Shown: positions 1 through 64,000 of the stretch, one piece after another
Position numbering within the stretch: position 1 is the stretch's first letter
Layout of the letters: each line of letters begins with the position of its first letter
Assembly: GCF_023371205.1 (NCBI RefSeq)
Contig: NZ_JAMCCO010000003.1
Coordinates: forward strand, 62,001-126,000
Length of the DNA stretch: 64,000 nucleotides
Source: Parvivirga hydrogeniphila
GTDB taxonomy: Bacteria; Actinomycetota; Coriobacteriia; Anaerosomatales; Anaerosomataceae
Direction of reading: 5' to 3'
Notes under the pieces: generated by a model
What the model was told of the DNA's origin: nothing
Database searches by the model: none
What the model saw: only the letters and a program-made list of their open reading frames with translations
Position numbers and translations under genes: made by a program

Positions 1-396
1 GGCCGAGCAGGCCGGCCACTCGTCCGCGTCTTCCTCGACCGCGAAGGCGGGATCGACCTCGACGCGATAACGGCCGCCAACCCGTGGATCTCCGACGCCA
101 TCGAGGACGCGGGCCTGTTCGTCGGGCCGTACGTCCTCGAGGTCTCCTCGCCGGGCGTCGAGCGCCCGTTGCGCAGGCCGCAGGACTGGGAGCGGTTCGC
201 AGGCCGGACCGCCCAGGTGACGCTCGCCGAACCGCTCGCTGGGCACAAGAAGCTCACCGGGACGGTGGTCGGCAGGACCGAAGATCAGGCGCTGCTTGCC
301 GTCGAGGGCGAGACGGTGGGAATCCCGTTCTCGCTCGTCCGCAAGGCGCACCTGGTGTTCGACTTCTCGTCGTTCGAGAGCAAGGAGTCACGATGA
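1..396 (+). CDS. rimP: Ribosome maturation factor RimP (5' end missing)
   Basis: About 131 residues of the C-terminal part are present; the reading frame is open from base 1, so the start lies outside the window. RimP is a cytoplasmic factor for 30S subunit maturation. The sequence shows the family block VRVFLDREGGIDLD followed by VLEVSSPGVERPL, the hallmark of the RimP N-terminal domain, and then a small beta-barrel C-terminal domain. It is followed by nusA with an ATGA overlap (positions 393-396), the standard rimP-nusA-infB arrangement, which suggests co-transcription and translational coupling. Family identity is firm; only the missing N-terminus is unknown. Confidence 0.93.
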   Translation, partial: GRAGRPLVRVFLDREGGIDLDAITAANPWISDAIEDAGLFVGPYVLEVSSPGVERPLRRPQDWERFAGRTAQVTLAEPLAGHKKLTGTVVGRTEDQALLAVEGETVGIPFSLVRKAHLVFDFSSFESKESR

Positions 397-1526
397 GCTC
401 AGAGTTGATGGAAGCGCTGAAGCAGCTCGCGCGGGAGAAGAACATCGACGAGGTCGAGATGCTCGACCGGCTGGAGCACACCCTCGCGCAGACCTACCGC
501 AAGACGCTCGATCTGGAGAACGAGGCCCGGGTGGAGATCGACCGGGAATCCGGCCGCATCCGCGTGTTCGAGCTCGTTCCGGTCGGCGGGACCGAGGAGG
601 AACCGGTCTACGAGGAGCGCGACATCACCCCGTCGGACATCTCGCGGTTCGCTGCGCTGGCCGCCAAGCAGGTGATCACGCAGGCCATCCGGGAGGCCGA
701 GCGTGACCAGATCTTCCAGGAGTACGCCGACAGGATCGGCGACAGCATCACGGGCACGGTGCAGCAGTCGGACAGCCGCTACACGCTCATCAAGATCCGC
801 GAGGGCGTTGAAGCGCTGCTGCCGCCGTCCGAGCAGCCGCCGAACGAGCGATACGACCACAACATGCGCCTGAAGGCGCTCATCATCGACGTGCGCAAGT
901 CCTCGGGCAACGAGCCGTCCATCGTCGTGTCGCGCACGCACCCGAACCTGCTCAAGCGCCTCTTCGAGCTCGAAGTGCCCGAGATCTACGACGGCATCGT
1001 CGAGATCAAGAGCGTGGCGCGCGAGCCCGGCATGCGCTCGAAGATCGCCGTCGCCTCGCGTGAGCCCGGCCTCGACCCGGTCGGTGCGTGCGTCGGACCG
1101 AAAGGGAGCCGCGTGCGCATGGTGGTCGCCGAGCTCAAAGGTGAGCGCATCGACGTCATCCCGTGGTCTGACGACCCGGCGACCTTCGTCGGCAACGCGC
1201 TGTCGCCCGCGAAGGTCTCCACCGTGCTCGTCGACGAAGACACGCACACCGCGACGGTCATCGTCCCTGACGACCAGCTGTCGCTCGCCATCGGGAAGGA
1301 AGGCCAGAACGCGCGTCTCGCGGCGAAGCTCACCGGCTGGCGGATCGACATCAAGAGCGTGACCCAGGCGCAGGAGAGCGGGCTGGCCGTGCCGGCCGCG
1401 GGACACGCTGCCGAACCGACCGACGGGCGCTGTGCGCACGTCACCGAAGACGGGATCCGCTGCCGGAACCAGGCCCTGCCGGGAAGCCGGTACTGCCGCA
1501 TTCACAGCGGGGAGGACGAGAGCTAG
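393..1526 (+). CDS. nusA: Transcription termination/antitermination factor NusA with Cys-rich C-terminal tail
   Basis: 377 residues. NusA binds RNA polymerase and nascent RNA and modulates pausing, termination and antitermination. Seen in order: N-terminal RNAP-binding domain (about 1-125), S1 domain (about 130-195, [17 protein letters not shown]), KH1 with [11 protein letters not shown] and KH2 with [16 protein letters not shown] chose ATG 393 because it overlaps the rimP stop and begins the conserved MSSELMEAL segment; an in-frame extension upstream only shadows rimP. Unusual is the last ~35 residues: a linker and then a C-x9-C-x10-C-x2-H motif ([11 protein letters not shown] to YCRIH), which resembles a small zinc-binding appendage and is not part of the standard NusA core. 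Confidence 0.95.
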
Positions 1527-1529
1527 CCA

Positions 1530-1829
1530 GTGAGACGGACCAAGACAAGCCTCCGCACCTGTCTGGGTTGCGGGCTCGAGGCGGACAAGCGCGAGCTCGT
1601 TAGGATCGTGCGTGGCCCGGATGGCGACGTCTTCGTCGACCCCACCAGCAAGAAGAGCGGGCGCGGGGCATACGTCTGCCCGAAAGAAGCGTGTTTCGAG
1701 GCGGCGGTGCGCAAGAACCGCCTCGGCCACGCGCTCAGGGCCGTCGTCAAGGAGGAAGACATCGAGCGGTTGAGGATCGAGTTCGAGCAGATCGCTGGGA
1801 GCGACGCTCGCTTCGGATCGGGACGGTGA
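1530..1829 (+). CDS. rnpM: YlxR/DUF448 family protein (RNase P modulator RnpM)
   Basis: 99 residues with a GTG start at 1530, three bases after the nusA stop. The N-terminus shows the family signature RTCLGCG near residues 10-16 and the later GRGAYVCP segment. Members are small RNA-binding proteins encoded between nusA and infB; the Bacillus member has been described as an RNase P modulator (established knowledge), and the role here is inferred from family and position. The stop codon overlaps the infB start (TGATG), so translation is probably coupled. Identification at family level is secure. Confidence 0.9.
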
Positions 1830-4339
1830 TGCGGATGCCTGCCATTCGAGTGCACGAACTTGCAAAGGAATTCGGGATGAGCTCCAAGGAGCTCTTGGAG
1901 CACCTCGAGCGGCTGAAGATCCCGGCCAAGGGCCACTCTTCGACGCTGCACGACGCCTACGTCCAGAAGATCCGCAAGGACCTGGCGCCGATCATCGCAG
2001 AGCGTCAGGCGGCGATGGAGGCCGAGCGCGCCAAGCAAGAAGCCGAGGAGGCCGCACGCAAGGCGGCAGAAGAAGAGGCCGCACGCAAGGCCGCCGAAGA
2101 GGAGGCCGCACGCAAGGCGGCAGAAGAAGAGGCCGCACGCAAGGCCGCCGAAGAGGAGGCGAAGCGGCACGCTGCAGCCCGTGTGGCGAAGGCTGCCACC
2201 GAACGCGCTCTGGAACCCGAAGAGCGGCCCGAGCCAGCACGCATCTCCGCGGTCGACAAAGCGCGCGCGAAAGCGAAATCCGAAGCCGAGGAGCGCCTGC
2301 GCCGCATCGAGGAGGAGCGCAAGCGCCTCGAGGCCGAAGCGCGCGCCGCCGAGGAACGGAAGCGGCTCGAAGAAGAGGCCGCCCGGCTCGAGGCCGAGGA
2401 GGCGGAACGCTACCGCAAGATGGCGCGTGAGGCAGAGGAGGCCGAGCGTCACGCACGGCTGCTCGCAGAAGCGGCCCGTCTCGCCGCCACCGGCACCGGT
2501 GGCACGAAGAAGAAGAAGAAAGCCAAGAAGGCTGCTGACAAAGAGACGCCTTCAGCCGCGCAGCCTACCCAGCCAGCGAAGCCCGCCGTGGCCGTGAACG
2601 AGATCGCGATCCCTGAAGGCGCCACCGTCGGCGAGTTCGCCGAAGCGGTGGGTCTGTCGACGACGGAAATCATCAAGCGGCTGATGATGCTGGGCGAGCT
2701 TCTTACGGTGAACCAACCGATCGGCCGCACCACCATGGAGATCCTCGCCGAGGACCTCGGTATATCGATAAAGGTGCTCTCCCCTGAAGAAGAGGCGGGC
2801 ATCGTCTACGAGGACCGCCCAGAAGACCTGAAGCCGCGCCCGCCAGTCGTCACGGTCATGGGACACGTTGACCACGGCAAGACGTCGCTTCTCGATGCCA
2901 TCCGTGAGACAGGCGTCGCTGCCACGGAGGCAGGCGGCATCACCCAGCACATCGGCGCGTCGGTCGTGCACCACAACGGCAAGCAGATCACCTTCATCGA
3001 CACGCCCGGCCACGAAGCGTTCACGGCCATGCGCGCCCGCGGCGCGAAGGTCACGGATGTCGCGGTCCTCGTGGTCGCCGCTGACGACGGCGTGATGCCG
3101 CAGACGGTCGAGGCGATCAACCACGCGAAGGCGGCAGGCGTGCCGATCATCGTCGCCGTCAACAAGATCGACAAGGACGGCGCGAACCCGGACCGCGTGC
3201 GCCAGGAGCTCACCGAGCACGGCATCATCCCGGAAGAGTGGGGCGGATCGAACATCTTCGTCGACGTCAGCGCCAAGAAACGCATCAACATCGACGAGCT
3301 TCTGGAGATGATCCTCCTCCAGGCCGAGGTGCTGGAGCTCAAGGCGAATCCAGACGCCCCTGCCCACGGCGTCGTCATCGAGGCGAAGCTCGACCGCGGA
3401 CGCGGACCGGTTGCGACCGTTCTCGTCCAGCGCGGCACGCTGCGCGTCGGAGATGCCGTCGTGGCCGGAACCAGTCACGGGCGTGTGCGCGCACTCGTCG
3501 ACCCGAAGGGCAACCAGGTCGAGACCGCCCGTCCTGCAGACCCCGTGGAGATCCTGGGCCTGTCGAGCGTGCCTGCTGCCGGCGACGAGTTCCGCGTCGT
3601 CGCTGACGACCGCGAGGCGCGCCGCATCGCGGAGGAACGCGCGCTCAAGCAGCGCCTGCTCGCGGAGCAGCGCAAGACGCACGTGAGCCTCGACGACCTG
3701 TTCGCGCGCATCGCCGAAGGTGAGCTCAAGGAGCTCAACCTCGTCGTGAAGGCCGACGTCCAGGGCTCGATCGAGGCGCTCAAAGACGCACTCGACAAGA
3801 TGGACCAGTCCGAGGTGCGCATCAACGTCATCCACTCGGGCGTGGGCGGCATCACCGAGTCCGACGTCATGCTCGCCGACGCATCCGACGCCATCATCAT
3901 CGGCTTCAACGTGCGACCCGAGCCCAAGGCGAAGGCGCTCGCGGAGCAGGAGAAGGTCGACCTGCGCCTGTACCGCGTCATCTACCAGGCGATCGAGGAC
4001 ATCAACGCGGCCCGCGTAGGTCTGCTCGCGCCCACCATCGAGGAGCGGGACACCGGACGTGCGGAAGTCCGCGAGCTGTTCCGGATCCCGAAGGTCGGCG
4101 TCGTGGCAGGTTGCGTCGTCACCGAAGGCGAGATCAACGCAGACGACCAGGTGCGCGTCGTCCGCAACGGCGCCGTCATCCACGAAGGCACGATCCGATC
4201 GCTCCGCCACTTCAAGGAGGACGTCACGAGCGTACGCGCCGGCTCGGAGTGCGGCATCGCCATCGATGGCTTCCAAGACATCAAGGAAGGTGACTACATC
4301 GAGGGCTTCAAGACCGTCGAGGTCGCCCGGAAGGAGTGA
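1829..4339 (+). CDS. infB: Translation initiation factor IF-2
   Basis: 836 residues. IF-2 is the GTPase that positions initiator tRNA and joins ribosomal subunits. Domains seen: an N-terminal IF2_N-like helix block ([21 protein letters not shown]), a long highly charged Glu/Ala/Arg coiled-coil linker (about 60-250), a second IF2_N block, the G domain from about residue 335 ([26 protein letters not shown]), then domains II-IV. ATG 1829 overlaps the ylxR stop; ATG 1835 is an alternative two codons later, and a GTG lies at 1826. The linker contains a near-perfect tandem DNA repeat (2051-2158). It heads into rbfA after six bases. Identification is certain; only the exact start is open. Confidence 0.96.
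2051..2158 (+). repeat. Tandem repeat in the infB linker (4 x 27 bp, as 2 x 54 bp identical)
   Basis: Four consecutive 27-bp units start at 2051, 2078, 2105 and 2132. Units 1 and 3 are identical, and units 2 and 4 are identical, so the 54-bp pair is duplicated exactly. Each unit encodes AARKAAEEE. The repeat keeps the reading frame and the amphipathic charged helix of the IF-2 linker. Copy number is likely to vary between strains by slippage or unequal recombination (inference). Confidence 0.95.
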
Positions 4340-4345
4340 GGCGCG

Positions 4346-4738
4346 ATGCCCGCTCCTCGTGTACGCAAGCTGAATGAGTCCGTTCGCACCGCGCTCGCTG
4401 AGATCCTGGTGAGCGAGCTCCAGGACCCTCGCCTGGAGCTCGCCACAGTCACGAGCGTCGAGGTGAGTCCCGACATGCGTTACGCCGACGTCTTCGTGAC
4501 GGCGCACGGTGGAGAAAGGCGCTACGCCGAGCTCTTGGCCGGACTGGACTCCGCGAAGGGCAGGATCCGTGCGACCCTGGGGGAGCGCGTTGCGATGAAG
4601 TACCTGCCCGAGCTGCGCTTCCACATCGACGAGAGCGTCGACGCGGGGCAGCGGATCGAGAACGCCATCCGGCGTGAGCGCAGACGGCATCCCGAGTGGG
4701 TTGACGACCAGGGAGAGGTCGGACCCGATGACGTCTGA
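4346..4738 (+). CDS. rbfA: Ribosome-binding factor A
   Basis: 130 residues, the usual length for RbfA, a KH-fold protein needed for late 16S rRNA maturation and cold adaptation. The diagnostic stretch is LVSELQDPRLELATVTSVEVSPDMRYADVFV, given here only by its ends: LQDPRL at about 25-30 and VSPDMRYADVFV at about 41-52. ATG 4346 sits six bases after the infB stop. Its 3' end overlaps the next gene (ATG 4728), so expression is likely coupled within the nusA-infB operon. No anomalies seen. Confidence 0.95.
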   Translation: MPAPRVRKLNESVRTALAEILVSELQDPRLELATVTSVEVSPDMRYADVFVTAHGGERRYAELLAGLDSAKGRIRATLGERVAMKYLPELRFHIDESVDAGQRIENAIRRERRRHPEWVDDQGEVGPDDV

Positions 4739-5699
4739 GGTCTCTGCGCTCGAAGCTGTCGCGCACGCGGTGCGCCGATCCCAGCGCATCGCCGTGTGCT
4801 CGCACGTCGATCCTGACGGAGACGCGGTCGGGAGCGTGCTCGCGCTCGCCCATGCGCTGGAGCGGGCGGGCCACGCGGTCGATCGCGTCCTGGCGTCTGG
4901 AGAGCGCGCTCCGGTCACCTATGCGTTCCTCGAAGGGGCCGCGCTCTTCGTGCGCGCTAGCGCGCTCGACCGACGCCCAGACCTCATCTTCGCGCTCGAT
5001 GCACCGAACCCAGGCAGGCTCGGAGAAGCTGCTGCGCTTCTTGAGAACGCCACGCTCGTCGTCATCGACCACCACCCCGACAATGCGCGATACGGCACCG
5101 TGAACCTCGTTGACGCGGAAGCGCCCTCGACGAGCGCGCTCATCTGGGAAGTCCTGAAGCACCTGGCCGTCGAGCCGGACCACGCGATGCTCGACTGCAT
5201 CTTCTGCGGGCTCATGACGGACACGGGCCGCTTTTCGTATGCGAACGCCACCCCGCGCGCGTTCTTGCTTGCCGCAGAGCTCGCTCAGGCAGGCGCTCGG
5301 ACCTCCTGGGTGTACAGCAACGTCTATGAGCGCCGATCGCACGCAGCGCTCAAGCTCCAGGCCCGCACGATGGACCGGCTCACCTTCGTCAAAGGCGGTG
5401 CGGTCGCGTACTCCTGGATAACGGACGACGACCTGCACGAGACCGGTGCGCTTCCCGAAGAGACCGAAGACCTCATCGACTCGGTCCGCGTCGTCGATGG
5501 CCCGGACGTCGTGGCGCTCTTCAAGTGTTCGCCTGGTCGCGTCAAGGGCAGCCTGCGCGCCAAGGGCGGCGCCGACGTGGGAGCCGTCGCTCGCGCGCTC
5601 GGCGGGGGAGGCCACCGCGCTGCCGCCGGCTTCACGCTCACCGGCACGTTGTCAGACGCGCTCGCGGCCGTCCTGCCCTTGCTGCCTGCGAGGTCGTGA
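4728..5699 (+). CDS. nrnA: DHH/DHHA1 phosphoesterase, NrnA-like (oligoribonuclease/pAp phosphatase)
   Basis: 323 residues. NrnA-type enzymes degrade short oligoribonucleotides and dephosphorylate pAp with Mn2+. Visible motifs are CSHVDPDGDAVGS (about 22-34), the VVIDHHPDN DHH motif (about 110) and the DHHA1 C-terminal signature GGGGHRAAAG. ATG 4728 is preceded by GGGAGAGG and overlaps the rbfA stop; an in-frame upstream ATG at 4674 lies inside rbfA and is not conserved-looking. The gene lies between rbfA and truB, a common position in Actinobacteria and Firmicutes. Substrate preference between nanoRNA and pAp cannot be read from sequence. Confidence 0.9.
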   Translation: MTSEVSALEAVAHAVRRSQRIAVCSHVDPDGDAVGSVLALAHALERAGHAVDRVLASGERAPVTYAFLEGAALFVRASALDRRPDLIFALDAPNPGRLGEAAALLENATLVVIDHHPDNARYGTVNLVDAEAPSTSALIWEVLKHLAVEPDHAMLDCIFCGLMTDTGRFSYANATPRAFLLAAELAQAGARTSWVYSNVYERRSHAALKLQARTMDRLTFVKGGAVAYSWITDDDLHETGALPEETEDLIDSVRVVDGPDVVALFKCSPGRVKGSLRAKGGADVGAVARALGGGGHRAAAGFTLTGTLSDALAAVLPLLPARS

Positions 5700-6604
5700 T
5701 GGCCGCACGCAAGGCGACTGGGCTCGAGGGCGTCCTGCCCGTCGACAAGCCGGCTGGCATGACCAGCCACGACGTCGTCGCGACGATGCGGCGGGCCACC
5801 GGCGAGCGGCGCATCGGGCACGCCGGCACGCTCGATCCGTCGGCGACCGGCCTCCTCGTGCTCCTCATCGGCCCGTACACGCGGCTCGAGCCGTACCTCT
5901 CGAAGTCGGCGAAGCGATACCGAGCGACGGTGCGATTCGGCATCGCCACCGACACAGACGACGCCGAGGGACGTCCTATCGAGGAGCTGCCGGTGCCGGG
6001 GGAAGTGTTCGACGAGAAGCGTGCTCGAGCGGTGGTGACCGGGCTCGTCGGAACTCACGAACAGGTCCCGCCCGCGTATTCGGCCATCAAGCGTGGCGGC
6101 GTGACGGCGCACCGCGCCGCCCGAAGAGGCGCACCGCTTGTGCTGGAGCCGCGGAGCATCGAGGTTCTCGAAGCCCGCCTCATCGGCGTCTCCTCCGTGC
6201 ACCGCACCTGGGACATAGAGGTCTTTGTCTCCGCAGGGACCTACGTTCGCGCAATCGCCCGCGACCTCGGGCGCGCTCTTGGCACCTGCGCACACCTCGC
6301 CGCTCTTGTCCGCACGGCGACAGGCGCGCTTGCCCTCGACGACGCGCACCCGCTCGACGAATGCGTTGAGGCCGCCGCGTCAGGAGAGATCCACCGCGTG
6401 CTCGCAGACCCCTTCGCAGCGCTCGGCCTGCCGGTGGTGGACGCCGATCCGTCCGACGTCTTCGCTGGTCGCCGGATCCGGAGCGCTGGCGGCGACGAAC
6501 CGCTCGTCGCCGTGCGCGTTCGGGGGCGGCTCGCCGCGATCTATCGGCGGGCAGGCGAATGGCTCGTGCCGGAAGCTGTCTTCCCGGAGGTCCCGACGCC
6601 GTGA
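5699..6604 (+). CDS. truB: tRNA pseudouridine(55) synthase TruB
   Basis: 301 residues. TruB makes pseudouridine 55 in the tRNA T-loop and acts as a tRNA chaperone. The family block GVLPVDKPAGMTSHDVV (about 10-26), the catalytic-Asp motif GHAGTLDPSATGLL (about 40-53) and the RYRATVRFG segment are present, and the C-terminal part looks PUA-like. ATG 5699 overlaps the nrnA stop by one base (GTGATG); GTG 5696 is an alternative. The stop overlaps the GTG of ribF (GTGA at 6601-6604). Confident assignment. Confidence 0.95.
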   Translation: MAARKATGLEGVLPVDKPAGMTSHDVVATMRRATGERRIGHAGTLDPSATGLLVLLIGPYTRLEPYLSKSAKRYRATVRFGIATDTDDAEGRPIEELPVPGEVFDEKRARAVVTGLVGTHEQVPPAYSAIKRGGVTAHRAARRGAPLVLEPRSIEVLEARLIGVSSVHRTWDIEVFVSAGTYVRAIARDLGRALGTCAHLAALVRTATGALALDDAHPLDECVEAAASGEIHRVLADPFAALGLPVVDADPSDVFAGRRIRSAGGDEPLVAVRVRGRLAAIYRRAGEWLVPEAVFPEVPTP

Positions 6605-7545
6605 GCACGCGAATCCTCACCTTCGCTCCGACGATGCTGCCGCTCGGGCGGGCCGTTGCCGCCATCGGCGTGTTCGACGGCGTGCACCTCGGCCACCAGG
6701 CGCTCGTCAGGGCCTGCCGCGAACGCGCGTCGGAGGAGGGCGTGGCTTCTGCCGTCATCACCTTCGACCGCGACCCGGACCGGGTGGTCGCGCCTGACCG
6801 CGCGGCCCCGCAGCTTCTCGAGCTCGAAGACAAGATCTCGTTCCTGGCCGAACTTGGCGTCGATGCCGTCGTCGTGGTGCCGTTCGATACGGCCACGGCG
6901 TCCATGGCGCCCGAGCGGTTCGTGGACGAGACGCTCCTTCGCGCGTGCACGCCCGTCGCCGTGGTCGTCGGTGAGGACTTCCGCTTCGGCCGCAACGCGT
7001 CAGGCGACGTCGACGCCTTGCGCGAGCTCGGCGCGACGCGGCGCTTCGAGGTCGTGCCGCAGCCCCTCGTCCGCGTCGATGGTGAGCCCGTGACCTCGAC
7101 GCGCATCCGCTCGCTCGTGCGTGCAGGAGACGTCGCCACGGCGGCGATGCTTCTGGGGCGGCCGCACCGCGTGCGCGGGCTTGTCGTGCATGGACGCGGG
7201 GCAGGCGCGCGCCTCGGCGCTCCGACGGCGAACCTGCGTCCTCACCCGTATGCTGCCACGCCGGCCGATGGCGTCTATGCGGCGTGGGGGGTCCTCGGCG
7301 ACGAGCGGTATCCTGCGGCCGTCTCCGTCGGGTCGCCCCCGACGTTCCCCGCTGCAGCGGCTGCGATCGAAGCGCACCTCCTGGAGCCGGTGAGCGAGGA
7401 CCTGTACGGCGCCGACCTCGCTTTGGATTTCGTCGAGCGGCTCCGCGACCTCGAGCGTTTCGAGGACGAGGACTCGCTTTCGTCCGCGATCGCTCGCGAC
7501 GTGGAGCGCGCGCGGGTGCTGCTTGCGCAGGTCCGCGAGCGCTGA
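6601..7545 (+). CDS. ribF: Bifunctional riboflavin kinase/FAD synthetase
   Basis: 314 residues. RibF phosphorylates riboflavin to FMN and adenylates it to FAD. The N-terminal nucleotidyltransferase domain shows GVFDGVHLGHQALV (about 22-35) and TSTRIRSLVRAG; the C-terminal riboflavin kinase domain shows GLVVHGRGAGARLGAPTAN and FVERLRDLERF. The GTG start at 6601 overlaps the truB stop, giving a coupled truB-ribF pair, a widespread order. No FMN riboswitch is visible, so regulation probably follows the operon. Secure at family level. Confidence 0.95.
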   Translation: MSTRILTFAPTMLPLGRAVAAIGVFDGVHLGHQALVRACRERASEEGVASAVITFDRDPDRVVAPDRAAPQLLELEDKISFLAELGVDAVVVVPFDTATASMAPERFVDETLLRACTPVAVVVGEDFRFGRNASGDVDALRELGATRRFEVVPQPLVRVDGEPVTSTRIRSLVRAGDVATAAMLLGRPHRVRGLVVHGRGAGARLGAPTANLRPHPYAATPADGVYAAWGVLGDERYPAAVSVGSPPTFPAAAAAIEAHLLEPVSEDLYGADLALDFVERLRDLERFEDEDSLSSAIARDVERARVLLAQVRER

Positions 7546-7567
7546 GCGGGCAGCGTCACGCAGGTTG

Positions 7568-7576
7568 TGCTATCAT
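7568..7576 (+). promoter_or_regulatory. Putative extended -10 element upstream of rpsO
   Basis: TGC followed by TATCAT matches an extended -10 for a housekeeping sigma factor. It lies about 85 bases upstream of rpsO in the 116-base gap after ribF. No convincing -35 hexamer is visible, as expected for extended -10 promoters. Similar TGnTA boxes occur at other unit heads in this window. Confidence 0.5.
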
Positions 7577-7611
7577 TGTCCGCTGGACTTACCCAGGACT
7601 TGGATGAGCGA

Positions 7612-7638
7612 CCCACCGACGCTCGTCTCGGTCGTGGG
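7612..7638 (+). promoter_or_regulatory. Leader hairpin just upstream of rpsO, possible S15 autoregulatory site
   Basis: CCCAC plus GAC (7612-7620, one bulged C) can pair with GTC plus GTGGG (7631-7638) around a 10-base loop. The hairpin ends about 12 bases before the AAAGGG ribosome binding site of rpsO. S15 represses its own translation through leader RNAs of diverse structure in several phyla (established). Assignment here is positional inference only. Confidence 0.35.
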
Positions 7639-7661
7639 CGGACGAAGACGAAAGGGTGGAC

Positions 7662-7931
7662 ATGGCACTGTCGAAGGACGTCAAGGCGCAGATCATCGCT
7701 GAGCATGCGCGCAGCGAGGGCGACACGGGCTCGCCCGAGGTGCAGATCGCTCTGCTCACGCAGCGGATCAAAGACCTCACCGAGCACCTGCGGTACCATA
7801 AGCACGACCACCACACGCGCCGCGGGCTTCTCAAGCTCGTCGGCCAACGCCGCCGGCTGCTGAACTACCTCAAGAAGACGGACATCGAACGGTACCGCGC
7901 GATCGTTGCGAAGCTCGGCCTTCGCAGCTGA
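7662..7931 (+). CDS. rpsO: 30S ribosomal protein S15
   Basis: 89 residues, exactly the family length. S15 binds 16S rRNA helices 20-22 and nucleates the platform. The sequence shows [17 protein letters not shown] and [24 protein letters not shown] 7662 gives the canonical MALS N-terminus with AAAGGG upstream; GTG 7656 would add two residues. It has its own promoter-like element and a hairpin leader and is followed by a terminator-like hairpin and then pnp, the classic rpsO-pnp pair. Confidence 0.97.
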
Positions 7932-7951
7932 CCGCGACGAAGACGGCTCGC

Positions 7952-7980
7952 AGAAGGCGGGAGAGACCTCCCGCCTTCTT
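7952..7980 (+). terminator. Intergenic hairpin between rpsO and pnp
   Basis: A perfect 12-bp stem (7952-7963 with 7968-7979, core GAAGGCGGGAG / CTCCCGCCTTC) closes a 4-base loop AGAC. Only TT follows, so it is a weak intrinsic terminator or an RNA-processing hairpin. In many bacteria the rpsO-pnp intergenic hairpin is the RNase III site used for pnp autoregulation (established); that is an alternative reading. Confidence 0.65.
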
Positions 7981-8047
7981 GCCGATTGGGGCGCCGCACG
8001 GGTACAACCTCCTGCAGCGGAGCTGACGAAGAGGAAGAAGAAGAGGC

Positions 8048-10213
8048 ATGGGAAAAGTCACTGAGCAGTTCGAACTGTACGGAAAGCACTACACCCTGGA
8101 GACGGGCGAGCTCGCGAAGCAGGCCGGCGGCGCAGTCGTCGTTCGCCAGGGAGACAGCGTCGTCCTCGTCACAGCCGTGGCGAGCAAGGAGTCGAAGGAC
8201 CTCGACTTCTTCCCGCTCACGGTCGACTTCGAGGAGCGTATGTACGCGGCAGGCAAACTGCCGGGGGGCTTCATCAAGCGCGAGGCCCGTCCGAGCGAGA
8301 AGGCGATCCTCACCGCTCGGATGATCGACCGGCCGATCCGCGCGGCGTTCGCCGACGGGTTCCGCAACGAGGTCCAGATCATCGCGACCGTCCTTTCGGC
8401 CGACCAGGAGCACCAGGTCGACGTCATCTCGATCATGGGCGCGTCAGCAGCGCTGATGATCGCAGGCGTGCCGTTCGAGGGCCCGCTCGCCGGCGTGCGC
8501 ATCGCGCGCACCGCTGACGGTGAGTGGCTCGTGAACCCCACCTTCGAGGAGACGGAGGACTCCGACATCGACCTTGTGGTCGCCGGATCGAAAGACGCCA
8601 TCTTCATGGTGGAGGCGGGCGCGAAGATGGTCTCCGAGGAGGACATGCTCGCCGCGCTCGAGTTCGCGCAGACCGCTATCGCGGAGTTCTGCGCGGTGCA
8701 GCAGCGCTTCCTGTCGAGAATCGACATCACGCCCATGGAAGTCGCCTTGGACGAGCCTCCTGTGGATCTGTGGGAGCGGGTGCGAGCGCTGGGCGCAGAC
8801 AAGATGCGCCAGGCGCTCCACAACCCTGACAAGCATGCGCGCATGGACGCCGTCGCCGCCGTCAAGGAAGAGATCAAGGCCGCTTTCTCCGAAGAGGAGC
8901 TCGCTGCGCACGGTAAGCACATCAAGGCGCTGCTCAAGCGCCTCGAGAAGGAGACCATGCGAGCGATGGTGCTCGACGAGGGCGAGCGCGCCGACGGCCG
9001 CGGCCTCACCGAGATCCGGCCGATCTCGTGCGTCGCTGGCTACCTGCCGCGCAGCCACGGCTCCGGCCTGTTCACGCGCGGCCAGACGCAGGTGCTCTCG
9101 GTGCTGACGCTCGGGATGCTTTCCGAGTGGCAGCGCATCGACACCATCGACGTGATGGAAGGGAAGCGCTACCTCCACCACTACAACTTCCCGCCGTTCT
9201 GCACCGGCGAGATCGGCTTCATGCGCGGGCCGAAGCGCCGCGACATCGGGCACGGAGCGCTCGCCGAGCGCGCGTTGCTCCCGGTCATCCCGCCGGAGGA
9301 GGAGTTCCCGTACACGATCCGCATCGTCTCGGAGGTGCTCGAGAGCAACGGCTCGTCGTCGATGGCCTCGGTCTGCGGTTCGACGCTGGCGCTCATGGAC
9401 GCGGGCGTGCCGATCAAAGCGCCGGTTTCCGGTGTGGCGATGGGCCTCATCAAGGAAGGCGACCGCGTCGCCGTCCTCACCGACATCCAGGGCCTCGAGG
9501 ACTTCCTCGGCGACATGGACTTCAAGGTAGCGGGCACCGCTGACGGCATCACGGCGCTGCAGATGGACAACAAGGCCAAGGGCCTGTCCGTGGACATCCT
9601 GCGCCAAGCGCTCATGCAGGCCAAGGAGGCGCGCGCCTTCATCCTCGGCAAGATGCTCGAAGCGATCCCTGAGCCGCGTCCCGACCTCTCGCCGTACGCT
9701 CCGCGGGTCATCACCATCAAGATTCCGACCGACAAGATCCGCGACGTCATCGGCCCCGGCGGCAAGATGATCCGCAGCATCATCGAAGCCACCGGCGCCG
9801 AGATCGACGTGAACGACGACGGCACCGTCTACGTCGCGTCGCGCGACGCTGGCGGCCTTGAGGCAGTCGAGCGCATCAAGCAGCTCACGCGCGACGTCGA
9901 GGTGGGCGAGCGGTTCACCGGCCGCGTGGTGGCCATCCAGCCGTTCGGCGCGTTCGTCGAGCTTCTGCCGGGCCGAGACGGCCTGCTCCACATCTCACGC
10001 ATGGCCAAGGGCCGCCTCGCGAAGGTCGAAGATGTGCTGAACGTCGGAGACGAGGTCGAGGTCGTCGTCCTGGAGATCGACGACCGTGGAAAGGTGAGCC
10101 TTGACGCGGTCAACAAGTTCGACGTCCCCGAGGGCAGCGCGTCGCCCTCTGCGCCGTCCGCGCGCCGCGACGACGCGCACGGGCACGACCGCAGACCGCG
10201 CCGCCGCCGGTAG
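8048..10213 (+). CDS. pnp: Polyribonucleotide nucleotidyltransferase (PNPase)
   Basis: 721 residues. PNPase degrades RNA 3'-5' phosphorolytically and can add 3' tails. Both RNase PH cores are present: the first near the N-terminus (GELAKQAGGAVVVRQGDSVV) and the second with RGQTQVLSVLTLG and GSSSMASVCGSTLALMDAGV. A KH domain (DVIGPGGKMIRSIIEATG) and an S1 domain (GRVVAIQPFGAFVELLPG) follow, and the extreme C-terminus is an Arg-rich tail. The start ATG follows a purine-rich GAAGAGGAAG ribosome binding site. It is downstream of rpsO and upstream of an M16 peptidase, as in many Gram-positives. Confidence 0.97.
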   Translation: MGKVTEQFELYGKHYTLETGELAKQAGGAVVVRQGDSVVLVTAVASKESKDLDFFPLTVDFEERMYAAGKLPGGFIKREARPSEKAILTARMIDRPIRAAFADGFRNEVQIIATVLSADQEHQVDVISIMGASAALMIAGVPFEGPLAGVRIARTADGEWLVNPTFEETEDSDIDLVVAGSKDAIFMVEAGAKMVSEEDMLAALEFAQTAIAEFCAVQQRFLSRIDITPMEVALDEPPVDLWERVRALGADKMRQALHNPDKHARMDAVAAVKEEIKAAFSEEELAAHGKHIKALLKRLEKETMRAMVLDEGERADGRGLTEIRPISCVAGYLPRSHGSGLFTRGQTQVLSVLTLGMLSEWQRIDTIDVMEGKRYLHHYNFPPFCTGEIGFMRGPKRRDIGHGALAERALLPVIPPEEEFPYTIRIVSEVLESNGSSSMASVCGSTLALMDAGVPIKAPVSGVAMGLIKEGDRVAVLTDIQGLEDFLGDMDFKVAGTADGITALQMDNKAKGLSVDILRQALMQAKEARAFILGKMLEAIPEPRPDLSPYAPRVITIKIPTDKIRDVIGPGGKMIRSIIEATGAEIDVNDDGTVYVASRDAGGLEAVERIKQLTRDVEVGERFTGRVVAIQPFGAFVELLPGRDGLLHISRMAKGRLAKVEDVLNVGDEVEVVVLEIDDRGKVSLDAVNKFDVPEGSASPSAPSARRDDAHGHDRRPRRRR

Positions 10214-10225
10214 GGCGGGGGCCGC

Positions 10226-11485
10226 ATGAACGCTGCTTTCTACGATCGCAGCACGACCGCCGACGGCATCGAGGTCTTGACCGAGACTATCGATGCCGTC
10301 CGGTCCGTTGCGGTCGGTATCTGGGTCCGGGTGGGCAGCCGCGACGAGGCGCCGCACGAGGCGGGTATGTCCCACTTCATGGAGCACATGGCCTTCAAAG
10401 GCACCCCGAAAAGAAGCGCTCAGGAGATCTCAGCGCACTTCGAGCGGCTGGGCGCAGAGTTCAACGCTTTCACGAGCAAGGAGTACACCTGCTTCTTCGT
10501 CCGCGTCATCGACGAGCGGTTCGAAGAAGCGTTCGAAGTGCTCGCCGACATGGTCTCGAACGCCTCGCTGGCCGAGGACGCGATCCTCTCGGAGCGCGAA
10601 GTGGTGCTCGAGGAGATCGCGCGCCACGACGACACGCCCGATGACGCGGTCCACGACCTGTTCGCCGCGGAGCTCCTCAAGGGACATCCGCTCGGCGAGG
10701 AGGTGCTCGGTACCCGCCAGACGGTCGGCGCGTTCGACCGCCCGTTGGCGGTGTCGTTCAAGCAGCGACACTACACGACAGGCACCGTGCTCGTCGCGGC
10801 CGCCGGCAACGTCGCCCACGAACGCGTGAGGGACGCCGCTACGCGCTGGCTTGCGCTCCCGAAAGCGGAACGGCCGACGCGGGCCCTTTCGCAGCCGAGC
10901 GCTCGTCCCGGGCTCGCCGTCGTCACGCGCGACACCGAGCAGGCGCACATCTGCTGGGGCGTCCCCGGACTTCCTGCCGGATCGGACCAGCGGTTCGTCA
11001 TCGCGGTGCTCGACGGCATCTTCGGCGGCGGCATGGCTTCGCGCCTCTTCCAGGAGGTCCGCGAGAAGCGCGGCCTTGCGTACGCGGTGTACTCGTACCA
11101 CTCGCTGTACCTCGATGCGGGCGAGTTCGTGGTGTACGCTGGCACCCGGCCGGACAACGCGCGCGAGGTCGTCCGCATCGTGAGCGAAGAAGCGGCCAGA
11201 CTGGCATCAGACGGCGTGAGCGACGAGGAGCTCGAGCGCGTGCGCGAGAACATGAAAGGCCAGCTCGTGCTGTCACTGGAGAACACGCGCTCGCGCATGA
11301 CCCGCCTCGGCAAGAGCGCCGCCACGGACACCGAGATCCTGTCGATCGACGAGCTCGTCGCTCGCATCGATGCGGTCACGGCCAGCGACGTCCACGCGCT
11401 TGCGCAGTCGCTGTTCTCGCAGCCGAAGACGCTCGCGATGATCGCGCCGTTGCAAGCCGACGCGGTGGCAGACCTTGTTCAGTGA
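10226..11485 (+). CDS. M16 family zinc metallopeptidase (processing-peptidase-like)
   Basis: 419 residues. The zinc-binding HxxEH motif of the M16 family is visible as HFMEH (about residues 50-54), with the downstream glutamate in the EREVVLEEIARHDD segment. The second half carries the typical GGGMASRLFQEVREKRGLAY element of the inactive-type repeat, so this is the short two-domain form. Such genes commonly follow pnp in Gram-positive genomes. The substrate is unknown; relatives act on peptides or N-terminal extensions. The start is ATG 10226 with GGCGGGGG upstream. No signal peptide is seen, so it is probably cytoplasmic. Confidence 0.88.
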   Translation: MNAAFYDRSTTADGIEVLTETIDAVRSVAVGIWVRVGSRDEAPHEAGMSHFMEHMAFKGTPKRSAQEISAHFERLGAEFNAFTSKEYTCFFVRVIDERFEEAFEVLADMVSNASLAEDAILSEREVVLEEIARHDDTPDDAVHDLFAAELLKGHPLGEEVLGTRQTVGAFDRPLAVSFKQRHYTTGTVLVAAAGNVAHERVRDAATRWLALPKAERPTRALSQPSARPGLAVVTRDTEQAHICWGVPGLPAGSDQRFVIAVLDGIFGGGMASRLFQEVREKRGLAYAVYSYHSLYLDAGEFVVYAGTRPDNAREVVRIVSEEAARLASDGVSDEELERVRENMKGQLVLSLENTRSRMTRLGKSAATDTEILSIDELVARIDAVTASDVHALAQSLFSQPKTLAMIAPLQADAVADLVQ

Positions 11486-11503
11486 GCACCGGGGGTGGGA
11501 ACG

Positions 11504-12268
11504 ATGATCCGAGTCGTGGTCACAGGAGCGAGCGGGAAGATGGGCCGTGAGGTGGTTCGGGCGGTCACCGCAGAACCCGACATGACGGTCGTGGCCGCCG
11601 TCGATCCGCTGCACGCAGGCGAGGCGGTCGAAGGCATCCGCGTGACGGGAGACCTGCGAGACGCAATAGAAGCAAGCTCGCCTGACGTGCTCGTCGACTT
11701 CACGCGTCCCGAAGCGGTCGCAGCCAACGTCCGCGCCGCAGCGTCTTCCGGTATCGACTGCGTCGTGGGCACCACGGGCGTCCCCATTGCGACCTTCGAG
11801 GAAATCGCCGAAGGCGCGCCTGAGGGCGTCTGCGTCTTCGTCGCGCCGAACTTCGCAATCGGTGCTGTCCTCATGATGCGGTTCGCACGCGAGGCCGCTC
11901 GCTACCTACCGCACGTCGAGATCGTCGAGCTGCATCATGACCGCAAGGCGGACGCACCGTCCGGCACCGCCATCAGGACTGCAGAGGGGATCTCGCAGGC
12001 GCGCACGGTCGTCCCCGCTGCGCCCGGACGGGAGTCCGAGGTCGCCGACGGGGCGCGCGGCGCGGTCGTCGCCGGCGTCACGGTGCACTCGGTGCGGCTG
12101 CCGGGCCTCGTCGCGCACCAGGAAGTCATCTTCGGCGGCCCGGGCCAGACGCTCACCATCCGTCACGATTCGCTCGACCGCACCAGCTTCATGCCTGGCG
12201 TGGTCATGGCGATCCGGGCCGTCCGCGAGCGCTCTGGCCTCGTCGTCGGTCTCGAGGAGATCCTGTGA
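11504..12268 (+). CDS. dapB: 4-hydroxy-tetrahydrodipicolinate reductase
   Basis: 254 residues. DapB reduces hydroxy-tetrahydrodipicolinate with NAD(P)H in lysine/DAP synthesis. Seen: Rossmann start VVVTGASGKMGREVV (about 4-18), GTTG, the catalytic ELHHDRKADAPSGTA motif and a C-terminal GPGQTLTIRHDSLDR. ATG 11504 has GGGGGTGGG upstream and starts MIRVVV; GTG 11495 would add three residues. The stop overlaps the GTG start of lysC (GTGA, 12265-12268). Together with lysC and dapA it forms a lysine/DAP operon. Confidence 0.95.
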   Translation: MIRVVVTGASGKMGREVVRAVTAEPDMTVVAAVDPLHAGEAVEGIRVTGDLRDAIEASSPDVLVDFTRPEAVAANVRAAASSGIDCVVGTTGVPIATFEEIAEGAPEGVCVFVAPNFAIGAVLMMRFAREAARYLPHVEIVELHHDRKADAPSGTAIRTAEGISQARTVVPAAPGRESEVADGARGAVVAGVTVHSVRLPGLVAHQEVIFGGPGQTLTIRHDSLDRTSFMPGVVMAIRAVRERSGLVVGLEEIL

Positions 12269-13497
12269 CGGTTAGCAGCTCAGGCCCGATCGTCGTCATG
12301 AAGTTCGGCGGCACCTCTGTCGCCACGCCTGAGGGCCGCCAGGTGCTCGCTCGGCGCGTCGTCGAACACCTCGAAGCGGGCACGCGGCCTGTGGTGGTCG
12401 TCTCCGCGATGGGACGCAGGGGCGCTCCGTACGCGACCGACACGCTCCTCGACCTGGTTGCCGCCCGTCCGGTATCGCCGCGCGAGCGCGACCTCCTCGC
12501 TTCGGTCGGGGAGACCATCTCGGCCGTCGTCGTGGCAAGCGAGCTCAGGTCTGCAGGCGTCGAGGCGCGCGCGTTCTCGGGAGCTGAAGCAGGCGTCATC
12601 ACCGACGAGGCGCACGAGAACGCCACCGTCTTGGAGGTGCGCCCGGGCGCGCTCCTGGCTGCGCTCGCGGAAGGGGCCGTGCCGGTCGTCGCGGGCTTCC
12701 AGGGCGTCGGCCCCGACGGCAGCGTCACGACGCTCGGGCGAGGCGGCAGCGACACGACCGCCTGTGCCCTCGGCATCGCGCTCGACGCGCAGTCGGTGGA
12801 GATCTACACGGACGTGGACGGCGTGATGACGGCGGATCCTCGCGCGTGCGCTGAGGCGTCTGTGCTCGCCGTCATACGCTCGGACGAGCTGCACCAGATG
12901 GCGCAGCACGGCTCGCGCGTCGTGCATACCCCCGCAGCCGAGCTCGCGGCCGCAAGCGGCATCGAGGTCCGCGTCAAGAACACCTACTCCGACCACCCGG
13001 GGACGCTCGTCGCCGACATCGCCGCGTACCAGCCTCGCTCGGTGGCCACCGCTGTGTCGCACATGCGCGGTGTCGCTCGGTTCGCCGTCGACCTCGACGC
13101 TCCCGCCGGGTCGCTCGCGCACACGAGCGCCCAGACGGCCGTCTTCGAGGCCATGGCGGACGCGTCCGTCTCGCTCGACATGTTCACTCCGACCGACGGC
13201 CGGCTCGTGTTCACCGTGGCCGCTTCCGACGTCCCGACTGCCAGCGACGCGCTCCAGCGGCTGGGTCGAGCGTTCGCTATCGAGCAGCCGCTCGCCAAGG
13301 TCACGCTCATCGGGGCGGGCATGCACGGAGTCCCGGGCGTGATGGCGCGCGTCGCACGGTACCTGCACGAGGCGGGCGTCCCGATCCTGCAGTCCGCGGA
13401 CAGCCACACAACCATCTCGGTGCTGGTACCGGACGACGCAGCCGAGACCGCGGTCCGGGCCTTGCACGAGGGCTTCGGGCTCGGCTCGGACGCGTGA
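12265..13497 (+). CDS. lysC: Aspartate kinase
   Basis: 410 residues. It catalyses the first step from aspartate to lysine, methionine and threonine. The amino-acid kinase domain has VMKFGGTSVATPEGR (about 11-25), the aspartate-binding GRGGSDTTA motif and YTDVDGVMTADPR; two ACT domains follow (about 265-400), implying feedback control by lysine and/or threonine (family knowledge; the effector cannot be read). The GTG start is coupled to the dapB stop. A 100-base gap with a promoter-like element separates it from dapA. Confidence 0.95.
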   Translation: MTVSSSGPIVVMKFGGTSVATPEGRQVLARRVVEHLEAGTRPVVVVSAMGRRGAPYATDTLLDLVAARPVSPRERDLLASVGETISAVVVASELRSAGVEARAFSGAEAGVITDEAHENATVLEVRPGALLAALAEGAVPVVAGFQGVGPDGSVTTLGRGGSDTTACALGIALDAQSVEIYTDVDGVMTADPRACAEASVLAVIRSDELHQMAQHGSRVVHTPAAELAAASGIEVRVKNTYSDHPGTLVADIAAYQPRSVATAVSHMRGVARFAVDLDAPAGSLAHTSAQTAVFEAMADASVSLDMFTPTDGRLVFTVAASDVPTASDALQRLGRAFAIEQPLAKVTLIGAGMHGVPGVMARVARYLHEAGVPILQSADSHTTISVLVPDDAAETAVRALHEGFGLGSDA

Positions 13498-13525
13498 GGC
13501 GGGGCAGGAATCCTCGCGCGGGGTG

Positions 13526-13534
13526 TGGCACAAT
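13526..13534 (+). promoter_or_regulatory. Putative extended -10 element upstream of dapA
   Basis: TGG followed by CACAAT resembles the TGnTA-type extended -10 used elsewhere in the window, about 64 bases before the dapA start. The -35 region is not recognisable. It would give dapA and RNase J a transcript separate from dapB-lysC. Confidence 0.4.
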
Positions 13535-13597
13535 ACTCGCGTGGGACCCGCGGAGGTACCGCCGCGTCCTGCCGCGATGACGGATAGGGAGCACGCC

Positions 13598-14491
13598 ATG
13601 GAAACACCGCGATTCGGCCGCCTCATCACTGCGATGGTCACGCCGTTCACGCCTGACCTCGAGCTGGACTTGCCCCGCGCCCAGGAGCTCGCGCTTCGGA
13701 TCCTGGACGAGGGCTCGGACGCCCTCGTGCTGTGCGGCACCACGGGGGAGTCGCCCACGGTGTTCTACGACCAGAAGATGGACCTGTTCCGGGCCGTGAT
13801 CGAGGCCGTGGACGGCAGGGCGCCGCTGATCGCCAACGTGGGCGACAACTGCACGGAGGACTCGGTCGCCTTCGCTCGCGATGTGGCCAAGCTCGGCGTC
13901 GATGGCCTGATGGCGGTCGTGCCGTACTACAACAAGCCGCCGCAAGAAGGGCTGTACCGCCACTTCCGGGCGATCGCCGAGGCGGTGGACCTGCCGGTGG
14001 TGCTGTACAACATCCCCGGCCGCTGCGTCATCAACATGGAGCCAGCGACGATCCTGCGCCTCGCGCACGACGTGGAGAACATCGTCGCGCTCAAGCAGGC
14101 GAACCCGGACCTCGCGCAGGCCGCGGCGGTCATCGCCGAAGCGCCGGAGGGATTCGACGTCTTCGCTGGCGACGACGAGCTCACGCTTCCGATGATGGCG
14201 CTCGGCGGCACCGGCGTCATCTCGACCATCGGCAACATCGCGAGCAGTCGCTTCCGCGAGATGGTGTACGCCCAGGCCGACGGCGACCACACCAAGGCGC
14301 TCCGGATCCACCTCGAGCTGCTGCCGCTCATGAAAGCGCTCTTCCTGACGAGCAACCCCATCATGGTCAAGAAGGCGCTCGAACTGCTCGGCTTTCCCGT
14401 CGGCGGCCTGAGGCTGCCGCTGGTCGAAGCCACGCCCGAACAGACTGCCGAGCTCGCGCGCGTGATGCGACACCTCGGCATGATCGCCTGA
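13598..14491 (+). CDS. dapA: 4-hydroxy-tetrahydrodipicolinate synthase
   Basis: 297 residues, typical length. DapA condenses pyruvate with aspartate semialdehyde. Motifs: ITAMVTPF (about 9-16), CGTTGESPT (about 47-55), the active-site tyrosine in VVLYNIPGR and the Schiff-base lysine in NIVALKQAN. ATG 13598 has AGGGAG at good spacing; upstream in-frame ATGs lack a suitable site. It follows lysC and precedes RNase J, an order common in Actinobacteria. Secure. Confidence 0.96.
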   Translation: METPRFGRLITAMVTPFTPDLELDLPRAQELALRILDEGSDALVLCGTTGESPTVFYDQKMDLFRAVIEAVDGRAPLIANVGDNCTEDSVAFARDVAKLGVDGLMAVVPYYNKPPQEGLYRHFRAIAEAVDLPVVLYNIPGRCVINMEPATILRLAHDVENIVALKQANPDLAQAAAVIAEAPEGFDVFAGDDELTLPMMALGGTGVISTIGNIASSRFREMVYAQADGDHTKALRIHLELLPLMKALFLTSNPIMVKKALELLGFPVGGLRLPLVEATPEQTAELARVMRHLGMIA

Positions 14492-14544
14492 CCGTTGCCG
14501 CGCAGGACGCGCGAACGGGAGAGAAGGAGAACGAAGACAGCAGT

Positions 14545-16218
14545 ATGACGAAACGAAAAGAACGCCTGCGCGTCGTCCCGCTCGGCGGGCTCGACGAGAT
14601 AGGCAAGAACATGACCGTGCTCGAGCTCGGCAACGACATGATCGTGATCGATGCCGGGCTGATGTTCCCGGACGACGACACCCCAGGAGTCGACCTCATC
14701 CTCCCCGACTACTCCTACGTCCTGAAGCGCAAAGAGAAGCTGCGCGGCATCGTCATCACCCACGGCCACGAAGACCACACCGGGGCGCTCCCGTACCTTC
14801 TCAAAGACCTCGGTCAGCCGGTGCCGGTCTTGGGTACCCGCCTCACCCTCGGCCTGGTGAAGGGCAAGCTCGAAGAGCACCGCCTCACGAAAGCGAAGCT
14901 TCGCGAGGTCAAGCCTGGAAGCCATGTCAGCCTCGGCGCGTTCGGGCTGGACTTCCTCGCAGTGAACCACTCGATCCCGGACGGCGTGGCCGTGCTCGCC
15001 CGCACGCCGGTGGCCACGGTGCTGCACACCGGCGACTTCAAGCTCGACCAGACCCCGATCGACGGACGGCTCACGGACTACGCGGGCTTCACCAAGGCAG
15101 GACGGGGCGGCGTCACGCTGCTTCTGAGCGACTCCACCAACGCCGACAGGCAGGGCCATACGCCGAGCGAAGCGGTGGTAGGAGAGACGCTCCGCAGGAT
15201 CTTCGCGCAGGCCTCTGGGCGCATCATCGTGGCCTCGTTCGCGTCGCACATCCATCGCGTCCAGCAGGTCTGCGACGCGGCGCTCGCATCGGGCCGCAAG
15301 ATCGTCGTCACCGGCCGCTCGATGGTGAACAACACCCGCATCGCGCGCGAGCTCGGGTACCTCAACGTCCCCGAAAGCGAGATCCTCGACGCGTACGACA
15401 TGCGCGACCTGCCGCCAGAGAAGGTCGTCGTGCTGTGCACTGGAAGCCAAGGCGAGCCTCTGTCCGCGCTCGCGCGCATCGCAAACCGCGACCACAAGAC
15501 GGTCTCGGTCGAGCCGGGCGACACGGTCATCATCGCCGCGTCTCCGGTGCCTGGCAACGAGAAGGCCGTCTCGCGCGTCATCAACCGCCTGTACAAGGCC
15601 GGCGCGAACGTCATCGATAAGGGTTCGGCTCAGGTTCACGTTTCGGGTCACGGAGCTGCCGAGGAGCTCAAGCTCATGGTGAACATGACGCGTCCACGCT
15701 ACTTCGTGCCTGTCCACGGGGAGACGCATCACCTGCACGCGCACGCCCGCCTCGCCGCCTCCGTTGGCGTGCCCGAGGACTCCGTCTTCGTGCTCGAAAA
15801 CGGGCAGTGCCTCGAGATCGACGAGACCGGGGCACGCGTCGCGGAACACGTGGAAAGCGGCGTCAAGTACGTCGACGGGCTGTCGGTCGGCGACGTCGGC
15901 CAGGTCGTGTTGCGCGACCGGCAGGTGCTCTCCAGCGACGGCATCGCGATGGTGGTGGTGGTCATCGACTCGCAGACGGGTTCTGTCGCGGCAGAGCCCG
16001 AGATCGTGATGCGGGGCGTGGTGCTCACCGGGTCGGACGAGGTCGACGTCGTCTCGGAGATGCGGGCGCGCGTCCATAAGGCGCTCGCGCGCACAGCGGC
16101 CGAAGGCGTGACAGACCACGGTGTCATCAAGAAGGTGCTCCGAGACTCGCTGTCCTCGTTCGTGTGGGAGCGCAGCCGGATGCGGCCCATGATCATCCCC
16201 GTCGTCTTGGAGGTCTGA
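14545..16218 (+). CDS. rnj: Ribonuclease J
   Basis: 557 residues. RNase J is a metallo-beta-lactamase/beta-CASP nuclease with endo- and 5'-3' exonuclease activity in mRNA decay and rRNA maturation. The zinc motif HGHEDH (about 69-74), the NHSIPD and HTGDFK segments, beta-CASP elements and the C-terminal VHVSGHGAAEELKLM segment are present. I chose ATG 14545 (MTKRKERLRVVPLGGLDEIG); an AAGGAGA lies about 16 bases upstream, which is long, so the start is less certain than the identity. Together with Rny and PNPase in this window, the cell has a Gram-positive-type RNA decay set. Confidence 0.95.
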   Translation: MTKRKERLRVVPLGGLDEIGKNMTVLELGNDMIVIDAGLMFPDDDTPGVDLILPDYSYVLKRKEKLRGIVITHGHEDHTGALPYLLKDLGQPVPVLGTRLTLGLVKGKLEEHRLTKAKLREVKPGSHVSLGAFGLDFLAVNHSIPDGVAVLARTPVATVLHTGDFKLDQTPIDGRLTDYAGFTKAGRGGVTLLLSDSTNADRQGHTPSEAVVGETLRRIFAQASGRIIVASFASHIHRVQQVCDAALASGRKIVVTGRSMVNNTRIARELGYLNVPESEILDAYDMRDLPPEKVVVLCTGSQGEPLSALARIANRDHKTVSVEPGDTVIIAASPVPGNEKAVSRVINRLYKAGANVIDKGSAQVHVSGHGAAEELKLMVNMTRPRYFVPVHGETHHLHAHARLAASVGVPEDSVFVLENGQCLEIDETGARVAEHVESGVKYVDGLSVGDVGQVVLRDRQVLSSDGIAMVVVVIDSQTGSVAAEPEIVMRGVVLTGSDEVDVVSEMRARVHKALARTAAEGVTDHGVIKKVLRDSLSSFVWERSRMRPMIIPVVLEV

Positions 16219-16219
16219 G

Positions 16220-17035
16220 GTGGACGTGCTCGCAGCCATCGTGCTCGGAGCCGTCCAAGGCGTGACGGAGTTCTTGCCGATCTCCTCTGACGGCCACCTC
16301 GCCCTCGTCTACCACCTGTTCCGCATGAAGCCCGACCTCACTTTCGAGGTGTTTTTGCACGTCGCCACCTTGCTCGCGATGGTCGTGTACTTCCGAAGCG
16401 ACCTTCTGGCGCTCGCCAGGTCCGTGACCTCGAAGCGGCCGAAAGACGCGCAGGAGCGGCGGACGCTCGTGCGGATCGCAGGGGTGACCGTCGTGAGCGC
16501 AGCAGTCGCGCTCGCGATCTCTCCTGTCGTCCAGCCAGCGAGCGAATCGATCGCGTGGATCGGAGCGGGGTTCCTCCTGACGGCCGCGCTCTTGGCTGCA
16601 GGGGAGGGGCTTTCCCGCATGCGCCCCCGCGCTGAGCCCCCGGCCTCGCTCGGAGCAGCGCCCGTCCTCCTCATCGGCGCCCTGCAAGGTATCGCCCCTC
16701 TGCCGGGCGTCTCACGGTCGGGCTCCACGATCGCCGCCGGGATGTTCGCAGGACTGTCGCGCGAGACGGCCGCCAGGTTCTCGTTTCTGTGCGGTATCCC
16801 GATCATCGCGCTTGCTGCAGCGAAAGACGGGCTCGATCTTCTGTCCGGCTCCGCGTCGCTCCCTGGCCTGGCGCCGTCGATTGCAGGATTCGCTGCCGCC
16901 GCCATCGCCGGCTATGCAGCGATCGCCGGACTGCTGGGGCTCGTGAAGCGGCACGGCCTGTGGGTGTTTGCGGCGTATACGGGACTGCTCGGAGCAGGTA
17001 TGCTCGTGTTCGCGGGATTCGCGCAGAAGGGGTGA
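16220..17035 (+). CDS. uppP: Undecaprenyl-diphosphatase UppP/BacA
   Basis: 271 residues with multiple membrane segments. It regenerates the undecaprenyl phosphate carrier for wall synthesis. The two family motifs are seen as GVTEFLPISSDGH (about 14-26) and PGVSRSGST (about 160-168). The aspartate in SSDGH is unusual; the more familiar form has Thr or Ser. The GTG start lies one base after the rnj stop with TTGGAGG upstream. It is next to ftsK, fitting a cell-envelope module. Confidence 0.93.
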   Translation: MDVLAAIVLGAVQGVTEFLPISSDGHLALVYHLFRMKPDLTFEVFLHVATLLAMVVYFRSDLLALARSVTSKRPKDAQERRTLVRIAGVTVVSAAVALAISPVVQPASESIAWIGAGFLLTAALLAAGEGLSRMRPRAEPPASLGAAPVLLIGALQGIAPLPGVSRSGSTIAAGMFAGLSRETAARFSFLCGIPIIALAAAKDGLDLLSGSASLPGLAPSIAGFAAAAIAGYAAIAGLLGLVKRHGLWVFAAYTGLLGAGMLVFAGFAQKG

Positions 17036-17037
17036 CG

Positions 17038-19275
17038 ATGGCACGCTCAGACGCACGCACGCGCCGCCCAGCGCGCTCTACCGACGCGCGTCGTACGCGG
17101 AGCCGTTCCGTGCCGCCTGCGCGCGCTTTGGACGAGGACACCCGTAACGAGATCGCCGGCGTGGTCCTCAGCGCAGCAGCGCTCGCGCTCGCGATCTCGG
17201 TCGTAAGCCCGCAGACCGGGCTCGTCCCGCGATACGTCGCCCGCGCGCTCACGCTCGGCATCGGCATCGGCGCATACGTCTTGCCGATCGCGGTGCTGCT
17301 CTGGGGCGCGAGCTTCTTCGTCCGCTCCGTCCGCGTGAACGAGGTCCGTGTCGGCGGCGGGCTCGGCCTGCTACTGCTGTCGGTCATCTCGATCGCCTCC
17401 GTCGGCGCGCCGTCTGCCGTCTTCTGGGAGCCGGACGTGCTCGTCGCGCGCGGCGGATACGTCGGCGGCGCGCTTGCGTGGGCCGTGCGGACGCTTTTCG
17501 GCGGCGCTATAGCGTACGTGCTCCTCGTGGCCCTCGCATTCGTCGGGCTCGTCATCGCCGGGATGTCCGTCTCGGAGCTGCTCGAACGGCTGGCGCGCGT
17601 GCTTCGCCGGACGCCAGCAGAGCCTGCCGCTCTCGAACCGCACGCGAAGCGCAGACGCGCGCCCGAACAGCCGACGCTTCCGCTTTCCGATGCGTCCCCA
17701 ACACCGGACGTCGAGCCTCCGGCCGCGCGTCAGCGGCGGCGGACCGATCCGGAGGCGAGGCGCGTCACGGTGCCGACGACTGCCGTCGTTGCGCCCCGAC
17801 CGGCCGAAGGGTTCGAGCTCCCGCCCATGAGCCTGCTTAAACGCAACGCATCGGCTCCGGGGGCGCACCGCGCGAACGAGCGCGAGCTCAAAGCGACGGC
17901 GCAGGCCATCGAGCAGACGCTCGCTACCTTCGACGTGCCGTCGCGCGTCGTGGACTGGATCCCCGGTCCCACGGTCACGATGTTCGAAGTCGAGATCGCC
18001 CGCGGCGTGAAGGTCGGCCAGGTCGCCCGCCTCGCCGACGACCTCGCGCTCGCGCTGGCTGCGCCCACTATCCGCATCCTCGCGCCGATACCGGGCAAGA
18101 GCTACGTAGGCATCGAGGTGCCGAACGAACGCCGGCTCACGGTCACGCTCGCTGACGTGCTCGAGACCGGGGCCGCTGCGCACCCGAGCCCGCTTCTGCT
18201 CGGCATCGGCAAGGACGTCGCCGGGGAGCCCGTGCTCGTGGACCTCGCGCCGATGCCGCACCTTCTCATCGCGGGCGCCACTGGCACCGGCAAGAGCGTG
18301 TGCATCAACGCCATCCTGATGTCGCTGCTCATGCGTGCCACGCCGGCAGAGGTGCGGCTCATCCTCATCGACCCCAAGCGCATCGAGCTCAGCCTGTACA
18401 ACGGCGTCCCTCACCTGTACGTGCCGGTCGTGACCGAGCCGAAGGAAGCCGCCTCTGCGCTGGCATGGGCGGTCGGGGAGATGGAGGCCCGCCTCAAGCA
18501 GCTGCAGAAGGCGAATGCGCGCAACATCGCGCAGTACAACGCCGCCGTCCACGATGGCCGCGCCCCCGATGGCGCGCAGCCCATGCCGTACATCGTGATC
18601 GTCATCGACGAGCTCGCCGACCTCATGCTCGTGGCAGCCAAAGAGGTGGAAGACTCGATCTGCCGCCTCTCGGCGCTTGCGCGGGCCGCGGGCATCCACT
18701 TGGTCGTCGCGACCCAGCGGCCGAGCACCGACATCATCACCGGGCTCATCAAGACGAACATCACGAACCGCATCGCGTTCGCCGTCTCCTCCGGCATCGA
18801 CAGCCGCGTCATCCTCGACCAGCCAGGGGCCGAGAAGCTCGTGGGCCAAGGCGACATGCTGTTCTCGATGCCGGTGTGGCCGAAACCCAAACGCATCCAA
18901 GGCGCGTTCGTCACCGAAGACGAGATCGTCGCCGTCGTGGAGCACCTGAAGGCCCAGGCGGAGCCCGACTACCACGAGGAGATCCTGCACCTCAAAGTGA
19001 CGCAGGGAGGCGCGGCCGACGCCGACGCCGACGAGGACCCGCTGTTGTGGGAGGCCGCAGATCTCGTCGTCACCACGGGGATGGGATCCACCTCGCTCTT
19101 GCAGCGGCGGCTGAAGGTCGGGTACGCCCGTGCCGGACGCATCATGGACATGCTCGAGGCCCGCGGCGTCGTCGGGCCGCCGGACGGGAGCAAGCCCCGC
19201 GAGGTGCTCGTGGACGTGGAGGAGCTTGAGGCGATGAAGGCGTTCGACCGCGAGGACCGCGCGTCGGACGAGTGA
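17038..19275 (+). CDS. ftsK: DNA translocase FtsK/SpoIIIE
   Basis: 745 residues. FtsK pumps chromosomal DNA at the septum. Seen: a positively charged start, four or so membrane segments (about 35-180), an Arg/Pro-rich linker, the FtsK alpha domain, the motor with Walker A GATGTGKS and Walker B IVIVIDELADLM, and a C-terminal winged-helix gamma domain (LLQRRLKVGYARAGRIMDML). ATG 17038 has AAGGGGTG upstream; the in-frame upstream extension lies inside uppP. It is shorter in the linker than the E. coli protein, as is usual for Gram-positives. Confidence 0.96.
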   Translation: MARSDARTRRPARSTDARRTRSRSVPPARALDEDTRNEIAGVVLSAAALALAISVVSPQTGLVPRYVARALTLGIGIGAYVLPIAVLLWGASFFVRSVRVNEVRVGGGLGLLLLSVISIASVGAPSAVFWEPDVLVARGGYVGGALAWAVRTLFGGAIAYVLLVALAFVGLVIAGMSVSELLERLARVLRRTPAEPAALEPHAKRRRAPEQPTLPLSDASPTPDVEPPAARQRRRTDPEARRVTVPTTAVVAPRPAEGFELPPMSLLKRNASAPGAHRANERELKATAQAIEQTLATFDVPSRVVDWIPGPTVTMFEVEIARGVKVGQVARLADDLALALAAPTIRILAPIPGKSYVGIEVPNERRLTVTLADVLETGAAAHPSPLLLGIGKDVAGEPVLVDLAPMPHLLIAGATGTGKSVCINAILMSLLMRATPAEVRLILIDPKRIELSLYNGVPHLYVPVVTEPKEAASALAWAVGEMEARLKQLQKANARNIAQYNAAVHDGRAPDGAQPMPYIVIVIDELADLMLVAAKEVEDSICRLSALARAAGIHLVVATQRPSTDIITGLIKTNITNRIAFAVSSGIDSRVILDQPGAEKLVGQGDMLFSMPVWPKPKRIQGAFVTEDEIVAVVEHLKAQAEPDYHEEILHLKVTQGGAADADADEDPLLWEAADLVVTTGMGSTSLLQRRLKVGYARAGRIMDMLEARGVVGPPDGSKPREVLVDVEELEAMKAFDREDRASDE

Positions 19276-19300
19276 GCGCGCAACGAGGAAGGAGGTCGCC

Positions 19301-20083
19301 GTGCCTGTCGGGCAACGATTGGCCGACGAGCGACGGGCTCGTGGCAAGAGCATGGCCGACATCTGCGCTGCGACGCGCATCATGGCCTCCAAGATCGACG
19401 CGCTCGAGCACGACCGGCACGACGAGCTGCCAGCGCCTGCGTACACCCGGGGCTACATCTCTGCGTACGCCAAGGCGCTCGGCCTCGATCCTGCGCCATT
19501 CCTCGCAGAGTACGAGCGCGACATCGGACAGGCGGCACCCGGCGTTCGGCTTTCTGAGATGCCCGAGATGGAGTCGGTCGTCCCGCTCGGCCACCAGGCA
19601 CACGCGGTGCCGAAGCGTATCTGGATCGCGGCCATCGCGGTCGTGATCGCCGTGTCGCTCGTGGCATGGGTCGCGCGTCTGCTGGGCGGACCGTCCGACC
19701 AGGTCCCTCCTGTGCCGCCGGCGGAGACCGCGCCGGAATCGGCACCTGCTTCGGTCTCGCCCGGGGCCGTCTCAACCGAGGCCGAAACGCCCAACGCCTC
19801 TGAAGCGCCGGCCGCAGAAGAGAGCGTCGCCGCCGGACAGCCGTTCGTCGTGAAGGTCGCCGTCGCCGCAGGCGCGGCCTCATGGATCCGCGTGACCATC
19901 GACGGCCGTGTCGCATACGAAGGGACGCTCACCGGCGGCTCCGCCAAGGAGTGGACCGCCGAGCGCCAGGCCGTCGTCAGAGCCGGCAAGCCGAGCGCCG
20001 TCACGCTCACCAAAGACGGTGTTCCGGTATCATTCGCAAGCGCTGGCGGCGTCGGCGTCGCCACCATCACCGTATCGCCCTGA
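19301..20083 (+). CDS. RodZ-like helix-turn-helix membrane protein
   Basis: 260 residues. The N-terminus is a Cro/C1-type HTH of the RodZ kind (GQRLADERRARGKSMADICAATRI, here named by position about 4-27; key element YTRGYISAYAKALGLD at 49-64). A membrane segment follows at about 107-127, then a Pro/Ala/Glu-rich linker and a beta-rich C-terminal domain like DUF4115. RodZ proteins link MreB to the wall elongation machinery; no mreB is in the window, so a generic envelope or morphology role is inferred. The GTG start has GGAAGGAGG. It lies between ftsK and yajQ. Confidence 0.85.
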   Translation: MPVGQRLADERRARGKSMADICAATRIMASKIDALEHDRHDELPAPAYTRGYISAYAKALGLDPAPFLAEYERDIGQAAPGVRLSEMPEMESVVPLGHQAHAVPKRIWIAAIAVVIAVSLVAWVARLLGGPSDQVPPVPPAETAPESAPASVSPGAVSTEAETPNASEAPAAEESVAAGQPFVVKVAVAAGAASWIRVTIDGRVAYEGTLTGGSAKEWTAERQAVVRAGKPSAVTLTKDGVPVSFASAGGVGVATITVSP

Positions 20084-20093
20084 GAGGAACGCC

Positions 20094-20591
20094 ATGGCCA
20101 AGGAACAGAGCTTCGACGTCGTCTCGCAGGTCGACCTCCAAGAGGTCGACAACGCGGTCCAGCAGGCCGTCAAGGAGATCGCGCAGCGCTACGACCTGAA
20201 AGACACGGGAGCCACGCTGTCTTTGGACCGAAAGGCGGCCGAGCTCACCCTCACGGCCCCGAGCGACTTCGTGCTGCGGCAGGTCAAGGACGTGCTCGCG
20301 AGCAAACTGGTGCGGCGCGGCATCGATCTGAAGGCGCTGAGCTGGGGGAACGTGCAGTCCGCGTCGGGCGGCACGGTCCGCGTCACCGCCTCGATCGTCA
20401 ACGGCATCCCGGACGACGTCGCTCGGAGGATCTCGAAAGACGTCCGTGACCTCAAGCGCAAGGTGCGGGTTGCCATCGAAGGGGACAAGGTCCGCGTGTT
20501 CTCCGCGAGCCGCGACGAGCTCCAAGGTGTCATCGCGCACCTCAAGGCACAGGACTATGGCATCCCGCTGCAGTTCACCAACTACCGATGA
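20094..20591 (+). CDS. YajQ family protein (UPF0234), nucleotide-binding
   Basis: 165 residues, the usual length. The sequence begins AKEQSFDVVSQVDLQEVDNAV and ends LKAQDYGIPLQFTNYR, both diagnostic of the YajQ family. Some members bind cyclic di-GMP and act with a transcription factor (established for Xanthomonas); whether this one does is unknown. ATG 20094 has GAGAGGAAC. It lies ten bases after the rodZ-like gene and ten before rimO. Confidence 0.92.
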   Translation: MAKEQSFDVVSQVDLQEVDNAVQQAVKEIAQRYDLKDTGATLSLDRKAAELTLTAPSDFVLRQVKDVLASKLVRRGIDLKALSWGNVQSASGGTVRVTASIVNGIPDDVARRISKDVRDLKRKVRVAIEGDKVRVFSASRDELQGVIAHLKAQDYGIPLQFTNYR

Positions 20592-20601
20592 GCGCCCGCA
20601 C

Positions 20602-21885
20602 ATGAGGCCGTCTGTCGCCTTCGTCACGCTCGGGTGCCCGAAGAACGAGGCGGACTCCGACGCGATGGCAGGCGCCCTTGCCGGAACGTTCCGGATCGCA
20701 GCCTCGCCCGATGATGCCGACGTCCTCGTCGTGAACACCTGCGCGTTCATCCAAAGCGCCGTCGAGGAAGCGATCGACGAGATCCTCGCTGCCGCCGAGT
20801 GGAAAGCCGCGCGCGAGGGACGGCGGCTCATTGTCGCAGGCTGTCTCCCGTCACGCTACCGCGACGAGCAGCTCGCGACCGAGCTTCCCGAGGTGGACGT
20901 GTTCGTGCCCGTCGCCGAGGAAGAACGCATCGCTGCCGTCATCGCCGAGCTGATGGGCGTCCCGGTGCAGCCGGGCCCCGCGTCGCGTGCGATCCCGACG
21001 CCGACCGCGTACCTCAAGATCTCCGACGGGTGCGACCGGCGATGCTCGTACTGCACGATCCCCGCCATCCGTGGGCGCTACCGCAGCCGTCCGGCAGACG
21101 AGCTCATCGCGGAGGCGGACAGTCTCGTACGGGCGGGCGTGCGCGAGATCGTCTTGGTCGGCCAGGACGTGTCGCGGTGGGGCGTCGACCTCGGCGATGG
21201 CGAGACGCTGCCCGACCTTCTCGCTCGCATCGCCGCTCTTGACGGCGACTTCCGGGTGCGACTGATGTACCTTCAGCCAGACGGCGTGACCGACCGCCTG
21301 CTCAAGACCATCGCCTCGCACGACAAGGTCTGCCGGTATCTCGACGTGCCCGTCCAGCACGCATCACGCAGCGTCTTGCGCGCGATGGGCAGGCGAGGCG
21401 ACGCCGGATCGCTCCTGCGCCTCGTCGAGCGCATCCGCGCCTCTGTGCCCGACGTCGTCCTGCGCACCACAGTGATGGTCGGCTTCCCTGGCGAGACGCG
21501 GGCTGACGTCGACGAGCTCGTGCGGTTCCTCTCCGTCGCGCGGTTCGACTACGTCGGCGTGTTCGCGTTCTCGCCCGAAGACGGCACGAAAGCCGCCCAG
21601 CTTCCCGGCCGGGTCCCGGCACGCACGAGGAAGGCGCGCGCTCAGAAGGTCCGCGACCTCGCGGACGCAATCGGCGTCGAGCGCGCATCGACCTGGGTGG
21701 GACGCACGCTCCGCGTTCTCGTCGAAGGGGAGGAGGACGGCCTCGCAGCCGGTCGCACCGAGGGTCAGGCGCCGGAGATCGACGGGCTTACCCTCTTTCC
21801 CGGAACAGCGCGTCCGGGTACCTTCGTGTCTGTCCGGATCGTCGACTCCCACGGATACGACCTGTACGGGGAGGTGGTGCCGTGA
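20602..21885 (+). CDS. rimO: Ribosomal protein S12 methylthiotransferase RimO
   Basis: 427 residues. RimO methylthiolates an aspartate of ribosomal protein S12 using two iron-sulfur clusters. The first-cluster cysteines are in TLGCPKNEADSD, NTCAF and AGCLPSRY; the radical-SAM motif is CDRRCSYC; a TRAM-like C-terminus is present. ATG 20602 starts MRPSVAFVTLGCPKN; no good ribosome binding site precedes it, so translation may depend on coupling with yajQ. LGCPKNEADSD separates RimO from MiaB, which is also encoded in this window. Its stop overlaps the pgsA GTG. Confidence 0.94.
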   Translation: MRPSVAFVTLGCPKNEADSDAMAGALAGTFRIAASPDDADVLVVNTCAFIQSAVEEAIDEILAAAEWKAAREGRRLIVAGCLPSRYRDEQLATELPEVDVFVPVAEEERIAAVIAELMGVPVQPGPASRAIPTPTAYLKISDGCDRRCSYCTIPAIRGRYRSRPADELIAEADSLVRAGVREIVLVGQDVSRWGVDLGDGETLPDLLARIAALDGDFRVRLMYLQPDGVTDRLLKTIASHDKVCRYLDVPVQHASRSVLRAMGRRGDAGSLLRLVERIRASVPDVVLRTTVMVGFPGETRADVDELVRFLSVARFDYVGVFAFSPEDGTKAAQLPGRVPARTRKARAQKVRDLADAIGVERASTWVGRTLRVLVEGEEDGLAAGRTEGQAPEIDGLTLFPGTARPGTFVSVRIVDSHGYDLYGEVVP

Positions 21886-22487
21886 GCCCGCTTCGGAGCA
21901 TCGCGAACCGCGTGACGCTCGCTCGCGTCGTGCTCATACCCATCTTCCTGGCGATCCTGCTGGCGAAGCTCCCCGTGTGGGGGCCGTGGCTTGCCGCTGC
22001 GGTCTTCGCGCTGCTCGCGGGGACCGATGCGGTGGACGGGTACCTCGCGCGGTCGCGCAACGAGGTGACGACCTTCGGGAAGTTCATCGACCCGATCGCC
22101 GACAAGCTGCTCGTCACGGCCGCGCTCGTGGCGCTGGTGGAGCTTGGACGGCTGCCGTCGTGGATCGCGGTGCTCATCATCAGCCGCGAGCTCGTCGTCT
22201 CAGGGCTTCGACTCGTCGCAGTGGCCGAGGGCCGGGTGATCGCCGCGTCGGTCTACGGGAAGGCCAAGACGGTGCTGCAGACGGTCGCGATCCTTGCGTT
22301 CATCGTGAAGGACAGCTCGCTTATCACCGACGTCGCGGGCGCCTCGGTCGCGCACGCGTTCGGCATCGTGGCCTGGGTCGTCATGGCGGCGGCGATGATC
22401 GCCACCGTCGCATCGATGGTGGACTACTTCTACCACGCGCGGGACATCCTTGCTGGACCGTGGTCGCAGGGAGGGACCGATGCCTGA
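21882..22487 (+). CDS. pgsA: CDP-diacylglycerol--glycerol-3-phosphate 3-phosphatidyltransferase
   Basis: 201 residues with about five or six membrane segments. It makes phosphatidylglycerol phosphate. The CDP-alcohol phosphotransferase signature is intact as DAVDGYLARSRNEV followed by GKFIDPIADK (about 49-73). The GTG start overlaps the rimO stop (GTGA). Its 3' end overlaps cinA by 8 bases. The rimO-pgsA-cinA-recA order is shared with many Gram-positives. Glycerol-phosphate rather than inositol specificity is inferred from this context. Confidence 0.92.
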   Translation: MSPLRSIANRVTLARVVLIPIFLAILLAKLPVWGPWLAAAVFALLAGTDAVDGYLARSRNEVTTFGKFIDPIADKLLVTAALVALVELGRLPSWIAVLIISRELVVSGLRLVAVAEGRVIAASVYGKAKTVLQTVAILAFIVKDSSLITDVAGASVAHAFGIVAWVVMAAAMIATVASMVDYFYHARDILAGPWSQGGTDA

Positions 22488-23700
22488 TCGCCGTGAAGCA
22501 GCCATCGTCACCGTCGGCACGGAGCTCACCGTCGGGCTTCGTGTCGACACCAACACCGCATCGATCGCGGCGGCCTGCGCGCAGGCCGGCTACCGTGTCA
22601 CCGAAGCCGTGAGCGTGGCCGACGACACTGATGCGGTCGCCCGTGCAATCGCGCGCCTCGCGGGCGACAACGCGCTCGTCATCGTCACTGGGGGCCTCGG
22701 CCCCACGCACGACGACGTCACGCGCGAAGCCGCCTCGCAGGCGCTCGGCCGTCCGCTCCGGCGCGACCCAGCGCTCTCAGAGCGCCTTGCGGCGGCCGCC
22801 GAGCGCCACGTCGATGAGCGCGCACGCGCGCAGGTCCTGCGACAGGCAGACGTGCTCGACGGTGCGCGCGTGATCGAGCCTCAGACCGGCACGGCGCCGG
22901 GGCAGATCATCGAGACCGCCACGAGCACCGTCGTGCTGCTTCCCGGACCGCCTTCGGAGATGCAGCCGATGCTCGCGCAGGTCCTGGCCTCAGCCAAGCA
23001 TGTGCCCGAGCCCGTCGTCCTCCGCTGCGCTCGTATCGCAGAGTCGGACGCCCAGGTCCGCGTCCAAGAGGCCATCAGGGCGTTCCCGGGCGTCGACCTC
23101 ACGCTGCTCGCATCGCCAGCGCTCGTCGACGTCGTCCTGCTTGACGCCGGAGCAGGCAAAGACGTGCTCGTCGAGGCCGCTCAGGCCGCCGCGCTCGCGC
23201 TCGGCGAAGCGTGCTACTCGATGGACGGCGCGTCGCTGCCCGAGGCGGTCGTGCGCCTTGCGCGCGCGACCTTCGCGAAGATAGCCACCGCCGAGTCGTG
23301 CACCGGCGGGATGGTAGCGTCGGCCATCACCGACGTGCCGGGAGCATCCGACGTCTTCGTCGGCGGCGTCGTCGCGTACAGCAACGACCTCAAGCAGTCG
23401 CTCTTGGGTGTCCCCGACGAGACGCTTCGGACGCACGGCGCCGTCTCGCGCGAGACGGCCGAGGCGATGGCGAGCGGCGCGTGCGGGCTGGGCGCACGGG
23501 TGGCGGTCGCGACCACGGGCATCGCTGGGCCTGGCGGCGGCACGCCCGAGAAGCCTGTCGGCCTGGTATGGGTCGCGGTTGCGACGCCTGAGGGCGTCCA
23601 GGCGCACCAACTGATGCTCACGGGCGACCGGCAGGGCGTGCGCCAGCGCGCCACCGTCCACGCGCTCGACCATCTTCGCCTCGCGCTCGAACGGATGTAG
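22480..23700 (+). CDS. cinA: CinA: competence/damage-inducible protein A, nicotinamide-nucleotide amidase
   Basis: 406 residues, the full two-domain form. The N-terminal MoCF-like/ADP-ribose pyrophosphatase domain shows VTVGTELTVG and VTGGLGPTHDDVT; the C-terminal NMN deamidase domain shows TAESCTGGMVAS, GGVVAYSNDLK and TTGIAGPGGGT. CinA salvages pyridine nucleotides. ATG 22480 follows GCAGGGAGG. Position upstream of recA is a conserved arrangement and may allow read-through during DNA damage, although recA also has its own SOS promoter. Confidence 0.94.
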   Translation: MPDRREAAIVTVGTELTVGLRVDTNTASIAAACAQAGYRVTEAVSVADDTDAVARAIARLAGDNALVIVTGGLGPTHDDVTREAASQALGRPLRRDPALSERLAAAAERHVDERARAQVLRQADVLDGARVIEPQTGTAPGQIIETATSTVVLLPGPPSEMQPMLAQVLASAKHVPEPVVLRCARIAESDAQVRVQEAIRAFPGVDLTLLASPALVDVVLLDAGAGKDVLVEAAQAAALALGEACYSMDGASLPEAVVRLARATFAKIATAESCTGGMVASAITDVPGASDVFVGGVVAYSNDLKQSLLGVPDETLRTHGAVSRETAEAMASGACGLGARVAVATTGIAGPGGGTPEKPVGLVWVAVATPEGVQAHQLMLTGDRQGVRQRATVHALDHLRLALERM

Positions 23701-23702
23701 CC

Positions 23703-24284
23703 GTGCGGGCGTTCTTCGGCATCGCGTTGAGCGAGCCCGCGCGCTCGCTGCTCGCGGACGCGTGCGACGCGTTCCGCGACGCTGCGCCGTCCTGGCGTTG
23801 TGAGAAGTGGGTCCCTCCAGCGAACTACCACCTCACGCTCGCGTTCCTGGGCGAGCATCCACGCGAGCGGGTCGAGGCGATCGCCGCGCACGCGGCAGAC
23901 GGACTGCGCACGCGTCGGCCGTTCACGGTTGCGCTCGGGACGGTCGTCGCGTCCCCGCGGGGGCGTTCTGCCACCATGCTCTGGGCGACGCTCGCAGCAG
24001 GGGAGCACGAGTCAGCAGAGATTGCCGGCATCGTGACCGACGCTGCGGAAAACTACGGCATCGAACCGCCGCGGAGGCCGTTCGCTGCGCACGTCACGCT
24101 CGTTCGAGCACGGCGGCCGAGGACTGCGCCAGACGATGCACTCGCTCAAGCATCCGAGGTCCTCTCGCAACGCGCGTCCGAGGGCATCGTGTCAGTGGGG
24201 GAGGTCATACTCTACTCGAGCACGCTCACTCCTCGTGGGCCGGTCTACGAAGCCATCGGCCGTCTGCCGCTTCACGGGGATTGA
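23703..24284 (+). CDS. thpR: RNA 2',3'-cyclic phosphodiesterase (LigT/ThpR family)
   Basis: 193 residues. The two HxT/S motifs of the 2H phosphoesterase superfamily are seen in NYHLTLAFLG (about 40-49) and FAAHVTLVRAR (about 125-135). Members hydrolyse 2',3'-cyclic phosphates or ligate tRNA halves in vitro. The GTG start lies two bases after the cinA stop. Together with cinA and recA this is the usual neighbourhood in Gram-positives. Biological substrate unknown. Confidence 0.9.
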   Translation: MRAFFGIALSEPARSLLADACDAFRDAAPSWRCEKWVPPANYHLTLAFLGEHPRERVEAIAAHAADGLRTRRPFTVALGTVVASPRGRSATMLWATLAAGEHESAEIAGIVTDAAENYGIEPPRRPFAAHVTLVRARRPRTAPDDALAQASEVLSQRASEGIVSVGEVILYSSTLTPRGPVYEAIGRLPLHGD

Positions 24285-24309
24285 CATCGAACAGATGTTC
24301 GTATAGCGT
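24281..24309 (+). promoter_or_regulatory. recA promoter with perfect SOS (LexA) box
   Basis: A consensus -35 TTGACA occupies 24281-24286. The SOS box CGAACAGATGTTCG (24288-24301) matches the Gram-positive consensus CGAAC-N4-GTTCG exactly and fills the spacer. The -10 is TATAGC (24302) or TAGCGT (24304). LexA bound here would block RNA polymerase directly. The recA start is 58 bases downstream of the box. Confidence 0.9.
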
Positions 24310-24359
24310 GGTAGGTGCCTCAGGGGTCGCCCGACACGGGTCGAAGGAGCAGAGAAGCC

Positions 24360-25382
24360 ATGGAGAGCGAGAAGGAGAAGGTGCTCGATCTGACGCGTGA
24401 GCAGATCGAGCGGAAGTTCGGCAAGGGTTCGCTCATGCGGTTGGGCGAGCACGCCGCCGTCGCAGGCATCAGCGCGATTCCGACGGGGTCGCTCGCGCTG
24501 GACGCAGCCCTTGGAATCGGCGGCGTCCCGCGGGGACGCATCGTCGAGATCTTCGGCCCGGAGTCCTCGGGCAAGACGACGCTCGCATTGCAGATCGTCG
24601 CGGAAGCGCAGCGCATGGGCGGCATCGCGGCATACATCGACGCTGAGCACGCCCTCGATCCCACCTACGCGGCCCGCCTCGGTGTGGACATCGACGAGAT
24701 CCTCATCTCGCAGCCAGACACGGGCGAGCAGGCGCTGGAGATCGCGGACATGCTCATCCGTTCCGGCGCGATCGACGTCGTCGTCGTCGACTCCGTCGCG
24801 GCGCTCGTACCGCGCGCGGAGCTCGAAGGCGAGATGGGGGACACGACGGTAGGCCTCCAGGCGCGCCTCATGAGCCAGGCGATGCGCAAGCTCGCTGGCT
24901 CGCTCAACAAGTCGAACACGACCTGCATCTTCATCAACCAGCTCCGCGAGAAGGTCGGCGTGATGTTCGGCAACCCGGAGACCACCTCCGGCGGCCGAGC
25001 GCTCAAGTTCTACGCGTCGGTGCGCATCGACGTGCGGCGCATCGACTCGATCAAGCAGGGGTCCGAGATCGTCGGGAACCGGGTGCGTGCGAAGGTCGTC
25101 AAGAACAAGGTCGCGCCGCCATTCCAGCAGGCCGAGTTCGACATCATGTACGGCCAGGGGATTTCGAAGGAAGGAAGCCTCCTCGACCTCGGCGTCGAAG
25201 AGGGCGTCGTCGCGAAGTCCGGTGCGTGGTACACCTACGGCGAAGAACGCCTCGGCCAGGGCCGGGAGGCGGCCAAGGACTTCTTGCGTGAGCACACGGA
25301 CATCCGGGACCGCATCGAACGCGAGATCCGCGAGAAGATCGGCCTGCCGGATCCCGTTCGACAGGACGACAACGAGGCATGA
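24360..25382 (+). CDS. recA: Recombinase RecA
   Basis: 340 residues. RecA drives homologous recombination and activates LexA self-cleavage. Walker [10 protein letters not shown] (about 67-75), Walker [13 protein letters not shown], the [20 protein letters not shown] loop region (named by its ends) and the C-terminal domain are intact; no intein is seen. ATG 24360 has GAAGGAG at good spacing; an in-frame ATG at 24315 lies closer to the promoter and lacks a site. SOS control is visible directly. Its stop overlaps recX (ATGA). Confidence 0.98.
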
Positions 25383-26029
25383 CGCGCCTAGGGCGCATCA
25401 CCGACATCGAGCGGCTGCCCGGCTCGAAGCGAGCGCGGCGCATCTGGATCGACGGGGCGCCCTTCCGCACCACCTCTGCCGCGGTGGTCGCCGCGTTGTC
25501 GATCCAGGTCGGCGATGACGTGGATCTCGATGACCTCGCGACCCGATGCCAGCAGGCCGAGCGCACGGCCGCACGCGAGCGCGCCCTGAAGCTGCTGTCG
25601 TACCACGACTTCAGCACGGCGCAAGTCGCTCAGCGGCTCGCGGAAGACGGGTACGAGCGTGCGGCGATCGACGACGTCGTCGCTCGCCTTGTCGAGACCG
25701 GCCTCCTCGACGACGCCCGTTTCGGCGAGGCCGTCGCGCGGTCGCGGTTGCGCGCCGGATACGGTCCGCGTGTCGTCTGGCGCGACCTGGCGCGCGCCGG
25801 ACTGCCCGACGCGTCGATCGCTTCTGCTTTGAGCGCAGCAGCAGACGAAGGCATCGGCACGGACGCCACATCGGCGGCCAGGCGCCTCGTGCGGCCTCGT
25901 GACGACGCGCGACGGCTGGCTGCGCGCCTGGTCCGCCGTGGCTTCGAGCCCACCGATGCGTACCGGGCCGCTCGCGAGGTCGTAGGTGACGCCGGCGACG
26001 ATCTTGACGACGGCCCTGCCGATGAGTGA
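25379..26029 (+). CDS. recX: Regulatory protein RecX
   Basis: 216 residues. RecX binds RecA filaments and limits their activity. The three-helix repeats are recognisable: [19 protein letters not shown] (about 64-82), [19 protein letters not shown], and LARAGLP. An extended N-terminal stretch (1-60) resembles the actinobacterial/Firmicute form. The ATG overlaps the recA stop, so it is co-expressed with recA under SOS control. It is followed by a 339-base gap before rny. Confidence 0.9.
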
Positions 26030-26056
26030 TCGGCGTCCACACGCCCGGTCGTGTCC

Positions 26057-26086
26057 TTGACGCTGCACCCGTCTGCCAGGTACCAT
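26057..26086 (+). promoter_or_regulatory. Putative promoter for rny
   Basis: -35 TTGACG (26057-26062), 18-base spacer, -10 TACCAT (26081-26086). Both hexamers are close to consensus. Transcription would start near 26093, upstream of the hairpin at 26110-26130. Confidence 0.55.
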
Positions 26087-26109
26087 GAGCACGGCAAATG
26101 TGATCGAAG

Positions 26110-26130
26110 CGATGTCTTTCGCAGACATCG
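26110..26130 (+). terminator. Hairpin in the rny leader (possible recX terminator or attenuator)
   Basis: CGATGTCT (26110-26117) pairs perfectly with AGACATCG (26123-26130) around TTCGC. TTATAC follows, only a partial T tract. It could end the recA-recX transcript or act on the rny leader, since the putative promoter lies just upstream. Confidence 0.4.
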
Positions 26131-26368
26131 TTATACATGCAGGAACCGGTACCGACCACTTCTGATGCAGGGTCTTGTGGCCCTGCTGAACGCACATAGG
26201 CGTCGAGCCGAGTCCTCATGTGTTCCATCGCACTTGCCGGGCGCACGGGCGTCCGGCGCTGACCGGTCGAGATGGGGAGATCGCACCCCTCCCTTCCGGC
26301 GCAGGCCGCGCGCACAGCACAGAGCCCACGCGCCCGCATCGTTCGACGCGAATGGAAGGAGGGGACAC

Positions 26369-27898
26369 ATGGTCTTCGTGTACATCATCGTCTCCCTCGT
26401 CCTCGGCGTGGCTATCGGCTACCTGGCTCACCGCTACTTCGTCTCCGACGCGATTGCGCGCTCCCGCGAATCCGCCGAACGGCTCCTCGAAGACGCGAAG
26501 CGCCAGGCCGAAACGGCCAAGAAGGAGATGCTCCTCGAGGCCAAGGACGAGATCTTCAAGATGAAGGCTCAGGCCGAGGAGGAGAGCAACGAGCGCCGCA
26601 AGGAGCTCGCCGCCCTTGAGAACCGCCTGATGAAGCGCGAGGAGGCCCTCGAGCGCCGCGCCGAGGCCCTCGACAAGCGCGAGCACCAGCTCTCCAGCAT
26701 GCAGGGCCAGGTCCAGAAGATGGAGAAGGACCTCCAGGAAGCCATCGCTCAGGAGCGCGAACGCCTCGAGGCCCTGGCAGGCATGACGACCGAGCAGGCA
26801 CGCCAAGTGCTCCTGGAGCGCATCCGCCAGGACGTGACGCACGACGCTGCGATGATCATCCGCGAGGCCGAGACCCGGGCCCGCGAGGAAGCCGAGCGCA
26901 AGGCGCGCAACATCGTGAGCATCGCGATCCAGCGTGTCGCAGCCGACCACACCGCTGAGTCGACAGTGTCCGTCGTGCACATCCCGTCCGATGACCTGAA
27001 GGGCAGGCTCATCGGACGCGAGGGCCGCAACATCCGCGCCTTCGAGCAGCTCACCGGCATCAACCTCATCATCGACGACACGCCCGAAGCCGTCATCCTG
27101 TCGTCGTTCGATCCAGTGCGTCGCGAGATCGGTCGCGTGACGCTCGAGGGACTCATCGCCGACGGTCGCATCCATCCCGCACGGATCGAAGAGATGTTCG
27201 CCAAGGCGACAGCGCTCGTCGAGCAGCAGGTCCGCGACGCTGGCGAGGCGGCCGCGCTCGAGGTCGGGATCCCGAACCTGCACGCAGACCTCGTGCGCAC
27301 GCTCGGGCGCCTCAAGTTCCGCACCTCGTACGGCCAGAACGTCCTCAAGCACTCGCTCGAGGTCGCGTACCTCGCAAGCGTCATCGCGAGCGAGCTCGGC
27401 GTGGACCCGAAGATCGCCAAGCGAGCCGGCCTCCTGCACGACATCGGCAAGGCGATCGACCACGAGATCGAAGGTCCGCACGCCACGATCGGAGCCGACC
27501 TCGCTCGACGCTTGGGCGAGTCTCCGGAAGTGGTCCACTGCATCGAAGCACACCACGCCGACGTGGAGCCGGCCACGGTGGAGGCCGTCATCGTCCAGGC
27601 CGCTGACGCTGTCTCGGCGTCACGTCCGGGCGCCCGCCGCGAGACGCTCGAGAGCTACATCAAGCGCCTCGAGAAGCTCGAGAAGATCGCTGAGTCCCAT
27701 AAGGGCGTGGAGAAGTCGTACGCGATGCAGGCGGGCCGGGAGATCCGCGTCATGGTCAAACCGGACGAGATCTCCGATGCCGAATCCACGGTGCTGGCTC
27801 GCGAGATCGCGAAGCAGATCGAAGAAGAGCTGCAGTACCCCGGCCAGATCAAGGTCATGGTCATCCGGGAGAGCCGGGCCGTCGAGTACGCGAAGTAG
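26369..27898 (+). CDS. rny: Ribonuclease Y
   Basis: 509 residues. RNase Y is a membrane-anchored endoribonuclease initiating mRNA decay. Seen: an N-terminal membrane segment (about 2-22, [17 protein letters not shown]), a long coiled coil (about 30-200), a KH domain ([19 protein letters not shown]) and an HD domain with [15 protein letters not shown] 26369 has GGAAGGAGGGG. The neighbours (recA upstream; spoVS and miaB downstream) match the Gram-positive recA-rny-spoVS-miaB arrangement. Confident. Confidence 0.96.
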
Positions 27899-27913
27899 AA
27901 CGGTGCACGCGCG

Positions 27914-28993
27914 ATGAGCGACGATGCGGAGCGGCTCATAGAGTTCGTTTCGTCAGTCTCTGGAGACGCATACCTCAAAGTCGAGGAGACCTTGGGCGAC
28001 GGATTCGTCCGGCTCAAGGTCTCCGAGGCTGAGCGGCGGCAGGCCAAGCACGACATCCGCAGCGTCGAAGACGTCGTCGTCGAGCTCCTCCGCAACGCCC
28101 GCGACGCGCACGCGCAGCGCATCTTCGTCGCCACGACCCGCGAGGGGGACGAGCGACGCATGACGGTCATCGACGACGGCGTCGGCATCCCGGAGCATCT
28201 GCACGAGGCCGTCTTCGAGCCGCGCGTCACGAGCAAGCTCGAGACCATGGTCGTCGACCGCTGGGGGGTCCACGGCAGGGGCATGGCGCTGTTCTCGGTC
28301 CGCTCCAACGCACGCACCGCGCGCATCGCGTGCTCGGCGCCGCACAAAGGGTGCGCGATATCGGTCACAGCCGACCTGACGCATCTGCTCGAGCGCGCTG
28401 ATCAGTCCTCGTGGCCCGACGTCGAGCCTGACGAGGCTGGCAACCTGCACGTCGTCCGCGGCCCGCACAACATCGCTCGCCGCGTCACCGAGTTCTCGTG
28501 CGAGCACCCCGAGGTCGAGGTCTACCTGGGCTCGGTCGTCGAGATCGTCGCTACGCTCGCTTCTGTCGCGCGATCCGTGCTCGAGCCAAGCGACCTGCTG
28601 TTCTGCGATGATCCTTCCGCCGTCCCCATCTGGCAGCGTCCCGCCGTGTGCGCGGACGCCGAAGAGCTCGCCGAGGTGTGCTGCGACATCGGGCTGGAGA
28701 TCTCCGAGCGCTCCGCGCACCGCATCCTTGCTGGCGAGATCGACCCGCTGCCGTGCGTCTTGGACGCCGTCGCGCCACGGCCCCGAACGCCTGCGCAGGC
28801 GCGCCCTGACATCTACCGCGACCGCCGCTCTCTCAAGATCGCAGCGCACGACCTAGCGGCGTTCGCCGCCGAACTGGAGGAAGCCTTCGACGTCCTCGCG
28901 GAGCGGTACTACCTTCGCCTCAAAGGTGACCCGAAGGTGAAGGTCTTGGGCGACGAGATCCGGGTCCGCTTCCTCATCGAGAAGGACGAATAG
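27914..28993 (+). CDS. GHKL-family ATPase of unknown function
   Basis: 359 residues. An N-terminal HATPase_c (GHKL) fold is evident: N-box ELLRNARDAHA (about 57-67), G1 box VIDDGVGIP (about 86-94) and a G2-like GVHGRGMALFSVRS (about 117-130). The N-box E-x3-N-x2-DA spacing is closer to MutL/GyrB/Hsp90 than to histidine kinases. There is no phosphoacceptor His domain, receiver or membrane segment. The C-terminal ~180 residues match nothing I can name. It lies 15 bases after rny and before spoVS. Function unknown; a conformational ATPase acting on a nucleic acid or protein partner is inference. Confidence 0.75.
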   Translation: MSDDAERLIEFVSSVSGDAYLKVEETLGDGFVRLKVSEAERRQAKHDIRSVEDVVVELLRNARDAHAQRIFVATTREGDERRMTVIDDGVGIPEHLHEAVFEPRVTSKLETMVVDRWGVHGRGMALFSVRSNARTARIACSAPHKGCAISVTADLTHLLERADQSSWPDVEPDEAGNLHVVRGPHNIARRVTEFSCEHPEVEVYLGSVVEIVATLASVARSVLEPSDLLFCDDPSAVPIWQRPAVCADAEELAEVCCDIGLEISERSAHRILAGEIDPLPCVLDAVAPRPRTPAQARPDIYRDRRSLKIAAHDLAAFAAELEEAFDVLAERYYLRLKGDPKVKVLGDEIRVRFLIEKDE

Positions 28994-29022
28994 GACCGTG
29001 GCGGGCCTGCCCGGTCTGACGG

Positions 29023-29028
29023 TATACT
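29023..29028 (+). promoter_or_regulatory. Putative -10 box upstream of spoVS
   Basis: TATACT matches TATAAT at five of six positions, 89 bases before the spoVS start. No clear -35 at 17 bases. It suggests separate control of spoVS from rny. Confidence 0.35.
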
Positions 29029-29116
29029 CTATGTGCCCCAAGAACCAGTCGCCACGCTCGAACATCGCAGCCCACGCCGTAGCGAGACCATACGATCGAT
29101 GCAGCAGGAGGCGCAC

Positions 29117-29392
29117 GTGGAAGTCCTCAAGGTCTCCAGCAAGTCCAGCCCCAATTCCGTCGCAGGCGCGCTTGCGGGCGTCATCCGCGAACACGGAGCT
29201 GTCGAGATCCAAACCGTCGGTGCTGGCGCGCTGAACCAGGCGATCAAGGCCGTAGCCATCGCCCGAGGGTTCGTCGCTCCAATGGGCCAGGACCTCGTGT
29301 GCACGCCGGCGTTCGCCGACATCGAGATCAACGGCGAGGAGCGCACTGCGATCCGCCTCCTCGTCGAGCCGCGCGCAGCGCGTCACGGCTAG
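29117..29392 (+). CDS. spoVS: Stage V sporulation protein S (SpoVS/Alba-like)
   Basis: 91 residues, near the family's ~86. The sequence is very close to the classic form: VEVLKVSSKSSPNSVAGAL at the start, then GALNQAIKAVAIARGFVAP and DIEINGEERTAIRLLVEPR. GTG 29117 follows AGGAGG; an ATG at 29099 would add six residues. SpoVS proteins are Alba-like nucleic-acid-binding dimers, needed for late sporulation in Bacillus but also found in non-sporulating phyla (established). No other sporulation gene is in the window, so the role here is open. Confidence 0.95.
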   Translation: MEVLKVSSKSSPNSVAGALAGVIREHGAVEIQTVGAGALNQAIKAVAIARGFVAPMGQDLVCTPAFADIEINGEERTAIRLLVEPRAARHG

Positions 29393-29407
29393 CGCTTCCG
29401 AACCGCG

Positions 29408-30253
29408 ATGGCGGTCGACCTGCACATACACAGCATCGCCTCCGACGGAGCATACGACGCCGCAACGCTCGTCCAGATGGGGGCATACGCCGGGCTTGTC
29501 GCGATGGCGATCGCCGACCACGACAGCGTCGGTTCGGTTGCTGCGGCGCGCGCAGAAGCGAAGCGGCGAGGCGGTCTGCGCGTCCTCCCAGCAGTGGAGC
29601 TCTCCGCGCGCGCGGACGACGGCCGTTCGGTGCACGTGCTCGGGTACTGCATCGACCCGCACTCGGGCTCGCTCCAGCGGTTCTTGTCGGACCAGCGCGC
29701 GGAGCGCGTGCGGCGAGCGGAACGCATGGTCGCCTCGCTCGCATCGGCGGGCTTTCCAATCTCGATGGACGCCGTGCTCGCGCACGCGAACGGAGGGTCC
29801 GTGGGGCGCACCCACGTGGCGCTCGCGCTGGTCGACAACGGCGCTGTCCCGTCCGTAGGCGCTGCCTTCACCGAGCTCATCGGGCGCGGGCGGCCGCACT
29901 ACGTGCCGAAAGACGTCCCCGATGCCGCCGCCGTCATCGACCTCGTGCACGAAGCGGGAGGCCTCGCAGTCATCGCGCACCCTGCGGTGAGCGGCGTGCT
30001 CGACCTCATCGACACCCTCATCGCCGCCGGCCTCGACGGCATCGAAGCATACCACGCGCAGCACACCCATGAGCAGCGCCTCGCGCTCGCTCGGCTCGCG
30101 ATGGACCGCGGCCTCGTCGCGACGGGCGGCTCGGACTTCCACGGCCACCCCGGTGACACGGCGCGCCTCGGCGCAGGAGACGCCCCCGACACCGTCATCG
30201 CCGAGATCGTGGCGCGAGCCGAGTCACGAGCCTGCCACGACCAGGGAGTGTGA
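29408..30253 (+). CDS. PHP-domain phosphoesterase
   Basis: 281 residues. PHP metal-binding motifs are seen: DLHIHSIASDG (about 4-14), IADHDSV, PAVELSA, VIAHPAV and GGSDFHG. The length and order match the stand-alone PHP family that includes RNase AM/YciV and 3',5'-nucleotide bisphosphate phosphatases. ATG 29408 lies 15 bases after spoVS. The precise substrate is unknown; nucleotide or 5' RNA end hydrolysis is plausible given the RNA-related surroundings. Confidence 0.85.
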   Translation: MAVDLHIHSIASDGAYDAATLVQMGAYAGLVAMAIADHDSVGSVAAARAEAKRRGGLRVLPAVELSARADDGRSVHVLGYCIDPHSGSLQRFLSDQRAERVRRAERMVASLASAGFPISMDAVLAHANGGSVGRTHVALALVDNGAVPSVGAAFTELIGRGRPHYVPKDVPDAAAVIDLVHEAGGLAVIAHPAVSGVLDLIDTLIAAGLDGIEAYHAQHTHEQRLALARLAMDRGLVATGGSDFHGHPGDTARLGAGDAPDTVIAEIVARAESRACHDQGV

Positions 30254-30256
30254 GCT

Positions 30257-31597
30257 GTGCAGACCTACCACATCGTGACGTTCGGCTGCCAGATGAACAA
30301 GCACGACTCTGAGCACATCGCCGGGCTGCTCGAGTCCGAGCTCGGCCTCGAACCCGTCGACGACCTGCGCCGCGCTGACGTCATCGTCTTCAACACCTGC
30401 GCCGTCCGCGAGGGCGCCGAGGAGCGCCTCCGCGGCCAGGTCGCGACCCTCAAACCGCTCAAGGCCGCGAACCCGGACCTCGTCATCGCCGTCGGCGGCT
30501 GCGTTGCGCAGCACGAGAAGGAGCGCCTCTTCGCGCTCCTCCCGCACGTCGACGTCGTCTTCGGCACCCACAATGTCGCGGAGATCGCGGACCTTGTCCG
30601 GCGCGCGGCGGACTCGCGCGGGCGCGTGGCGGCCGTGCCGGACTCGCAGAGGCGCGACCTCGAGGCAACGCCGTCGATCCGTGAGACCCGCTGGCACGCG
30701 TGGCTTCCCATCGCAGTCGGATGCGACAACTTCTGTTCGTACTGCATCGTGCCGCACACGAGAGGACGTGAGCGCTCCCGGCCGTTCGAGGACGTCGTGG
30801 CCGAAGCGGAGCGCCTCGTGAACGATGGGGTCGTCGAGATCACGCTCCTCGGTCAGAACGTGAACTCGTACGGTCGCGACCTCTACGGCACGCCGCGCTT
30901 CGCGGAGGTCCTGCGGGCCGTGGCGCGCACCGGCGTCGCGCGCGTCCGCTTCGTCACGAGCCACCCGAAAGACCTCTCGGACGAGACCCTCGCCGCCATC
31001 GCTGAAGAGCCTGCCGTGTGCGAGTACCTGCACCTGCCTGCGCAGAGCGGCTCGACGCGCGTCCTGACGGCGATGAATCGCCGCTACACGAAAGAGCAGT
31101 ACCTTGAAGCCGTGGAGCGGGCGTACGCCGCGGTACCGGGACTCGCGCTCTCAGGCGACATCATCGTCGGGTTCCCGGGCGAAACCGACGAGGACTTCGA
31201 AGACACGCTCGACCTCGTCCGCCGCTGCCGCTACGACCAGCTCTTCACCTTCCTGTACTCGCCACGCCCCGGCACACGAGCAGCCACGATGGGAGACGAA
31301 GTCCCGCGCGATGTCGCCCAGGAGCGCTTCGACCGGCTCGTGAAGATCGTGCAGCGTACGGCGCTCGAGAAGAACCTCGCCCTCGTCGGCTCCACGGTGG
31401 AGGTCCTCGTCGAAGGCTCTTCGAAGCGCGACGCTGCGATGCTCGCTGGGCGCACGCGCACCAACAAGCTCGTCCACGCGCCTGTGCCCGACGACGCAGA
31501 CCCGGACCGTCTCGTCGGCACGCTCGTCCCCGTGGAGGTCACCGAAGCGCACGCCTGGCACCTCGTCGGCCGGGTCGCTGGGTATCAACACCGCTAG
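30257..31597 (+). CDS. miaB: tRNA-2-methylthio-N6-isopentenyladenosine37 synthase MiaB
   Basis: 446 residues. MiaB adds the methylthio group to i6A37 of tRNAs. N-terminal cluster cysteines lie in TFGCQMNKHDSE, NTCAVRE and GGCVAQHE; the radical-SAM motif is CDNFCSYC; a TRAM domain closes the C-terminus. FGCQMN distinguishes it from RimO. The GTG start is three bases after the PHP stop. miaA, the preceding enzyme of the pathway, is encoded two genes downstream. Confidence 0.95.
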   Translation: MQTYHIVTFGCQMNKHDSEHIAGLLESELGLEPVDDLRRADVIVFNTCAVREGAEERLRGQVATLKPLKAANPDLVIAVGGCVAQHEKERLFALLPHVDVVFGTHNVAEIADLVRRAADSRGRVAAVPDSQRRDLEATPSIRETRWHAWLPIAVGCDNFCSYCIVPHTRGRERSRPFEDVVAEAERLVNDGVVEITLLGQNVNSYGRDLYGTPRFAEVLRAVARTGVARVRFVTSHPKDLSDETLAAIAEEPAVCEYLHLPAQSGSTRVLTAMNRRYTKEQYLEAVERAYAAVPGLALSGDIIVGFPGETDEDFEDTLDLVRRCRYDQLFTFLYSPRPGTRAATMGDEVPRDVAQERFDRLVKIVQRTALEKNLALVGSTVEVLVEGSSKRDAAMLAGRTRTNKLVHAPVPDDADPDRLVGTLVPVEVTEAHAWHLVGRVAGYQHR

Positions 31598-31624
31598 GGA
31601 ACGCTCGTGCCGGAGGTGAGCACG

Positions 31625-32992
31625 ATGTCACGCAGGTTCTTCGGCGTCATCGCGCCGCATCCGCCGATCATGGTGCCCGAGGTCGGCGGAGCGGACGCGC
31701 GCGTCACCGAGGCCTCTGCTGCAGCGATGCGTGAAACCGCGCAGATGCTTCGGCGTTTCGACCCCGACGTGCTGGTGGTGATGTCCCCGCACGCTCCTGC
31801 GGTCTCCGACGCGTTCGTCGTGGAGACGTCCCCGCGCGTTGCGGGCTCGCTTGCGCAGTTCCGCGCACCGGAGGTCCGTATCGCCGCCCGTACCGACGAA
31901 GCGCTCGCGAGCGCCATCCTCGAAGACGCGTCAGACGCAGGCATCCCCGTGATCGACCGCGCAGGGTATCCGGCGCTGCATCCCGGCGTCCTCGACCACG
32001 GATACCTTGTGCCGATGAGTTTCCTCGATCCTGACGGCCGCTGTCCCGTGGTCGTGCTCTCGTTGTCGTGGCTTCCGCTTGCCGAGCACCGCCGGTTCGG
32101 GAACGTCATCGCTGAAGCGGCCGAACGCCTCGGTCGCCGGGCGGCCTTCGTCGCGAGCGGCGATTGCAGCCATCGCCTGACACCGAGCGCGCCTGCCGGA
32201 TACTCTCCCCGCGGCGCGGTGTTCGACGCGATGCTCGTCGATGCTCTCAAACACGGCCGCCTGGACGACCTCGCCAACACCGACCTCGCCTTTGCGGAGG
32301 AAGCAGGAGAGTGCGGGCTTCGCTCGTTCGTCACGCTCTCCGGCTTCGTGCCGAACGCGGCCACGCGCGTCCTCGCGTACGAGGGCCCGTGGGGCGTCGG
32401 CTACCTCACCGCGGTGGCGGGAGACGCCGCGCTCCTCGACGAGCTCGCCACGCCCGAGGCCGGCGTCCGCGGCGGGATGCCTGGCGACGAGGAGTCCCCG
32501 CCGGTGGCGCTCGCGCGTCGCGCCATCGAGTCGTACGTGCGCACGAGGCGCGTCATCGACCCGGGGCCAGCAGAGGGGCTCCTCGCGAAGCCTGCCGGGG
32601 CGTTCGTGAGCCTCCACCGCGGCCACGAGCTTCGCGGGTGCATCGGCACCATCGCCCCCACGGCGCCGACGCTCGCGCAAGAGATCGTCCACAACGCCAT
32701 CCAGGCCGCGACTGCTGATCCTCGCTTCCCGCCGCTTTCGCCTGAGGAGCTCGACGACCTGGAGATCTCCGTAGACGTTCTGCACGAGCCAGAGCCGTGC
32801 TCGTTTGCGGACCTCGACCCGAAGCGCTACGGAGTCATCGTGAGCGCCGACTGGCGTCGCGGGCTCCTCCTCCCGGACCTCGAGGGCGTCGACACGCCCG
32901 AGCAGCAGGTCGCGATCGCCATGCGCAAAGCCGGCATCGCGCCAGGCGAGCACGTCCGTCTCGAACGCTTCCAGGTGGACCGGTACCGGTGA
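31625..32992 (+). CDS. Fusion of LigB/Memo-like domain and AMMECR1 domain (AmmeMemoRadiSam components B-like and A)
   Basis: 455 residues. The N-terminal ~270 residues look like a class III extradiol-dioxygenase/Memo fold, with candidate metal-site histidines in [16 protein letters not shown] and SGDCSHRL. The C-terminal ~180 residues are an AMMECR1 domain, with [18 protein letters not shown] and [16 protein letters not shown] (LRGCIG is the conserved hexapeptide core). ATG 31625 follows GGAGG; GTG 31607 is an alternative. The third, radical-SAM member usually encoded with these families is not in the window. The biochemical function is not established; it sits between miaB and miaA. Confidence 0.82.
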
Positions 32993-33987
32993 TGGCAGGG
33001 ACTGCGGGGCGCCAGCGCATCCAACGCGTCATAGCGGTGGTCGGTCCGACCGGCGTCGGCAAGTCAGCGCTCGCCGAGTCTCTCGCTGAGCGCATCGGCG
33101 GCGAGGTCGTGAGCGCCGACTCGATGCAGGTCTATCGCGGGATGGACATCGGCACCGCGAAAGTGCCTCCGGCGGAGCGGCGCGTGCCGTACCACTGCAT
33201 CGACCTCGCCGATCCCGGGACGCCGTTTTCCGCCGCGATGTACCAGCAGTACGCCCGGCGAGCCATCGACGACATCGTGGCCCGCGGCCGGGTCCCCGTG
33301 CTGTGCGGCGGGACGGGCCTGTACGTCCGCGCTGCGCTCGACGACATGCGCTTCCCGTCCGGCGAGATCGCCTCGCCTGTGCGGGAAGAGATCGAGGCGC
33401 TCGCCGAACGCCTCGGCGCAGAAGGGCTGCACGCACACCTCGCACGCATCGACCCGGCCTCAGCCGCGCTCATCCACCCCAACAACGTCCGCCGGACGGT
33501 CCGCGCGCTCGAGATGGCCGCGCACGGGGTCTCATACGCGGAACAGGCGTCGCGGTTCTCCGTGCGGACGAGCGTCTACCCGACGGTGCTCATCGGCCTC
33601 GTGATGCGACGCGATCTCCTGTACGCCGCGATCGACGCGCGCGTTGACGCGATGCTCGAAGCGGGGCTCCTCGACGAGGTCCGGGCGCTGCTCGTGCGCG
33701 GCTACCGTGAAGCGCTCACCGCACGGCAGGCCATCGGCTACAAAGAGCTCGTGCCGGTGATCGAAAAGGGCGCTCCGCTCGACCAGGCCGTAGCGGCCAT
33801 CAGGCAGGCCACCCGTCGCTACGCGAAACGCCAGCTCACCTGGTTCCGCGCTGACCCCCGCATCCGCTGGATCGACGTCACCGGACGGTCGCCCGAAGAC
33901 GTGCGTGCCGACGCGCTTCGGCTGGTAGAATCAGCGGACACGCACGACACCGACGCCGAGGAGGAACGATGCGGCTCGAATTCGTGA
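32992..33987 (+). CDS. miaA: tRNA dimethylallyltransferase MiaA
   Basis: 331 residues. MiaA isopentenylates A37 of tRNAs reading U-starting codons, providing the substrate for MiaB. P-loop GPTGVGKS (about 19-26), VSADSMQVYRGMDIGTAK and GGTGLYVRA are diagnostic. ATG 32992 overlaps the upstream stop (TGATG). The 3' end overlaps dapF by 19 bases. Confident. Confidence 0.96.
   Translation: MAGTAGRQRIQRVIAVVGPTGVGKSALAESLAERIGGEVVSADSMQVYRGMDIGTAKVPPAERRVPYHCIDLADPGTPFSAAMYQQYARRAIDDIVARGRVPVLCGGTGLYVRAALDDMRFPSGEIASPVREEIEALAERLGAEGLHAHLARIDPASAALIHPNNVRRTVRALEMAAHGVSYAEQASRFSVRTSVYPTVLIGLVMRRDLLYAAIDARVDAMLEAGLLDEVRALLVRGYREALTARQAIGYKELVPVIEKGAPLDQAVAAIRQATRRYAKRQLTWFRADPRIRWIDVTGRSPEDVRADALRLVESADTHDTDAEEERCGSNS
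33923..33931 (+). promoter_or_regulatory. Putative extended -10 element for dapF inside miaA
   Basis: TGG followed by TAGAAT (five of six to consensus) lies 38 bases before the dapF ATG, within the miaA 3' coding region. It may add an internal promoter for dapF. No clear -35. Confidence 0.4.
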
Positions 33988-34829
33988 AGATGCACGGTAT
34001 CGGCAACGACTTCGTCGTGATCGACGATCTCGACGAGGGCCTGGACCTCGACCCGACCGCGGTGGAATGGATCTGCGACCGGCACTTCGGCGTCGGCGCA
34101 GACGGCCTCATCGTCGTGCGCCGCGCGATGCGCGCTGACGCAGACCTGTACATGCATTTCTTCAACGCCGACGGCTCGCTCGCCGAGATGTGCGGCAACG
34201 GCATCCGATGCCTGGTGAAACACGCCGTCGACACGGGCATCGTGCCCGCGGACGCGACACGCGTCGCCGTGGAGACGCTCGCGGGCGTGAAGCACGTCAC
34301 CTTCGAACGGGACGGTGCCGGCCGCATGACGGTCGCCACGGTCGACATGGGGGTCCCTGCGCTGGCGCCTGAAGACGTGCCGGTGGACCTGCCTGGGGAC
34401 ATGGTATACGACTGCCCGCTCGAGACGCCGCAGGGGACGGTCCGCATCACCGCCGTCGGGATGGGCAATCCGCACGCCGTGATCTGGGTCGACGACGTAG
34501 ACTCGGCGCCGGTCGACACCGTCGGCCCGGCCGTGGAGACGCACCCCGCGTTCCCGAAGCGCACGAACGTCGAGTTCGCCGAGCTGGTGGACGACTCGCG
34601 CATCCGCCTGCGCGTCTGGGAGCGGGGGGTCGGCGAGACGCTCGCGTGCGGCACGGGCGCGTGCGCGACGGTCGTGGCAGCGGTGCTGTCGTGCCGCACC
34701 GGCCGCTCCGCCACCGTCGAGCTGCCCGGCGGCGAGCTCGTCGTCCGCTGGCACGAGGACGACCGTGTGTATATGACCGGCCCAGCGACCACCGTCTTTT
34801 CTGGCGCGATCGACATAGCCGAAGAGTGA
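33969..34829 (+). CDS. dapF: Diaminopimelate epimerase
   Basis: 286 residues. DapF converts LL-DAP to meso-DAP for peptidoglycan and lysine. The two catalytic cysteines are in AEMCGNGIRC (about 73-82) and LACGTGACAT. The start MRLEFVKMHGIGNDFVV is typical; GAGGAAC precedes the ATG. It overlaps miaA and is followed by dapL, the enzyme making its substrate. Confidence 0.96.
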   Translation: MRLEFVKMHGIGNDFVVIDDLDEGLDLDPTAVEWICDRHFGVGADGLIVVRRAMRADADLYMHFFNADGSLAEMCGNGIRCLVKHAVDTGIVPADATRVAVETLAGVKHVTFERDGAGRMTVATVDMGVPALAPEDVPVDLPGDMVYDCPLETPQGTVRITAVGMGNPHAVIWVDDVDSAPVDTVGPAVETHPAFPKRTNVEFAELVDDSRIRLRVWERGVGETLACGTGACATVVAAVLSCRTGRSATVELPGGELVVRWHEDDRVYMTGPATTVFSGAIDIAEE

Positions 34830-34837
34830 GCGGGTTC

Positions 34838-34846
34838 TGCTACCAT
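34838..34846 (+). promoter_or_regulatory. Putative extended -10 element for dapL
   Basis: TGC followed by TACCAT, 66 bases before the dapL GTG and directly after the dapF stop. It belongs to the TGnTA series seen at several unit heads. Confidence 0.45.
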
Positions 34847-34911
34847 TACGCGCAACCCGGCTTCGACCGACCGAACGCGCCGATGCGAGCAACGAAGGAG
34901 ATGTCACGCCC

Positions 34912-36069
34912 GTGAGAACCGCTTCCCGTATCGCGAACCTCCCGCCGTACCTGTTCGCCGAGATCGACCGCAAGAAGGAGGCGAAGCAGGCGCAGGGCAT
35001 CGACGTCATCTCGCTCGGCATCGGCGACCCCGACACGCCGACGCCGGACCACATCGTGGACGCTATGGCACGCGCCATCCGCGACCCGAAGAACCACCAG
35101 TACCCTTCGTACTTCGGTGCCAAGCGCTACCGCGAGGCGGCAGCCGAGTGGATGCGACGCCGCTTCGGCGTCGACGTGGACCCGGCCACCGAAGTCCTCG
35201 CACTCATCGGCAGCAAGGAAGGTATCGCGCACGTCTTCCTTGCGTTCGTCGACCCGGGCGACTACACGCTCGTGCCGGGCGCTGGATACCCCGTGTACCA
35301 CACCGGCGGCATCCTCTCGGGCGGGCAGAGCTGGTTCATGCCGATGACCGAAGAGAACGGATTCCTCGCTGATTTCGAGAGCACGCCGCCTGAGGTGCTC
35401 GCGAAGGCGAAGATGATGTTCCTGAGCTACCCGAACAACCCCACTTCAGCCATCGCGACCGAGGAGTACTTCGATCGCGCTATCGCGTTCGCGCGCGAGC
35501 ACGACCTGCTCCTCATCCACGACAACGCGTACTCCGAGATCGGGTTCGACGGGTATCGCGCACCGAGCATCCTGGAACGGCCCGGAGCGAAGGACGTCGC
35601 CATCGAGCTGTTCAGCCTGTCGAAGGCGTACAACATGACCGGCTGGCGTGTGGCGTTCGCCGCCGGCAACGCTCAGGCGATCAAGGCGCTCGGCACCGTG
35701 AAGAGCAACATCGATTCCGGTGTGTTCACCGCGATCCAAGACGCCGCGATCGAGGCGCTGCTCGGGCCGCAGGACTCGATCCAGGAGCTCTGCGCGCTGT
35801 ATCAGCGTCGCCGAGACCTCGTCATCGACACCCTGCATCGCATCGGGCTTCACGCGCAGACCCCGAAGGCCACCATCTACGTGTGGGCGCGGGTGCCCGA
35901 GGGGTACACCTCCGCCACATTCGCCGAGAAGGTGCTCGACGAGGCGAACGTGATCGTGGCACCCGGCAACGCGTACGGACCGAGCGGCGAGGGGTACGTC
36001 CGTATCAGCCTCACCACTCCTGACGACCGGCTCGAGGAGGCCCTCGAGCGCATCAAGAACACCCTCTGA
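34912..36069 (+). CDS. dapL: LL-diaminopimelate aminotransferase
   Basis: 385 residues, a class I/II PLP aminotransferase. SLGIGDPDTPTPDHIV, the NNPTSA segment and the PLP-lysine motif SLSKAYNMTGWR (about 227-238) fit the DapL/aspartate aminotransferase-like group. Adjacency to dapF and the rest of the dap genes supports the one-step conversion of tetrahydrodipicolinate to LL-DAP. The GTG start has AAGGAG 11 bases upstream. A different aminotransferase specificity cannot be excluded from sequence alone. Confidence 0.85.
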   Translation: MRTASRIANLPPYLFAEIDRKKEAKQAQGIDVISLGIGDPDTPTPDHIVDAMARAIRDPKNHQYPSYFGAKRYREAAAEWMRRRFGVDVDPATEVLALIGSKEGIAHVFLAFVDPGDYTLVPGAGYPVYHTGGILSGGQSWFMPMTEENGFLADFESTPPEVLAKAKMMFLSYPNNPTSAIATEEYFDRAIAFAREHDLLLIHDNAYSEIGFDGYRAPSILERPGAKDVAIELFSLSKAYNMTGWRVAFAAGNAQAIKALGTVKSNIDSGVFTAIQDAAIEALLGPQDSIQELCALYQRRRDLVIDTLHRIGLHAQTPKATIYVWARVPEGYTSATFAEKVLDEANVIVAPGNAYGPSGEGYVRISLTTPDDRLEEALERIKNTL

Positions 36070-36089
36070 GGGGGTCGCACACGGACCGG

Positions 36090-37412
36090 ATGCCCGAACG
36101 GGCCACTGGATACGAACCTGCCACGGACGAACGCCGGGAGCGCGCCGTCTTGGTCGGCGTCGAACGGGTCGGAGACGCGCGTCCGTACGCGTGGGACATC
36201 GAAGAGGACCTCGCCGAGCTTGCGCGCCTCGCAGATACAGCAGGGCTCGAGGTGGTCGGCACGGTGACGCAGCGTCTCGCGCGTCCGGAAGCGAAGACCT
36301 TCATCGGCACAGGCAAGGCCGAAGAGGTCGCGCGGTTGGCGAAGGAGCGTAACGCTGGCGTCGTCGTGCTCGACGAAGAGCTCACGCCGAGCCAGCAGGC
36401 GAACCTCGAGCGGCTGCTTCCCGACGTTCGCGTCATCGACCGCACCGCGCTCATCCTCGACATCTTCGCCCAGCACGCCGTCAGCTACGAGGGCAAGCTG
36501 CAGGTGGAGCTCGCGCGTCTTGAATACCAGCTGCCGCGATTGAAGGGCATGTGGGAGCACCTCGAGCGCGAGCGCCTTGGCGGCGGCAGAGGCGCGCGCT
36601 TCGGTGCAGGCGAGTCGCAGCTCGAGACGGACCGGCGGCTCACCCGCAAGCGCATCGCCGAACTCAAGCGCGAGATCGCCTCCATCGCTCGCCACCGCGA
36701 GACGCAGCGGCGCGCTCGCGTGGGATCCGGCGTGTTCCGCATCGCGCTCGTCGGCTACACCAACGCGGGAAAGTCGACGGTCTTGAATGCGCTCACGGAC
36801 GCTGGCGTGTTGGTGGAGGACAAGCTCTTCGCGACGCTCGACGCCACCACGCGCCGGCTCGAGCTCCCGATGGGCAGGGAGGCCACGATCACCGACACCG
36901 TCGGTTTCATCAACAAGCTGCCGCACGGCCTCGTGGAATCGTTCCGATCGACGCTGCTAGAGGCCAGGGAGGCCGATCTGCAGCTGCACATCGTGGACGC
37001 GTCCTCGCCGCACGCTGCTGCGCGTGTCACGGCCGTCAACGAGGTGCTCACGGAGATCGGCGCGAACGAGCGGCGGCAGGTGCTCGTCTTCAACAAGTGC
37101 GACCTGCTCTCAGCCGAAAGCCGCGCACGGCTCGCTGCAGCGTGGCCGAACGCGGTGTTCATCGCGGCGGCCACGGGGGAGGGGATCGACCGCCTCGTGG
37201 AGCGCCTTGCGCAGGAGGCCGCGCGGCTCGATGAGCCGATCAAGGTCACGCTGCCGTTCTCGCGCGGCGACCTCGTCTCGGCGGTGCACGAGCGCGGCAC
37301 GGTGGTGTCCGAGGAGCACACGCCTGATGGCACCGTCATCATCGCGCGCGTTCCGCACGACCTTGCGGCCCGTCTCGAGCCGTTCCGTCGCAGTGAGGCG
37401 GAGCAGGGCTAG
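36090..37412 (+). CDS. hflX: GTPase HflX
   Basis: 440 residues. HflX is a ribosome-associated GTPase that splits stalled ribosomes. The N-terminal domain ([28 protein letters not shown]), the linker [20 protein letters not shown] and the G domain with [15 protein letters not shown] and NKCD are all present. It is the last gene of the long + strand run; its stop shares the CTAG tetranucleotide with the stop of the convergent lexA. miaA-hflX neighbourhood is common in bacteria. Confidence 0.95.
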
Positions 37413-38032
37413 AGCCGACGGAAGAGCGCCACGACCTTGCCGAGGATGCGCGCTTCGCGCACGTAGATCGGATCCATCGTGCTGTTCTCCGGCTGCAGCC
37501 GGATCCTGTCCGGTTCGCGGAAGAACCGCTTGACGGTCGCTTCGTCGTCGATGAGCGCGACGACGATGTCGCCGTTGTCCGCCGCAGGCTGCTGACGCAC
37601 GACCACGTAGTCGCCGTCGAGGATGCCCGCCTCGACCATGCTGTCCCCACGCACGCGCAGGATGAAGGTGGAATCGCCTGCGAACTCGGCGGGCAAGGGG
37701 AGCGTGGCCTCGATGTTCTCCGCGGCGAGAATCGGCTGCCCCGCGGCCACCGACCCCACGAGCGGTACCGCCGTCACGGACCGAGGATCCACGCCGCGCT
37801 CGGTGTCCCGGAAATCGAGCACTTCGAGCGCGCGCGGCTTGGTCGGGTCGCGCCGGATGTAGCCGTGCTTCTCCAGCGCCGCGAGATGAGCGTGGACGGT
37901 GGACGAGGACGACAACCCGACCGCTTCGCCGATCTCGCGGACCGACGGCGGATACCCTTTGCGGTGGATCTCGGCCCGGATGAAGTCCAGGATCTGCTCC
38001 TGGCGCCGGGTGAGCCGTGGCTGATACTCCAT
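37409..38032 (-). CDS. lexA: SOS transcriptional repressor LexA
   Basis: 207 residues. The N-terminal winged helix ([40 protein letters not shown]) binds SOS boxes; the C-terminal S24 domain holds the Ala-Gly cleavage site in SVAAGQP (about 99), the catalytic serine in GDSMVEAGI and lysine in EATVKRF. ATG at 38032 has AAGGGGG upstream; longer in-frame starts run through the promoter and SOS boxes. It is autoregulated through boxes at 38090-38159 and divergent from the LysM gene. Confidence 0.97.
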
Positions 38033-38063
38033 GTCGCCCCCTTGCTTCGGGACCCTCGCGCCT

Positions 38064-38103
38064 AGTCTACAGCCTTGCATGCACGAATGCAAACATGCGT
38101 TCG
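38064..38103 (-). promoter_or_regulatory. lexA promoter with an SOS box (one mismatch)
   Basis: On the - strand, -35 TTGCAT (38087-38092), 17-base spacer and -10 TAGACT (38064-38069). The box CAAACATGCGTTCG (38090-38103) differs from CGAAC-N4-GTTCG at one position and overlaps the -35. This allows LexA autorepression. Confidence 0.65.
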
Positions 38104-38111
38104 ATGTCGTC

Positions 38112-38140
38112 TTGCAATACGAACACGTGTTCGGTATGCT
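38112..38140 (+). promoter_or_regulatory. LysM-gene promoter with a perfect SOS box in the spacer
   Basis: -35 TTGCAA (38112-38117), exactly 17 bases, -10 TATGCT (38135-38140). The perfect SOS box CGAACACGTGTTCG (38120-38133) fills the spacer. Direct LexA repression of the divergent gene is the simplest reading. Confidence 0.8.
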
Positions 38141-38145
38141 TCCAT

Positions 38146-38159
38146 CGAACGGCTGTTCG
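38146..38159 (+). promoter_or_regulatory. Second perfect SOS box downstream of the LysM-gene promoter
   Basis: CGAACGGCTGTTCG matches the consensus exactly. It lies just past the likely transcription start of the LysM gene, 26 bases centre-to-centre from the first perfect box, so tandem LexA dimers may bind. Confidence 0.8.
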
Positions 38160-38223
38160 ATGGATGTCAGACCCCGTCCGTACGATGACGCGTGGAATGC
38201 GCACGACGACACAGGAGCCGAGG

Positions 38224-38622
38224 ATGAGGAGCAGGGAACACACGAGGACGAGGCGCGAGCCGCGATGCGCCGTCACGCTGGAGATGCTCGGGGCGGTGCT
38301 CTCGCTCGCGCTCTTGATCGCTGCGATCGTCCACGCGGCGGGCGCCGCAGCAACGCCTCCGACGGACGTCAAGAGCGTGACGATCGTCGTGCAGCGGGGC
38401 GACACGCTGTGGTCGATCGCACGACGGTGCGCTGTGCCTGGCGACACGATTCCCGAGAAGGTCGCCGCCATCCGCGCCGCGAACGGGCTGCACTCGGCGT
38501 CCCTCTCGCCGGGGCAGTCCCTCTCGATACCCGTCATCGGCGACGATGCTGGCCGCGACCGGGTGGCGGAGGCGTCCGAGCTCGCTTCCAGGGACGGCTC
38601 CGGGCCGCACGAGACGAGGTGA
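38224..38622 (+). CDS. SOS-controlled LysM membrane protein (YneA/Rv2719c-like division inhibitor)
   Basis: 132 residues. A basic N-terminus is followed by one membrane segment (about 20-40, [20 protein letters not shown]) and an extracytoplasmic LysM domain (about 50-105, [20 protein letters not shown], ending [10 protein letters not shown]). ATG 38224 has CAGGAG upstream; earlier in-frame ATGs lack a site. The divergent position next to lexA, the SOS boxes and the membrane-plus-LysM layout match YneA of Bacillus and Rv2719c of mycobacteria, which slow division during DNA damage (established). Function here is inferred from these parallels. Confidence 0.8.
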
Positions 38623-38688
38623 TGCCTGCCGCACGCGCCCGTTTCGCCACTGCCCGTCGTGAACTCCGCACGCATTCCGACTTGGCCA

Positions 38689-38717
38689 TTGCGACGCAAT
38701 ATCTTGTGTGCTAGTCT
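38689..38717 (+). promoter_or_regulatory. nrdR promoter containing an NrdR box
   Basis: -35 TTGCGA (38689-38694), 17 bases, extended -10 TGC-TAGTCT (38709-38717). The 16-base sequence ACGCAATATCTTGTGT (38694-38709) matches the NrdR box consensus acaCwAtATaTwGtgt at 14 of 16 positions and fills the spacer. NrdR usually binds paired boxes; I do not see a good second copy. Confidence 0.7.
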
Positions 38718-38746
38718 CGGAGGCGGCCTAGATGTGGGGGTGGCAG

Positions 38747-39193
38747 ATGCGGTGCCCGTATTGCGGTCACGAAGAGACGAGGGTCGTCGACTCCCGGGTC
38801 TCTGAGTCGGGGGACGCGATCCGAAGGCGTCGCGAGTGCCTTCAGTGCGCGAAGCGGTTCACGACCTACGAGCGCCGCGAGGACGTGCCGCTCATGGTCA
38901 TCAAGAAGGACTCGCGCCGCGAGCCGTTCGACCGCGGGAAGCTGCTGCGCGGGCTGGTGGTCGCCACCGCCAAACGCAACGTCACCACGGCGCAGCTCGA
39001 AGCGCTGATCGACGACATCGAGACCGAGCTGCACAACTCGTTCAGATACGAGGTCCGCGCCAAAGACCTCGGAGACATGGTGTTGAAGCGGCTCCTGGAG
39101 CTGGACAAGGTCGCGTACATCCGGTTCGCGTCCGTGTACAAGCAGTTCCAGGACCTTGATGAGTTCACGTCCGAGCTCAAGAAGCTTGGTTGA
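38747..39193 (+). CDS. nrdR: Transcriptional repressor NrdR
   Basis: 148 residues. NrdR is the (d)ATP-sensing repressor of ribonucleotide reductase genes. The zinc ribbon MRCPYCG...[13 protein letters not shown] and the ATP-cone ([20 protein letters not shown] and following) are intact. ATG 38747 gives the canonical MRCPYCG start with GGGGGTGG upstream; ATG 38732 would add five residues. It has its own NrdR box and is followed by nrdD, its obvious target, on the same strand. Confidence 0.97.
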
Positions 39194-39258
39194 GCCGAAA
39201 CAGCGGAGCTCTGGCTCGGCGCACGGGACGGAGAAGACGTCACAGAAGGCAGGTCGCA

Positions 39259-41385
39259 ATGGTTCTTGAACGCACAGTCAACGTCATCAAGCCGGCGCCG
39301 GCCCCTCGGGCAGCGGAGACGACCGACATCGCGCTCCTCGTGGCCACATCGTCCCGTCAAGAGATCGACGCGTGGGACCGCTCGAAGATCGCAGACTCGC
39401 TCGTGAAGGAGACCGGCTGCGACCGGGCGCTCGCCGAGGAGATCGCGCTTGCCGTCGAGGACCGCATCGACCGCACGAACCTCCTGACGGTCACCACGGC
39501 CATCATCCGCGAGTTCGTCGACCTGGAGCTCCTCGAGCGCGGCCTGACGACCACGCTCAAGCGCCATACGCACCTGGGCCTGCCGATGTGGGACGTCGAA
39601 CAGATCATCACGAACGCCAACAAGGAGAACAGCAACACCACCCACAACCCTGAGTCGATCAACCTGACGCTCGCGGAGACGATCCTCAAGGAGTACGCCC
39701 TGCGCAAGGTGTTCTCGGAAGACGTCGCCGAAGCGCACTACGTGGGCGACATCCACATCCACGACCTCGGCTTCATCATCCGGCCGTACTGCGGCGGCCA
39801 CAGCCTCGAGTACATCAAGAAGTACGGGCTCAAGCTGCCGAACATCACGAGCGTGAGCAGACCCGCGAAACATCCGGAGGTGCTCATCGGCCACATGGTG
39901 AAGATGGCGAGCGCGCTCCAAGCGCACTACGCTGGTGCCGTCGGCTGGGAGGCCGTCAACATCTTCTTCGCGCCGTTTCTTGTCGGCAAGACGGACGAGG
40001 AGCTCGACCAGCTGGCCCAGATGCTCATCTTCGAGTTCAACCAGCTCGCCGGCGCGCGCGGATCGCAGGTCGTCTTCACCGACTTCAACCTCTACTTCAA
40101 CGTTCCGCGGCACTTCGCCGACACGCCGGCCATCGGCCCGGGCGGCGTGTACACGGGCAAGACCTACAAGGACTATGAGCAGGAGGCCCAGGCGTTCTTG
40201 CGCGCCATGTTCAACGTCTACATGCGCGGCGACGCACACGGCAAGACGTTCGTCTTTCCGAAGCCGCTGCTGCATATCAACGAGGACTTCTTCACCACGC
40301 CGGGCCACGAGGAGTTCCTCGACCTCGCGTGCGCGGTGGCAAGCAAGCAGGGCATCACGTACTTCGTCTTCGATCGGGGCGATGAGGTCACGGTCTCACA
40401 GTGCTGCCGCCTCAAGTTGAAGCTCTCCGAGGAGCAGCTCAAGGAGACCAGCACGCCGGAGCGGATGCGCTTCTCGGCGCTGCAGAACGTGACGATCAAC
40501 CTGCCCCGCATCGCGTACAAAGCCAACGGAAACGACCAGGCGCTGTTCATGGAGCTCAACCGGGCGCTCGAGCTCGTCGCGAAGGCGCACGTCCAGAAGC
40601 GCGCGTTCATCCGCGGACTTCTGGACCTCGGAGCGGAAGGCCCGCTCGGTCTGCTCACCCTCGACCTGGACGGTTCGCCGTACCTCGACATGGACCGCCT
40701 CACGTACCTCGCAGGGCTCATCGGACTGAACGAGCTCGTGCAGGTCCACACCGGCCAGCAGCTCCACGAGTCCGACGAGGCGCTGCGGTTCGGCCTGAAG
40801 GTGGTCGCGGCGATGAACCTCAAGTGCCGCGAGCTTTCCGAGCGGTACGGCATCAACCTCGTCCTCGAAGAGACGCCGGCGGAGTCCGCTGGCTATCGGC
40901 TCGCGAAGCTGGATCTGAAGTACTGGCCGACGCAGGCCGCCCGCGCGATCAAAGGAGACCCGTCCAGCGGGCACTGCTACTACACGAATTCGGTCCACCT
41001 GGCCGTGGACGCGCCTATCGACTACATCGAGCGCGTCGAGAAGCAGTCGCGGTTCCACCCGCTCATCGAGGCGGGCGCCATCGTGCACGTCTGGCTCGGA
41101 GAGAGCGAGCCGGACCCGCAGGCCATCAAGTCGTTCGTCGTCAAGACGTTCCGCAACACGCAGTGCGCGCAGATCGCCTTCAGCCCTGAGTTCACCGTGT
41201 GCGAGACCTGCCAGCGCACCAGCAGAGGGCTCAAGACGCAGTGCCCGCTGTGCGGATCGCTCGACGTCTACGGCGTGACGCGTATCGTCGGCTACTTCAG
41301 CAAGGTGCAGACCTGGAACCGCAGCAAGGTGGCCGAGCTGTACGACCGGGTGCGCACGGACCTGTCCGGCGTGCCGAGCGCGTGA
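39259..41385 (+). CDS. nrdD: Anaerobic ribonucleoside-triphosphate reductase (class III)
   Basis: 708 residues. NrdD reduces ribonucleotides to deoxyribonucleotides without oxygen, using a glycyl radical made by NrdG. Seen: an N-terminal ATP-cone-like region (about 20-100), the ten-stranded barrel with HIHDLGF and NANKENSNTTHNPE, and a C-terminal zinc site CETCQRTSRGLKTQCPLC followed by the radical loop TRIVGYFSK, where the Gly in RIVGY is the likely radical site. ATG 39259 has GAAGGCAGG. It is co-oriented with nrdR, the thioredoxin-like gene and nrdG. Confidence 0.95.
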   Translation: MVLERTVNVIKPAPAPRAAETTDIALLVATSSRQEIDAWDRSKIADSLVKETGCDRALAEEIALAVEDRIDRTNLLTVTTAIIREFVDLELLERGLTTTLKRHTHLGLPMWDVEQIITNANKENSNTTHNPESINLTLAETILKEYALRKVFSEDVAEAHYVGDIHIHDLGFIIRPYCGGHSLEYIKKYGLKLPNITSVSRPAKHPEVLIGHMVKMASALQAHYAGAVGWEAVNIFFAPFLVGKTDEELDQLAQMLIFEFNQLAGARGSQVVFTDFNLYFNVPRHFADTPAIGPGGVYTGKTYKDYEQEAQAFLRAMFNVYMRGDAHGKTFVFPKPLLHINEDFFTTPGHEEFLDLACAVASKQGITYFVFDRGDEVTVSQCCRLKLKLSEEQLKETSTPERMRFSALQNVTINLPRIAYKANGNDQALFMELNRALELVAKAHVQKRAFIRGLLDLGAEGPLGLLTLDLDGSPYLDMDRLTYLAGLIGLNELVQVHTGQQLHESDEALRFGLKVVAAMNLKCRELSERYGINLVLEETPAESAGYRLAKLDLKYWPTQAARAIKGDPSSGHCYYTNSVHLAVDAPIDYIERVEKQSRFHPLIEAGAIVHVWLGESEPDPQAIKSFVVKTFRNTQCAQIAFSPEFTVCETCQRTSRGLKTQCPLCGSLDVYGVTRIVGYFSKVQTWNRSKVAELYDRVRTDLSGVPSA

Positions 41386-41398
41386 AGGGGTGCAAAGC

Positions 41399-41644
41399 GT
41401 GGAAGTCAAGCTGTTCGTGAAAGAAGACTGCCCGCGTTGCCCGGCAGCCAAACGGGCGTGCGAGGGCATCGACCAGCTCAGGATCTACGACGTCGACTCG
41501 ATCGACGGGCTGGCCGAGGCCTCGTTCCACGGCGTGCTGGCAACGCCGACGGTCATCGTCGTCGACTCGACCGGACGTGAGGTCGCCGCGTGGCGGGGAA
41601 CAGCGCCTGATGCGAGCGAACTCCGCGCTGTCCTTGCGAACTAG
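41399..41644 (+). CDS. Small thioredoxin/glutaredoxin-like protein (NrdH-like)
   Basis: 81 residues with a redox CPRC motif near the N-terminus (VKEDCPRCPAAKRACEG) and the cis-proline TPTVIVVD segment typical of the thioredoxin fold. GTG 41399 has AAGGGG at eight bases; GTG 41390 would add three residues. It lies between nrdD and nrdG, so it may serve as the reductant of NrdD or NrdG or protect the zinc site. Some class III enzymes use thioredoxin/NrdH (established); use here is inferred from position. Confidence 0.8.
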   Translation: MEVKLFVKEDCPRCPAAKRACEGIDQLRIYDVDSIDGLAEASFHGVLATPTVIVVDSTGREVAAWRGTAPDASELRAVLAN

Positions 41645-41654
41645 GAAGGCCGCC

Positions 41655-42368
41655 GTGAGCCTGACGACGACAGCTCCGAGACTGCGGATCGCAGCCTGGC
41701 AGCCAGCGAGCATGCTGGACTGGCCGGGCCGCATCGCGGCGACCGTGTTCGTGAGCGGCTGTCCGTTCCGATGCCCGTACTGCCACAACCCTGACCTCGT
41801 CGCTCCGGGTTCTGCGCAGGACAGCACGCCGCTTTTGGAGCTTCTCGCCGTACGTCGCGGCTGGATCGACGGCGTCGCCATCACGGGGGGAGAGCCGACG
41901 GCCGATCCGGGGCTGATGGAGCTCCTCGCCGCGCTTCGCGACATGGGGCTTCCGGTCAAGCTCGACACGAACGGAAGCAGGCCCGAGGTGCTCGAGCGCA
42001 TCCTCGAAGAACGTCTCGTCGAGATGGTCGCGCTCGACGTGAAGACCGTGCCCGAGCGCTACGACGCGCTCACCGGCGTCGCAGGCTCAGCCGAGGCGGT
42101 GGCGCGGAGCGTCGACCTCGTCATCGGCTCGGGCGTGCGGCACGAGTTCCGCACCACTGCCTGGCCGGGTTCGCTCACCATCGAAGACTTCCCGCGCATC
42201 GCGCGCGCGCTCGCGGGCGGCGAGCGGTACGTCATCCAGCAGTTCCGTCCTGAACGGACGCTCGATCCGGACGCCGCGGCCGTCTTGCCTTTCAGCGCAG
42301 ACGCACTCACGAAGGCCGCTTCGCGCTGCGAAGCGCACCTCCCCACGACGCTGAGAGGCGTGCGGTGA
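41655..42368 (+). CDS. nrdG: Anaerobic ribonucleotide reductase activating protein (radical SAM)
   Basis: 237 residues. The radical-SAM cluster motif CPFRCPYC (about 35-42) and the [17 protein letters not shown]-binding segment are clear. It generates the glycyl radical on NrdD. GTG 41655 has AGGAAGGC upstream, 10 bases after the thioredoxin-like gene; longer in-frame starts overlap that gene. It is longer than the E. coli enzyme and resembles the pyruvate-formate-lyase-activase-like branch common with this type of NrdD. Confidence 0.92.
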
Positions 42369-42799
42369 TGGATCTTCGCATCAAGCGCCTCGATCCAGAC
42401 CTGCCGCTCCCGTCGTACGCTCACGAGGGCGACGCAGGGCTCGATCTCTACGCAGCCGCAGACGTCACGCTTGCTCCGTTCGCGCGAGCACTCGTGCCTA
42501 CCGGCATCGCGGTCGCGATACCGGAGGGGTACGCGGGGTTCGTCCAACCGCGGAGCGGACTCGCGATCAAGCATGGCCTCGGTCTGGTCAACAGCCCCGG
42601 CCTCATCGACAGCCACTATCGAGGCGAAATCAAGGTCATCGCCATCAACCTGGACCCGACTGAACCCATCGAGATCAAGCGCGGCCACAAGATCGCGCAG
42701 CTCGTCATCCAGAAGGTCGCTGCCGTGCGCCTGGTGGAGACAGTGGAGCTCGATTCGACCACGCGAGGGGAGGGGGGCTTTGGGAGCACCGGCGTCTGA
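42368..42799 (+). CDS. dut: Deoxyuridine 5'-triphosphate nucleotidohydrolase
   Basis: 143 residues, a trimeric dUTPase. All five motifs are recognisable: [45 protein letters not shown] and the C-terminal [11 protein letters not shown] arm. It keeps uracil out of DNA and yields dUMP for dTTP. ATG 42368 overlaps the nrdG stop (TGATG); GTG 42365 is possible. Position in the nrd cluster forms a dNTP-supply operon. Confidence 0.96.
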
Positions 42800-43283
42800 G
42801 GCCCCGCGCGTGCGCGTCGCTGCTGCGATCCTCGCTCCCGGCGGTCTCGTCGTCGTCACTCAACACAAGCACGGCTCCTCGTACGCCCTGCTTCCGGGAG
42901 GAGGAGTGGCGTGGGGAGAGCCGCTCGATAAGGCCCTTGAACGAGAGGTGCTCGAGGAGATCGGGCTTCCCATCGCCGTCGAGCAGCTTCTTCTCGTGAA
43001 CGACTCGATCGCCCCTGACGGCAGCAGGCACGTCATCAACCTGACCTTCTCTGCACGCCCGCTGTCGTCCACGGACAGCCTCACACCTCACGACCCGGCC
43101 GTCGACGCCGTCCTCGTCGTTCCCCTCGACGAGCTCGCGTCGCTCGACTTGCGGCCGCCGATCGCCCGCCATCTGCTGCACGCGCTCGGCAACGACCGCC
43201 TACTGCCCTGCGCCACGTACCTCGGTGCGCTGTGGGTCCATGATCTGGACGACGCCCGAAACGGAAGGTCACCAGGCAGATGA
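42780..43283 (+). CDS. NUDIX hydrolase
   Basis: 167 residues from a TTG start at 42780. The Nudix box G-x5-E-x7-REVxEExG is seen as [18 protein letters not shown] followed by LEEIGLP. No ATG/GTG exists upstream of the fold in this frame except inside dut; TTG 42780 is preceded by AGGGGAGGGGGG at ideal spacing, and GTG 42810 is the alternative. It overlaps dut by 20 bases. Substrate unknown; nucleotide-pool cleansing fits its neighbours. Confidence 0.8.
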
Positions 43284-43288
43284 TGGCG

Positions 43289-43308
43289 CATGTACTTTAC
43301 ATAACATG
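43289..43308. promoter_or_regulatory. AT-richer inverted repeat upstream of the purine permease gene
   Basis: CATGT (43289-43293) and ACATG (43304-43308) flank ten AT-rich bases in an otherwise GC-rich 144-base gap. It may be a promoter region or operator for the downstream permease pair. No purine riboswitch fold is recognisable. Confidence 0.3.
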
Positions 43309-43427
43309 GCCGAGCGCATCTCCGACTGCCTTGGAGGGGGTGAGGACTGCACACGTGAGTACCATCGCGGCGGACTCGATCAAGATCGCGTGACCTACAC
43401 GAACGACCAACAGAAAGGACTGGTGCG

Positions 43428-44852
43428 ATGGAGAAGTTCTTCAAGTTCAAGGAGCGAGGCACCGACCTCAAGACGGAGGTGCTTGCCGGCGTCGCCACGT
43501 TCATGACGATGGCGTACATCATCTTCGTGAACCCTGGCATCCTGTCTGCGGCCGGGGTCCCGTTCGCTGGCGCTGCGACCGCCACCGCGCTCGGCGCGGC
43601 GCTGATGTGCATCTGCATGGGAGTGTTCACGAACCGCCCGCTCGCCTTGGCCTCCGGCATGGGCCTGAACGCTGTCGTGACCTTCTCTGTCATCGGTTTC
43701 CAGCAGGCCAACGTGCCGTGGCAAGTCGGCATGGCCGTCATCTTCGTCGAGGGCCTCGTCATCCTCGCCCTGGTCCTCACGGGCCTTCGCGAGGCGGTCA
43801 TGGACGCCATCCCGATCGACTTGAAGCGCGCGATCGGCGTCGGCATCGGCCTGTTCATCACGACCATCGGCCTCAATGAGGGCGGCATCATCCAGCCGAA
43901 CTCGGCGACGCTGATCTCGCTCGGCGACTTCACGCAGAAGTACGTCTGGGTGACCCTCATCAGGCTTCTCGCCATCCTCATCTTCATGGCGCTGCGAATC
44001 AAAGGCGACATCCTGTGGGGCATCGTCACAGCGACCGTAGCGGCGCTCATCTTGGGCGTCACCTCGCTGCCGAAGGGCGGCGTCGTCGCGCCGCTGGACT
44101 TCAGCACGTTCTTCGCGCCGTTCCAGACGGTGGACGGTGGGACGATCGCGCTCGCCAAGGTCTTCACCCCGTCGCTCCTCCTCATGGTCTTCGCCATCAT
44201 GCTCACCGACTTCTTCGACACCATGGGAACCGTCATCTCCATCGGTGAGCAGGCAGGATTCGTGGACGAGAACGGCAAGGTCCCAGGGATCCGGAGCATC
44301 TTGACCGTCGACTCGATCGCCGCAAGCGTGGGCGGCCTGTTCGGCGCGAGCTCGATCACGACCTACATCGAGTCCGCGGCAGGCGTCGCGGAAGGCGGCC
44401 GCACCGGGCTCATGTCGATCGTGACCGGCGTCCTCTTCGCGCTTTCCGCGTTCTTCGCTCCTGTGATCGCCATGATCGGCGGCGGCTACGACGTGGGCAA
44501 CGCGGTGCACTTCGGGCAGCTCGCGGGCGCAGGGTTCACGGTTCCCGAGGGCTCGTACTACATGTATCCCATCACCGCAGGCGCGCTCATCGTCGTCGGC
44601 TTCCTCATGATGCGCACGGTGCGCGACATCCCATGGACCGACCTTGAAGAGGCGTTCCCGGCGTTTCTGACCATCGTCGGCATCCCGCTGACCTACAACA
44701 TCAGCTACGGCATCGGGCTTGGCTTCATCAGCTACGTGCTGCTCAAGGTGTTCCACGGCAAGGCTAAGCAGGTGCACCCGCTCATGTGGGTCGTCTCCGT
44801 GGCCTTCGCCATCACTTTCGTCCTGCCCGCGATCGAGAAGCTCATCGGTTAG
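43428..44852 (+). CDS. NCS2 family nucleobase permease (AzgA/PbuG-like)
   Basis: 474 residues with about a dozen membrane segments. The N-terminus EVLAGVATFMTMAYIIFVNP and the GMGLNAVVTFSV segment are typical of the AzgA/PbuG branch of NCS2, which imports adenine, guanine or hypoxanthine by proton symport; the later TDFFDTMGT motif is also characteristic. ATG 43428 has AGAAAGGA upstream. Nine bases separate it from a UraA-type permease. Purine salvage genes apt and hpt are encoded elsewhere in the window. Confidence 0.9.
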   Translation: MEKFFKFKERGTDLKTEVLAGVATFMTMAYIIFVNPGILSAAGVPFAGAATATALGAALMCICMGVFTNRPLALASGMGLNAVVTFSVIGFQQANVPWQVGMAVIFVEGLVILALVLTGLREAVMDAIPIDLKRAIGVGIGLFITTIGLNEGGIIQPNSATLISLGDFTQKYVWVTLIRLLAILIFMALRIKGDILWGIVTATVAALILGVTSLPKGGVVAPLDFSTFFAPFQTVDGGTIALAKVFTPSLLLMVFAIMLTDFFDTMGTVISIGEQAGFVDENGKVPGIRSILTVDSIAASVGGLFGASSITTYIESAAGVAEGGRTGLMSIVTGVLFALSAFFAPVIAMIGGGYDVGNAVHFGQLAGAGFTVPEGSYYMYPITAGALIVVGFLMMRTVRDIPWTDLEEAFPAFLTIVGIPLTYNISYGIGLGFISYVLLKVFHGKAKQVHPLMWVVSVAFAITFVLPAIEKLIG

Positions 44853-44861
44853 GAGAGCGCC

Positions 44862-46196
44862 GTGGCTGAGAAGACTCGCGTCATCCAGACCGACGAGAAG
44901 CTGCCGCTCGCGCAGGCGATACCGCTCTCGGTCCAGCACCTCATGGCCATGTTCGGCGCCACGGTGCTCGTCCCGTACCTCACGGGGCTGCACCCTGGGA
45001 TCGGCCTCATGACCTCGGGCATCGGCACCATCGTCTACCTCATCTGCGTTCGCAACAAGATTCCGAGCTACCTTGGCTCGAGCTTCGCCTTCATCGCACC
45101 ACTCATCGCTGTCGGCGGCGGGCCCGGCGGAAAGAACATCCCGGCTGCGCTCGGCGGCCTGGTCGCCGCTGGTGTCGTGTACATGGTCGTCGCTGGCATC
45201 ATCAAGTACTTTGGGACCGACTGGCTCAACAAGGTCCTGCCGCCGGCCGTTGTGGGCGCCGTCGTCATCGTCATCGGCCTCGGGCTTTCCGCAGTGGCCG
45301 TGAAGATGGCCATGTTCCCGGGAGCCGACCCCTCCAAGGGCGTCGACCTCAAAGGGCTCGCTGTCGCTGCGATCACGCTGTTCGCCGCCATCGCATTCTC
45401 GTCGTACCTCAAGGGCTTCGCGCGGACGATACCGGTGCTCTTGGGCATCATCGTCGGGTACGTGGTGTCGATCCCGCTCGGCATGGTCGACTTCAGCGGC
45501 GTCGCGCAGGCCAAGTGGATCGACTGGCCCTGGCAGTACTTCACGTATCCGAAGTTCGACCTCAACGCGATCCTCATCATCGCGCCTGTCGCGCTCGTCG
45601 TGGTCGTCGAGCACATCGGGCACCTGCTCGTCATCAACGAGATCACGGGCAAGGACTTCACGCCCATGCTGCCAGAGTCGCTGTTCGGCGACGGCCTCGC
45701 CACCGCGCTGTCTGGCGCCGTCGGCGGCACACCGTCTACGACCTATGCCGAGAACATCGGCGTCATGGCCGTCACGAAGGTCTACGCCACGCAGGTCTTC
45801 TGGTACGCGGGCGCGTTGGCCTTCATCATCGGCGGGTTCGTGCCCAAGATCTCGGCGCTCATCAGCTCGATCCCAACCAACGTCATGGGCGGCGTGTCGC
45901 TGCTCCTGTTCGGACTGATCGCATCGAGCGGTCTTCGCCTGCTCGTGGACTCGGGCATCGACTACAGCCACAGCCGCAACCTCATCCTGTCCAGCGTCGT
46001 GCTAGTGGTCGGCATCGGCATGGAGACGGGAGGTTTCACGATCCCGCTCGGGCGCTACACCGTCCCCGGAATGGCGCTTGCCACGCTCCTGGGCGTCGTC
46101 CTGAATCTGATCCTGCCGCCGGAGCCGGAGGGCGCAGCGATCGATGCGCCAGACTTCACCGCCGAAGTCCAGTCGGATGCGGCGCGCGAGGCATAA
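44862..46196 (+). CDS. Uracil/xanthine permease (UraA-like NCS2)
   Basis: 444 residues, polytopic membrane protein. SVQHLMAMFGATVLVPYLTG near residue 26 is the UraA signature and GGTPSTTYAENIGVMAVTK near residue 289 is the NCS2 substrate-site motif. A uracil rather than xanthine specificity is favoured by the UraA-type N-terminus. The GTG start has GAGAGC upstream. It is followed by a strong terminator. Confidence 0.9.
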   Translation: MAEKTRVIQTDEKLPLAQAIPLSVQHLMAMFGATVLVPYLTGLHPGIGLMTSGIGTIVYLICVRNKIPSYLGSSFAFIAPLIAVGGGPGGKNIPAALGGLVAAGVVYMVVAGIIKYFGTDWLNKVLPPAVVGAVVIVIGLGLSAVAVKMAMFPGADPSKGVDLKGLAVAAITLFAAIAFSSYLKGFARTIPVLLGIIVGYVVSIPLGMVDFSGVAQAKWIDWPWQYFTYPKFDLNAILIIAPVALVVVVEHIGHLLVINEITGKDFTPMLPESLFGDGLATALSGAVGGTPSTTYAENIGVMAVTKVYATQVFWYAGALAFIIGGFVPKISALISSIPTNVMGGVSLLLFGLIASSGLRLLVDSGIDYSHSRNLILSSVVLVVGIGMETGGFTIPLGRYTVPGMALATLLGVVLNLILPPEPEGAAIDAPDFTAEVQSDAAREA

Positions 46197-46205
46197 ACGT
46201 CCATG

Positions 46206-46247
46206 CGACGGAGTGCGGTCCGCGTCACAACGAGCCGCACTCCGTCG
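46206..46247 (+). terminator. Strong intergenic hairpin after the uracil permease
   Basis: A perfect 13-bp stem (46206-46218 with 46235-46247; core GACGGAGTGCGG / CCGCACTCCGTC) with a 16-base loop, followed by TCGTCTTCC. It begins nine bases after the permease stop and ends the + strand operon before the convergent - strand operon. Confidence 0.8.
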
Positions 46248-46364
46248 TCGTCTTCCGCGAGTCCATGGTCGAACGTGCTCGTGGCGCTCCGCGAGACCAT
46301 CGCTCCGGAAGAGACCGGCTCACGCGTTCCCGCCGCAAAGGCCATACTCCAGACGTGCTCGCTA

Positions 46365-46390
46365 TGTGTGATAATATATCTTATGTTAAG
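46365..46390. promoter_or_regulatory. AT-rich near-palindrome between convergent operons
   Basis: The stretch around ATAATATATCTTAT (46371-46384) is a 12-of-14 palindrome in a GC-rich context. It contains TGT-GATAAT (46367-46375, + strand extended -10-like) and TATATT on the other strand. No gene starts within reach on either strand, so it may drive an unrecognised RNA or be a protein-binding site. Confidence 0.35.
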
Positions 46391-46438
46391 TGCGTCTCAG
46401 AACCGCCCTGTCGACCTGCTGCGCCTCGTGCTGCTGGC

Positions 46439-46756
46439 TTACTCCCCCTCGAACGCCGTGTCGATGTAGGTTTCCTCGAACTCGGCGGTCGTCATCTCGT
46501 CGAGGTCGGCCTGGGTCTCGTTCAGCCAGGCAAGGGCCTCGTCGTAGTCGTCGAAGGAAGCGAGGACGGCCACACGCTCCTCGTCGTCCAGGCGGACGGC
46601 CTCGACGCGATACTCTGCTACTTCTTCCGGGAGATCGATGCGCGGTCGGCGCCAGAGGATGTCGTCGCGCCACTCGAAGTCAAGGTCCCCTTGCGCGTCG
46701 AGCCGGATCAGCCGCAGGCGGTAGAAATCTCTCGCTTCGCCGAACACTCGTGCCAT
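46439..46756 (-). CDS. Small acidic protein of unknown function
   Basis: 105 residues, strongly acidic in its second half (LDEMTTAEFEETYIDTAFEGE near the end). No known motif. The start ATG at 46756 has GAGAGG upstream; in-frame starts further out overlap the SH3 gene. It begins MARVFGEARDFYRLRLIRLD and contains FEWRDDILWRRPRIDLPEEV, possibly an alpha/beta fold. It is the last gene of the iorA-liv-paaK operon, 11 bases after the SH3 gene. Function unknown. Confidence 0.65.
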   Translation of the reverse strand: MARVFGEARDFYRLRLIRLDAQGDLDFEWRDDILWRRPRIDLPEEVAEYRVEAVRLDDEERVAVLASFDDYDEALAWLNETQADLDEMTTAEFEETYIDTAFEGE

Positions 46757-46767
46757 CTTCTGGCCTC

Positions 46768-47220
46768 TCACTTCTCCAGCCGCGTGTAGCTGCCGCCGGC
46801 AGCCACCCATCCCTCAGACCCGTCCATGTCGCGGACGTGGTACCAACCGGTCCCCTCTTCAAGAAGCAGCAGCCGCTGGCCTGCCTTCAGCCGCTTGACC
46901 ACGGCGGCCGCCGTGCTCGGCCGCTCGCGGAGCTTGAGCCCGTCGACGAGAACGACCACGCCGGAACCGGCCGCCGCACCCCCCTCCCCCTCCGTCTGCT
47001 GGGTGGGGCTTCCAGTCGACGGCTCGCTGGTCTCCGTGGCGGCGCCAGACGGCGTCTGCGTTGCCTCGCGTGAGCCTCCCCGAGAACGAGAGACCGCATC
47101 CTGGTACGAGGCGAACGCCGCTGCGACGACCCACAGCACGACGACGAGCGCACCGACGGCCGCGATCACGCGCACCGCTCTCGGCACCTCGCGCCCCTCG
47201 ATGCGCCCGAACTCGTCCAT
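46768..47220 (-). CDS. Membrane-anchored bacterial SH3-domain protein
   Basis: 150 residues. One membrane segment (about 17-38, VIAAVGALVVVLWVVAAAFA) is followed by a Ser/Thr/Gly/Pro-rich linker and a C-terminal SH3b domain (about 88-150: GLKLRERPSTAAAVVKRLKAG, named here in part, and WYHVRDMDGSEGWV). SH3b domains often bind peptidoglycan. No catalytic domain. The ATG at 47220 follows the preceding gene by 17 bases. Its place in an amino-acid catabolic operon is unexplained. Confidence 0.75.
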   Translation of the reverse strand: MDEFGRIEGREVPRAVRVIAAVGALVVVLWVVAAAFASYQDAVSRSRGGSREATQTPSGAATETSEPSTGSPTQQTEGEGGAAAGSGVVVLVDGLKLRERPSTAAAVVKRLKAGQRLLLLEEGTGWYHVRDMDGSEGWVAAGGSYTRLEK

Positions 47221-47237
47221 CGCGCCCCCTCATGACC

Positions 47238-47780
47238 TCAGATGTACAGCCCCCCGCCGTACACCACATCGTCTTCCAGCCGATACTTCGCCTTCATCTC
47301 CGCAAGCAGGGCGTCGGCCGCATCGAGGTAGCTCCGGATGGCAGGAATGTCGACGGCGGTGAGCGCATCGAGCGTCTCTGGCCCCTCTGGTTTCGCGATC
47401 GCCTCGGCTTGCTCCATGATGAGCTCGGCGGCATCGCTCAGGTCGTCCGCGATGGGGACGAGCTCCTTGGGAAGCGGCATCGTCGCGAGCTCCAGCGCGT
47501 CCACGCGCATCCGCGACGCGACCTCGCGCAGCGTCTTCCGGTCCTCGTGGGCGTCGTCGAGCGCGAACGCGATCAGGTCGCCGTCGCTCGCGTCCGCCAG
47601 GTGCTTGACGACCGCGGCAAACGACTCCAGACCCGCACGCACGCCTTCTCGACGGCCGACGAGCGTGATGAGGTGGCGCTTGACCGTACGCCGCCACAGG
47701 AGCACCGCCCCGATGGCGGCGCCTGCGATGAGGGCCGCTCCGAGCACTGCCCCAAGAACGATGATGAGGGTGCGGTCCAC
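47238..47780 (-). CDS. Membrane-anchored helical protein of unknown function
   Basis: 180 residues with a GTG start. The N-terminus is a membrane segment (about 5-29, IIVLGAVLGAALIAGAAIGAV) followed by an RRTVKR stop-transfer and a mostly helical, Asp/Glu/Ala-rich domain. No catalytic motif is seen. The start is one base after the paaK stop, so the two are surely co-transcribed. I do not recognise the family. Confidence 0.65.
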   Translation of the reverse strand: MDRTLIIVLGAVLGAALIAGAAIGAVLLWRRTVKRHLITLVGRREGVRAGLESFAAVVKHLADASDGDLIAFALDDAHEDRKTLREVASRMRVDALELATMPLPKELVPIADDLSDAAELIMEQAEAIAKPEGPETLDALTAVDIPAIRSYLDAADALLAEMKAKYRLEDDVVYGGGLYI

Positions 47781-47781
47781 G

Positions 47782-49086
47782 TCACTCCGCTCGACGGTTG
47801 TCGATGACCCTTCTGGCCTTGCCTGCCGTCCGCTCTATTGTACCTGGCTCGACGAGCGTCACCTTGGCGTGAAGGCCGACGACAGAGTATATCTTCTCAG
47901 CGACACGACGTGTGAAACCGACGAGGTCCGCCATCGCGTCGGAGAAGATGGCCTCCGCCACTTCGATGCGCACCTCCAGATCGTCCATCGGCCCGTCACG
48001 GTTCACCACGATGAGGTAGTGCGGCTCGACGCCCTCGATCTGCATGAGCGCGTCTTCGATCTGCGAGGGGAACACGTTCACGCCCCGGATGATGAGCATG
48101 TCGTCCGTGCGCGCCCGCACCTTCCGCATGCGCGCCGACGTCCGTCCGCACACGCACGGGCTCGTGTCGATCGTCGTGAGGTCGTGCGTCCGGTAGCGGA
48201 GCACCGGGAACGCCTCTTTCGTGAGCGTCGTGATGACGAGCTCGCCCTCCTCCCCTTCGTCGAGCGGCTCGCCCGTCTCAGGGTCGACGATCTCGAACAA
48301 GAAGTGGTCCTCCGCCATGTGGAGCCCGCACTGGTGCTCGCACTCGCCTGAGACCCCCGGACCCATCACTTCCGACAGGCCGTAGTTGTCAGTGGCAAGG
48401 ATTCCCAGCCGGCGCTCGATCTCCTCGCGCATGCCCTCACCGGACGGCTCCCCGCCGAACAGACCCACCCGGAGCGGGAGCGATTTGATGTCGACGCCGG
48501 TCTGCTCCGCGACTTCCGCGATGTACAGCGCATAGCTCGGCGTGCACACGAGCGCCGTCGTTCCGAAGTCCTGCATCATCATGAGGTGCCGCTCGGTGTT
48601 GCCCGCGCCGGCCGGGAAGATCGTCGCCCCGATGCGCTCGATGCCGTAGTGCATGCCCCACCCGCCGGTGAACATGCTGTACAGGAACGCCATCTGCACG
48701 CGGTCCTTCGCGGTGACGCCAGCAGCGGACGCGATGCGTGCGGTGAGCTCCGTCCAGGTGTTCAGGTCGCCCCGCGTGTACCCCACGACGATCGGCTTGC
48801 CCGTCGTGCCGGACGACGAGTGCACCCTCACCACCTCGTCCAACGGCACGGCGAACATACCGAACGGATAGGTGTCGCGCAGGGCCGTCTTGTCCGTGAA
48901 CGGCAGCAGCCGGACGTCGTCCAGCGAGCGGACGTCTTTAGGATGCACGCCTCGCGCTTCGAGCTGCTCCCGGTAGTACGGCACGCGGTCGTACACCCAC
49001 GCGACGGTCGCCTGCAGCCGCCTGAGCTGCAGCGCCCTCAGCTCCTCGCGGGACATGCACTCGTACTCAGGGTTCCATATCGGCAT
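47782..49086 (-). CDS. paaK: Phenylacetate-CoA ligase family enzyme
   Basis: 434 residues, an ANL-superfamily adenylate-forming enzyme. Seen: [17 protein letters not shown] (about 89-105, ATP-binding loop), [23 protein letters not shown] and the C-terminal [15 protein letters not shown] hinge region. It activates phenylacetate or related arylacetates to CoA thioesters. The start ATG at 49086 has AGGAAGGAG; an upstream in-frame ATG lies within livF. Next to iorAB it probably acts on arylacetates from aromatic amino acids. True substrate unproven. Confidence 0.9.
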
Positions 49087-49810
49087 CGGGCGGCTCCTTC
49101 CTGTGCCACGACCCAAGATACGCCAATCGCACCTCATCGTTGCGACGGAGGTCCGACGCGAGTCCTTTGAGGACCACGCGTCCGTTGCGCATCACGTAGC
49201 CTCGGTTCGCGTGCTTCAGCGCGAGGTTCGCATCTTGCTCAACGAGAAGCACCCCGAGCCCGTCAGACACGAGATCGTCGAGAACGTCGAAGATCTGCGC
49301 CACCACGCGCGGCGCGAGCCCCAACGAGGGCTCGTCGAGCAGTATCACGCGCGGGCGGGACATCAGCGCCCGGCCGATGGCAAGCATCTGCTGCTCTCCG
49401 CCGGAAAGCGTCGCCGCCCGCTGCGAGAGGCGATCGGCCAGGACCGGGAAGAGCGTCAAGACCCGCTCCCTCGTTGCCGCGTCGCTTCCCGTCGCGTACG
49501 CGCCGAGAGCGAGGTTCTCCTCGACGGTGAGGTCCCCGAAGAGCATCCGCCCCTCAGGTACGAGCGCAAGCCCGCGCCGCACGAGCCGTTCCGGAGGAAG
49601 CGCCGTCACGTCGTCACCGGCGAGCCGCACCGCTCCCGCAGACGGCCGCAGAATGCCTGCGATCGCCTTGAGCAGCGTCGACTTGCCGGCGCCGTTCGAG
49701 CCCAGCAACGCCACCACCTCGCCGCTTTTCACCGACAGGGACGCCTCCCGTACGACGTCGATCCGCCCGTAGCCCGCACGAACGCCGAGCACCTCCAAGA
49801 GCTCAGGCAT
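49067..49810 (-). CDS. livF: Branched-chain amino acid ABC transporter, ATP-binding protein LivF
   Basis: 247 residues. Walker [10 protein letters not shown] (about 37-45), Q-loop region, [15 protein letters not shown] signature and Walker [14 protein letters not shown] are present. The [21 protein letters not shown] segment (key part VPEGR) marks the LivF type. Its stop region overlaps the start of paaK by 20 bases, and its start overlaps the livG stop. It powers uptake together with LivG, LivH, LivM and LivK. Confidence 0.94.
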
Positions 49811-50573
49811 GCTCAGCCACCTCGCCCAGGTACGCCTCGAGGACTGCCGGGTCCTTCTGGATGAGCAACGGCGGGCCTTCAGCGATCTTGCGCCCTTGAT
49901 CGATGACGACGATCTCGTCGGAGACCTCCATGACGAGCCCCATGTCGTGCTCGACGACGAGCAGCGTCACGCCCGTGTCCTTGATGCGCAGCAGGGCTTG
50001 CGCGAGCTCCTCGGTCTCTCGACCGTCGAGTCCGGCCGCCGGTTCGTCCAGCAGAAGCAGCTGCGGACGGGTGGCGAGCGCCCGCGCAACCTCGACGAGC
50101 CGTCGGATGCCGTGCGGCAGGTCCCCAGCTCGCACGTGCCGGTGCTGCTCGATCCCCACGAGCCGCATGACGTGCGCCGCCCGTTCGCGCGCTTCTGTCT
50201 CCTCGGCGCGCACACGCGGCAGGCCCAGAGCCGATGCGAGCACAGACGCGCGCAGGTGAAGATGCATGCCGACGAGCACGTTGTCCTCGACGGTCATGGT
50301 GTCGAACAGGCGGCTCTCCTGGAACGTCCGAGCCACTCCCCTGCCCACGACCTCGTGCGGCGCGCGGCCGATGAGGTCCTCTCCGTCGAACACGGCGCTT
50401 CCAGCATCTGGGCGGTCGAAGCCGGTGAGCAGATTGAACACCGTGCTCTTGCCTGCACCGTTCGGGCCGATGAGCGCTTTGATCGTCTGCTGGTGCACGT
50501 CGAAGCTCACGTCGTCGACGGCGTGCACGCCGCCGAACCGCTTGTCCAGCCCTCTGACCGCAAGCAGGCTCAC
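49803..50573 (-). CDS. livG: Branched-chain amino acid ABC transporter, ATP-binding protein LivG
   Basis: 256 residues with a GTG start. Walker A GPNGAGKST (about 36-44), VARTFQESRLFDTMTV and the signature-like DLPHGIRRLVEVARAL precede Walker B LLLLDEPAAGLD. The signature motif reads LPHGIRR instead of LSGG/LSYG-Q; this class is known to vary there. It overlaps both livM and livF, so translation is coupled. Confidence 0.94.
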   Translation of the reverse strand: MSLLAVRGLDKRFGGVHAVDDVSFDVHQQTIKALIGPNGAGKSTVFNLLTGFDRPDAGSAVFDGEDLIGRAPHEVVGRGVARTFQESRLFDTMTVEDNVLVGMHLHLRASVLASALGLPRVRAEETEARERAAHVMRLVGIEQHRHVRAGDLPHGIRRLVEVARALATRPQLLLLDEPAAGLDGRETEELAQALLRIKDTGVTLLVVEHDMGLVMEVSDEIVVIDQGRKIAEGPPLLIQKDPAVLEAYLGEVAEHA

Positions 50574-51553
50574 CGGACATCACCCGCGTCCGTCGTCGTG
50601 CCGCTCGGTCGCGTGAGTCCACCTCTGCGGGACTTAACGATGAGCACGACGACCACGGTGAGGCCGACCAGGTCCGGCACCCAGTCTTGGATGGTCTCCG
50701 CGGCGACGCGCGACACGCCAGGAACGAGCGCGCCTGCATACGGCAGCAGCGTGAAGACCGCCATCGCCGCGAGCGGCCCAGCGAGCGATTCGCGCCCACC
50801 GAGCACGACCGACGCCATCAGCAGGATCGAGAGGTCCAGGCCGAAGGTGGACGGAGAGATGAATCCGACGGTGTGCGCATAGAGCGCTCCCGCGAGTCCC
50901 GCGAGCGCCGCAGAGAGCGCGAACGTCTGCACCTTCACCGCCGCGACGTTCACGCCAGACGCCGCGGCGCCGGGCTCGGTGGCGTGGAGCGCCCGCATCG
51001 CTCGACCTGGCTTGCGCCGCACGACGTTCGCCGCAGCAGCGATGACAAGAAGCGCCACGCCCCACACGAGCAGGTACAGGGTCGCGGGAGTCCGCAGCTC
51101 CAGCGCACCGAGCGACGGGAACGGGACGTTGCCCATCCCGTCGATGCCGCCAGTCACTGCTTTGGCCTCTATGAAGACGACGCTCATGATCTCGTTGAAG
51201 CCGAGCGTCGCCATCGCAAGGTAGTGCCCTTTGAGGCGCAGGCTCGGCATGGCCACGGCCCACCCCGCTAGAGCGGCCACAGCGACCGCGCCAGCGAGCG
51301 ACGCTGGCCACGGCATCCGAAGCGTCCCTGCGAGGTACGCCGAGGCGTACGCGCCGATACCGAAGAACGCCGCATGTCCGAGCGAGACCTGCCCTGCGAA
51401 CCCGAAGAGCAGCGCCAGGCCGACCACGATGATCGAGTTCACTCCCACGAACGTGAGCACTTTCAGCACGTACCGGTCGCTGACGACGAGCGGGACCGCG
51501 AGCAGCGCCGCCGCTCCGAGCGCCACGAGCGCCTGGCGATACCGCGCCTTCAC
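50570..51553 (-). CDS. livM: Branched-chain amino acid ABC transporter permease LivM
   Basis: 327 residues, about nine or ten membrane segments. The LLFGFAGQVSLGHAAFFGIGAY segment (key: GQVSLGHAAF, about 53-62) and LKGHYLAMATLGFNEI are typical of LivM. The GTG start overlaps livH's stop; the stop overlaps livG's start. It forms the membrane channel with LivH. Confidence 0.94.
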   Translation of the reverse strand: MKARYRQALVALGAAALLAVPLVVSDRYVLKVLTFVGVNSIIVVGLALLFGFAGQVSLGHAAFFGIGAYASAYLAGTLRMPWPASLAGAVAVAALAGWAVAMPSLRLKGHYLAMATLGFNEIMSVVFIEAKAVTGGIDGMGNVPFPSLGALELRTPATLYLLVWGVALLVIAAAANVVRRKPGRAMRALHATEPGAAASGVNVAAVKVQTFALSAALAGLAGALYAHTVGFISPSTFGLDLSILLMASVVLGGRESLAGPLAAMAVFTLLPYAGALVPGVSRVAAETIQDWVPDLVGLTVVVVLIVKSRRGGLTRPSGTTTDAGDVR

Positions 51554-52428
51554 AGCTTCTCCCCGAGGTGCCGTCCGACGATGCCTTGCGGCCGCAATAC
51601 GAGCACGGCGAGCAGCACGACCAGCGCGACCGCGTCTTTGTACGTGCCGGAGACGAACGCGACAGCGCCGCTCTCGAGAAGGCCGAGCGCGAATCCGCCG
51701 ACGATCGCGCCCACCGGGTCACCGAGACCGCCGAGCAGTGCGGCTGCGAAGCCCTTGAGTCCCATGCGCGCTCCGACGTCGTAGGCCGTCTGCGTCACCG
51801 GGGCCACCGCTGCCCCCGCGAGCGCGCCGAGCGCCCCCGCGAGCCCGAACGCGAGCATCACGACGCGCGCAGTGTCGATGCCCACGATGCGCGCAGCATC
51901 GTGGCTGATCGAGCACGCGCGCATCGCGAGCCCGACTTTGGTGAAGCGGTACACGGCCGTCAACGCGGCCGCCGCAGCGACCGCGAGGCCGATGACCCAC
52001 AGCGCTTGCGGATCGATGAGAGCGCCTGCCACCCGCAACGGCTGGCCGGCAGTGAACGGCGGCACCGCTCGCTCGTCCGGTCCGAACAGGTGCCTCGCAC
52101 CGGACTTGATGAGCATGGAGCAGCCGATCGTGATGATGACGAGCGCGAGCCCTCCTGCCGAGCGAGCTGGCCTCAGCGCCAGGCGCTCCACGAGGCAGCC
52201 GATCGCCGCGGTCATCGCGACCGCCCCGATAACGCAGGCGCCGAGCGGCACGCCTGCCGCGACACCGGCCGCGACGAGCATGCCGCCCAGCATGAAGAAC
52301 TCCCCTTGCGCGAAGTTGATGATGCCGGTCGACGCGAACACCAGCGTGAAACCGAGCGCCATCAGCGCGTATATCGCTCCGTTCTGCAGTCCGGACGCGA
52401 CGAATTGCAGGGCGTCTGCGCCGCTCAT
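51550..52428 (-). CDS. livH: Branched-chain amino acid ABC transporter permease LivH
   Basis: 292 residues, polytopic. GLQNGAIYALMALGFTLVF and INFAQGEFFMLGG (about 36-48) are the LivH signatures; GARMGLKGFAAALLGGLGDPVGA lies near the C-terminus (key: LGGLGDPVGA). I prefer ATG 52428, with GGAAGG at suitable distance; the in-frame GTG at 52434 is too close to that site. It is 19 bases from livK. Confidence 0.94.
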   Translation of the reverse strand: MSGADALQFVASGLQNGAIYALMALGFTLVFASTGIINFAQGEFFMLGGMLVAAGVAAGVPLGACVIGAVAMTAAIGCLVERLALRPARSAGGLALVIITIGCSMLIKSGARHLFGPDERAVPPFTAGQPLRVAGALIDPQALWVIGLAVAAAAALTAVYRFTKVGLAMRACSISHDAARIVGIDTARVVMLAFGLAGALGALAGAAVAPVTQTAYDVGARMGLKGFAAALLGGLGDPVGAIVGGFALGLLESGAVAFVSGTYKDAVALVVLLAVLVLRPQGIVGRHLGEKL

Positions 52429-52447
52429 CAGCACCTTCCGCCGCAGC

Positions 52448-53644
52448 TCACTGCGTGTCGAGCACCCACGCGCCGTTCTCGACGCGGTACAGCACGAGCT
52501 CCGATTCCGTCAGACCGTTGTGATCGGTCGGCGAGTAGCTGAACGTACCGCCGACGCCCACGAGGCCCTTCGTCTGCTCGATTGCGTCCCGGAGCTTGGC
52601 GGGGGTCGGTTCGCCTTCCACACGCTTGAGCGCGTCGACCACGATCAGGAACGCATCGTACGCGTGTCCTGCGAAGATGTCCGGCGGCTCGCCGTACTTC
52701 TGGGTGTACGAATCGATGAACTCCGTTGCGACGCGGTACGCCTCGGTGTCGGTCCCATAGGCGCTCGGCACGAGGATCTTCCCTGCGGCGAACCGGAACC
52801 CTTCGGCTCCGTCGCCTGCGCCCTGAATGAACTCCTTGCGTCCGTTTCCGGGCCCCCCGAACAGCGGTTGCGTCATACCGAGCTGCTTCATGCCCTTGGC
52901 GATGAGCGCGGCCTCTTTGCCAGCGTTCCACATCAGCACCGCATCAGGCTTGGCAGCGCGGATCTTCGTGAGCTGCGAGGACATATCGGTGTCGCCCGGG
53001 TTGAACGTCTCGTCTGCGACGATGGTGATGCCAGCTGCCGGGGCCTCCTTCGCGATGATGGCGTGGCCGTCCTTGCCATATCCGCCGCTGTCTGAGATGA
53101 GCGCGACTTTGGCGAGGCCCTTGCCAGCGATCGCCTTCAGCACGAACGGCACCACGATGCGGTTCGGCCACGGCGTCTGGAACACCATCGGGTCGAGCTG
53201 GTCGGTGATGACCGACCCGCCGGCCATCGATACCTGCGGCACTCCGGCCCGTTGCACCTCAGAACGCATGGCCATCGTCTGCGCCGTGCCTGTGGCGCCG
53301 ATGATCGCGAGCACGCCGTCCTGGTCGATCAGCTTCGTAGCAGCGGCCGCGGCCTTCGCCGGGTCCGTGGCGTCGTCTTCGAAGATCACTTCGACCGGGT
53401 GGCCGTTGATGCCGCCGCTCGCGTTGACCGCGTCTCGCTGAAGCTCGATGGCCTTCTTCTCGGGCACGCCGAGCCCGGCATAGGTGCCGGTGAGCGAGAC
53501 GACCGCGCCGATCCGGTACGGCTCCTTGTCGGCCTGCCCGCCTTCGGTCCCACCTCCCTGCTTCGCACCGCAACCGCCGAGCGCTCCAGCGAGCACCGCG
53601 GCGACGACGAGCGCTGCCCCGAAGCGCGCGCGCACTCTCGACAT
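52448..53644 (-). CDS. livK: Branched-chain/aromatic amino acid ABC transporter, substrate-binding lipoprotein LivK-like
   Basis: 398 residues. A lipoprotein signal peptide ends LAGALGGC with the lipidated Cys at residue 25. The mature part is a periplasmic-binding fold of the Leu/Ile/Val type (YRIGAVVSLTGTYAGLGVPE, VIFEDDATDP, GHAYDAFLIVVDALKR). The start ATG at 53644 has AAAGGAGGAG. Ligand could be branched-chain or aromatic amino acids or arylacetates; the operon context with iorAB and paaK favours aromatic or branched compounds (inference). Confidence 0.93.
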   Translation of the reverse strand: MSRVRARFGAALVVAAVLAGALGGCGAKQGGGTEGGQADKEPYRIGAVVSLTGTYAGLGVPEKKAIELQRDAVNASGGINGHPVEVIFEDDATDPAKAAAAATKLIDQDGVLAIIGATGTAQTMAMRSEVQRAGVPQVSMAGGSVITDQLDPMVFQTPWPNRIVVPFVLKAIAGKGLAKVALISDSGGYGKDGHAIIAKEAPAAGITIVADETFNPGDTDMSSQLTKIRAAKPDAVLMWNAGKEAALIAKGMKQLGMTQPLFGGPGNGRKEFIQGAGDGAEGFRFAAGKILVPSAYGTDTEAYRVATEFIDSYTQKYGEPPDIFAGHAYDAFLIVVDALKRVEGEPTPAKLRDAIEQTKGLVGVGGTFSYSPTDHNGLTESELVLYRVENGAWVLDTQ

Positions 53645-53687
53645 GGCTCCTCCTTTCCCGAGCGTCACGCTTGGGCGCGACGCCCCC

Positions 53688-54128
53688 CTACCCCTGCACC
53701 GACGGCCTGAGCGCCGCGATGTCCTCCTGGGAGACCAAACGCACCGGCCTGCCCTCGAGCAGCCGGAGCGCACGGTTCACGTCGGCGACGTTGATGACCA
53801 CGAGCGTGGCCACCAGCGAATAGACGTACTCGATGTTCACGCCGGCATCCGACACGACCTTGAGGATCCCTGCAAGGCCGCCGGGAACGTCCGGGACGTC
53901 GATGCAGATCACGTCGTCCACGCGCACCGTGAAGCCGGCGGCCTTGATCGCCTGCTCGGCCTGCTCGGGCCTGTCCACCACCAGACGCAGGATGCCGTAG
54001 TCCGCGGTGTCCGATACAGAGAACCCGCGGATGTTCACGCCTGCGTCTCCGAGGATTCCCGTCACCTCGCTCACGCGCCCCGACTTGTTCTCGATGAACA
54101 CGGAGATCTGCTTGACGGTTGGACCCAT
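53688..54128 (-). CDS. Tandem ACT-domain protein
   Basis: 146 residues containing two ACT domains: TVKQISVFIENKSGRVSEV to about residue 70, and VICIDVPDVPGGLAGILKVV to the end. ACT domains bind amino acids; stand-alone tandem ACT proteins are often found with ior and paaK genes in anaerobes. ATG 54128 lies directly after the iorB stop with AAAGGAG 13 bases upstream. A sensing or regulatory role for aromatic or branched amino acids is likely but unproven. No DNA-binding domain is seen. Confidence 0.85.
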   Translation of the reverse strand: MGPTVKQISVFIENKSGRVSEVTGILGDAGVNIRGFSVSDTADYGILRLVVDRPEQAEQAIKAAGFTVRVDDVICIDVPDVPGGLAGILKVVSDAGVNIEYVYSLVATLVVINVADVNRALRLLEGRPVRLVSQEDIAALRPSVQG

Positions 54129-54130
54129 CG

Positions 54131-54721
54131 CTACCGACACGCTCCTTTCAGACACGCTGCCCTGCCGAGCTCGAACGCGCGCAGGTTCGCCTCGACGGTG
54201 GCTGGCGGCACGCGCGACGCGATGACCTCGGCCCACGACTCTTCAGACAGCGGAAGCCCTGCCGAAGCGGCGCCAAGGAGCACGATGTTGGCTGACTTCG
54301 ACGATCCGGCCTCGCACGCCAACGCTTCCGCATCGACGAAGATGGCGCCTTCGCGCGCGAGCGCGGCTTCAAGGTCGTCGGGCACCCGCGCCGCGCCGAC
54401 GAGCACCGGCAGCGGCAAGACCACCCGCTGGTTCACCACCAAGCGGCCGTCACGCTTGAGCAACGGGAGCTGCCGTGCGGCTTCGATCATCTCGAACGCG
54501 ATGAGGTGGTCTGCGGTGCCCGGATCGACGACCGGTGCGTGCACTTCGTCGCCGAACCGCACGAAGGTGATGACCGACCCTCCGCGTTGCGCCATGCCGT
54601 GGACCTCCGACAGCCGCACATCGTGCCCGTCTGCCATCGCGACCTTTGCGAGGACGTCTCCGGCGAGGATCGTCCCTTGCCCGCCCACACCGGCCAGCAC
54701 CACCGTCGTCACGCCGCTCAT
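54131..54721 (-). CDS. iorB: Indolepyruvate:ferredoxin oxidoreductase, beta subunit
   Basis: 196 residues. The gamma-domain signature of 2-oxoacid oxidoreductases is present: VVLAGVGGQGTILAGDVLA (about 7-25) and SEVHGMAQRGGSVITFVR. With IorA it oxidatively decarboxylates aryl pyruvates to arylacetyl-CoA, reducing ferredoxin. The ATG at 54721 overlaps the iorA stop (ATGA). It is part of the iorA-led operon. Confidence 0.94.
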   Translation of the reverse strand: MSGVTTVVLAGVGGQGTILAGDVLAKVAMADGHDVRLSEVHGMAQRGGSVITFVRFGDEVHAPVVDPGTADHLIAFEMIEAARQLPLLKRDGRLVVNQRVVLPLPVLVGAARVPDDLEAALAREGAIFVDAEALACEAGSSKSANIVLLGAASAGLPLSEESWAEVIASRVPPATVEANLRAFELGRAACLKGACR

Positions 54722-56472
54722 CGTGCGCTCCCCCCGAGATCGCAGGCCGGTCCTGCCGGCACGATCGCGCCGAAGCGGCACACCTGCTCGCACTGGCCGC
54801 AGCCGACGCAGATGGTGACGTCTATCTGCGCATTCCCGCTGTCCGCCTTCGAGATGGCTGGGCAACCGAGCTGGATGCATGAGCCGCACGCGGTGCACAC
54901 GTCGTCGTCCACGGCGACGGGGTCCTTCACCCGCTTCTCGAGCAGCGCGCACGGGGCCTTGGCGATCAGGACCGCCAGCGTCGGCGCGGCGATCGCCTCT
55001 TTGAGCGCCGCTAGTGTCGTTGCGAGATCGAACGGATCGACCGTGCGCACCCACCCGGCGCCGCACGCCCGCGCGAGCGCCTCGAGGTCGAGCTCGCTCG
55101 TGTGCTCCCCGGAAAGCGTGACGCCCGAGATGGGATTGCCTTGATGCCCGGTCATCGCCGTGGTGCGGTTGTCGAGCACGACGATCGTGCCGTGGCTCCC
55201 GTTGTAGGCCATGTGCACGAGACCGGTGATGCCCGAATGCGCGAAGGTGGAGTCGCCGATGACGCCGATCACTGGGCGTTCGCGCTCGACGAGCGAGGCG
55301 CCGTGCGCCATCCCGACGCTCGCTCCCATGCAGATGCACGAGTCCATCGCCGCGAGCGGCGGCGCAGCACCGAGCGTGTAGCAGCCGATGTCGCCGGTCA
55401 CGACGGCCTTCGTCCTCTTGAGCGCCCAGAACACGCCGCGATGCGGACAGCCGGGGCACATGAGCGGCGGGCGCTCTGGGACCCCTTCACGGACCTTCCG
55501 CACCTCCAGGGGGAGCACCCCGAACGCCGCACGCACGACGGCGGGAGTGACCTCGCCCCACGCCGGGAGCGGGACCTCTCGCACCGCGACCCCTGCCTGC
55601 ACGACCAGGTCCCGCACGAACGGACCGAGCTCCTCGACGACAGCGACCGACTCGACCTCGGCCGCGAAGGCCCGCACCAGGTCCCGTGGGAACGGGTGCA
55701 CCATGCCGATCTTCAGCACCGAGGCGTCCGGCAGCGCCTCGCGCACCGCACGGTACGCAGCGCCGTCGACGATCACACCCAACGAGCGGTCGCGCAGCTC
55801 GACGCGATTCAGACCCGACAGCTCCGCGTGCTCCGCAAGCCGCACGAGGCGCTCCTCGAGGTCGATCCTCCGGCGACGCGCGTTCGCAGGGACCATCACC
55901 CACTTGGCAGGGTCCTTGATGTACGGTTGAGGTTGAACCTGAGCCCGTGCGCCGTCGACCTCGACGACACCCTTCGAGTGCGACACGCGCGTCGTCGAGC
56001 GCACGAGCACCGGGACGTCGAACTCCTCCGAGATCTCGAACGCCGCGCGTGTCATCGCGAGCGCCTCGGCAGGATCCGCAGGTTCGAGCATGGGCACCTT
56101 TGCAGCCACGGCGTAGCGACGGCTGTCCTGCTCGTTCTGCGAGGAGTGCATGCCGGGGTCGTCTGCCACGAACAGCACGTACCCCCCGCCGACGCCCGTG
56201 TACGCGAGCGTGAACAGCGGGTCTGCTGCCACGTTCAGCCCGACGTGCTTCATCGTCACGATGACCCGGCCGCCCGCGAGGCTGACGCCGGCCGCGACCT
56301 CAGCGGCCACCTTCTCGTTCGGCGCCCATTCGCACCGCACCCCTTCGTAGCGGACCAGGTTCTCCAGCACCTCGGTCGAGGGCGTGCCCGGGTACCCGAC
56401 CCCCACTGCAACGCCGGCCTCCCATGCGCCGCGCGCGACGGCCTCGTTGCCTGAGAACAGCGTCCGTGCCAC
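54718..56472 (-). CDS. iorA: Indolepyruvate:ferredoxin oxidoreductase, alpha subunit
   Basis: 584 residues. The N-terminal pyrimidine-binding domain (GYPGTPSTEVLE), the TPP-binding domain with GDIGCYTLGAAPPLAAMDSC (key: DIGCYTLG) and GDSTFAHSGITGL, and two C-terminal 4Fe-4S motifs (CTACGSCIQLGCP, CVGCGQCEQVC) are all visible. The first cluster pattern ends CxxxxC-P rather than the strict CxxxCP, as is usual in IorA. The GTG start has GGAGG six bases upstream. Head of the long - strand operon, with a promoter at 56525. Confidence 0.95.
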   Translation of the reverse strand: MARTLFSGNEAVARGAWEAGVAVGVGYPGTPSTEVLENLVRYEGVRCEWAPNEKVAAEVAAGVSLAGGRVIVTMKHVGLNVAADPLFTLAYTGVGGGYVLFVADDPGMHSSQNEQDSRRYAVAAKVPMLEPADPAEALAMTRAAFEISEEFDVPVLVRSTTRVSHSKGVVEVDGARAQVQPQPYIKDPAKWVMVPANARRRRIDLEERLVRLAEHAELSGLNRVELRDRSLGVIVDGAAYRAVREALPDASVLKIGMVHPFPRDLVRAFAAEVESVAVVEELGPFVRDLVVQAGVAVREVPLPAWGEVTPAVVRAAFGVLPLEVRKVREGVPERPPLMCPGCPHRGVFWALKRTKAVVTGDIGCYTLGAAPPLAAMDSCICMGASVGMAHGASLVERERPVIGVIGDSTFAHSGITGLVHMAYNGSHGTIVVLDNRTTAMTGHQGNPISGVTLSGEHTSELDLEALARACGAGWVRTVDPFDLATTLAALKEAIAAPTLAVLIAKAPCALLEKRVKDPVAVDDDVCTACGSCIQLGCPAISKADSGNAQIDVTICVGCGQCEQVCRFGAIVPAGPACDLGGSAR

Positions 56473-56489
56473 ACGTCACCTCCGAGGTA

Positions 56490-56501
56490 CCGGATATCCG
56501 G
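56490..56501. promoter_or_regulatory. Perfect 12-bp palindrome in the iorA leader, possible operator
   Basis: CCGGATATCCGG lies between the iorA promoter and start codon, about 17-28 bases downstream of the probable transcription start. Its position suits a repressor site for the catabolic operon. The cognate regulator is not identified. Confidence 0.45.
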
Positions 56502-56524
56502 CGGATGGCCTGCTGGTTCGCCGA

Positions 56525-56533
56525 ATCATAGCA
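56525..56533 (-). promoter_or_regulatory. Extended -10 promoter of the iorA operon
   Basis: On the - strand TGC is followed by TATGAT (five of six to consensus), 53 bases before the GTG of iorA. No other - strand promoter-like site is seen down to 46.4 kb, so it may serve all twelve genes. Confidence 0.6.
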
Positions 56534-56574
56534 CAGCGGGTATGCAGGCGAATGGCAGACGAAGGGACCGCTTC

Positions 56575-57693
56575 TCAGAAGCGCGAAGCGCCCACGTAGT
56601 CTCCGCGGGACGCGATGCGCTCGGTGAGCGACGACACCTTGACCACGTCGCCGATCTGCGGCGCATGTATGTAGTTGCCGTCACCAGCGTAGATGCCCAC
56701 GTGGTGGACGCGCGACGGGTCCCCGTCCGTCCCGAAGAACACCAGGTCGCCGGGGCGCAACAGGTCGAGGCGGTCGGGCGGGATGTGCGCTCCTGCCTGG
56801 AACTGCGCGGCGCTCGTCCGCGGGAGCGAGATGCCGATCTGCGCGTAGACATACACGCACAGCCCCGAGCAGTCGAATCCCGCAGGAGAAGCGCCGCCCC
56901 ACACGTACGGGACGCCGAGGTACTTGAGCGCGATGTCGACGACCTCCGGGTGCCCTGCAGGGAGGTCGCCGACCGGCGTCGCCGATCGCCCTCGGCGTGC
57001 GGCGGCCGCCGCAGCGGCGGCCCGGGCACGCTCCTCGGCAAGCCGCCGCTGCCGCTCCTCCTCCTGAGCGATGAGCTGCTTCACCTCGGAGTTGAGCGCC
57101 TCCACGTACTGCCGCTGCCGCTCGATCGCGGCCTTGATGTCGGCGGCCTGCTGCTCGGCCTTCTTCTTGAGCGCGACCTGCTCTTGCTCTCGGCTCTTGA
57201 GCGCCTGCTCTGCCGCCTCGACGCGCCTCTTCGCCGCCGTGGCGTCAGCCACCAGCTGCGCGTCGTACCGTCCGATCCGGCTGAAAAGCTCGACGCGCAC
57301 GATCAGGTCTTCGAAGGAGGTGGCACCGAACAGCATCTCCAGGACGCCGGCGTCCTCTCCCCGGTAGATCGCCGCCGCTCGCTCCTCCAGCGCTCGACGC
57401 CGCTCGGACAGGTCCGCCTTTGCCGCCTCGAGCTCTGCTTCCGTCTTCGCGATGTCCTCGCGCGTCTTGGCGAGCGCCTCGGAGATCGCATTGTACTGCT
57501 CGATGGCAATCTCGAGCTCGTCGCTCATCCGCTGAAGTTCCGCCTGAGCGTCCTTCGCCTCGGCTTGCTTGGCGCGGATCTCAGGGGTCGATGGCGTGGC
57601 AAGAGCTCGTGGCGCGGCTGCGGCGGACGCACAGAAAGCCGCTGTGACGAGGGTGGCGACGACGCGCACGAGCGTCTGTCTGACGGTCAGCAC
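56575..57693 (-). CDS. Secreted NlpC/P60 peptidoglycan hydrolase with N-terminal coiled coil
   Basis: 372 residues. A signal peptide (about 1-28, ending ASAAAAPRALA) is followed by a long coiled coil (about 35-235, with a RIGRYDAQL break), an Ala-rich hinge and an NlpC/P60 domain whose catalytic Cys is in FDCSGLCVY and whose His is in HHVGIYAGDGNYIHAP. The layout matches RipA/CwlO-type D,L-endopeptidases of cell separation. I chose GTG 57693 because AGGAGG lies at proper distance; GTG 57699 overlaps that site. It has its own promoter. Confidence 0.92.
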   Translation of the reverse strand: MLTVRQTLVRVVATLVTAAFCASAAAAPRALATPSTPEIRAKQAEAKDAQAELQRMSDELEIAIEQYNAISEALAKTREDIAKTEAELEAAKADLSERRRALEERAAAIYRGEDAGVLEMLFGATSFEDLIVRVELFSRIGRYDAQLVADATAAKRRVEAAEQALKSREQEQVALKKKAEQQAADIKAAIERQRQYVEALNSEVKQLIAQEEERQRRLAEERARAAAAAAAARRGRSATPVGDLPAGHPEVVDIALKYLGVPYVWGGASPAGFDCSGLCVYVYAQIGISLPRTSAAQFQAGAHIPPDRLDLLRPGDLVFFGTDGDPSRVHHVGIYAGDGNYIHAPQIGDVVKVSSLTERIASRGDYVGASRF

Positions 57694-57754
57694 GCCCACC
57701 TCCTGCTGCGTCGATGCTGCGAAAGCGAGGCCGCCTTCTTGCGTGCTTAGAGCG

Positions 57755-57763
57755 ATTCTACCA
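57755..57763 (-). promoter_or_regulatory. Extended -10 promoter for the NlpC/P60 gene
   Basis: On the - strand TGG is followed by TAGAAT, 62 bases before the start. The upstream -35 zone lies inside the 31-bp tandem repeat, so the duplication may affect this promoter. Confidence 0.5.
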
Positions 57764-57822
57764 CACGCGACGGCCCGAAGGCCCTACTCGACCACACGCG
57801 ACGGCCCGAAGGCCCTACTCGA
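57761..57822. repeat. Perfect 31-bp tandem duplication at the 3' end of apt
   Basis: Two identical 31-base copies occupy 57761-57791 and 57792-57822. The second copy contains the last codons and the stop of apt; each carries GGCCTTCGGGCC (read on the - strand), a short stem with a TTCG loop, so the duplication gives two terminator-like hairpins and a second copy of the apt stop region. Confidence 0.95.
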
Positions 57823-58333
57823 CGTGGATGAGCGAGACTATCTTCGCGTCCTCGCCGAGCTTAGCCCGTCCTCCCAGGAAGTCGAGCTCGATGAGGAACG
57901 CGAATCCAGCGCACGAAGCGCCCGTCATCTCCACGAGGTGGCGCTTGGCTGCAGCCGTCCCGCCTGTGGCGAGCACGTCGTCCACGATCAGCACCTTGTC
58001 CTCGGGTCCGAGGGCGTCCGCGTGGATCTCGAGCGAGTCCGTCCCATACTCGAGCTCGTAGTCGGCCCGCGTCGTGCTCCACGGGAGTTTGCCCGGCTTG
58101 CGCGCCGGAACGAAGCCTGCGCCGAGCCTGTACGCGAGCGCGCCACCGAAGATGAATCCGCGCGCTTCGGCGCCCAAGACCTTCGTCACGCCAGCGTCCT
58201 CGAACTCGCTTGCGATAACGTCGATCGCCTCGCGGAAGCCCTCGGGGCTTGCGAGCAGAGGCGTGATGTCTTTGAAGATGATGCCTTCCTTCGGGAAGTC
58301 CGGGATGTCTCTGATGTAGGAAGCGAGATCCAC
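57815..58333 (-). CDS. apt: Adenine phosphoribosyltransferase
   Basis: 172 residues, standard length. Apt salvages adenine to AMP with PRPP. The N-terminus IRDIPDFPKEGIIFKDITPLL and the PRPP-binding VLIVDDVLATGGTA (about 124-137) are diagnostic. The GTG start has AAGGAGG nine bases upstream. Its 3' end is duplicated with a terminator-like hairpin. A promoter-like box lies at 58370. In Gram-positives apt often precedes relA; here it does not. Confidence 0.96.
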   Translation of the reverse strand: MDLASYIRDIPDFPKEGIIFKDITPLLASPEGFREAIDVIASEFEDAGVTKVLGAEARGFIFGGALAYRLGAGFVPARKPGKLPWSTTRADYELEYGTDSLEIHADALGPEDKVLIVDDVLATGGTAAAKRHLVEMTGASCAGFAFLIELDFLGGRAKLGEDAKIVSLIHVE

Positions 58334-58369
58334 TGTTCACATCCTCCTTGTCTTGGACGCCACCGGCCA

Positions 58370-58378
58370 AGGCTAGCA
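58370..58378 (-). promoter_or_regulatory. Weak extended -10 upstream of apt
   Basis: On the - strand TGC is followed by TAGCCT in the 68-base gap before apt. It is weak on its own but belongs to the recurring TGnTA series. Confidence 0.3.
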
Positions 58379-58401
58379 ACTCTTCGGGCGAATCGCCACC
58401 C

Positions 58402-59385
58402 TCACACCATGCGTTCGAGCTTGGCGAGCTGTTCGCGCGTCCCCAGTGCGATGATCTCGTCGCCGGCAGCGAACCGCGTGCCTGCGCCCGGATTCGGGTT
58501 CACCGCGTCCCCTGAGCGCACCGCGAGCACGAACGCGCCCGTCTTGTCGCGCACCTGCGCCTCGGCGATCGTCTTGCCGTCGAGCTCGGAGCCCGGGCGG
58601 ACGCGCATCGCGTCCAACCGGTATTCGAGCGCATCGCCGTGCATCACGACGTCGAGGTAGTCCGCGACGACCGGCCGCAGCAGCATCGCCGCCATGCGCC
58701 TGCCGCCGATGACGTTCGGCGTGATCACGCGGTCCGCCCCGGACGCGAGTATCTTGCGCTCCGACGCGAGGCTCGTCGAGCGCGCGACGATGAACAGGTC
58801 CGGGTTCAGCATGCGCGCGGTGAGCACGACGAACAGGTTGTCCGCGTCGGTGTCCACCGCTGCCACGAGCCCTTTCGCGCGCTTCACGCCTGCTTGGAGC
58901 AGCACCTCTTCGGACGTGGCATCGCCGTGTACGAACAGCCAGCCTGCCTCTTCTGCCGCCGCTTTGCACTCATCGCACGAGTCGATGACGACGAACGGCA
59001 CGCCCTCCTCTGCAAGCGAGCGAGCGACGACCGACCCGACCCGACCGATGCCGACGACGATGTAGTGACCGGACAGCTCTGAGATGCGCTTCTGCATGCG
59101 GCGGCCCTCCAGAATCGCGCGCAAGTGACCTTCCACCATGAACTCGACGATGGTGCCGAACGAATACCCGAGCGCTCCCACGCCGGCGAGGATCAGCGCC
59201 ATCGTCATGAGGCGCCCGGCGCCGCCCAGAGGCCGGACCTCCCGGAACCCGACGGTCGCGATGGTGATGACCGTCATGTACAGGGAATCGAGAAGCGGCC
59301 ACCCTTCGATCAGCGTGTAGCCGAGCGTGCCCCCGACGAGGATCGCGAAAAGGATCGCAACGGCCCTCACGAACCGCTGTAGCAT
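58402..59385 (-). CDS. K+ channel-like protein with TrkA-N and TrkA-C domains
   Basis: 327 residues. Two membrane segments (about 5-24 and 58-80) flank a pore helix and filter VITIATVGFREV (about 38-49). A cytoplasmic RCK/TrkA-N Rossmann domain follows (YIVVGIGRVGSVVARSLAEEG, about 108-128) and a TrkA-C domain ends the protein. It is like MthK-type ligand-gated K+ channels. The filter is TVGF-R instead of TVGYG, a variant found in related bacterial channels. ATG overlaps the hpt stop. Confidence 0.88.
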   Translation of the reverse strand: MLQRFVRAVAILFAILVGGTLGYTLIEGWPLLDSLYMTVITIATVGFREVRPLGGAGRLMTMALILAGVGALGYSFGTIVEFMVEGHLRAILEGRRMQKRISELSGHYIVVGIGRVGSVVARSLAEEGVPFVVIDSCDECKAAAEEAGWLFVHGDATSEEVLLQAGVKRAKGLVAAVDTDADNLFVVLTARMLNPDLFIVARSTSLASERKILASGADRVITPNVIGGRRMAAMLLRPVVADYLDVVMHGDALEYRLDAMRVRPGSELDGKTIAEAQVRDKTGAFVLAVRSGDAVNPNPGAGTRFAAGDEIIALGTREQLAKLERMV

Positions 59386-59930
59386 CAGCCCATCACCTCT
59401 TCGCGCACGACGGCGACGTACGGGAGGTTCCGGTAGCGGCCGCCGAGGTCGATGCCGTAGCCGACCACGAACACGTCAGGGATCTCGATGCCGCGGTACA
59501 CGATGGGGACGTCGGCGATGCGGCGAGCACGCCGATCGAGCAGCGTGCACACCGCGAGGCTCGCAGGCGACCTGCCTGCGAGCACACCGAGCAGGTAGTG
59601 GAGCGTCAGCCCGGTGTCCACGATGTCTTCGACGACGAGGACGTGCTTGCCGGAGACGTCCTCGTCCAGGTCCTTCACGATACGGACCGTCTCGGCGCTC
59701 CCGTACGACGATATCGCCATGAAGTCGAGCTTCACGTCGAGCTCCACGCGACGGCTCAGGTCGGCCAGGAACACGAGGCTTCCTCGCAGCAACGAGACGA
59801 GCACCAGGTCCTTGCCGCGGTAGTCCTCCGTGATGCGCGCCCCGAGACGCACGCAGATGTCCGCGATCTCCTCTTCCGTGAGCAAGACGCGTTCGATGAG
59901 CGGGTCATGGATCGTGTAGTAGCCGCTCAC
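59385..59930 (-). CDS. hpt: Hypoxanthine phosphoribosyltransferase
   Basis: 181 residues. Salvages hypoxanthine and guanine with PRPP. LVSLLRGSLVFLADLSR, the PRPP loop HVLVVEDIVDTGLTL (about 95-109) and DVFVVGYGIDLGGRYRNLPYV are characteristic. The GTG start overlaps the stop of the upstream gene; its stop overlaps the channel gene (ATGA). In many Gram-positives hpt lies by tilS and ftsH; neither is visible here. Confidence 0.95.
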   Translation of the reverse strand: MSGYYTIHDPLIERVLLTEEEIADICVRLGARITEDYRGKDLVLVSLLRGSLVFLADLSRRVELDVKLDFMAISSYGSAETVRIVKDLDEDVSGKHVLVVEDIVDTGLTLHYLLGVLAGRSPASLAVCTLLDRRARRIADVPIVYRGIEIPDVFVVGYGIDLGGRYRNLPYVAVVREEVMG

Positions 59931-60391
59931 GGCATCCGGCCTTCGCTAGGCCCGAGGCCTTCGTCCGGGGCCACCCCGCCGCCTTCCTCGTGTGGCATCT
60001 CGCGCCCCGGGATGCCGAACTTGAACAGGAGCTTCTTGAAGTCTTTCTGGTACAGGAGCAGGATCTTCACTTCCGGGTACAGCTCTTTGAGCCTCCGCAC
60101 CTTGCGGTTCTTCTTCGTGACGAGCTTCTGGCTCATGGTCGTGAGCTCGAGGTAGAGGTCGTAGTCGGGCAGGTAGAAGTCGGGCGCGAACGACGCGATG
60201 ACGTTGCCGCGGGAGTCCCACTCGATCGGGAAGGTGGTCGGCTCGTACTCCCACCGCACGTGATAGAAGTCCAAGATCCGTGCCGCGACACGTTCACTAG
60301 GGTGCGCGAACGCCGTCCGGGCCGCCTTGTCCGTCACAGGCAGCCCGTCGAACGTCTCGTGCTCGGACGGTGCAGAGACCATGCGTGTCAC
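59927..60391 (-). CDS. Conserved-looking protein with a possible PD-(D/E)XK nuclease-like fold
   Basis: 154 residues, GTG start overlapping the stop of the MerR gene. The core has SERVAARILDFYHVRWEYEP (about 32-51), APDFYLPDYDLYLELTTM (about 69-86) and KLVTKKNRKVRRLKELYP. The order E..PD..E-x-T..K is like the PD-(D/E)XK/DUF559-type fold, but the expected catalytic Lys is Thr (ELT) unless a later lysine substitutes. The tail is Gly/Glu-rich. Genes of this type next to hpt and FtsR-like genes occur in Actinobacteria (inference from layout). Function unknown. Confidence 0.55.
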   Translation of the reverse strand: MTRMVSAPSEHETFDGLPVTDKAARTAFAHPSERVAARILDFYHVRWEYEPTTFPIEWDSRGNVIASFAPDFYLPDYDLYLELTTMSQKLVTKKNRKVRRLKELYPEVKILLLYQKDFKKLLFKFGIPGREMPHEEGGGVAPDEGLGPSEGRMP

Positions 60392-61098
60392 GTCACGTCT
60401 TCGAACGTCCTCGCGAGCGCACGGTGCAGCAACGCGCTCTTGAGCGTCGCAGTCAGCTCAGTGAGCTTGGCGAGCGCTTCCAGCAGCTGTTGCCGGACCT
60501 CAGGCGTCCTGCTCATGTACGCGGGCATGAGGACCTGTGAGAAGAACGCCGCTTCCCGCTCAGCGAACGTCTCGTACATCCGCAGGTGCCGTGGCTCGAT
60601 GCCGAACTTGCGCAGGTCCCAGCAGGCGTGAGCGATCGCCACATCTGCCTGAGGAAGCTCGTCTCCGGACTCGCCTTTCACGAACGCGATGAGGCCGAAG
60701 TCCTCCAATTCGCGCAGGAACGCGACCGGGATGCCGAGCGACTCGGGAGCCGCCGAGAGCGGGACCGTCTCCGCTGCCTCCAGAGGCAACCGGGCCGTCT
60801 CTGACGACGCGACGACATGCGCGATGTCGGACGGCACGCGCCCTTTGTCCAGGTCGTCGAGACGCTCGCGGATGACGGCCAGCGGCATGTAGTGCTCCTT
60901 CTGGAGCGTCAACACCAGCTCGAGCCGCGAGACGTCCGCCTCGTGGAACTTGCGATACCCGCCAGCCGTGCGCTCAGGGCTGACGAGCCCCTCCTCTTCC
61001 AAGAAGCGCACCTTCGAGATGGTCAGGTCCGGGAAGCGGGCCTTGAGCTTCTCGACGACCTCGCCGATGGTCATGTAGTCCTTGTGAGCGGTGGGCAC
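60388..61098 (-). CDS. MerR-family regulator, FtsR-like
   Basis: 236 residues. The N-terminal winged helix reads MTIGEVVEKLKARFPDLTISKVRFLEEEGL (key: TISKVRFLEEEGLVSPERT, about 24-42), the FtsR form of the MerR DNA-binding domain with an extended first helix, then a helical effector region. FtsR activates ftsZ in Corynebacterium and is encoded by odhI/garA-type FHA genes (established). The FHA gene lies just upstream here. GTG 61098 has GGGAGGAGG; longer in-frame starts overlap FHA. No ftsZ in the window. Confidence 0.82.
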   Translation of the reverse strand: MPTAHKDYMTIGEVVEKLKARFPDLTISKVRFLEEEGLVSPERTAGGYRKFHEADVSRLELVLTLQKEHYMPLAVIRERLDDLDKGRVPSDIAHVVASSETARLPLEAAETVPLSAAPESLGIPVAFLRELEDFGLIAFVKGESGDELPQADVAIAHACWDLRKFGIEPRHLRMYETFAEREAAFFSQVLMPAYMSRTPEVRQQLLEALAKLTELTATLKSALLHRALARTFEDVT

Positions 61099-61099
61099 G

Positions 61100-61552
61100 C
61101 TAGACACCTCCTCCCTCGAGGAAGAGCAGCTGGAACCGCCCGATCTGCACGAGGTCGCCGTGCTTGAGGGTGGCCTTGTCGACGCACACATCGCCGACGT
61201 AGGTGCCGTTCAAAGAACCCGCATCGGCGATGGTGACGCCGTCCGGACCTACCTCGATGACCGCGTGCGACCTCGACACGGTGACGTCGTTCAAGAAAAT
61301 GTCGCTCGCCGGGTTGCGACCGATCGTCAGGCTGGACCTGTCGAGGTAGAAGCGCTCTCCGGCGTCAGGACCCTTGCGGATCACCAGCACCGGAACGTCT
61401 GCGGTCTCAGCTCCGAGATCCGCTGTCGCTCCGGGCGCAAAAGCCGAGACGGGCTCGAACGACGCGGTGTTCTCCTGCAGCCGCGCTCCGCACGCTGCGC
61501 ACGTCTTCGCGCTGTCTGGAGCTTCAGCGCCGCACGCCGGACACACCTGCAT
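61100..61552 (-). CDS. Zinc-ribbon FHA-domain protein
   Basis: 150 residues. The N-terminus is a CPACG...CAACG zinc ribbon (about 4-25), and the C-terminus a forkhead-associated domain with LTIGRNPASDIFLND, VSRSHAVIE and LNGTYVG (about 75-120). FHA domains bind phosphothreonine. Its place by an FtsR-like gene mirrors garA/odhI, but those have an ETT(S) phosphorylation motif rather than a zinc ribbon; no ETTS is seen here. ATG 61552 follows GGAGG. Partner kinase not in the window. Confidence 0.88.
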   Translation of the reverse strand: MQVCPACGAEAPDSAKTCAACGARLQENTASFEPVSAFAPGATADLGAETADVPVLVIRKGPDAGERFYLDRSSLTIGRNPASDIFLNDVTVSRSHAVIEVGPDGVTIADAGSLNGTYVGDVCVDKATLKHGDLVQIGRFQLLFLEGGGV

Positions 61553-61584
61553 CGGAACCACCTCCGAGCGCTCCTGCGCCCGCA

Positions 61585-61845
61585 CTAGTCGAGGAACCCG
61601 AACTCCCTGGTCTTGAAGGAGTGCGCGATCTCCTCTTCGAGCGCGCTCACCACTTCGGGGTTCTCGAGGACGTGCGCAAGCTTCTCCTCGTTCAACCGGT
61701 TCTTGACGTACGGGTCATTCAGCACGTCGGTGAGCTTGCGGCCATTGTGGACCTCGCGGACGATGTACTCGACCACGCGCTCCTCCACCACGTCTGCAGC
61801 CATCTCCTCCAGGAAGGCCTGGAGCTTCTCGGTCAGGCTCGCCAC
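61585..61845 (-). CDS. Small helical protein of unknown function
   Basis: 86 residues, GTG start with GAGGAG six bases upstream. Helical and acidic: LQAFLEEMAADVVEERVVEYIV then TDVLNDPYVKNRLNEEKLAHVLENPEV (key: NDPYVKNRLNEEK, about 43-55). The second half looks like a small helical bundle repeated elsewhere in actinobacterial hypothetical proteins (uncertain). Genes lie between the FHA and RsiG-like genes in one operon. Function unknown. Confidence 0.65.
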   Translation of the reverse strand: MASLTEKLQAFLEEMAADVVEERVVEYIVREVHNGRKLTDVLNDPYVKNRLNEEKLAHVLENPEVVSALEEEIAHSFKTREFGFLD

Positions 61846-61876
61846 GCTCGTCTCCTCACGTCGAAGGCCCTGTCCC

Positions 61877-62182
61877 CTACTGCTCGTCGTCCTCGTCTTC
61901 GGTGACGTCGACCGTCGAGACGCCCCGGAAGTCGTTCGCGAGGATGTCGATCAGCCGCTCGATGTCGTGCGGCGATACCACATCCTTGCCGCTCTGGCGC
62001 TCCTCTTTCAGGCGCCGGACGAGCTCCGCGCGCAAGATGTCGATCTTGCCGTGCAGCACACGGCGACGGTAGCTCACGCGTTGCTCCTCGGCGTGCAGCT
62101 CATCGAGCAGGGCTCGGAGCTCCTCGATCGACTTCTCTTCCAGGTTGACGAGCGGAGTGTCCTCGCTCTTCTTCTCTGCCAT
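61877..62182 (-). CDS. RsiG-like anti-sigma factor (cyclic di-GMP-binding helical protein)
   Basis: 101 residues, mostly two helices. The segment EQRVSYRRRVLHGKIDILR (about 33-51) follows the RsiG signature E-x3-S-x2-R-x3-Q-x3-D with E, S, R and D in place but His where Gln is usual. In Streptomyces, RsiG holds sigma WhiG inactive when bound to cyclic di-GMP; Rubrobacter has a one-motif homodimer form (established). This protein has a single motif, as in the homodimer form. It has a good extended -10 promoter and heads the FHA-MerR-hpt run. No sigma factor gene is nearby. Target unknown. Confidence 0.68.
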   Translation of the reverse strand: MAEKKSEDTPLVNLEEKSIEELRALLDELHAEEQRVSYRRRVLHGKIDILRAELVRRLKEERQSGKDVVSPHDIERLIDILANDFRGVSTVDVTEDEDDEQ

Positions 62183-62215
62183 CGCCGCCCCCTCCGTTCC
62201 TCATCTCGAATCTCA

Positions 62216-62224
62216 TTCTAGCAG
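62216..62224 (-). promoter_or_regulatory. Extended -10 promoter upstream of the RsiG-like gene
   Basis: On the - strand TGC is followed by TAGAAT, 34 bases before the ATG. It probably drives the run from the RsiG-like gene through the FHA, MerR, hpt and channel genes. Confidence 0.6.
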
Positions 62225-62269
62225 ACCCGACCCTCAGCCGCAGGTTGAGTGTCGGTCCTTTACCGTTCC

Positions 62270-63043
62270 TTACCCGACACGCACCGCGTGACTCGCGGCG
62301 GTCCGCTCGGCCTCTGCGCGTTCGGCCTCCGTGAGCGCAGCCTCCTCGAACGCCACTCCCAAGACCTGCTCGAACGACGCCTGAACGGCCTGTGCGATGC
62401 GCTCGGTATCAGGCGGATCGCCGAGCACGTCTGCGAGCGTCGCGGTGGTGGCAGCCAGCTGCGACGCGGCCGCCGGGTCGAGCCGGAAGATGGCCGCCTC
62501 GCGCCCCACATCGCGCGAGCGTACGAACGACCCGTGCTGGAGACACGCGTCAGAGAGCCAGACCTGCGCGCTCCCTGAGAGCTTGGCCGCCCCAAGGGAA
62601 AGATCGGCGTGCGTCGCGTGCAGGTAGCACGCGCTCGCCGCACGGTTGCCGCGCGGACGCGCCGTGATCTCGGCAGGAACACCCAGCCTCCGGTACGCCT
62701 CAGCCAGCGCACGAGAGAGCAGGCGATAGCTTGCCACCACGCCACGCGGGATCCCGTCCTCGACCCCGGCGATGACCGAATACGTGAGCTCGTCGTCATG
62801 GAGCACGCCGCGGCCTCCCGTCGGCCTGCGCACGACCTCGACACCGAAGCCTCGCACCGCGTCTGCGTCGAGGTCTTCGGCGGACTGGAACTTGCCGAGC
62901 GACACCGTCGGCGTGCTCCACCGGTAGAGCCGAAGCGTCGGCGGCGCCTCGCCCCGTGCACGGGCGGCGAGCATCGCCGCGTCGACGGCCATGTTCCACG
63001 CCCCGTCGCACGCGCCGTCGAGGATGAGCCGCCACGCCTTCAC
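62270..63043 (-). CDS. lplA: Lipoate-protein ligase A family protein
   Basis: 257 residues. It attaches or transfers lipoyl or octanoyl groups to lipoyl-domain proteins. [14 protein letters not shown] (about 41-54), [20 protein letters not shown] (key: [12 protein letters not shown]) and a lysine in [10 protein letters not shown] (catalytic Lys) are the family motifs. GTG 63043 overlaps the gcvPB stop (GTGA). Position after gcvPB suggests it serves glycine-cleavage protein GcvH. Ligase and transferase roles cannot be told apart by sequence. Confidence 0.9.
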
Positions 63044-64000
63044 GCGTCTGCGCGAGCCTCCGATGCGGGTCTCCAGGCCACGTCGGGCTCCTTGACGGCC
63101 CGGGCCTCGTCGAGCCGCCGCACCGGTGTCGTGTACGGCGCCCCGTGGAGCCGCTCCGGGTCTTGTTCGGCCTCCGTGGCGATGGCGAGCATCGCCTCGA
63201 CGAACGCGTCCAGCGTCTCGAGCGACTCGGTCTCGGTGGGCTCGATCATGATCGCTTCGTCGACGATGAGCGGGAAGTACACCGTCGGAGGGTGCACGCC
63301 GAAGTCGAGCAGACGCTTGGCGATGTCGAGCGTCCGCACGCCGTACGACTTGCGGAACCGGGCGCCTGACGCGACGAACTCGTGCATGCACGAGCGCTCG
63401 TACGGCACGTCGAACACGTCTTTAAGGCGCGCCATCAGGTAGTTCGCCGATACGACCGCTTGCTCAGAGACCTCCACAAGCCCATCACCACCGACCGCGC
63501 GGATGTACGCGTACGCCCGGACCAGCACGCCGAAGTTGCCAGCGAACGAACGCATCCGCCCGATCGAGCGCGCCGGACGAGCGAGCGCATACCCGCTTCC
63601 GTCCGCAACGACGACCGGCGTCGGCAGGAATTCGGCGAGCGCAGCAGAGACGCACACCGGGCCCGCCCCAGGACCTCCGCCGCCGTGCGGCGTGCCGAAG
63701 GTCTTGTGCAGGTTGATGTGCACCGCATCGAAGCCCATGTCGCCAGGGCGGACCTTGCCCATGATCGCATTCAGGTTCGCGCCGTCGTAGTACGCGAGCG
63801 CGCCCGCTTCGTGCACCAGGCGCGTGATCTCCAGGATGTTCTCGTCGAACAGGCCGAGCGTGTTCGGGTTCGTGAGCATGATGGCGGCGACGTCCGGTCC
63901 CAGCGCGGACTTCAGCGCATCGACGTCCACCCCGCCGCGCTCGTCGCTCGGCACCTGCGTGACCTCGTAGCCGCACATCGCGACCGTCGCCGGGTTCGTG
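63040..64000 (-). CDS. gcvPB: Glycine dehydrogenase (decarboxylating) subunit 2 (5' end missing)
   Basis: The C-terminal ~320 residues are present; the frame runs open into the window edge at 64000 ([13 protein letters not shown] is the first readable part). The PLP-lysine motif [17 protein letters not shown] is intact. GcvPB is the PLP-binding subunit of the split glycine decarboxylase found in Gram-positives. It decarboxylates glycine and passes the aminomethyl group to lipoyl-GcvH. The gcvPA, gcvH and gcvT genes would lie upstream, outside the window. Confidence 0.95.

Follow-up and report, generated by a model that had tools for sequence, protein, structure and literature searches.

The window, a 64,000-nt stretch of contig 3 of the 1.84-Mb Parvivirga hydrogeniphila genome, carries lexA and, divergent from it, a gene for a small membrane protein with a LysM domain, which is followed on the same strand by nrdR. 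The region between the start codons of lexA and the LysM gene holds three LexA boxes, predicted promoters for both genes, and an element that matches the mycobacterial PafBC promoter motif. An anaerobic-type ribonucleotide reductase lies downstream of nrdR. The features, in window coordinates, are as follows.

37409 to 38032, minus strand: lexA, 207 aa (TIGR00498, 249 bits against a cut-off of 110.95; Peptidase_S24 and LexA_DNA_bind domains)
38064 to 38069, minus strand: predicted lexA -10, TAGACT
38087 to 38092, minus strand: predicted lexA -35, TTGCAT, 17 nt from the -10
38090 to 38103: LexA box CAAACATGCGTTCG in the lexA promoter, one mismatch, an exact fit to CGAACRNNNGTTYG on the minus strand
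38112 to 38117, plus strand: predicted -35 of the LysM SOS promoter, TTGCAA
38118 to 38134: 17-nt spacer of the LysM SOS promoter
38120 to 38133: LexA box CGAACACGTGTTCG, a perfect CGAAC-N4-GTTCG palindrome
38135 to 38140, plus strand: predicted -10 of the LysM SOS promoter, TATGCT
38146 to 38159: LexA box CGAACGGCTGTTCG, a perfect CGAAC-N4-GTTCG palindrome
38165 to 38186, plus strand: PafBC-type promoter element TGTCAG-N10-TACGAT, after the last LexA box and before the LysM gene
38213 to 38217, plus strand: Shine-Dalgarno-like AGGAG, 6 nt before the ATG at 38224
38224 to 38622, plus strand: YneA/ChiZ-like LysM protein with one transmembrane segment, 132 aa
38694 to 38709, plus strand: NrdR-box-like 16-mer ACGCAATATCTTGTGT before nrdR, 14/16 to the NrdR-box consensus, with no shuffle control
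38747 to 39193, plus strand: nrdR (alternative start 38732; TIGR00244, 198 bits against a cut-off of 124.65)

The sequence-only reading had claimed two perfect LexA boxes (38120 and 38146), a near-perfect one (38090), and the fit of a perfect box into a 17-base promoter spacer. The letters bear this out, with a single mismatch at 38090 and the 38120 box lying wholly inside the spacer. When the 191 nt separating the lexA and LysM start codons were dinucleotide-shuffled 20,000 times, at least one box (at most one mismatch) arose in 382, at least two in 2, and three in none. Genome-wide, single boxes are scarce and their excess over the reversed pattern is modest (8 forward and 10 reverse matches, compared with 5 and 3, where a palindrome counts on both strands), so that the weight rests on the cluster and its conservation. 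Together, the shuffles and the conservation rule out a chance cluster. Boxes also occur at two other loci. At L034 (about 2001-2059), two perfect LexA boxes lie 45 nt apart upstream of a UvrD-type helicase gene, and at L035 (about 1975-2503) a DUF6504 gene is preceded by a TTGTAT/TATACT pair whose 17-nt spacer contains a perfect box and whose -35 has TGTCAGACC immediately upstream of it. The DUF6504 family is a neighbor of the ImuB/DnaE2 mutasome.

Conservation was assessed in 61 genomes, the window's own and 60 relatives from its genus, family, and order. A LexA match was present in 59, and 58 lexA upstream regions were taken in; the remaining genome (G047), which had a weak match, was left out, and additional LexA-like matches in G019 (two) and G040 (one) were not counted as lexA loci. 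The closest named relatives of the window LexA are from Coriobacteriaceae bacterium EMTCatB1 (93 percent) and the Coriobacteriia metagenome-assembled genome SKW301 (91 percent), a ranking from which the nearest records may be missing. EMTCatB1 originates from an electromethanogenic biocathode at 55 degrees (PMC7943316). All three boxes are present with at most one mismatch in 54/58 loci and with at most two in 55/58; the exceptions to the first count are L014, whose third box has two mismatches, L257, which has no box on the lexA side, L262, and L263. The lexA promoter is conserved too, with a TTGC-type -35 and TAnACT at a spacing of 16-18 nt in 55/58 loci. An additional box lies no more than 40 nt from the lexA start in 34/58 loci and in 0/4 members of the window's genus. 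In L009, L018, and L024, extra sequence parts the lexA box from the pair of boxes on the LysM side, while the spacing within the pair stays at 26-28 nt, which suggests two modules.

In the window, the 38090 box overlaps the predicted -35 of lexA, and the boxes at 38120 and 38146 cover the promoter of the LysM gene, the latter box extending over the predicted transcription start at about 38147. A generic sigma-70 scan of 37950-38350 returned no promoter at its threshold. The LysM SOS promoter is instead called because of conservation, in that a LexA box lies within TTG-N3-(16-18)-TAnnnT in 51/58 loci; the other seven show no TTG/TAnnnT pair around a box.

The LysM gene itself is an open reading frame in 56/57 loci uncut by a contig end (29/29 with a profile derived from 9 of these 29, and 27/28 of the rest); L004, which runs into a contig end, was left out of the LysM and nrdR counts. 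Longer versions of the window gene, beginning at 38017 or 38197, were rejected, since the start at 38224 is favored by its ribosome site and by comparison with relatives, and the in-frame ATG at 38197, although possible, has no comparable ribosome site. Across the 29 aligned relatives, W63, A66, N87, G97, and P103 are invariant, and in every protein the hydrophobic stretch is preceded by more positive than negative residues. The LysM Pfam family is found in 27/29. An AlphaFold2 model of the window protein (mean pLDDT 81.2, pTM 0.48, about 95 for residues 51-100) shows a helix at 15-41 and a LysM fold. The YneA model matches all 29 proteins at E ≤0.01, but the window protein scores 45.6 bits against the NCBIfam YneA equivalog cut-off of 60 and is not filed as YneA proper. 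In a profile comparison restricted to the LysM part, the family matches six Bacillota proteins at 98.9 percent (E 3.6e-17) and 17 other actinobacterial proteins at 99.2 percent. The earlier suggestion of a membrane-bound LysM division-inhibitor candidate fits the predicted architecture, one transmembrane segment followed by LysM, as in YneA and ChiZ. A short C-terminal tail of the A-x-R type (for example ASR, ARR, or AQR) is found on many of the LysM proteins outside the window's genus and may be a signal for a protease or for sorting.

The LysM domain is a general one, and LysM proteins serve many roles. The protein could be a damage-induced factor that binds peptidoglycan or remodels the cell wall and places no block on division. 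ChiZ is described as a cell-wall hydrolase, and its LysM domain as not needed for its effect (PMC3989709). We nonetheless consider this alternative unlikely, as the protein agrees with YneA and ChiZ in position, architecture, and family, and a Pfam scan of the 29 proteins found no hydrolase domain. YneA relies on its transmembrane helix for access to the divisome, and its LysM domain must bind peptidoglycan for septal synthesis to be blocked (PMC13396833).

That LexA controls both lexA and the LysM gene, as the sequence-only reading had proposed, is well supported by conservation. The proposal is incomplete, however, because it overlooked the PafBC-type element at 38165-38186. PafBC, which was named beside the Pup ligase, has been characterized in mycobacteria. 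In these bacteria, single-stranded DNA triggers the PafB-PafC heterodimer with no need for LexA or RecA. The motif given for Mycobacterium tuberculosis is TGTC[GA]G-10N-TA-3N-T (PMC8151990, section 3.5), and the window element is an exact TGTCRG-N10-TAnnnT. Across the lexA loci of the order, the strict motif is present in 51/58, a TGTCNN form in 54/58, and a match with at most one mismatch in 58/58. The gap from the last LexA box to the element ranges from 0 to 34 nt, and given this range no claim of helical phasing is made.

The genome encodes the predicted regulators as well.

L048, 1390 to 2355 and 2330 to 3283: pafB and pafC, adjacent, the only two WYL matches in the genome

PafC matches the 6sj9 PafBC chain at 3.5e-35 and the 7p5x PafC chain at 1.4e-27, and carries HTH_PafC. 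PafB matches chains of 9fnd and 7p5x at about 7e-16 and 6sj9 at 4.7e-14; the 9fnd and 7p5x chains that it matches are named transcriptional regulator-like protein, and both entries also contain PafC. WYL matches are present in 58/61 genomes. A PafC search in 40 genomes from other orders of the class gave 26 candidate matches at 24-38 percent identity. The Pup ligase (PF03136) was found in 0/61 genomes, with the control positive in Corynebacterium glutamicum only.

The motif is also enriched in number in the window's own genome, where 28 copies compare with 4 for the reversed pattern. With the wrong spacing, a 13-nt gap yielded 3 (reversed 9) and a 7-nt gap 1 (reversed 4); the reversed counts in these runs indicate that the background can reach 9. 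A general -10 feature as the source of the motif is made unlikely by these wrong-spacing controls. For the 27 copies other than that of the LysM gene, a mechanical rule chose the downstream reading frame, and Pfam was run on 19 of these frames, with no formal enrichment test. Behind the scanned motifs lie polA (DNA polymerase I), recJ, ruvC, priA, a PDDEXK nuclease, a calcineurin-like (SbcD-like) phosphoesterase, a SNF2-type helicase, DciA, DUF2779, a Clp ATPase, a LAGLIDADG endonuclease, and Cas9, many of the motifs thus preceding DNA-repair genes. Others precede genes for an RDD protein, a histidine kinase, a solute-binding protein, and a protein that binds the cell wall; three of the 19 scanned frames matched no family, and several motifs may sit within reading frames. 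The Cas9-like gene (L062:3-2981, minus strand; contig 1, about 879.5-882.5 kb) contains HNH_4, RuvC_III, and Cas9_a domains, and its PafBC-type motif ends 8 nt before the predicted start; it would be damage-inducible if that motif is real.

Could LexA alone matter, with the element being a housekeeping promoter or a chance match? TAnnnT is an ordinary actinobacterial -10 form too, and the PafBC motif arose in 12 of the 20,000 shuffles of the lexA-LysM region. Such an account would have to explain the genome-wide count of 28 against 4, 3, and 1 in the controls, an element kept with at most one mismatch at all 58 lexA loci of the order, and the pafBC genes in the same genome. It would also have to explain the distribution of a narrower TGTCAGANCC form, which occurs in 73 of 296 genomes of the class, 63/69 within the order against 10/227 in the rest (reversed pattern, 1/69 and 7/227). 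We give a LexA-only switch little chance of being right.

The same pairing of elements is seen at recA, elsewhere in the window.

24190 to 24211, plus strand: one-mismatch PafBC-type element, lying upstream of the recA LexA box at a distance of 98 nt
24281 to 24309, plus strand: recA promoter TTGACA-17-TAGCGT (TTGACA at 24281-24286, TAGCGT at 24304-24309)
24288 to 24301: recA LexA box, perfect, inside the 17-nt promoter spacer

In the order, recA has a perfect LexA box in 30/30 loci, and the upstream PafBC motif is exact in 25; the other five, the window included, have one mismatch and lie 98 nt from the box. The idea that the window recA is free of PafBC control was therefore dropped as wrong, given its one-mismatch copy. 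This arrangement resembles mycobacterial recA P1/P2, in which a PafBC-controlled and a LexA-controlled promoter are described before one gene (PMC5656591; PMC11804915). The difference is that in the present order such a tandem also serves the putative division inhibitor.

The nrdR gene follows the LysM gene on the same strand in 28/29 loci, which would fit a single damage-induced operon and a switch meant mainly for dNTP control, but this is unlikely, since the gap of 73-214 nt holds an NrdR-box-like 16-mer (best per gap 11 to 14/16 against the consensus in 28 loci, no control) that ends in TTGTGT or TAGTGT in 24/28 (again no control) and points to a separate nrdR promoter.

Taken together, the lexA-LysM region is probably, at roughly 80 percent by our estimate, a two-way, two-regulator DNA-damage switch, in which derepression from LexA and activation by PafBC each turn on the inhibitor. 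From boxes, hexamers, motif, conservation, regulator genes, and protein architecture, all read from DNA, we infer LexA and PafBC binding, damage induction, and division arrest. LexA on the 38090 box would occlude the -35 of lexA, and LexA on the 38120 and 38146 boxes would occlude the LysM SOS promoter; RecA-stimulated cleavage of LexA would then free both. The second promoter, at 38165-38186 and downstream of the last box, would be activated by the PafB-PafC heterodimer. The product, a predicted one-pass membrane protein with its LysM domain outside, would most likely stall septal peptidoglycan synthesis until repair, as YneA does. More tentatively, with only 5 nt separating the 38146 box from the PafBC element, LexA bound there may in part block the PafBC promoter too. 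Overall, a division brake seems to be wired to two separate damage alarms in this little-studied branch of the Actinobacteria.

Natural variants bear on the share of each regulator. In L262 and L263, which belong to one genus, the LexA boxes beside the LysM gene are gone, and the PafBC motif and the LysM gene are kept; only the box near the lexA start is left, and the first 150 nt hold no second one even when three mismatches are allowed. The reverse case, LexA boxes kept and PafBC motif lost, was found in 0/58 loci. We see about even odds that the division brake of this order is first of all a PafBC checkpoint, responding to single-stranded DNA and independent of RecA, with LexA as a second, dispensable lock. 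If so, the wiring of both the lexA-linked inhibitor and recA to two regulators would date far back in the phylum and would exist in genomes in which no Pup ligase was found, and one genus would already have dropped the LexA part. A PafBC-type regulon tied to a division inhibitor and recA, in a distant order with the Pup ligase not found, suggests an old two-alarm system for which pupylation need not be required. The variants in the order, with the LexA part lost, changed spacing, or extra sequence between the modules, would also allow each regulator's share to be measured.

Parts of this arrangement are already in print, namely a LysM division regulator at lexA (PMC3989709) and PafBC control of the rv2719c operon (PMC8151990). 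M. tuberculosis lexA/rv2719c (chiZ) shares with the window a DNA-damage-induced LysM division regulator at lexA (PMC3989709), and its rv2719c operon, unlike lexA, is reported to be under PafBC control (PMC8151990). The Bacillus lexA/yneA locus likewise has a divergent LysM gene with LexA boxes between, and the LysM-part profile match noted above is to six Bacillota proteins. It differs in that no PafBC motif was found in 10 Bacillota loci, and the window protein falls under the YneA equivalog cut-off. Brooks et al. are said to have found, in 2006, RecA-independent induction of Rv2719c. DivS of C. glutamicum is comparable as an SOS-induced division suppressor near lexA; it is described as having no significant homology with YneA (PMC3989709). 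A Streptomyces study notes PafBC homologs and reports that the motif was not found in an initial search (PMC9380542).

A literature search joining LexA, the SOS response, and Coriobacteriia found nothing, which is weak evidence of absence because subscription papers were mostly outside its scope; the same weak evidence comes from a search joining PafBC with Coriobacter- terms, which found none among the matches listed. In gut Coriobacteriia (Enterorhabdus and Gordonibacter; L131, L143, L149), two one-mismatch boxes lie 28 nt apart upstream of lexA, and neither a LysM gene nor a PafBC motif is recognizable upstream of lexA at these three loci.

The sequence-only reading had seen in the window a repeat of the Bacillus and mycobacterial layouts. 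The known layout of lexA and an inhibitor is indeed present, with nrdR next to it, but it is wider than those two cases. Of 38 genomes chosen from other parts of the phylum, 36 gave a LexA match and 30 loci were analyzed; the LysM gene is divergent from lexA in 17/30. Three or more boxes (at most one mismatch, within 450 nt) are present in 12 of these 17 loci. In 6/17, a TGTC[AG][GC]-N10-TAnnnT motif follows the first box within the lexA-LysM interval; in L228 it stands ahead of the last boxes, and L224, whose motif is only 8 nt from lexA, was left out of the count. Two loci of one genus with larger genomes (L225 and L230; 5.6 and 6.2 Mb) share the order of LexA box, PafBC motif, LysM gene, and nrdR, with one or two boxes and TGTCGG against three boxes and TGTCAG in the window. 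In a scan of the phylum, a box followed by the motif within 34 nt was found in 19/396 genomes. Outside the window's genus, 13 of 17 such places precede recA, so that the compact tandem stands elsewhere mostly at recA and here also at the putative division inhibitor.

What the first reader, a model, noticed from the sequence alone, without database searches (positions are those of the whole stretch)
61877..62182. One-motif RsiG-like anti-sigma factor with Gln-to-His change, heading a regulatory operon
The helix from residue 33 matches the cyclic di-GMP signature of RsiG (E-x3-S-x2-R-x3-Q-x3-D) except His at the Gln position. One motif per chain suggests a homodimer sandwiching cyclic di-GMP, as in Rubrobacter. 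It is followed by a zinc-ribbon FHA and an FtsR-like regulator, so a second-messenger, phosphoprotein and division regulator may be wired together here. The His may change ligand affinity or preference.
Basis: partly seen in the sequence, partly recalled or inferred. Interest (0 to 1): 0.68.

Follow-up and report, generated by a model that had tools for sequence, protein, structure and literature searches.

The report
c-di-GMP-armed anti-sigma factor RsiG, Anaerosomatales
This short gene encodes a well-conserved relative of a known bacterial switch protein (RsiG) that, when loaded with the signal molecule c-di-GMP, very probably holds back a sigma factor that turns on the cell's main surface pilus gene; the family is known, but its presence across this order of bacteria, its pilus target and its ancient gene neighbourhood appear not to have been described.

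Summary
The 101-aa ORF is a genuine single-motif RsiG (Pfam RsiG, E=1.3e-19; Rubrobacter RsiG 7lq4, E=7e-11), with motif E33-x3-S37-x2-R40-x3-H44-x3-D48. His at the Gln position is no novelty: it was found in every single-motif RsiG locus read here, is reported as frequent, and the His-bearing Conexibacter RsiG binds c-di-GMP (Kd 25 uM) and not c-di-AMP. RsiG and WhiG share one distribution: 65 and 66 of 69 Anaerosomatales genomes, none of 327 other Coriobacteriia. A WhiG-type promoter (TMAAG-N14/15-GCCGATA) stands before the major type IV pilin in 29 of 30 loci of the order (shuffles 0.05), the window's own genome included; it has no flagellin. So the best reading is a (RsiG)2-(c-di-GMP)2-WhiG switch controlling pili, as in Rubrobacter, in a lineage where it was not reported. 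The neighbourhood rsiG-FHA-ftsR is kept across several deep actinobacterial lineages; a functional link is plausible (FtsR-like operator upstream) but unproven. New member of a known kind.

The parts
61877..62182 (-). rsiG: single-motif RsiG anti-sigma factor; motif E33, S37, R40, H44, D48
   Evidence: PF22802 70 bits; PDB 7lq4/7lq2/6pfj; AlphaFold: one 46-residue helix 19-64 plus short C-terminal helix 71-83
62215..62220 (-). -10 element TAGAAT with extended TGC (62223-62221): probable housekeeping promoter of the operon
   Evidence: TGnTAnAAT-like element seen in most of the rsiG upstream regions printed; no WhiG-type promoter in any of 30
62229..62253 (.). FtsR-like 25-bp dyad GACCCTCAGCCGCAGGTTGAGTGTC over the -35 region
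   Evidence: best-scoring of 30 loci with a matrix of two published FtsR sites; group mean 6.4 against 2.8 in shuffles; motif from PMC6683498. Suggestive only
61585..61845 (-). 86-aa conserved protein with no family match, between rsiG and FHA
61100..61552 (-). zinc-ribbon FHA protein, related to OdhI/GarA (113.7 bits, below the 200-bit equivalog cut-off)
60388..61098 (-). ftsR, MerR-type regulator
   Evidence: NCBIfam TF_FtsR_Actino 217.8 bits, cut-off 150

Best explanation
The gene encodes a single-motif RsiG. Two copies form an antiparallel coiled coil that binds a c-di-GMP dimer through the two E-x3-S-x2-R-x3-H-x3-D helices. In that armed form it sequesters the genome's only WhiG sigma factor. 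When c-di-GMP falls, WhiG is released and transcribes the major type IV pilin gene (and a few others) from TMAAG-N14/15-GCCGATA promoters. Shown by computation: family membership, motif, partner, c-di-GMP enzymes, co-distribution, promoter at pilin. Inferred from the solved Rubrobacter and Streptomyces complexes: homodimer, ligand binding, sequestration, direction of control.
For: RsiG profile 70 bits and PDB matches. One WhiG at 285 bits, more similar to S. venezuelae WhiG (2e-92) than to any FliA, with K37/G41/R42 equal to Sv K57/G61/R62, the sigma2 residues that touch c-di-GMP, kept in all 24 order-wide WhiGs where the pattern could be read. Twelve GGDEF domains over cut-off. RsiG in 65/69 and WhiG in 66/69 genomes of the order; neither over cut-off in the other 327 genomes of the class. 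WhiG-type promoter before the major pilin in 29/30 loci, 0.05 expected from shuffles, 0 on the other strand; exact consensus found in 13 genomes of the order, 0 in the reversed control, 9 of 13 before pilin genes. No flagellin, but several type IV pilus ATPases.
Against: No binding or transcription data for this organism. The monomer model cannot show the homodimer and the fold search was uninformative. The glycine-rich linkers noted for other single-motif RsiGs are weak here. Residues of RsiG that touch WhiG in Rubrobacter are partly different (Rr D39 is N13, K60 is Q34, R72 is K46). Four genomes of the order lack RsiG and three lack WhiG; most are incomplete, but not all.
Confidence: 0.87

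Rival explanations
1. The RsiG binds and restrains WhiG, but the His variant has drifted to weak or different ligand use, so c-di-GMP is not the physiological signal.
For: The position stacks on guanine in the Q-type structures (PMC8325347); the His-type C. woesei RsiG alone binds about twofold more weakly than the Gln-type (25 against 12 uM).
Against: His is fixed across many lineages; with WhiG the His-type affinity is 1.7 uM and c-di-AMP is not bound; residues E, S, R and D, the last two giving guanine specificity, are invariant in the 17 aligned relatives; the genome encodes 12 GGDEF domains.
Confidence: 0.06
2. RsiG here works mainly inside its operon, as a partner of the FHA protein or FtsR, rather than as a WhiG anti-sigma factor.
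For: rsiG-FHA-ftsR order is kept across Anaerosomatales, Aquicultor- and Solincola-type genomes and Thermoleophilia, while whiG lies about 74 kb away.
Against: RsiG is absent wherever WhiG is absent in the rest of the class; WhiG keeps the c-di-GMP-contact residues; FHA and FtsR are adjacent in many actinobacteria whose upstream gene varies (PMC6683498).
Confidence: 0.05
3. Chance coiled coil with a motif look-alike.
For: Long charged helices often match short patterns.
Against: Pfam E=1.3e-19, 24 of 42 helix residues identical to R. radiotolerans RsiG, one copy in nearly every genome of the order.
Confidence: 0.01

Closest known systems
Single-motif RsiG of Rubrobacter radiotolerans (PDB 7lq2, 7lq3, 7lq4)
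   Same: One motif per chain, same helix (24 of 42 residues identical), WhiG partner, predicted control of type IV pili
   Different: His instead of Gln in the motif; different class (order Anaerosomatales of Coriobacteriia); target here is seen at the major pilin gene across the order
Single-motif RsiG of Conexibacter woesei and other Thermoleophilia
   Same: His in the motif; rsiG followed by FHA and ftsR in Thermoleophilia loci read here
   Different: About 55% identical over the core; no 86-aa gene in the Solirubrobacter loci; many Thermoleophilia carry flagellar genes (PMC10746217)
Twin-motif RsiG of Streptomyces venezuelae (PDB 6pfj, 6pfv)
   Same: Same motif and WhiG partner
   Different: Two motifs in one chain, monomeric, controls sporulation
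odhI/garA-ftsR cluster of Corynebacterium and Mycobacterium
   Same: FHA gene directly before ftsR
   Different: Upstream gene varies there; here it is rsiG; FHA protein has a zinc ribbon

Membership tests
RsiG (single-motif type) | Profile match to RsiG family | tested here: met
   PF22802, 70 bits against cut-off 27
RsiG (single-motif type) | E-x3-S-x2-R-x3-[Q/H]-x3-D motif, one copy | tested here: met
   E33, S37, R40, H44, D48; invariant in 17 aligned sequences; the [Q/H] form is the published motif
RsiG (single-motif type) | Long coiled-coil helix with flexible N- and C-terminal extensions | tested here: met
   Helix 19-64, short helix 71-83, low-confidence ends
RsiG (single-motif type) | Antiparallel homodimer | not testable with these tools
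   Only monomers can be predicted here
RsiG (single-motif type) | Binds c-di-GMP and not c-di-AMP | not testable with these tools
   Needs purified protein; measured for relatives with Gln and His
RsiG (single-motif type) | Cognate WhiG sigma in the same genome | tested here: met
   G000:C3:49533-50213, 285 bits; c-di-GMP-contact residues kept
RsiG (single-motif type) | c-di-GMP turnover enzymes in the genome | tested here: met
   12 GGDEF matches over cut-off
RsiG (single-motif type) | Glycine-rich linkers either side of the helix | tested here: inconclusive
   Relatives have a G(G)-D-V-I-S-G stretch after the helix; the window protein has SGKDVVSP; no clear N-terminal glycines
FtsR | Match over the curated FtsR cut-off, next to an FHA gene | tested here: met
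   217.8 bits against 150
OdhI/GarA | Match over the curated OdhI cut-off | tested here: not met
   113.7 bits against 200; related FHA protein, not filed as OdhI

The most novel reading that the evidence does not exclude
rsiG, an OdhI/GarA-like FHA protein and FtsR form an ancient co-regulated module of deep-branching Actinomycetota, in which FtsR controls its own operon and hence the level of the c-di-GMP-armed anti-sigma, so that piliation, central nitrogen-carbon status and cell division are set together; type IV pili would then be the ancestral output of the RsiG-WhiG switch.
Probability: 0.25. Interest if true: 0.68.

Novelty: new member of a known kind. Interest (0 to 1): 0.47.

Why it matters
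The 2021 study found single-motif RsiGs only in Rubrobacteria and Thermoleophilia and had promoter evidence for pili from one genus. Here the switch is present through a whole order of Coriobacteriia, with its pilin promoter kept in nearly every pilin locus read. Two lineages with the same target suggest that pilus control is old, possibly older than sporulation control in Streptomyces. It is directly testable: cultivated Anaerosomatales are non-motile and densely piliated, and one makes its pili only on ferrihydrite (PMC9686372), so c-di-GMP would be a candidate signal for that response.

Tried and rejected
Fold search of the monomer model gave no match under E=3.6, as expected of a lone helix. 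A WhiG-type promoter before rsiG itself was looked for and not found in 30 loci, so no feedback on rsiG is proposed. The strict consensus TAAA-N15-GCCGATAA with two mismatches in the own genome gave 21 sites against 9 in the control, too noisy for a regulon; only exact or near-exact sites with conserved position were used. A flagellar role was rejected because no flagellin is present. The generic sigma-70 scan did not pick up the rsiG promoter. The published range of RsiG was taken from the main text only; its supplement was not available. Rubrobacter's own rsiG neighbourhood was not among the 80 loci returned, so its gene order was not tested.

Full report
OBSERVATION. The minus-strand ORF 61877-62182 encodes 101 aa and carries the motif E33-x3-S37-x2-R40-x3-H44-x3-D48. 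It matches Pfam RsiG at 70 bits, cut-off 27, and the crystallised RsiG of Rubrobacter radiotolerans and of Streptomyces venezuelae. Over the coiled-coil helix, 24 of 42 residues equal those of R. radiotolerans. AlphaFold with 17 sequences gives one helix, 19-64, and a short helix, 71-83, with low-confidence ends. That agrees with a chain that can only make the antiparallel pair by dimerising, but the dimer itself could not be predicted here.

THE HISTIDINE. Schumacher et al. 2021 (PMC8325347) state that in twin-motif RsiGs the first-motif Gln is frequently His, write the motif as [Q/H], and measured the His-bearing single-motif RsiG of Conexibacter woesei: Kd 25 uM alone, 1.7 uM with WhiG, no binding of c-di-AMP; the Gln-bearing Rubrobacter protein gave 12 and 0.9 uM. 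In the present data His was at this position in all 29 loci read from the order (one further locus was not parsed) and in all 80 loci of a wider scan that allowed Gln as well as His (that list is ranked by similarity to the window protein, overlaps the first, and so is biased towards it; one of the 80 lacks the motif's Glu). His is thus the ordinary state of this branch.

PARTNER AND LIGAND. The genome (1.84 Mb, 9 contigs) has a single WhiG at G000:C3:49533-50213, 285 bits against a cut-off of 189.6; three weaker sigma matches are below the cut-off. Its closest solved relative is S. venezuelae WhiG (2e-92), ahead of FliA (6e-53). The three sigma2 residues that touch c-di-GMP in both solved complexes, Sv K57, G61, R62, are K37, G41, R42 here, and K, G, R were kept in all 24 WhiGs that could be read. 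Twelve GGDEF domains are over cut-off.

CO-DISTRIBUTION. RsiG is over cut-off in 65 of 69 genomes of the order and in none of 327 further genomes of the class; WhiG in 66 of 69 and in none of the 327. Exceptions are mostly incomplete genomes. The named scan places the order in Anaerosomatales: the closest record is Coriobacteriaceae bacterium EMTCatB1, 94% identical in RsiG, and another hit is titled Anaerosomatales. The same scan finds single-motif RsiG in Candidatus Aquicultor and Candidatus Solincola genomes, beyond the two classes named in the 2021 paper.

TARGET. The exact flagellar-type consensus TAAA-N15-GCCGATAA occurs in 13 of 69 genomes of the order and never in the reversed control; in nine of the 13 the next gene is a type IV pilin, several with a prepilin peptidase behind it. 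In a separate approach, pilin genes were found by protein similarity and their upstream DNA was then scanned: 29 of 30 carry T[A/C]AAG-N14/15-GCCGATA, 103 to 131 bases before the conserved pilin stretch, with unlike spacers; 0.05 are expected from shuffles and none lies on the other strand. The thirtieth has TAAAG with CCCGATA. The window's own genome has TCAAGTGGCGCGCGAGAATGCCGATAC before the pilin at C2:81751-82014, beside pilus ATPase genes at C2:83564-91318. Its one exact-consensus site lies before a 5TMR-LYT sensor histidine kinase at C1:311483. Order-wide, the relaxed site gave 89 hits against about 33 in the control, so sites away from pilin genes need care. The pilin query came from a promoter-bearing locus and the pilins are related, so the 30 are not independent; the unlike spacers and fixed position are the argument. 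No flagellin is present.

NEIGHBOURHOOD. The order rsiG - 86-aa protein - zinc-ribbon FHA - ftsR holds in the order. In the 80-locus scan an FtsR/MerR-type gene follows rsiG, mostly within 1.7 kb, in all but one contig, including Thermoleophilia such as Solirubrobacter and Conexibacter; an FHA gene between them was seen directly in most loci inspected in detail. Kraxner et al. 2019 (PMC6683498) report odhI/garA-ftsR as conserved in actinobacteria with a variable gene upstream. Here the upstream gene is rsiG. A TGnTAnAAT-like -10 element lies before most of the rsiG genes printed, and no WhiG-type promoter does, so rsiG does head the operon under what looks like the housekeeping sigma. Over the -35 region of the window lies GACCCTCAGCCGCAGGTTGAGTGTC, close to the FtsR site AACCCTAAAGTAAAGGTTGAGGGTA. 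As a group the 30 upstream regions score above shuffles (6.4 against 2.8, sd 2.6), but only 27% pass the 95th percentile. FtsR control of the operon is therefore a lead.

VERDICT. The protein is a new member of a known kind in a lineage not listed in the 2021 study. Its likely job is the known one: c-di-GMP-armed sequestration of WhiG, with the major type IV pilin as the main target. The added value is the order-wide pilin promoter, the strict pairing of RsiG and WhiG, the wider range of single-motif RsiG, and the old linkage to FHA-ftsR. A literature search combining RsiG with these taxa found no report (open-licence papers only).

Noticed in passing
window 62229-62253: Imperfect 25-bp dyad resembling the published FtsR binding site, over the -35 region of the rsiG promoter; suggests FtsR controls its own operon.
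   Followed up: partly
window 61585-61845 (-): 86-aa protein family with no Pfam or NCBIfam match, sitting between rsiG and the FHA gene in the order and in several other deep lineages, absent from the Solirubrobacter loci; relatives share a DPYVKNR stretch.
   Followed up: partly
window 61100-61552 (-): FHA protein has an N-terminal zinc ribbon followed by a conserved Thr stretch (TASFxPV in the order, ETTISLxP or ATTATY elsewhere) that recalls the phosphorylated ETTSVF stretch of OdhI/GarA (recalled, not tested).
   Followed up: partly
L045 / L074, G000:C1:311483: Exact flagellar-type promoter before a 5TMR-LYT sensor histidine kinase, a second likely WhiG target in the window's genome.
   Followed up: partly
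L080 5294-5321 (+), G000:C2: TCAAG-N15-GCCGATAC site about 80 bases before a start codon (ATGAAGAGGACG...), possibly another WhiG target.
   Followed up: no
window 59927-60391 (-): 154-aa protein downstream of ftsR with no Pfam match.
   Followed up: no
L002, G000:C3: whiG lies between a XerC/D-type recombinase gene and a response-regulator gene.
   Followed up: no
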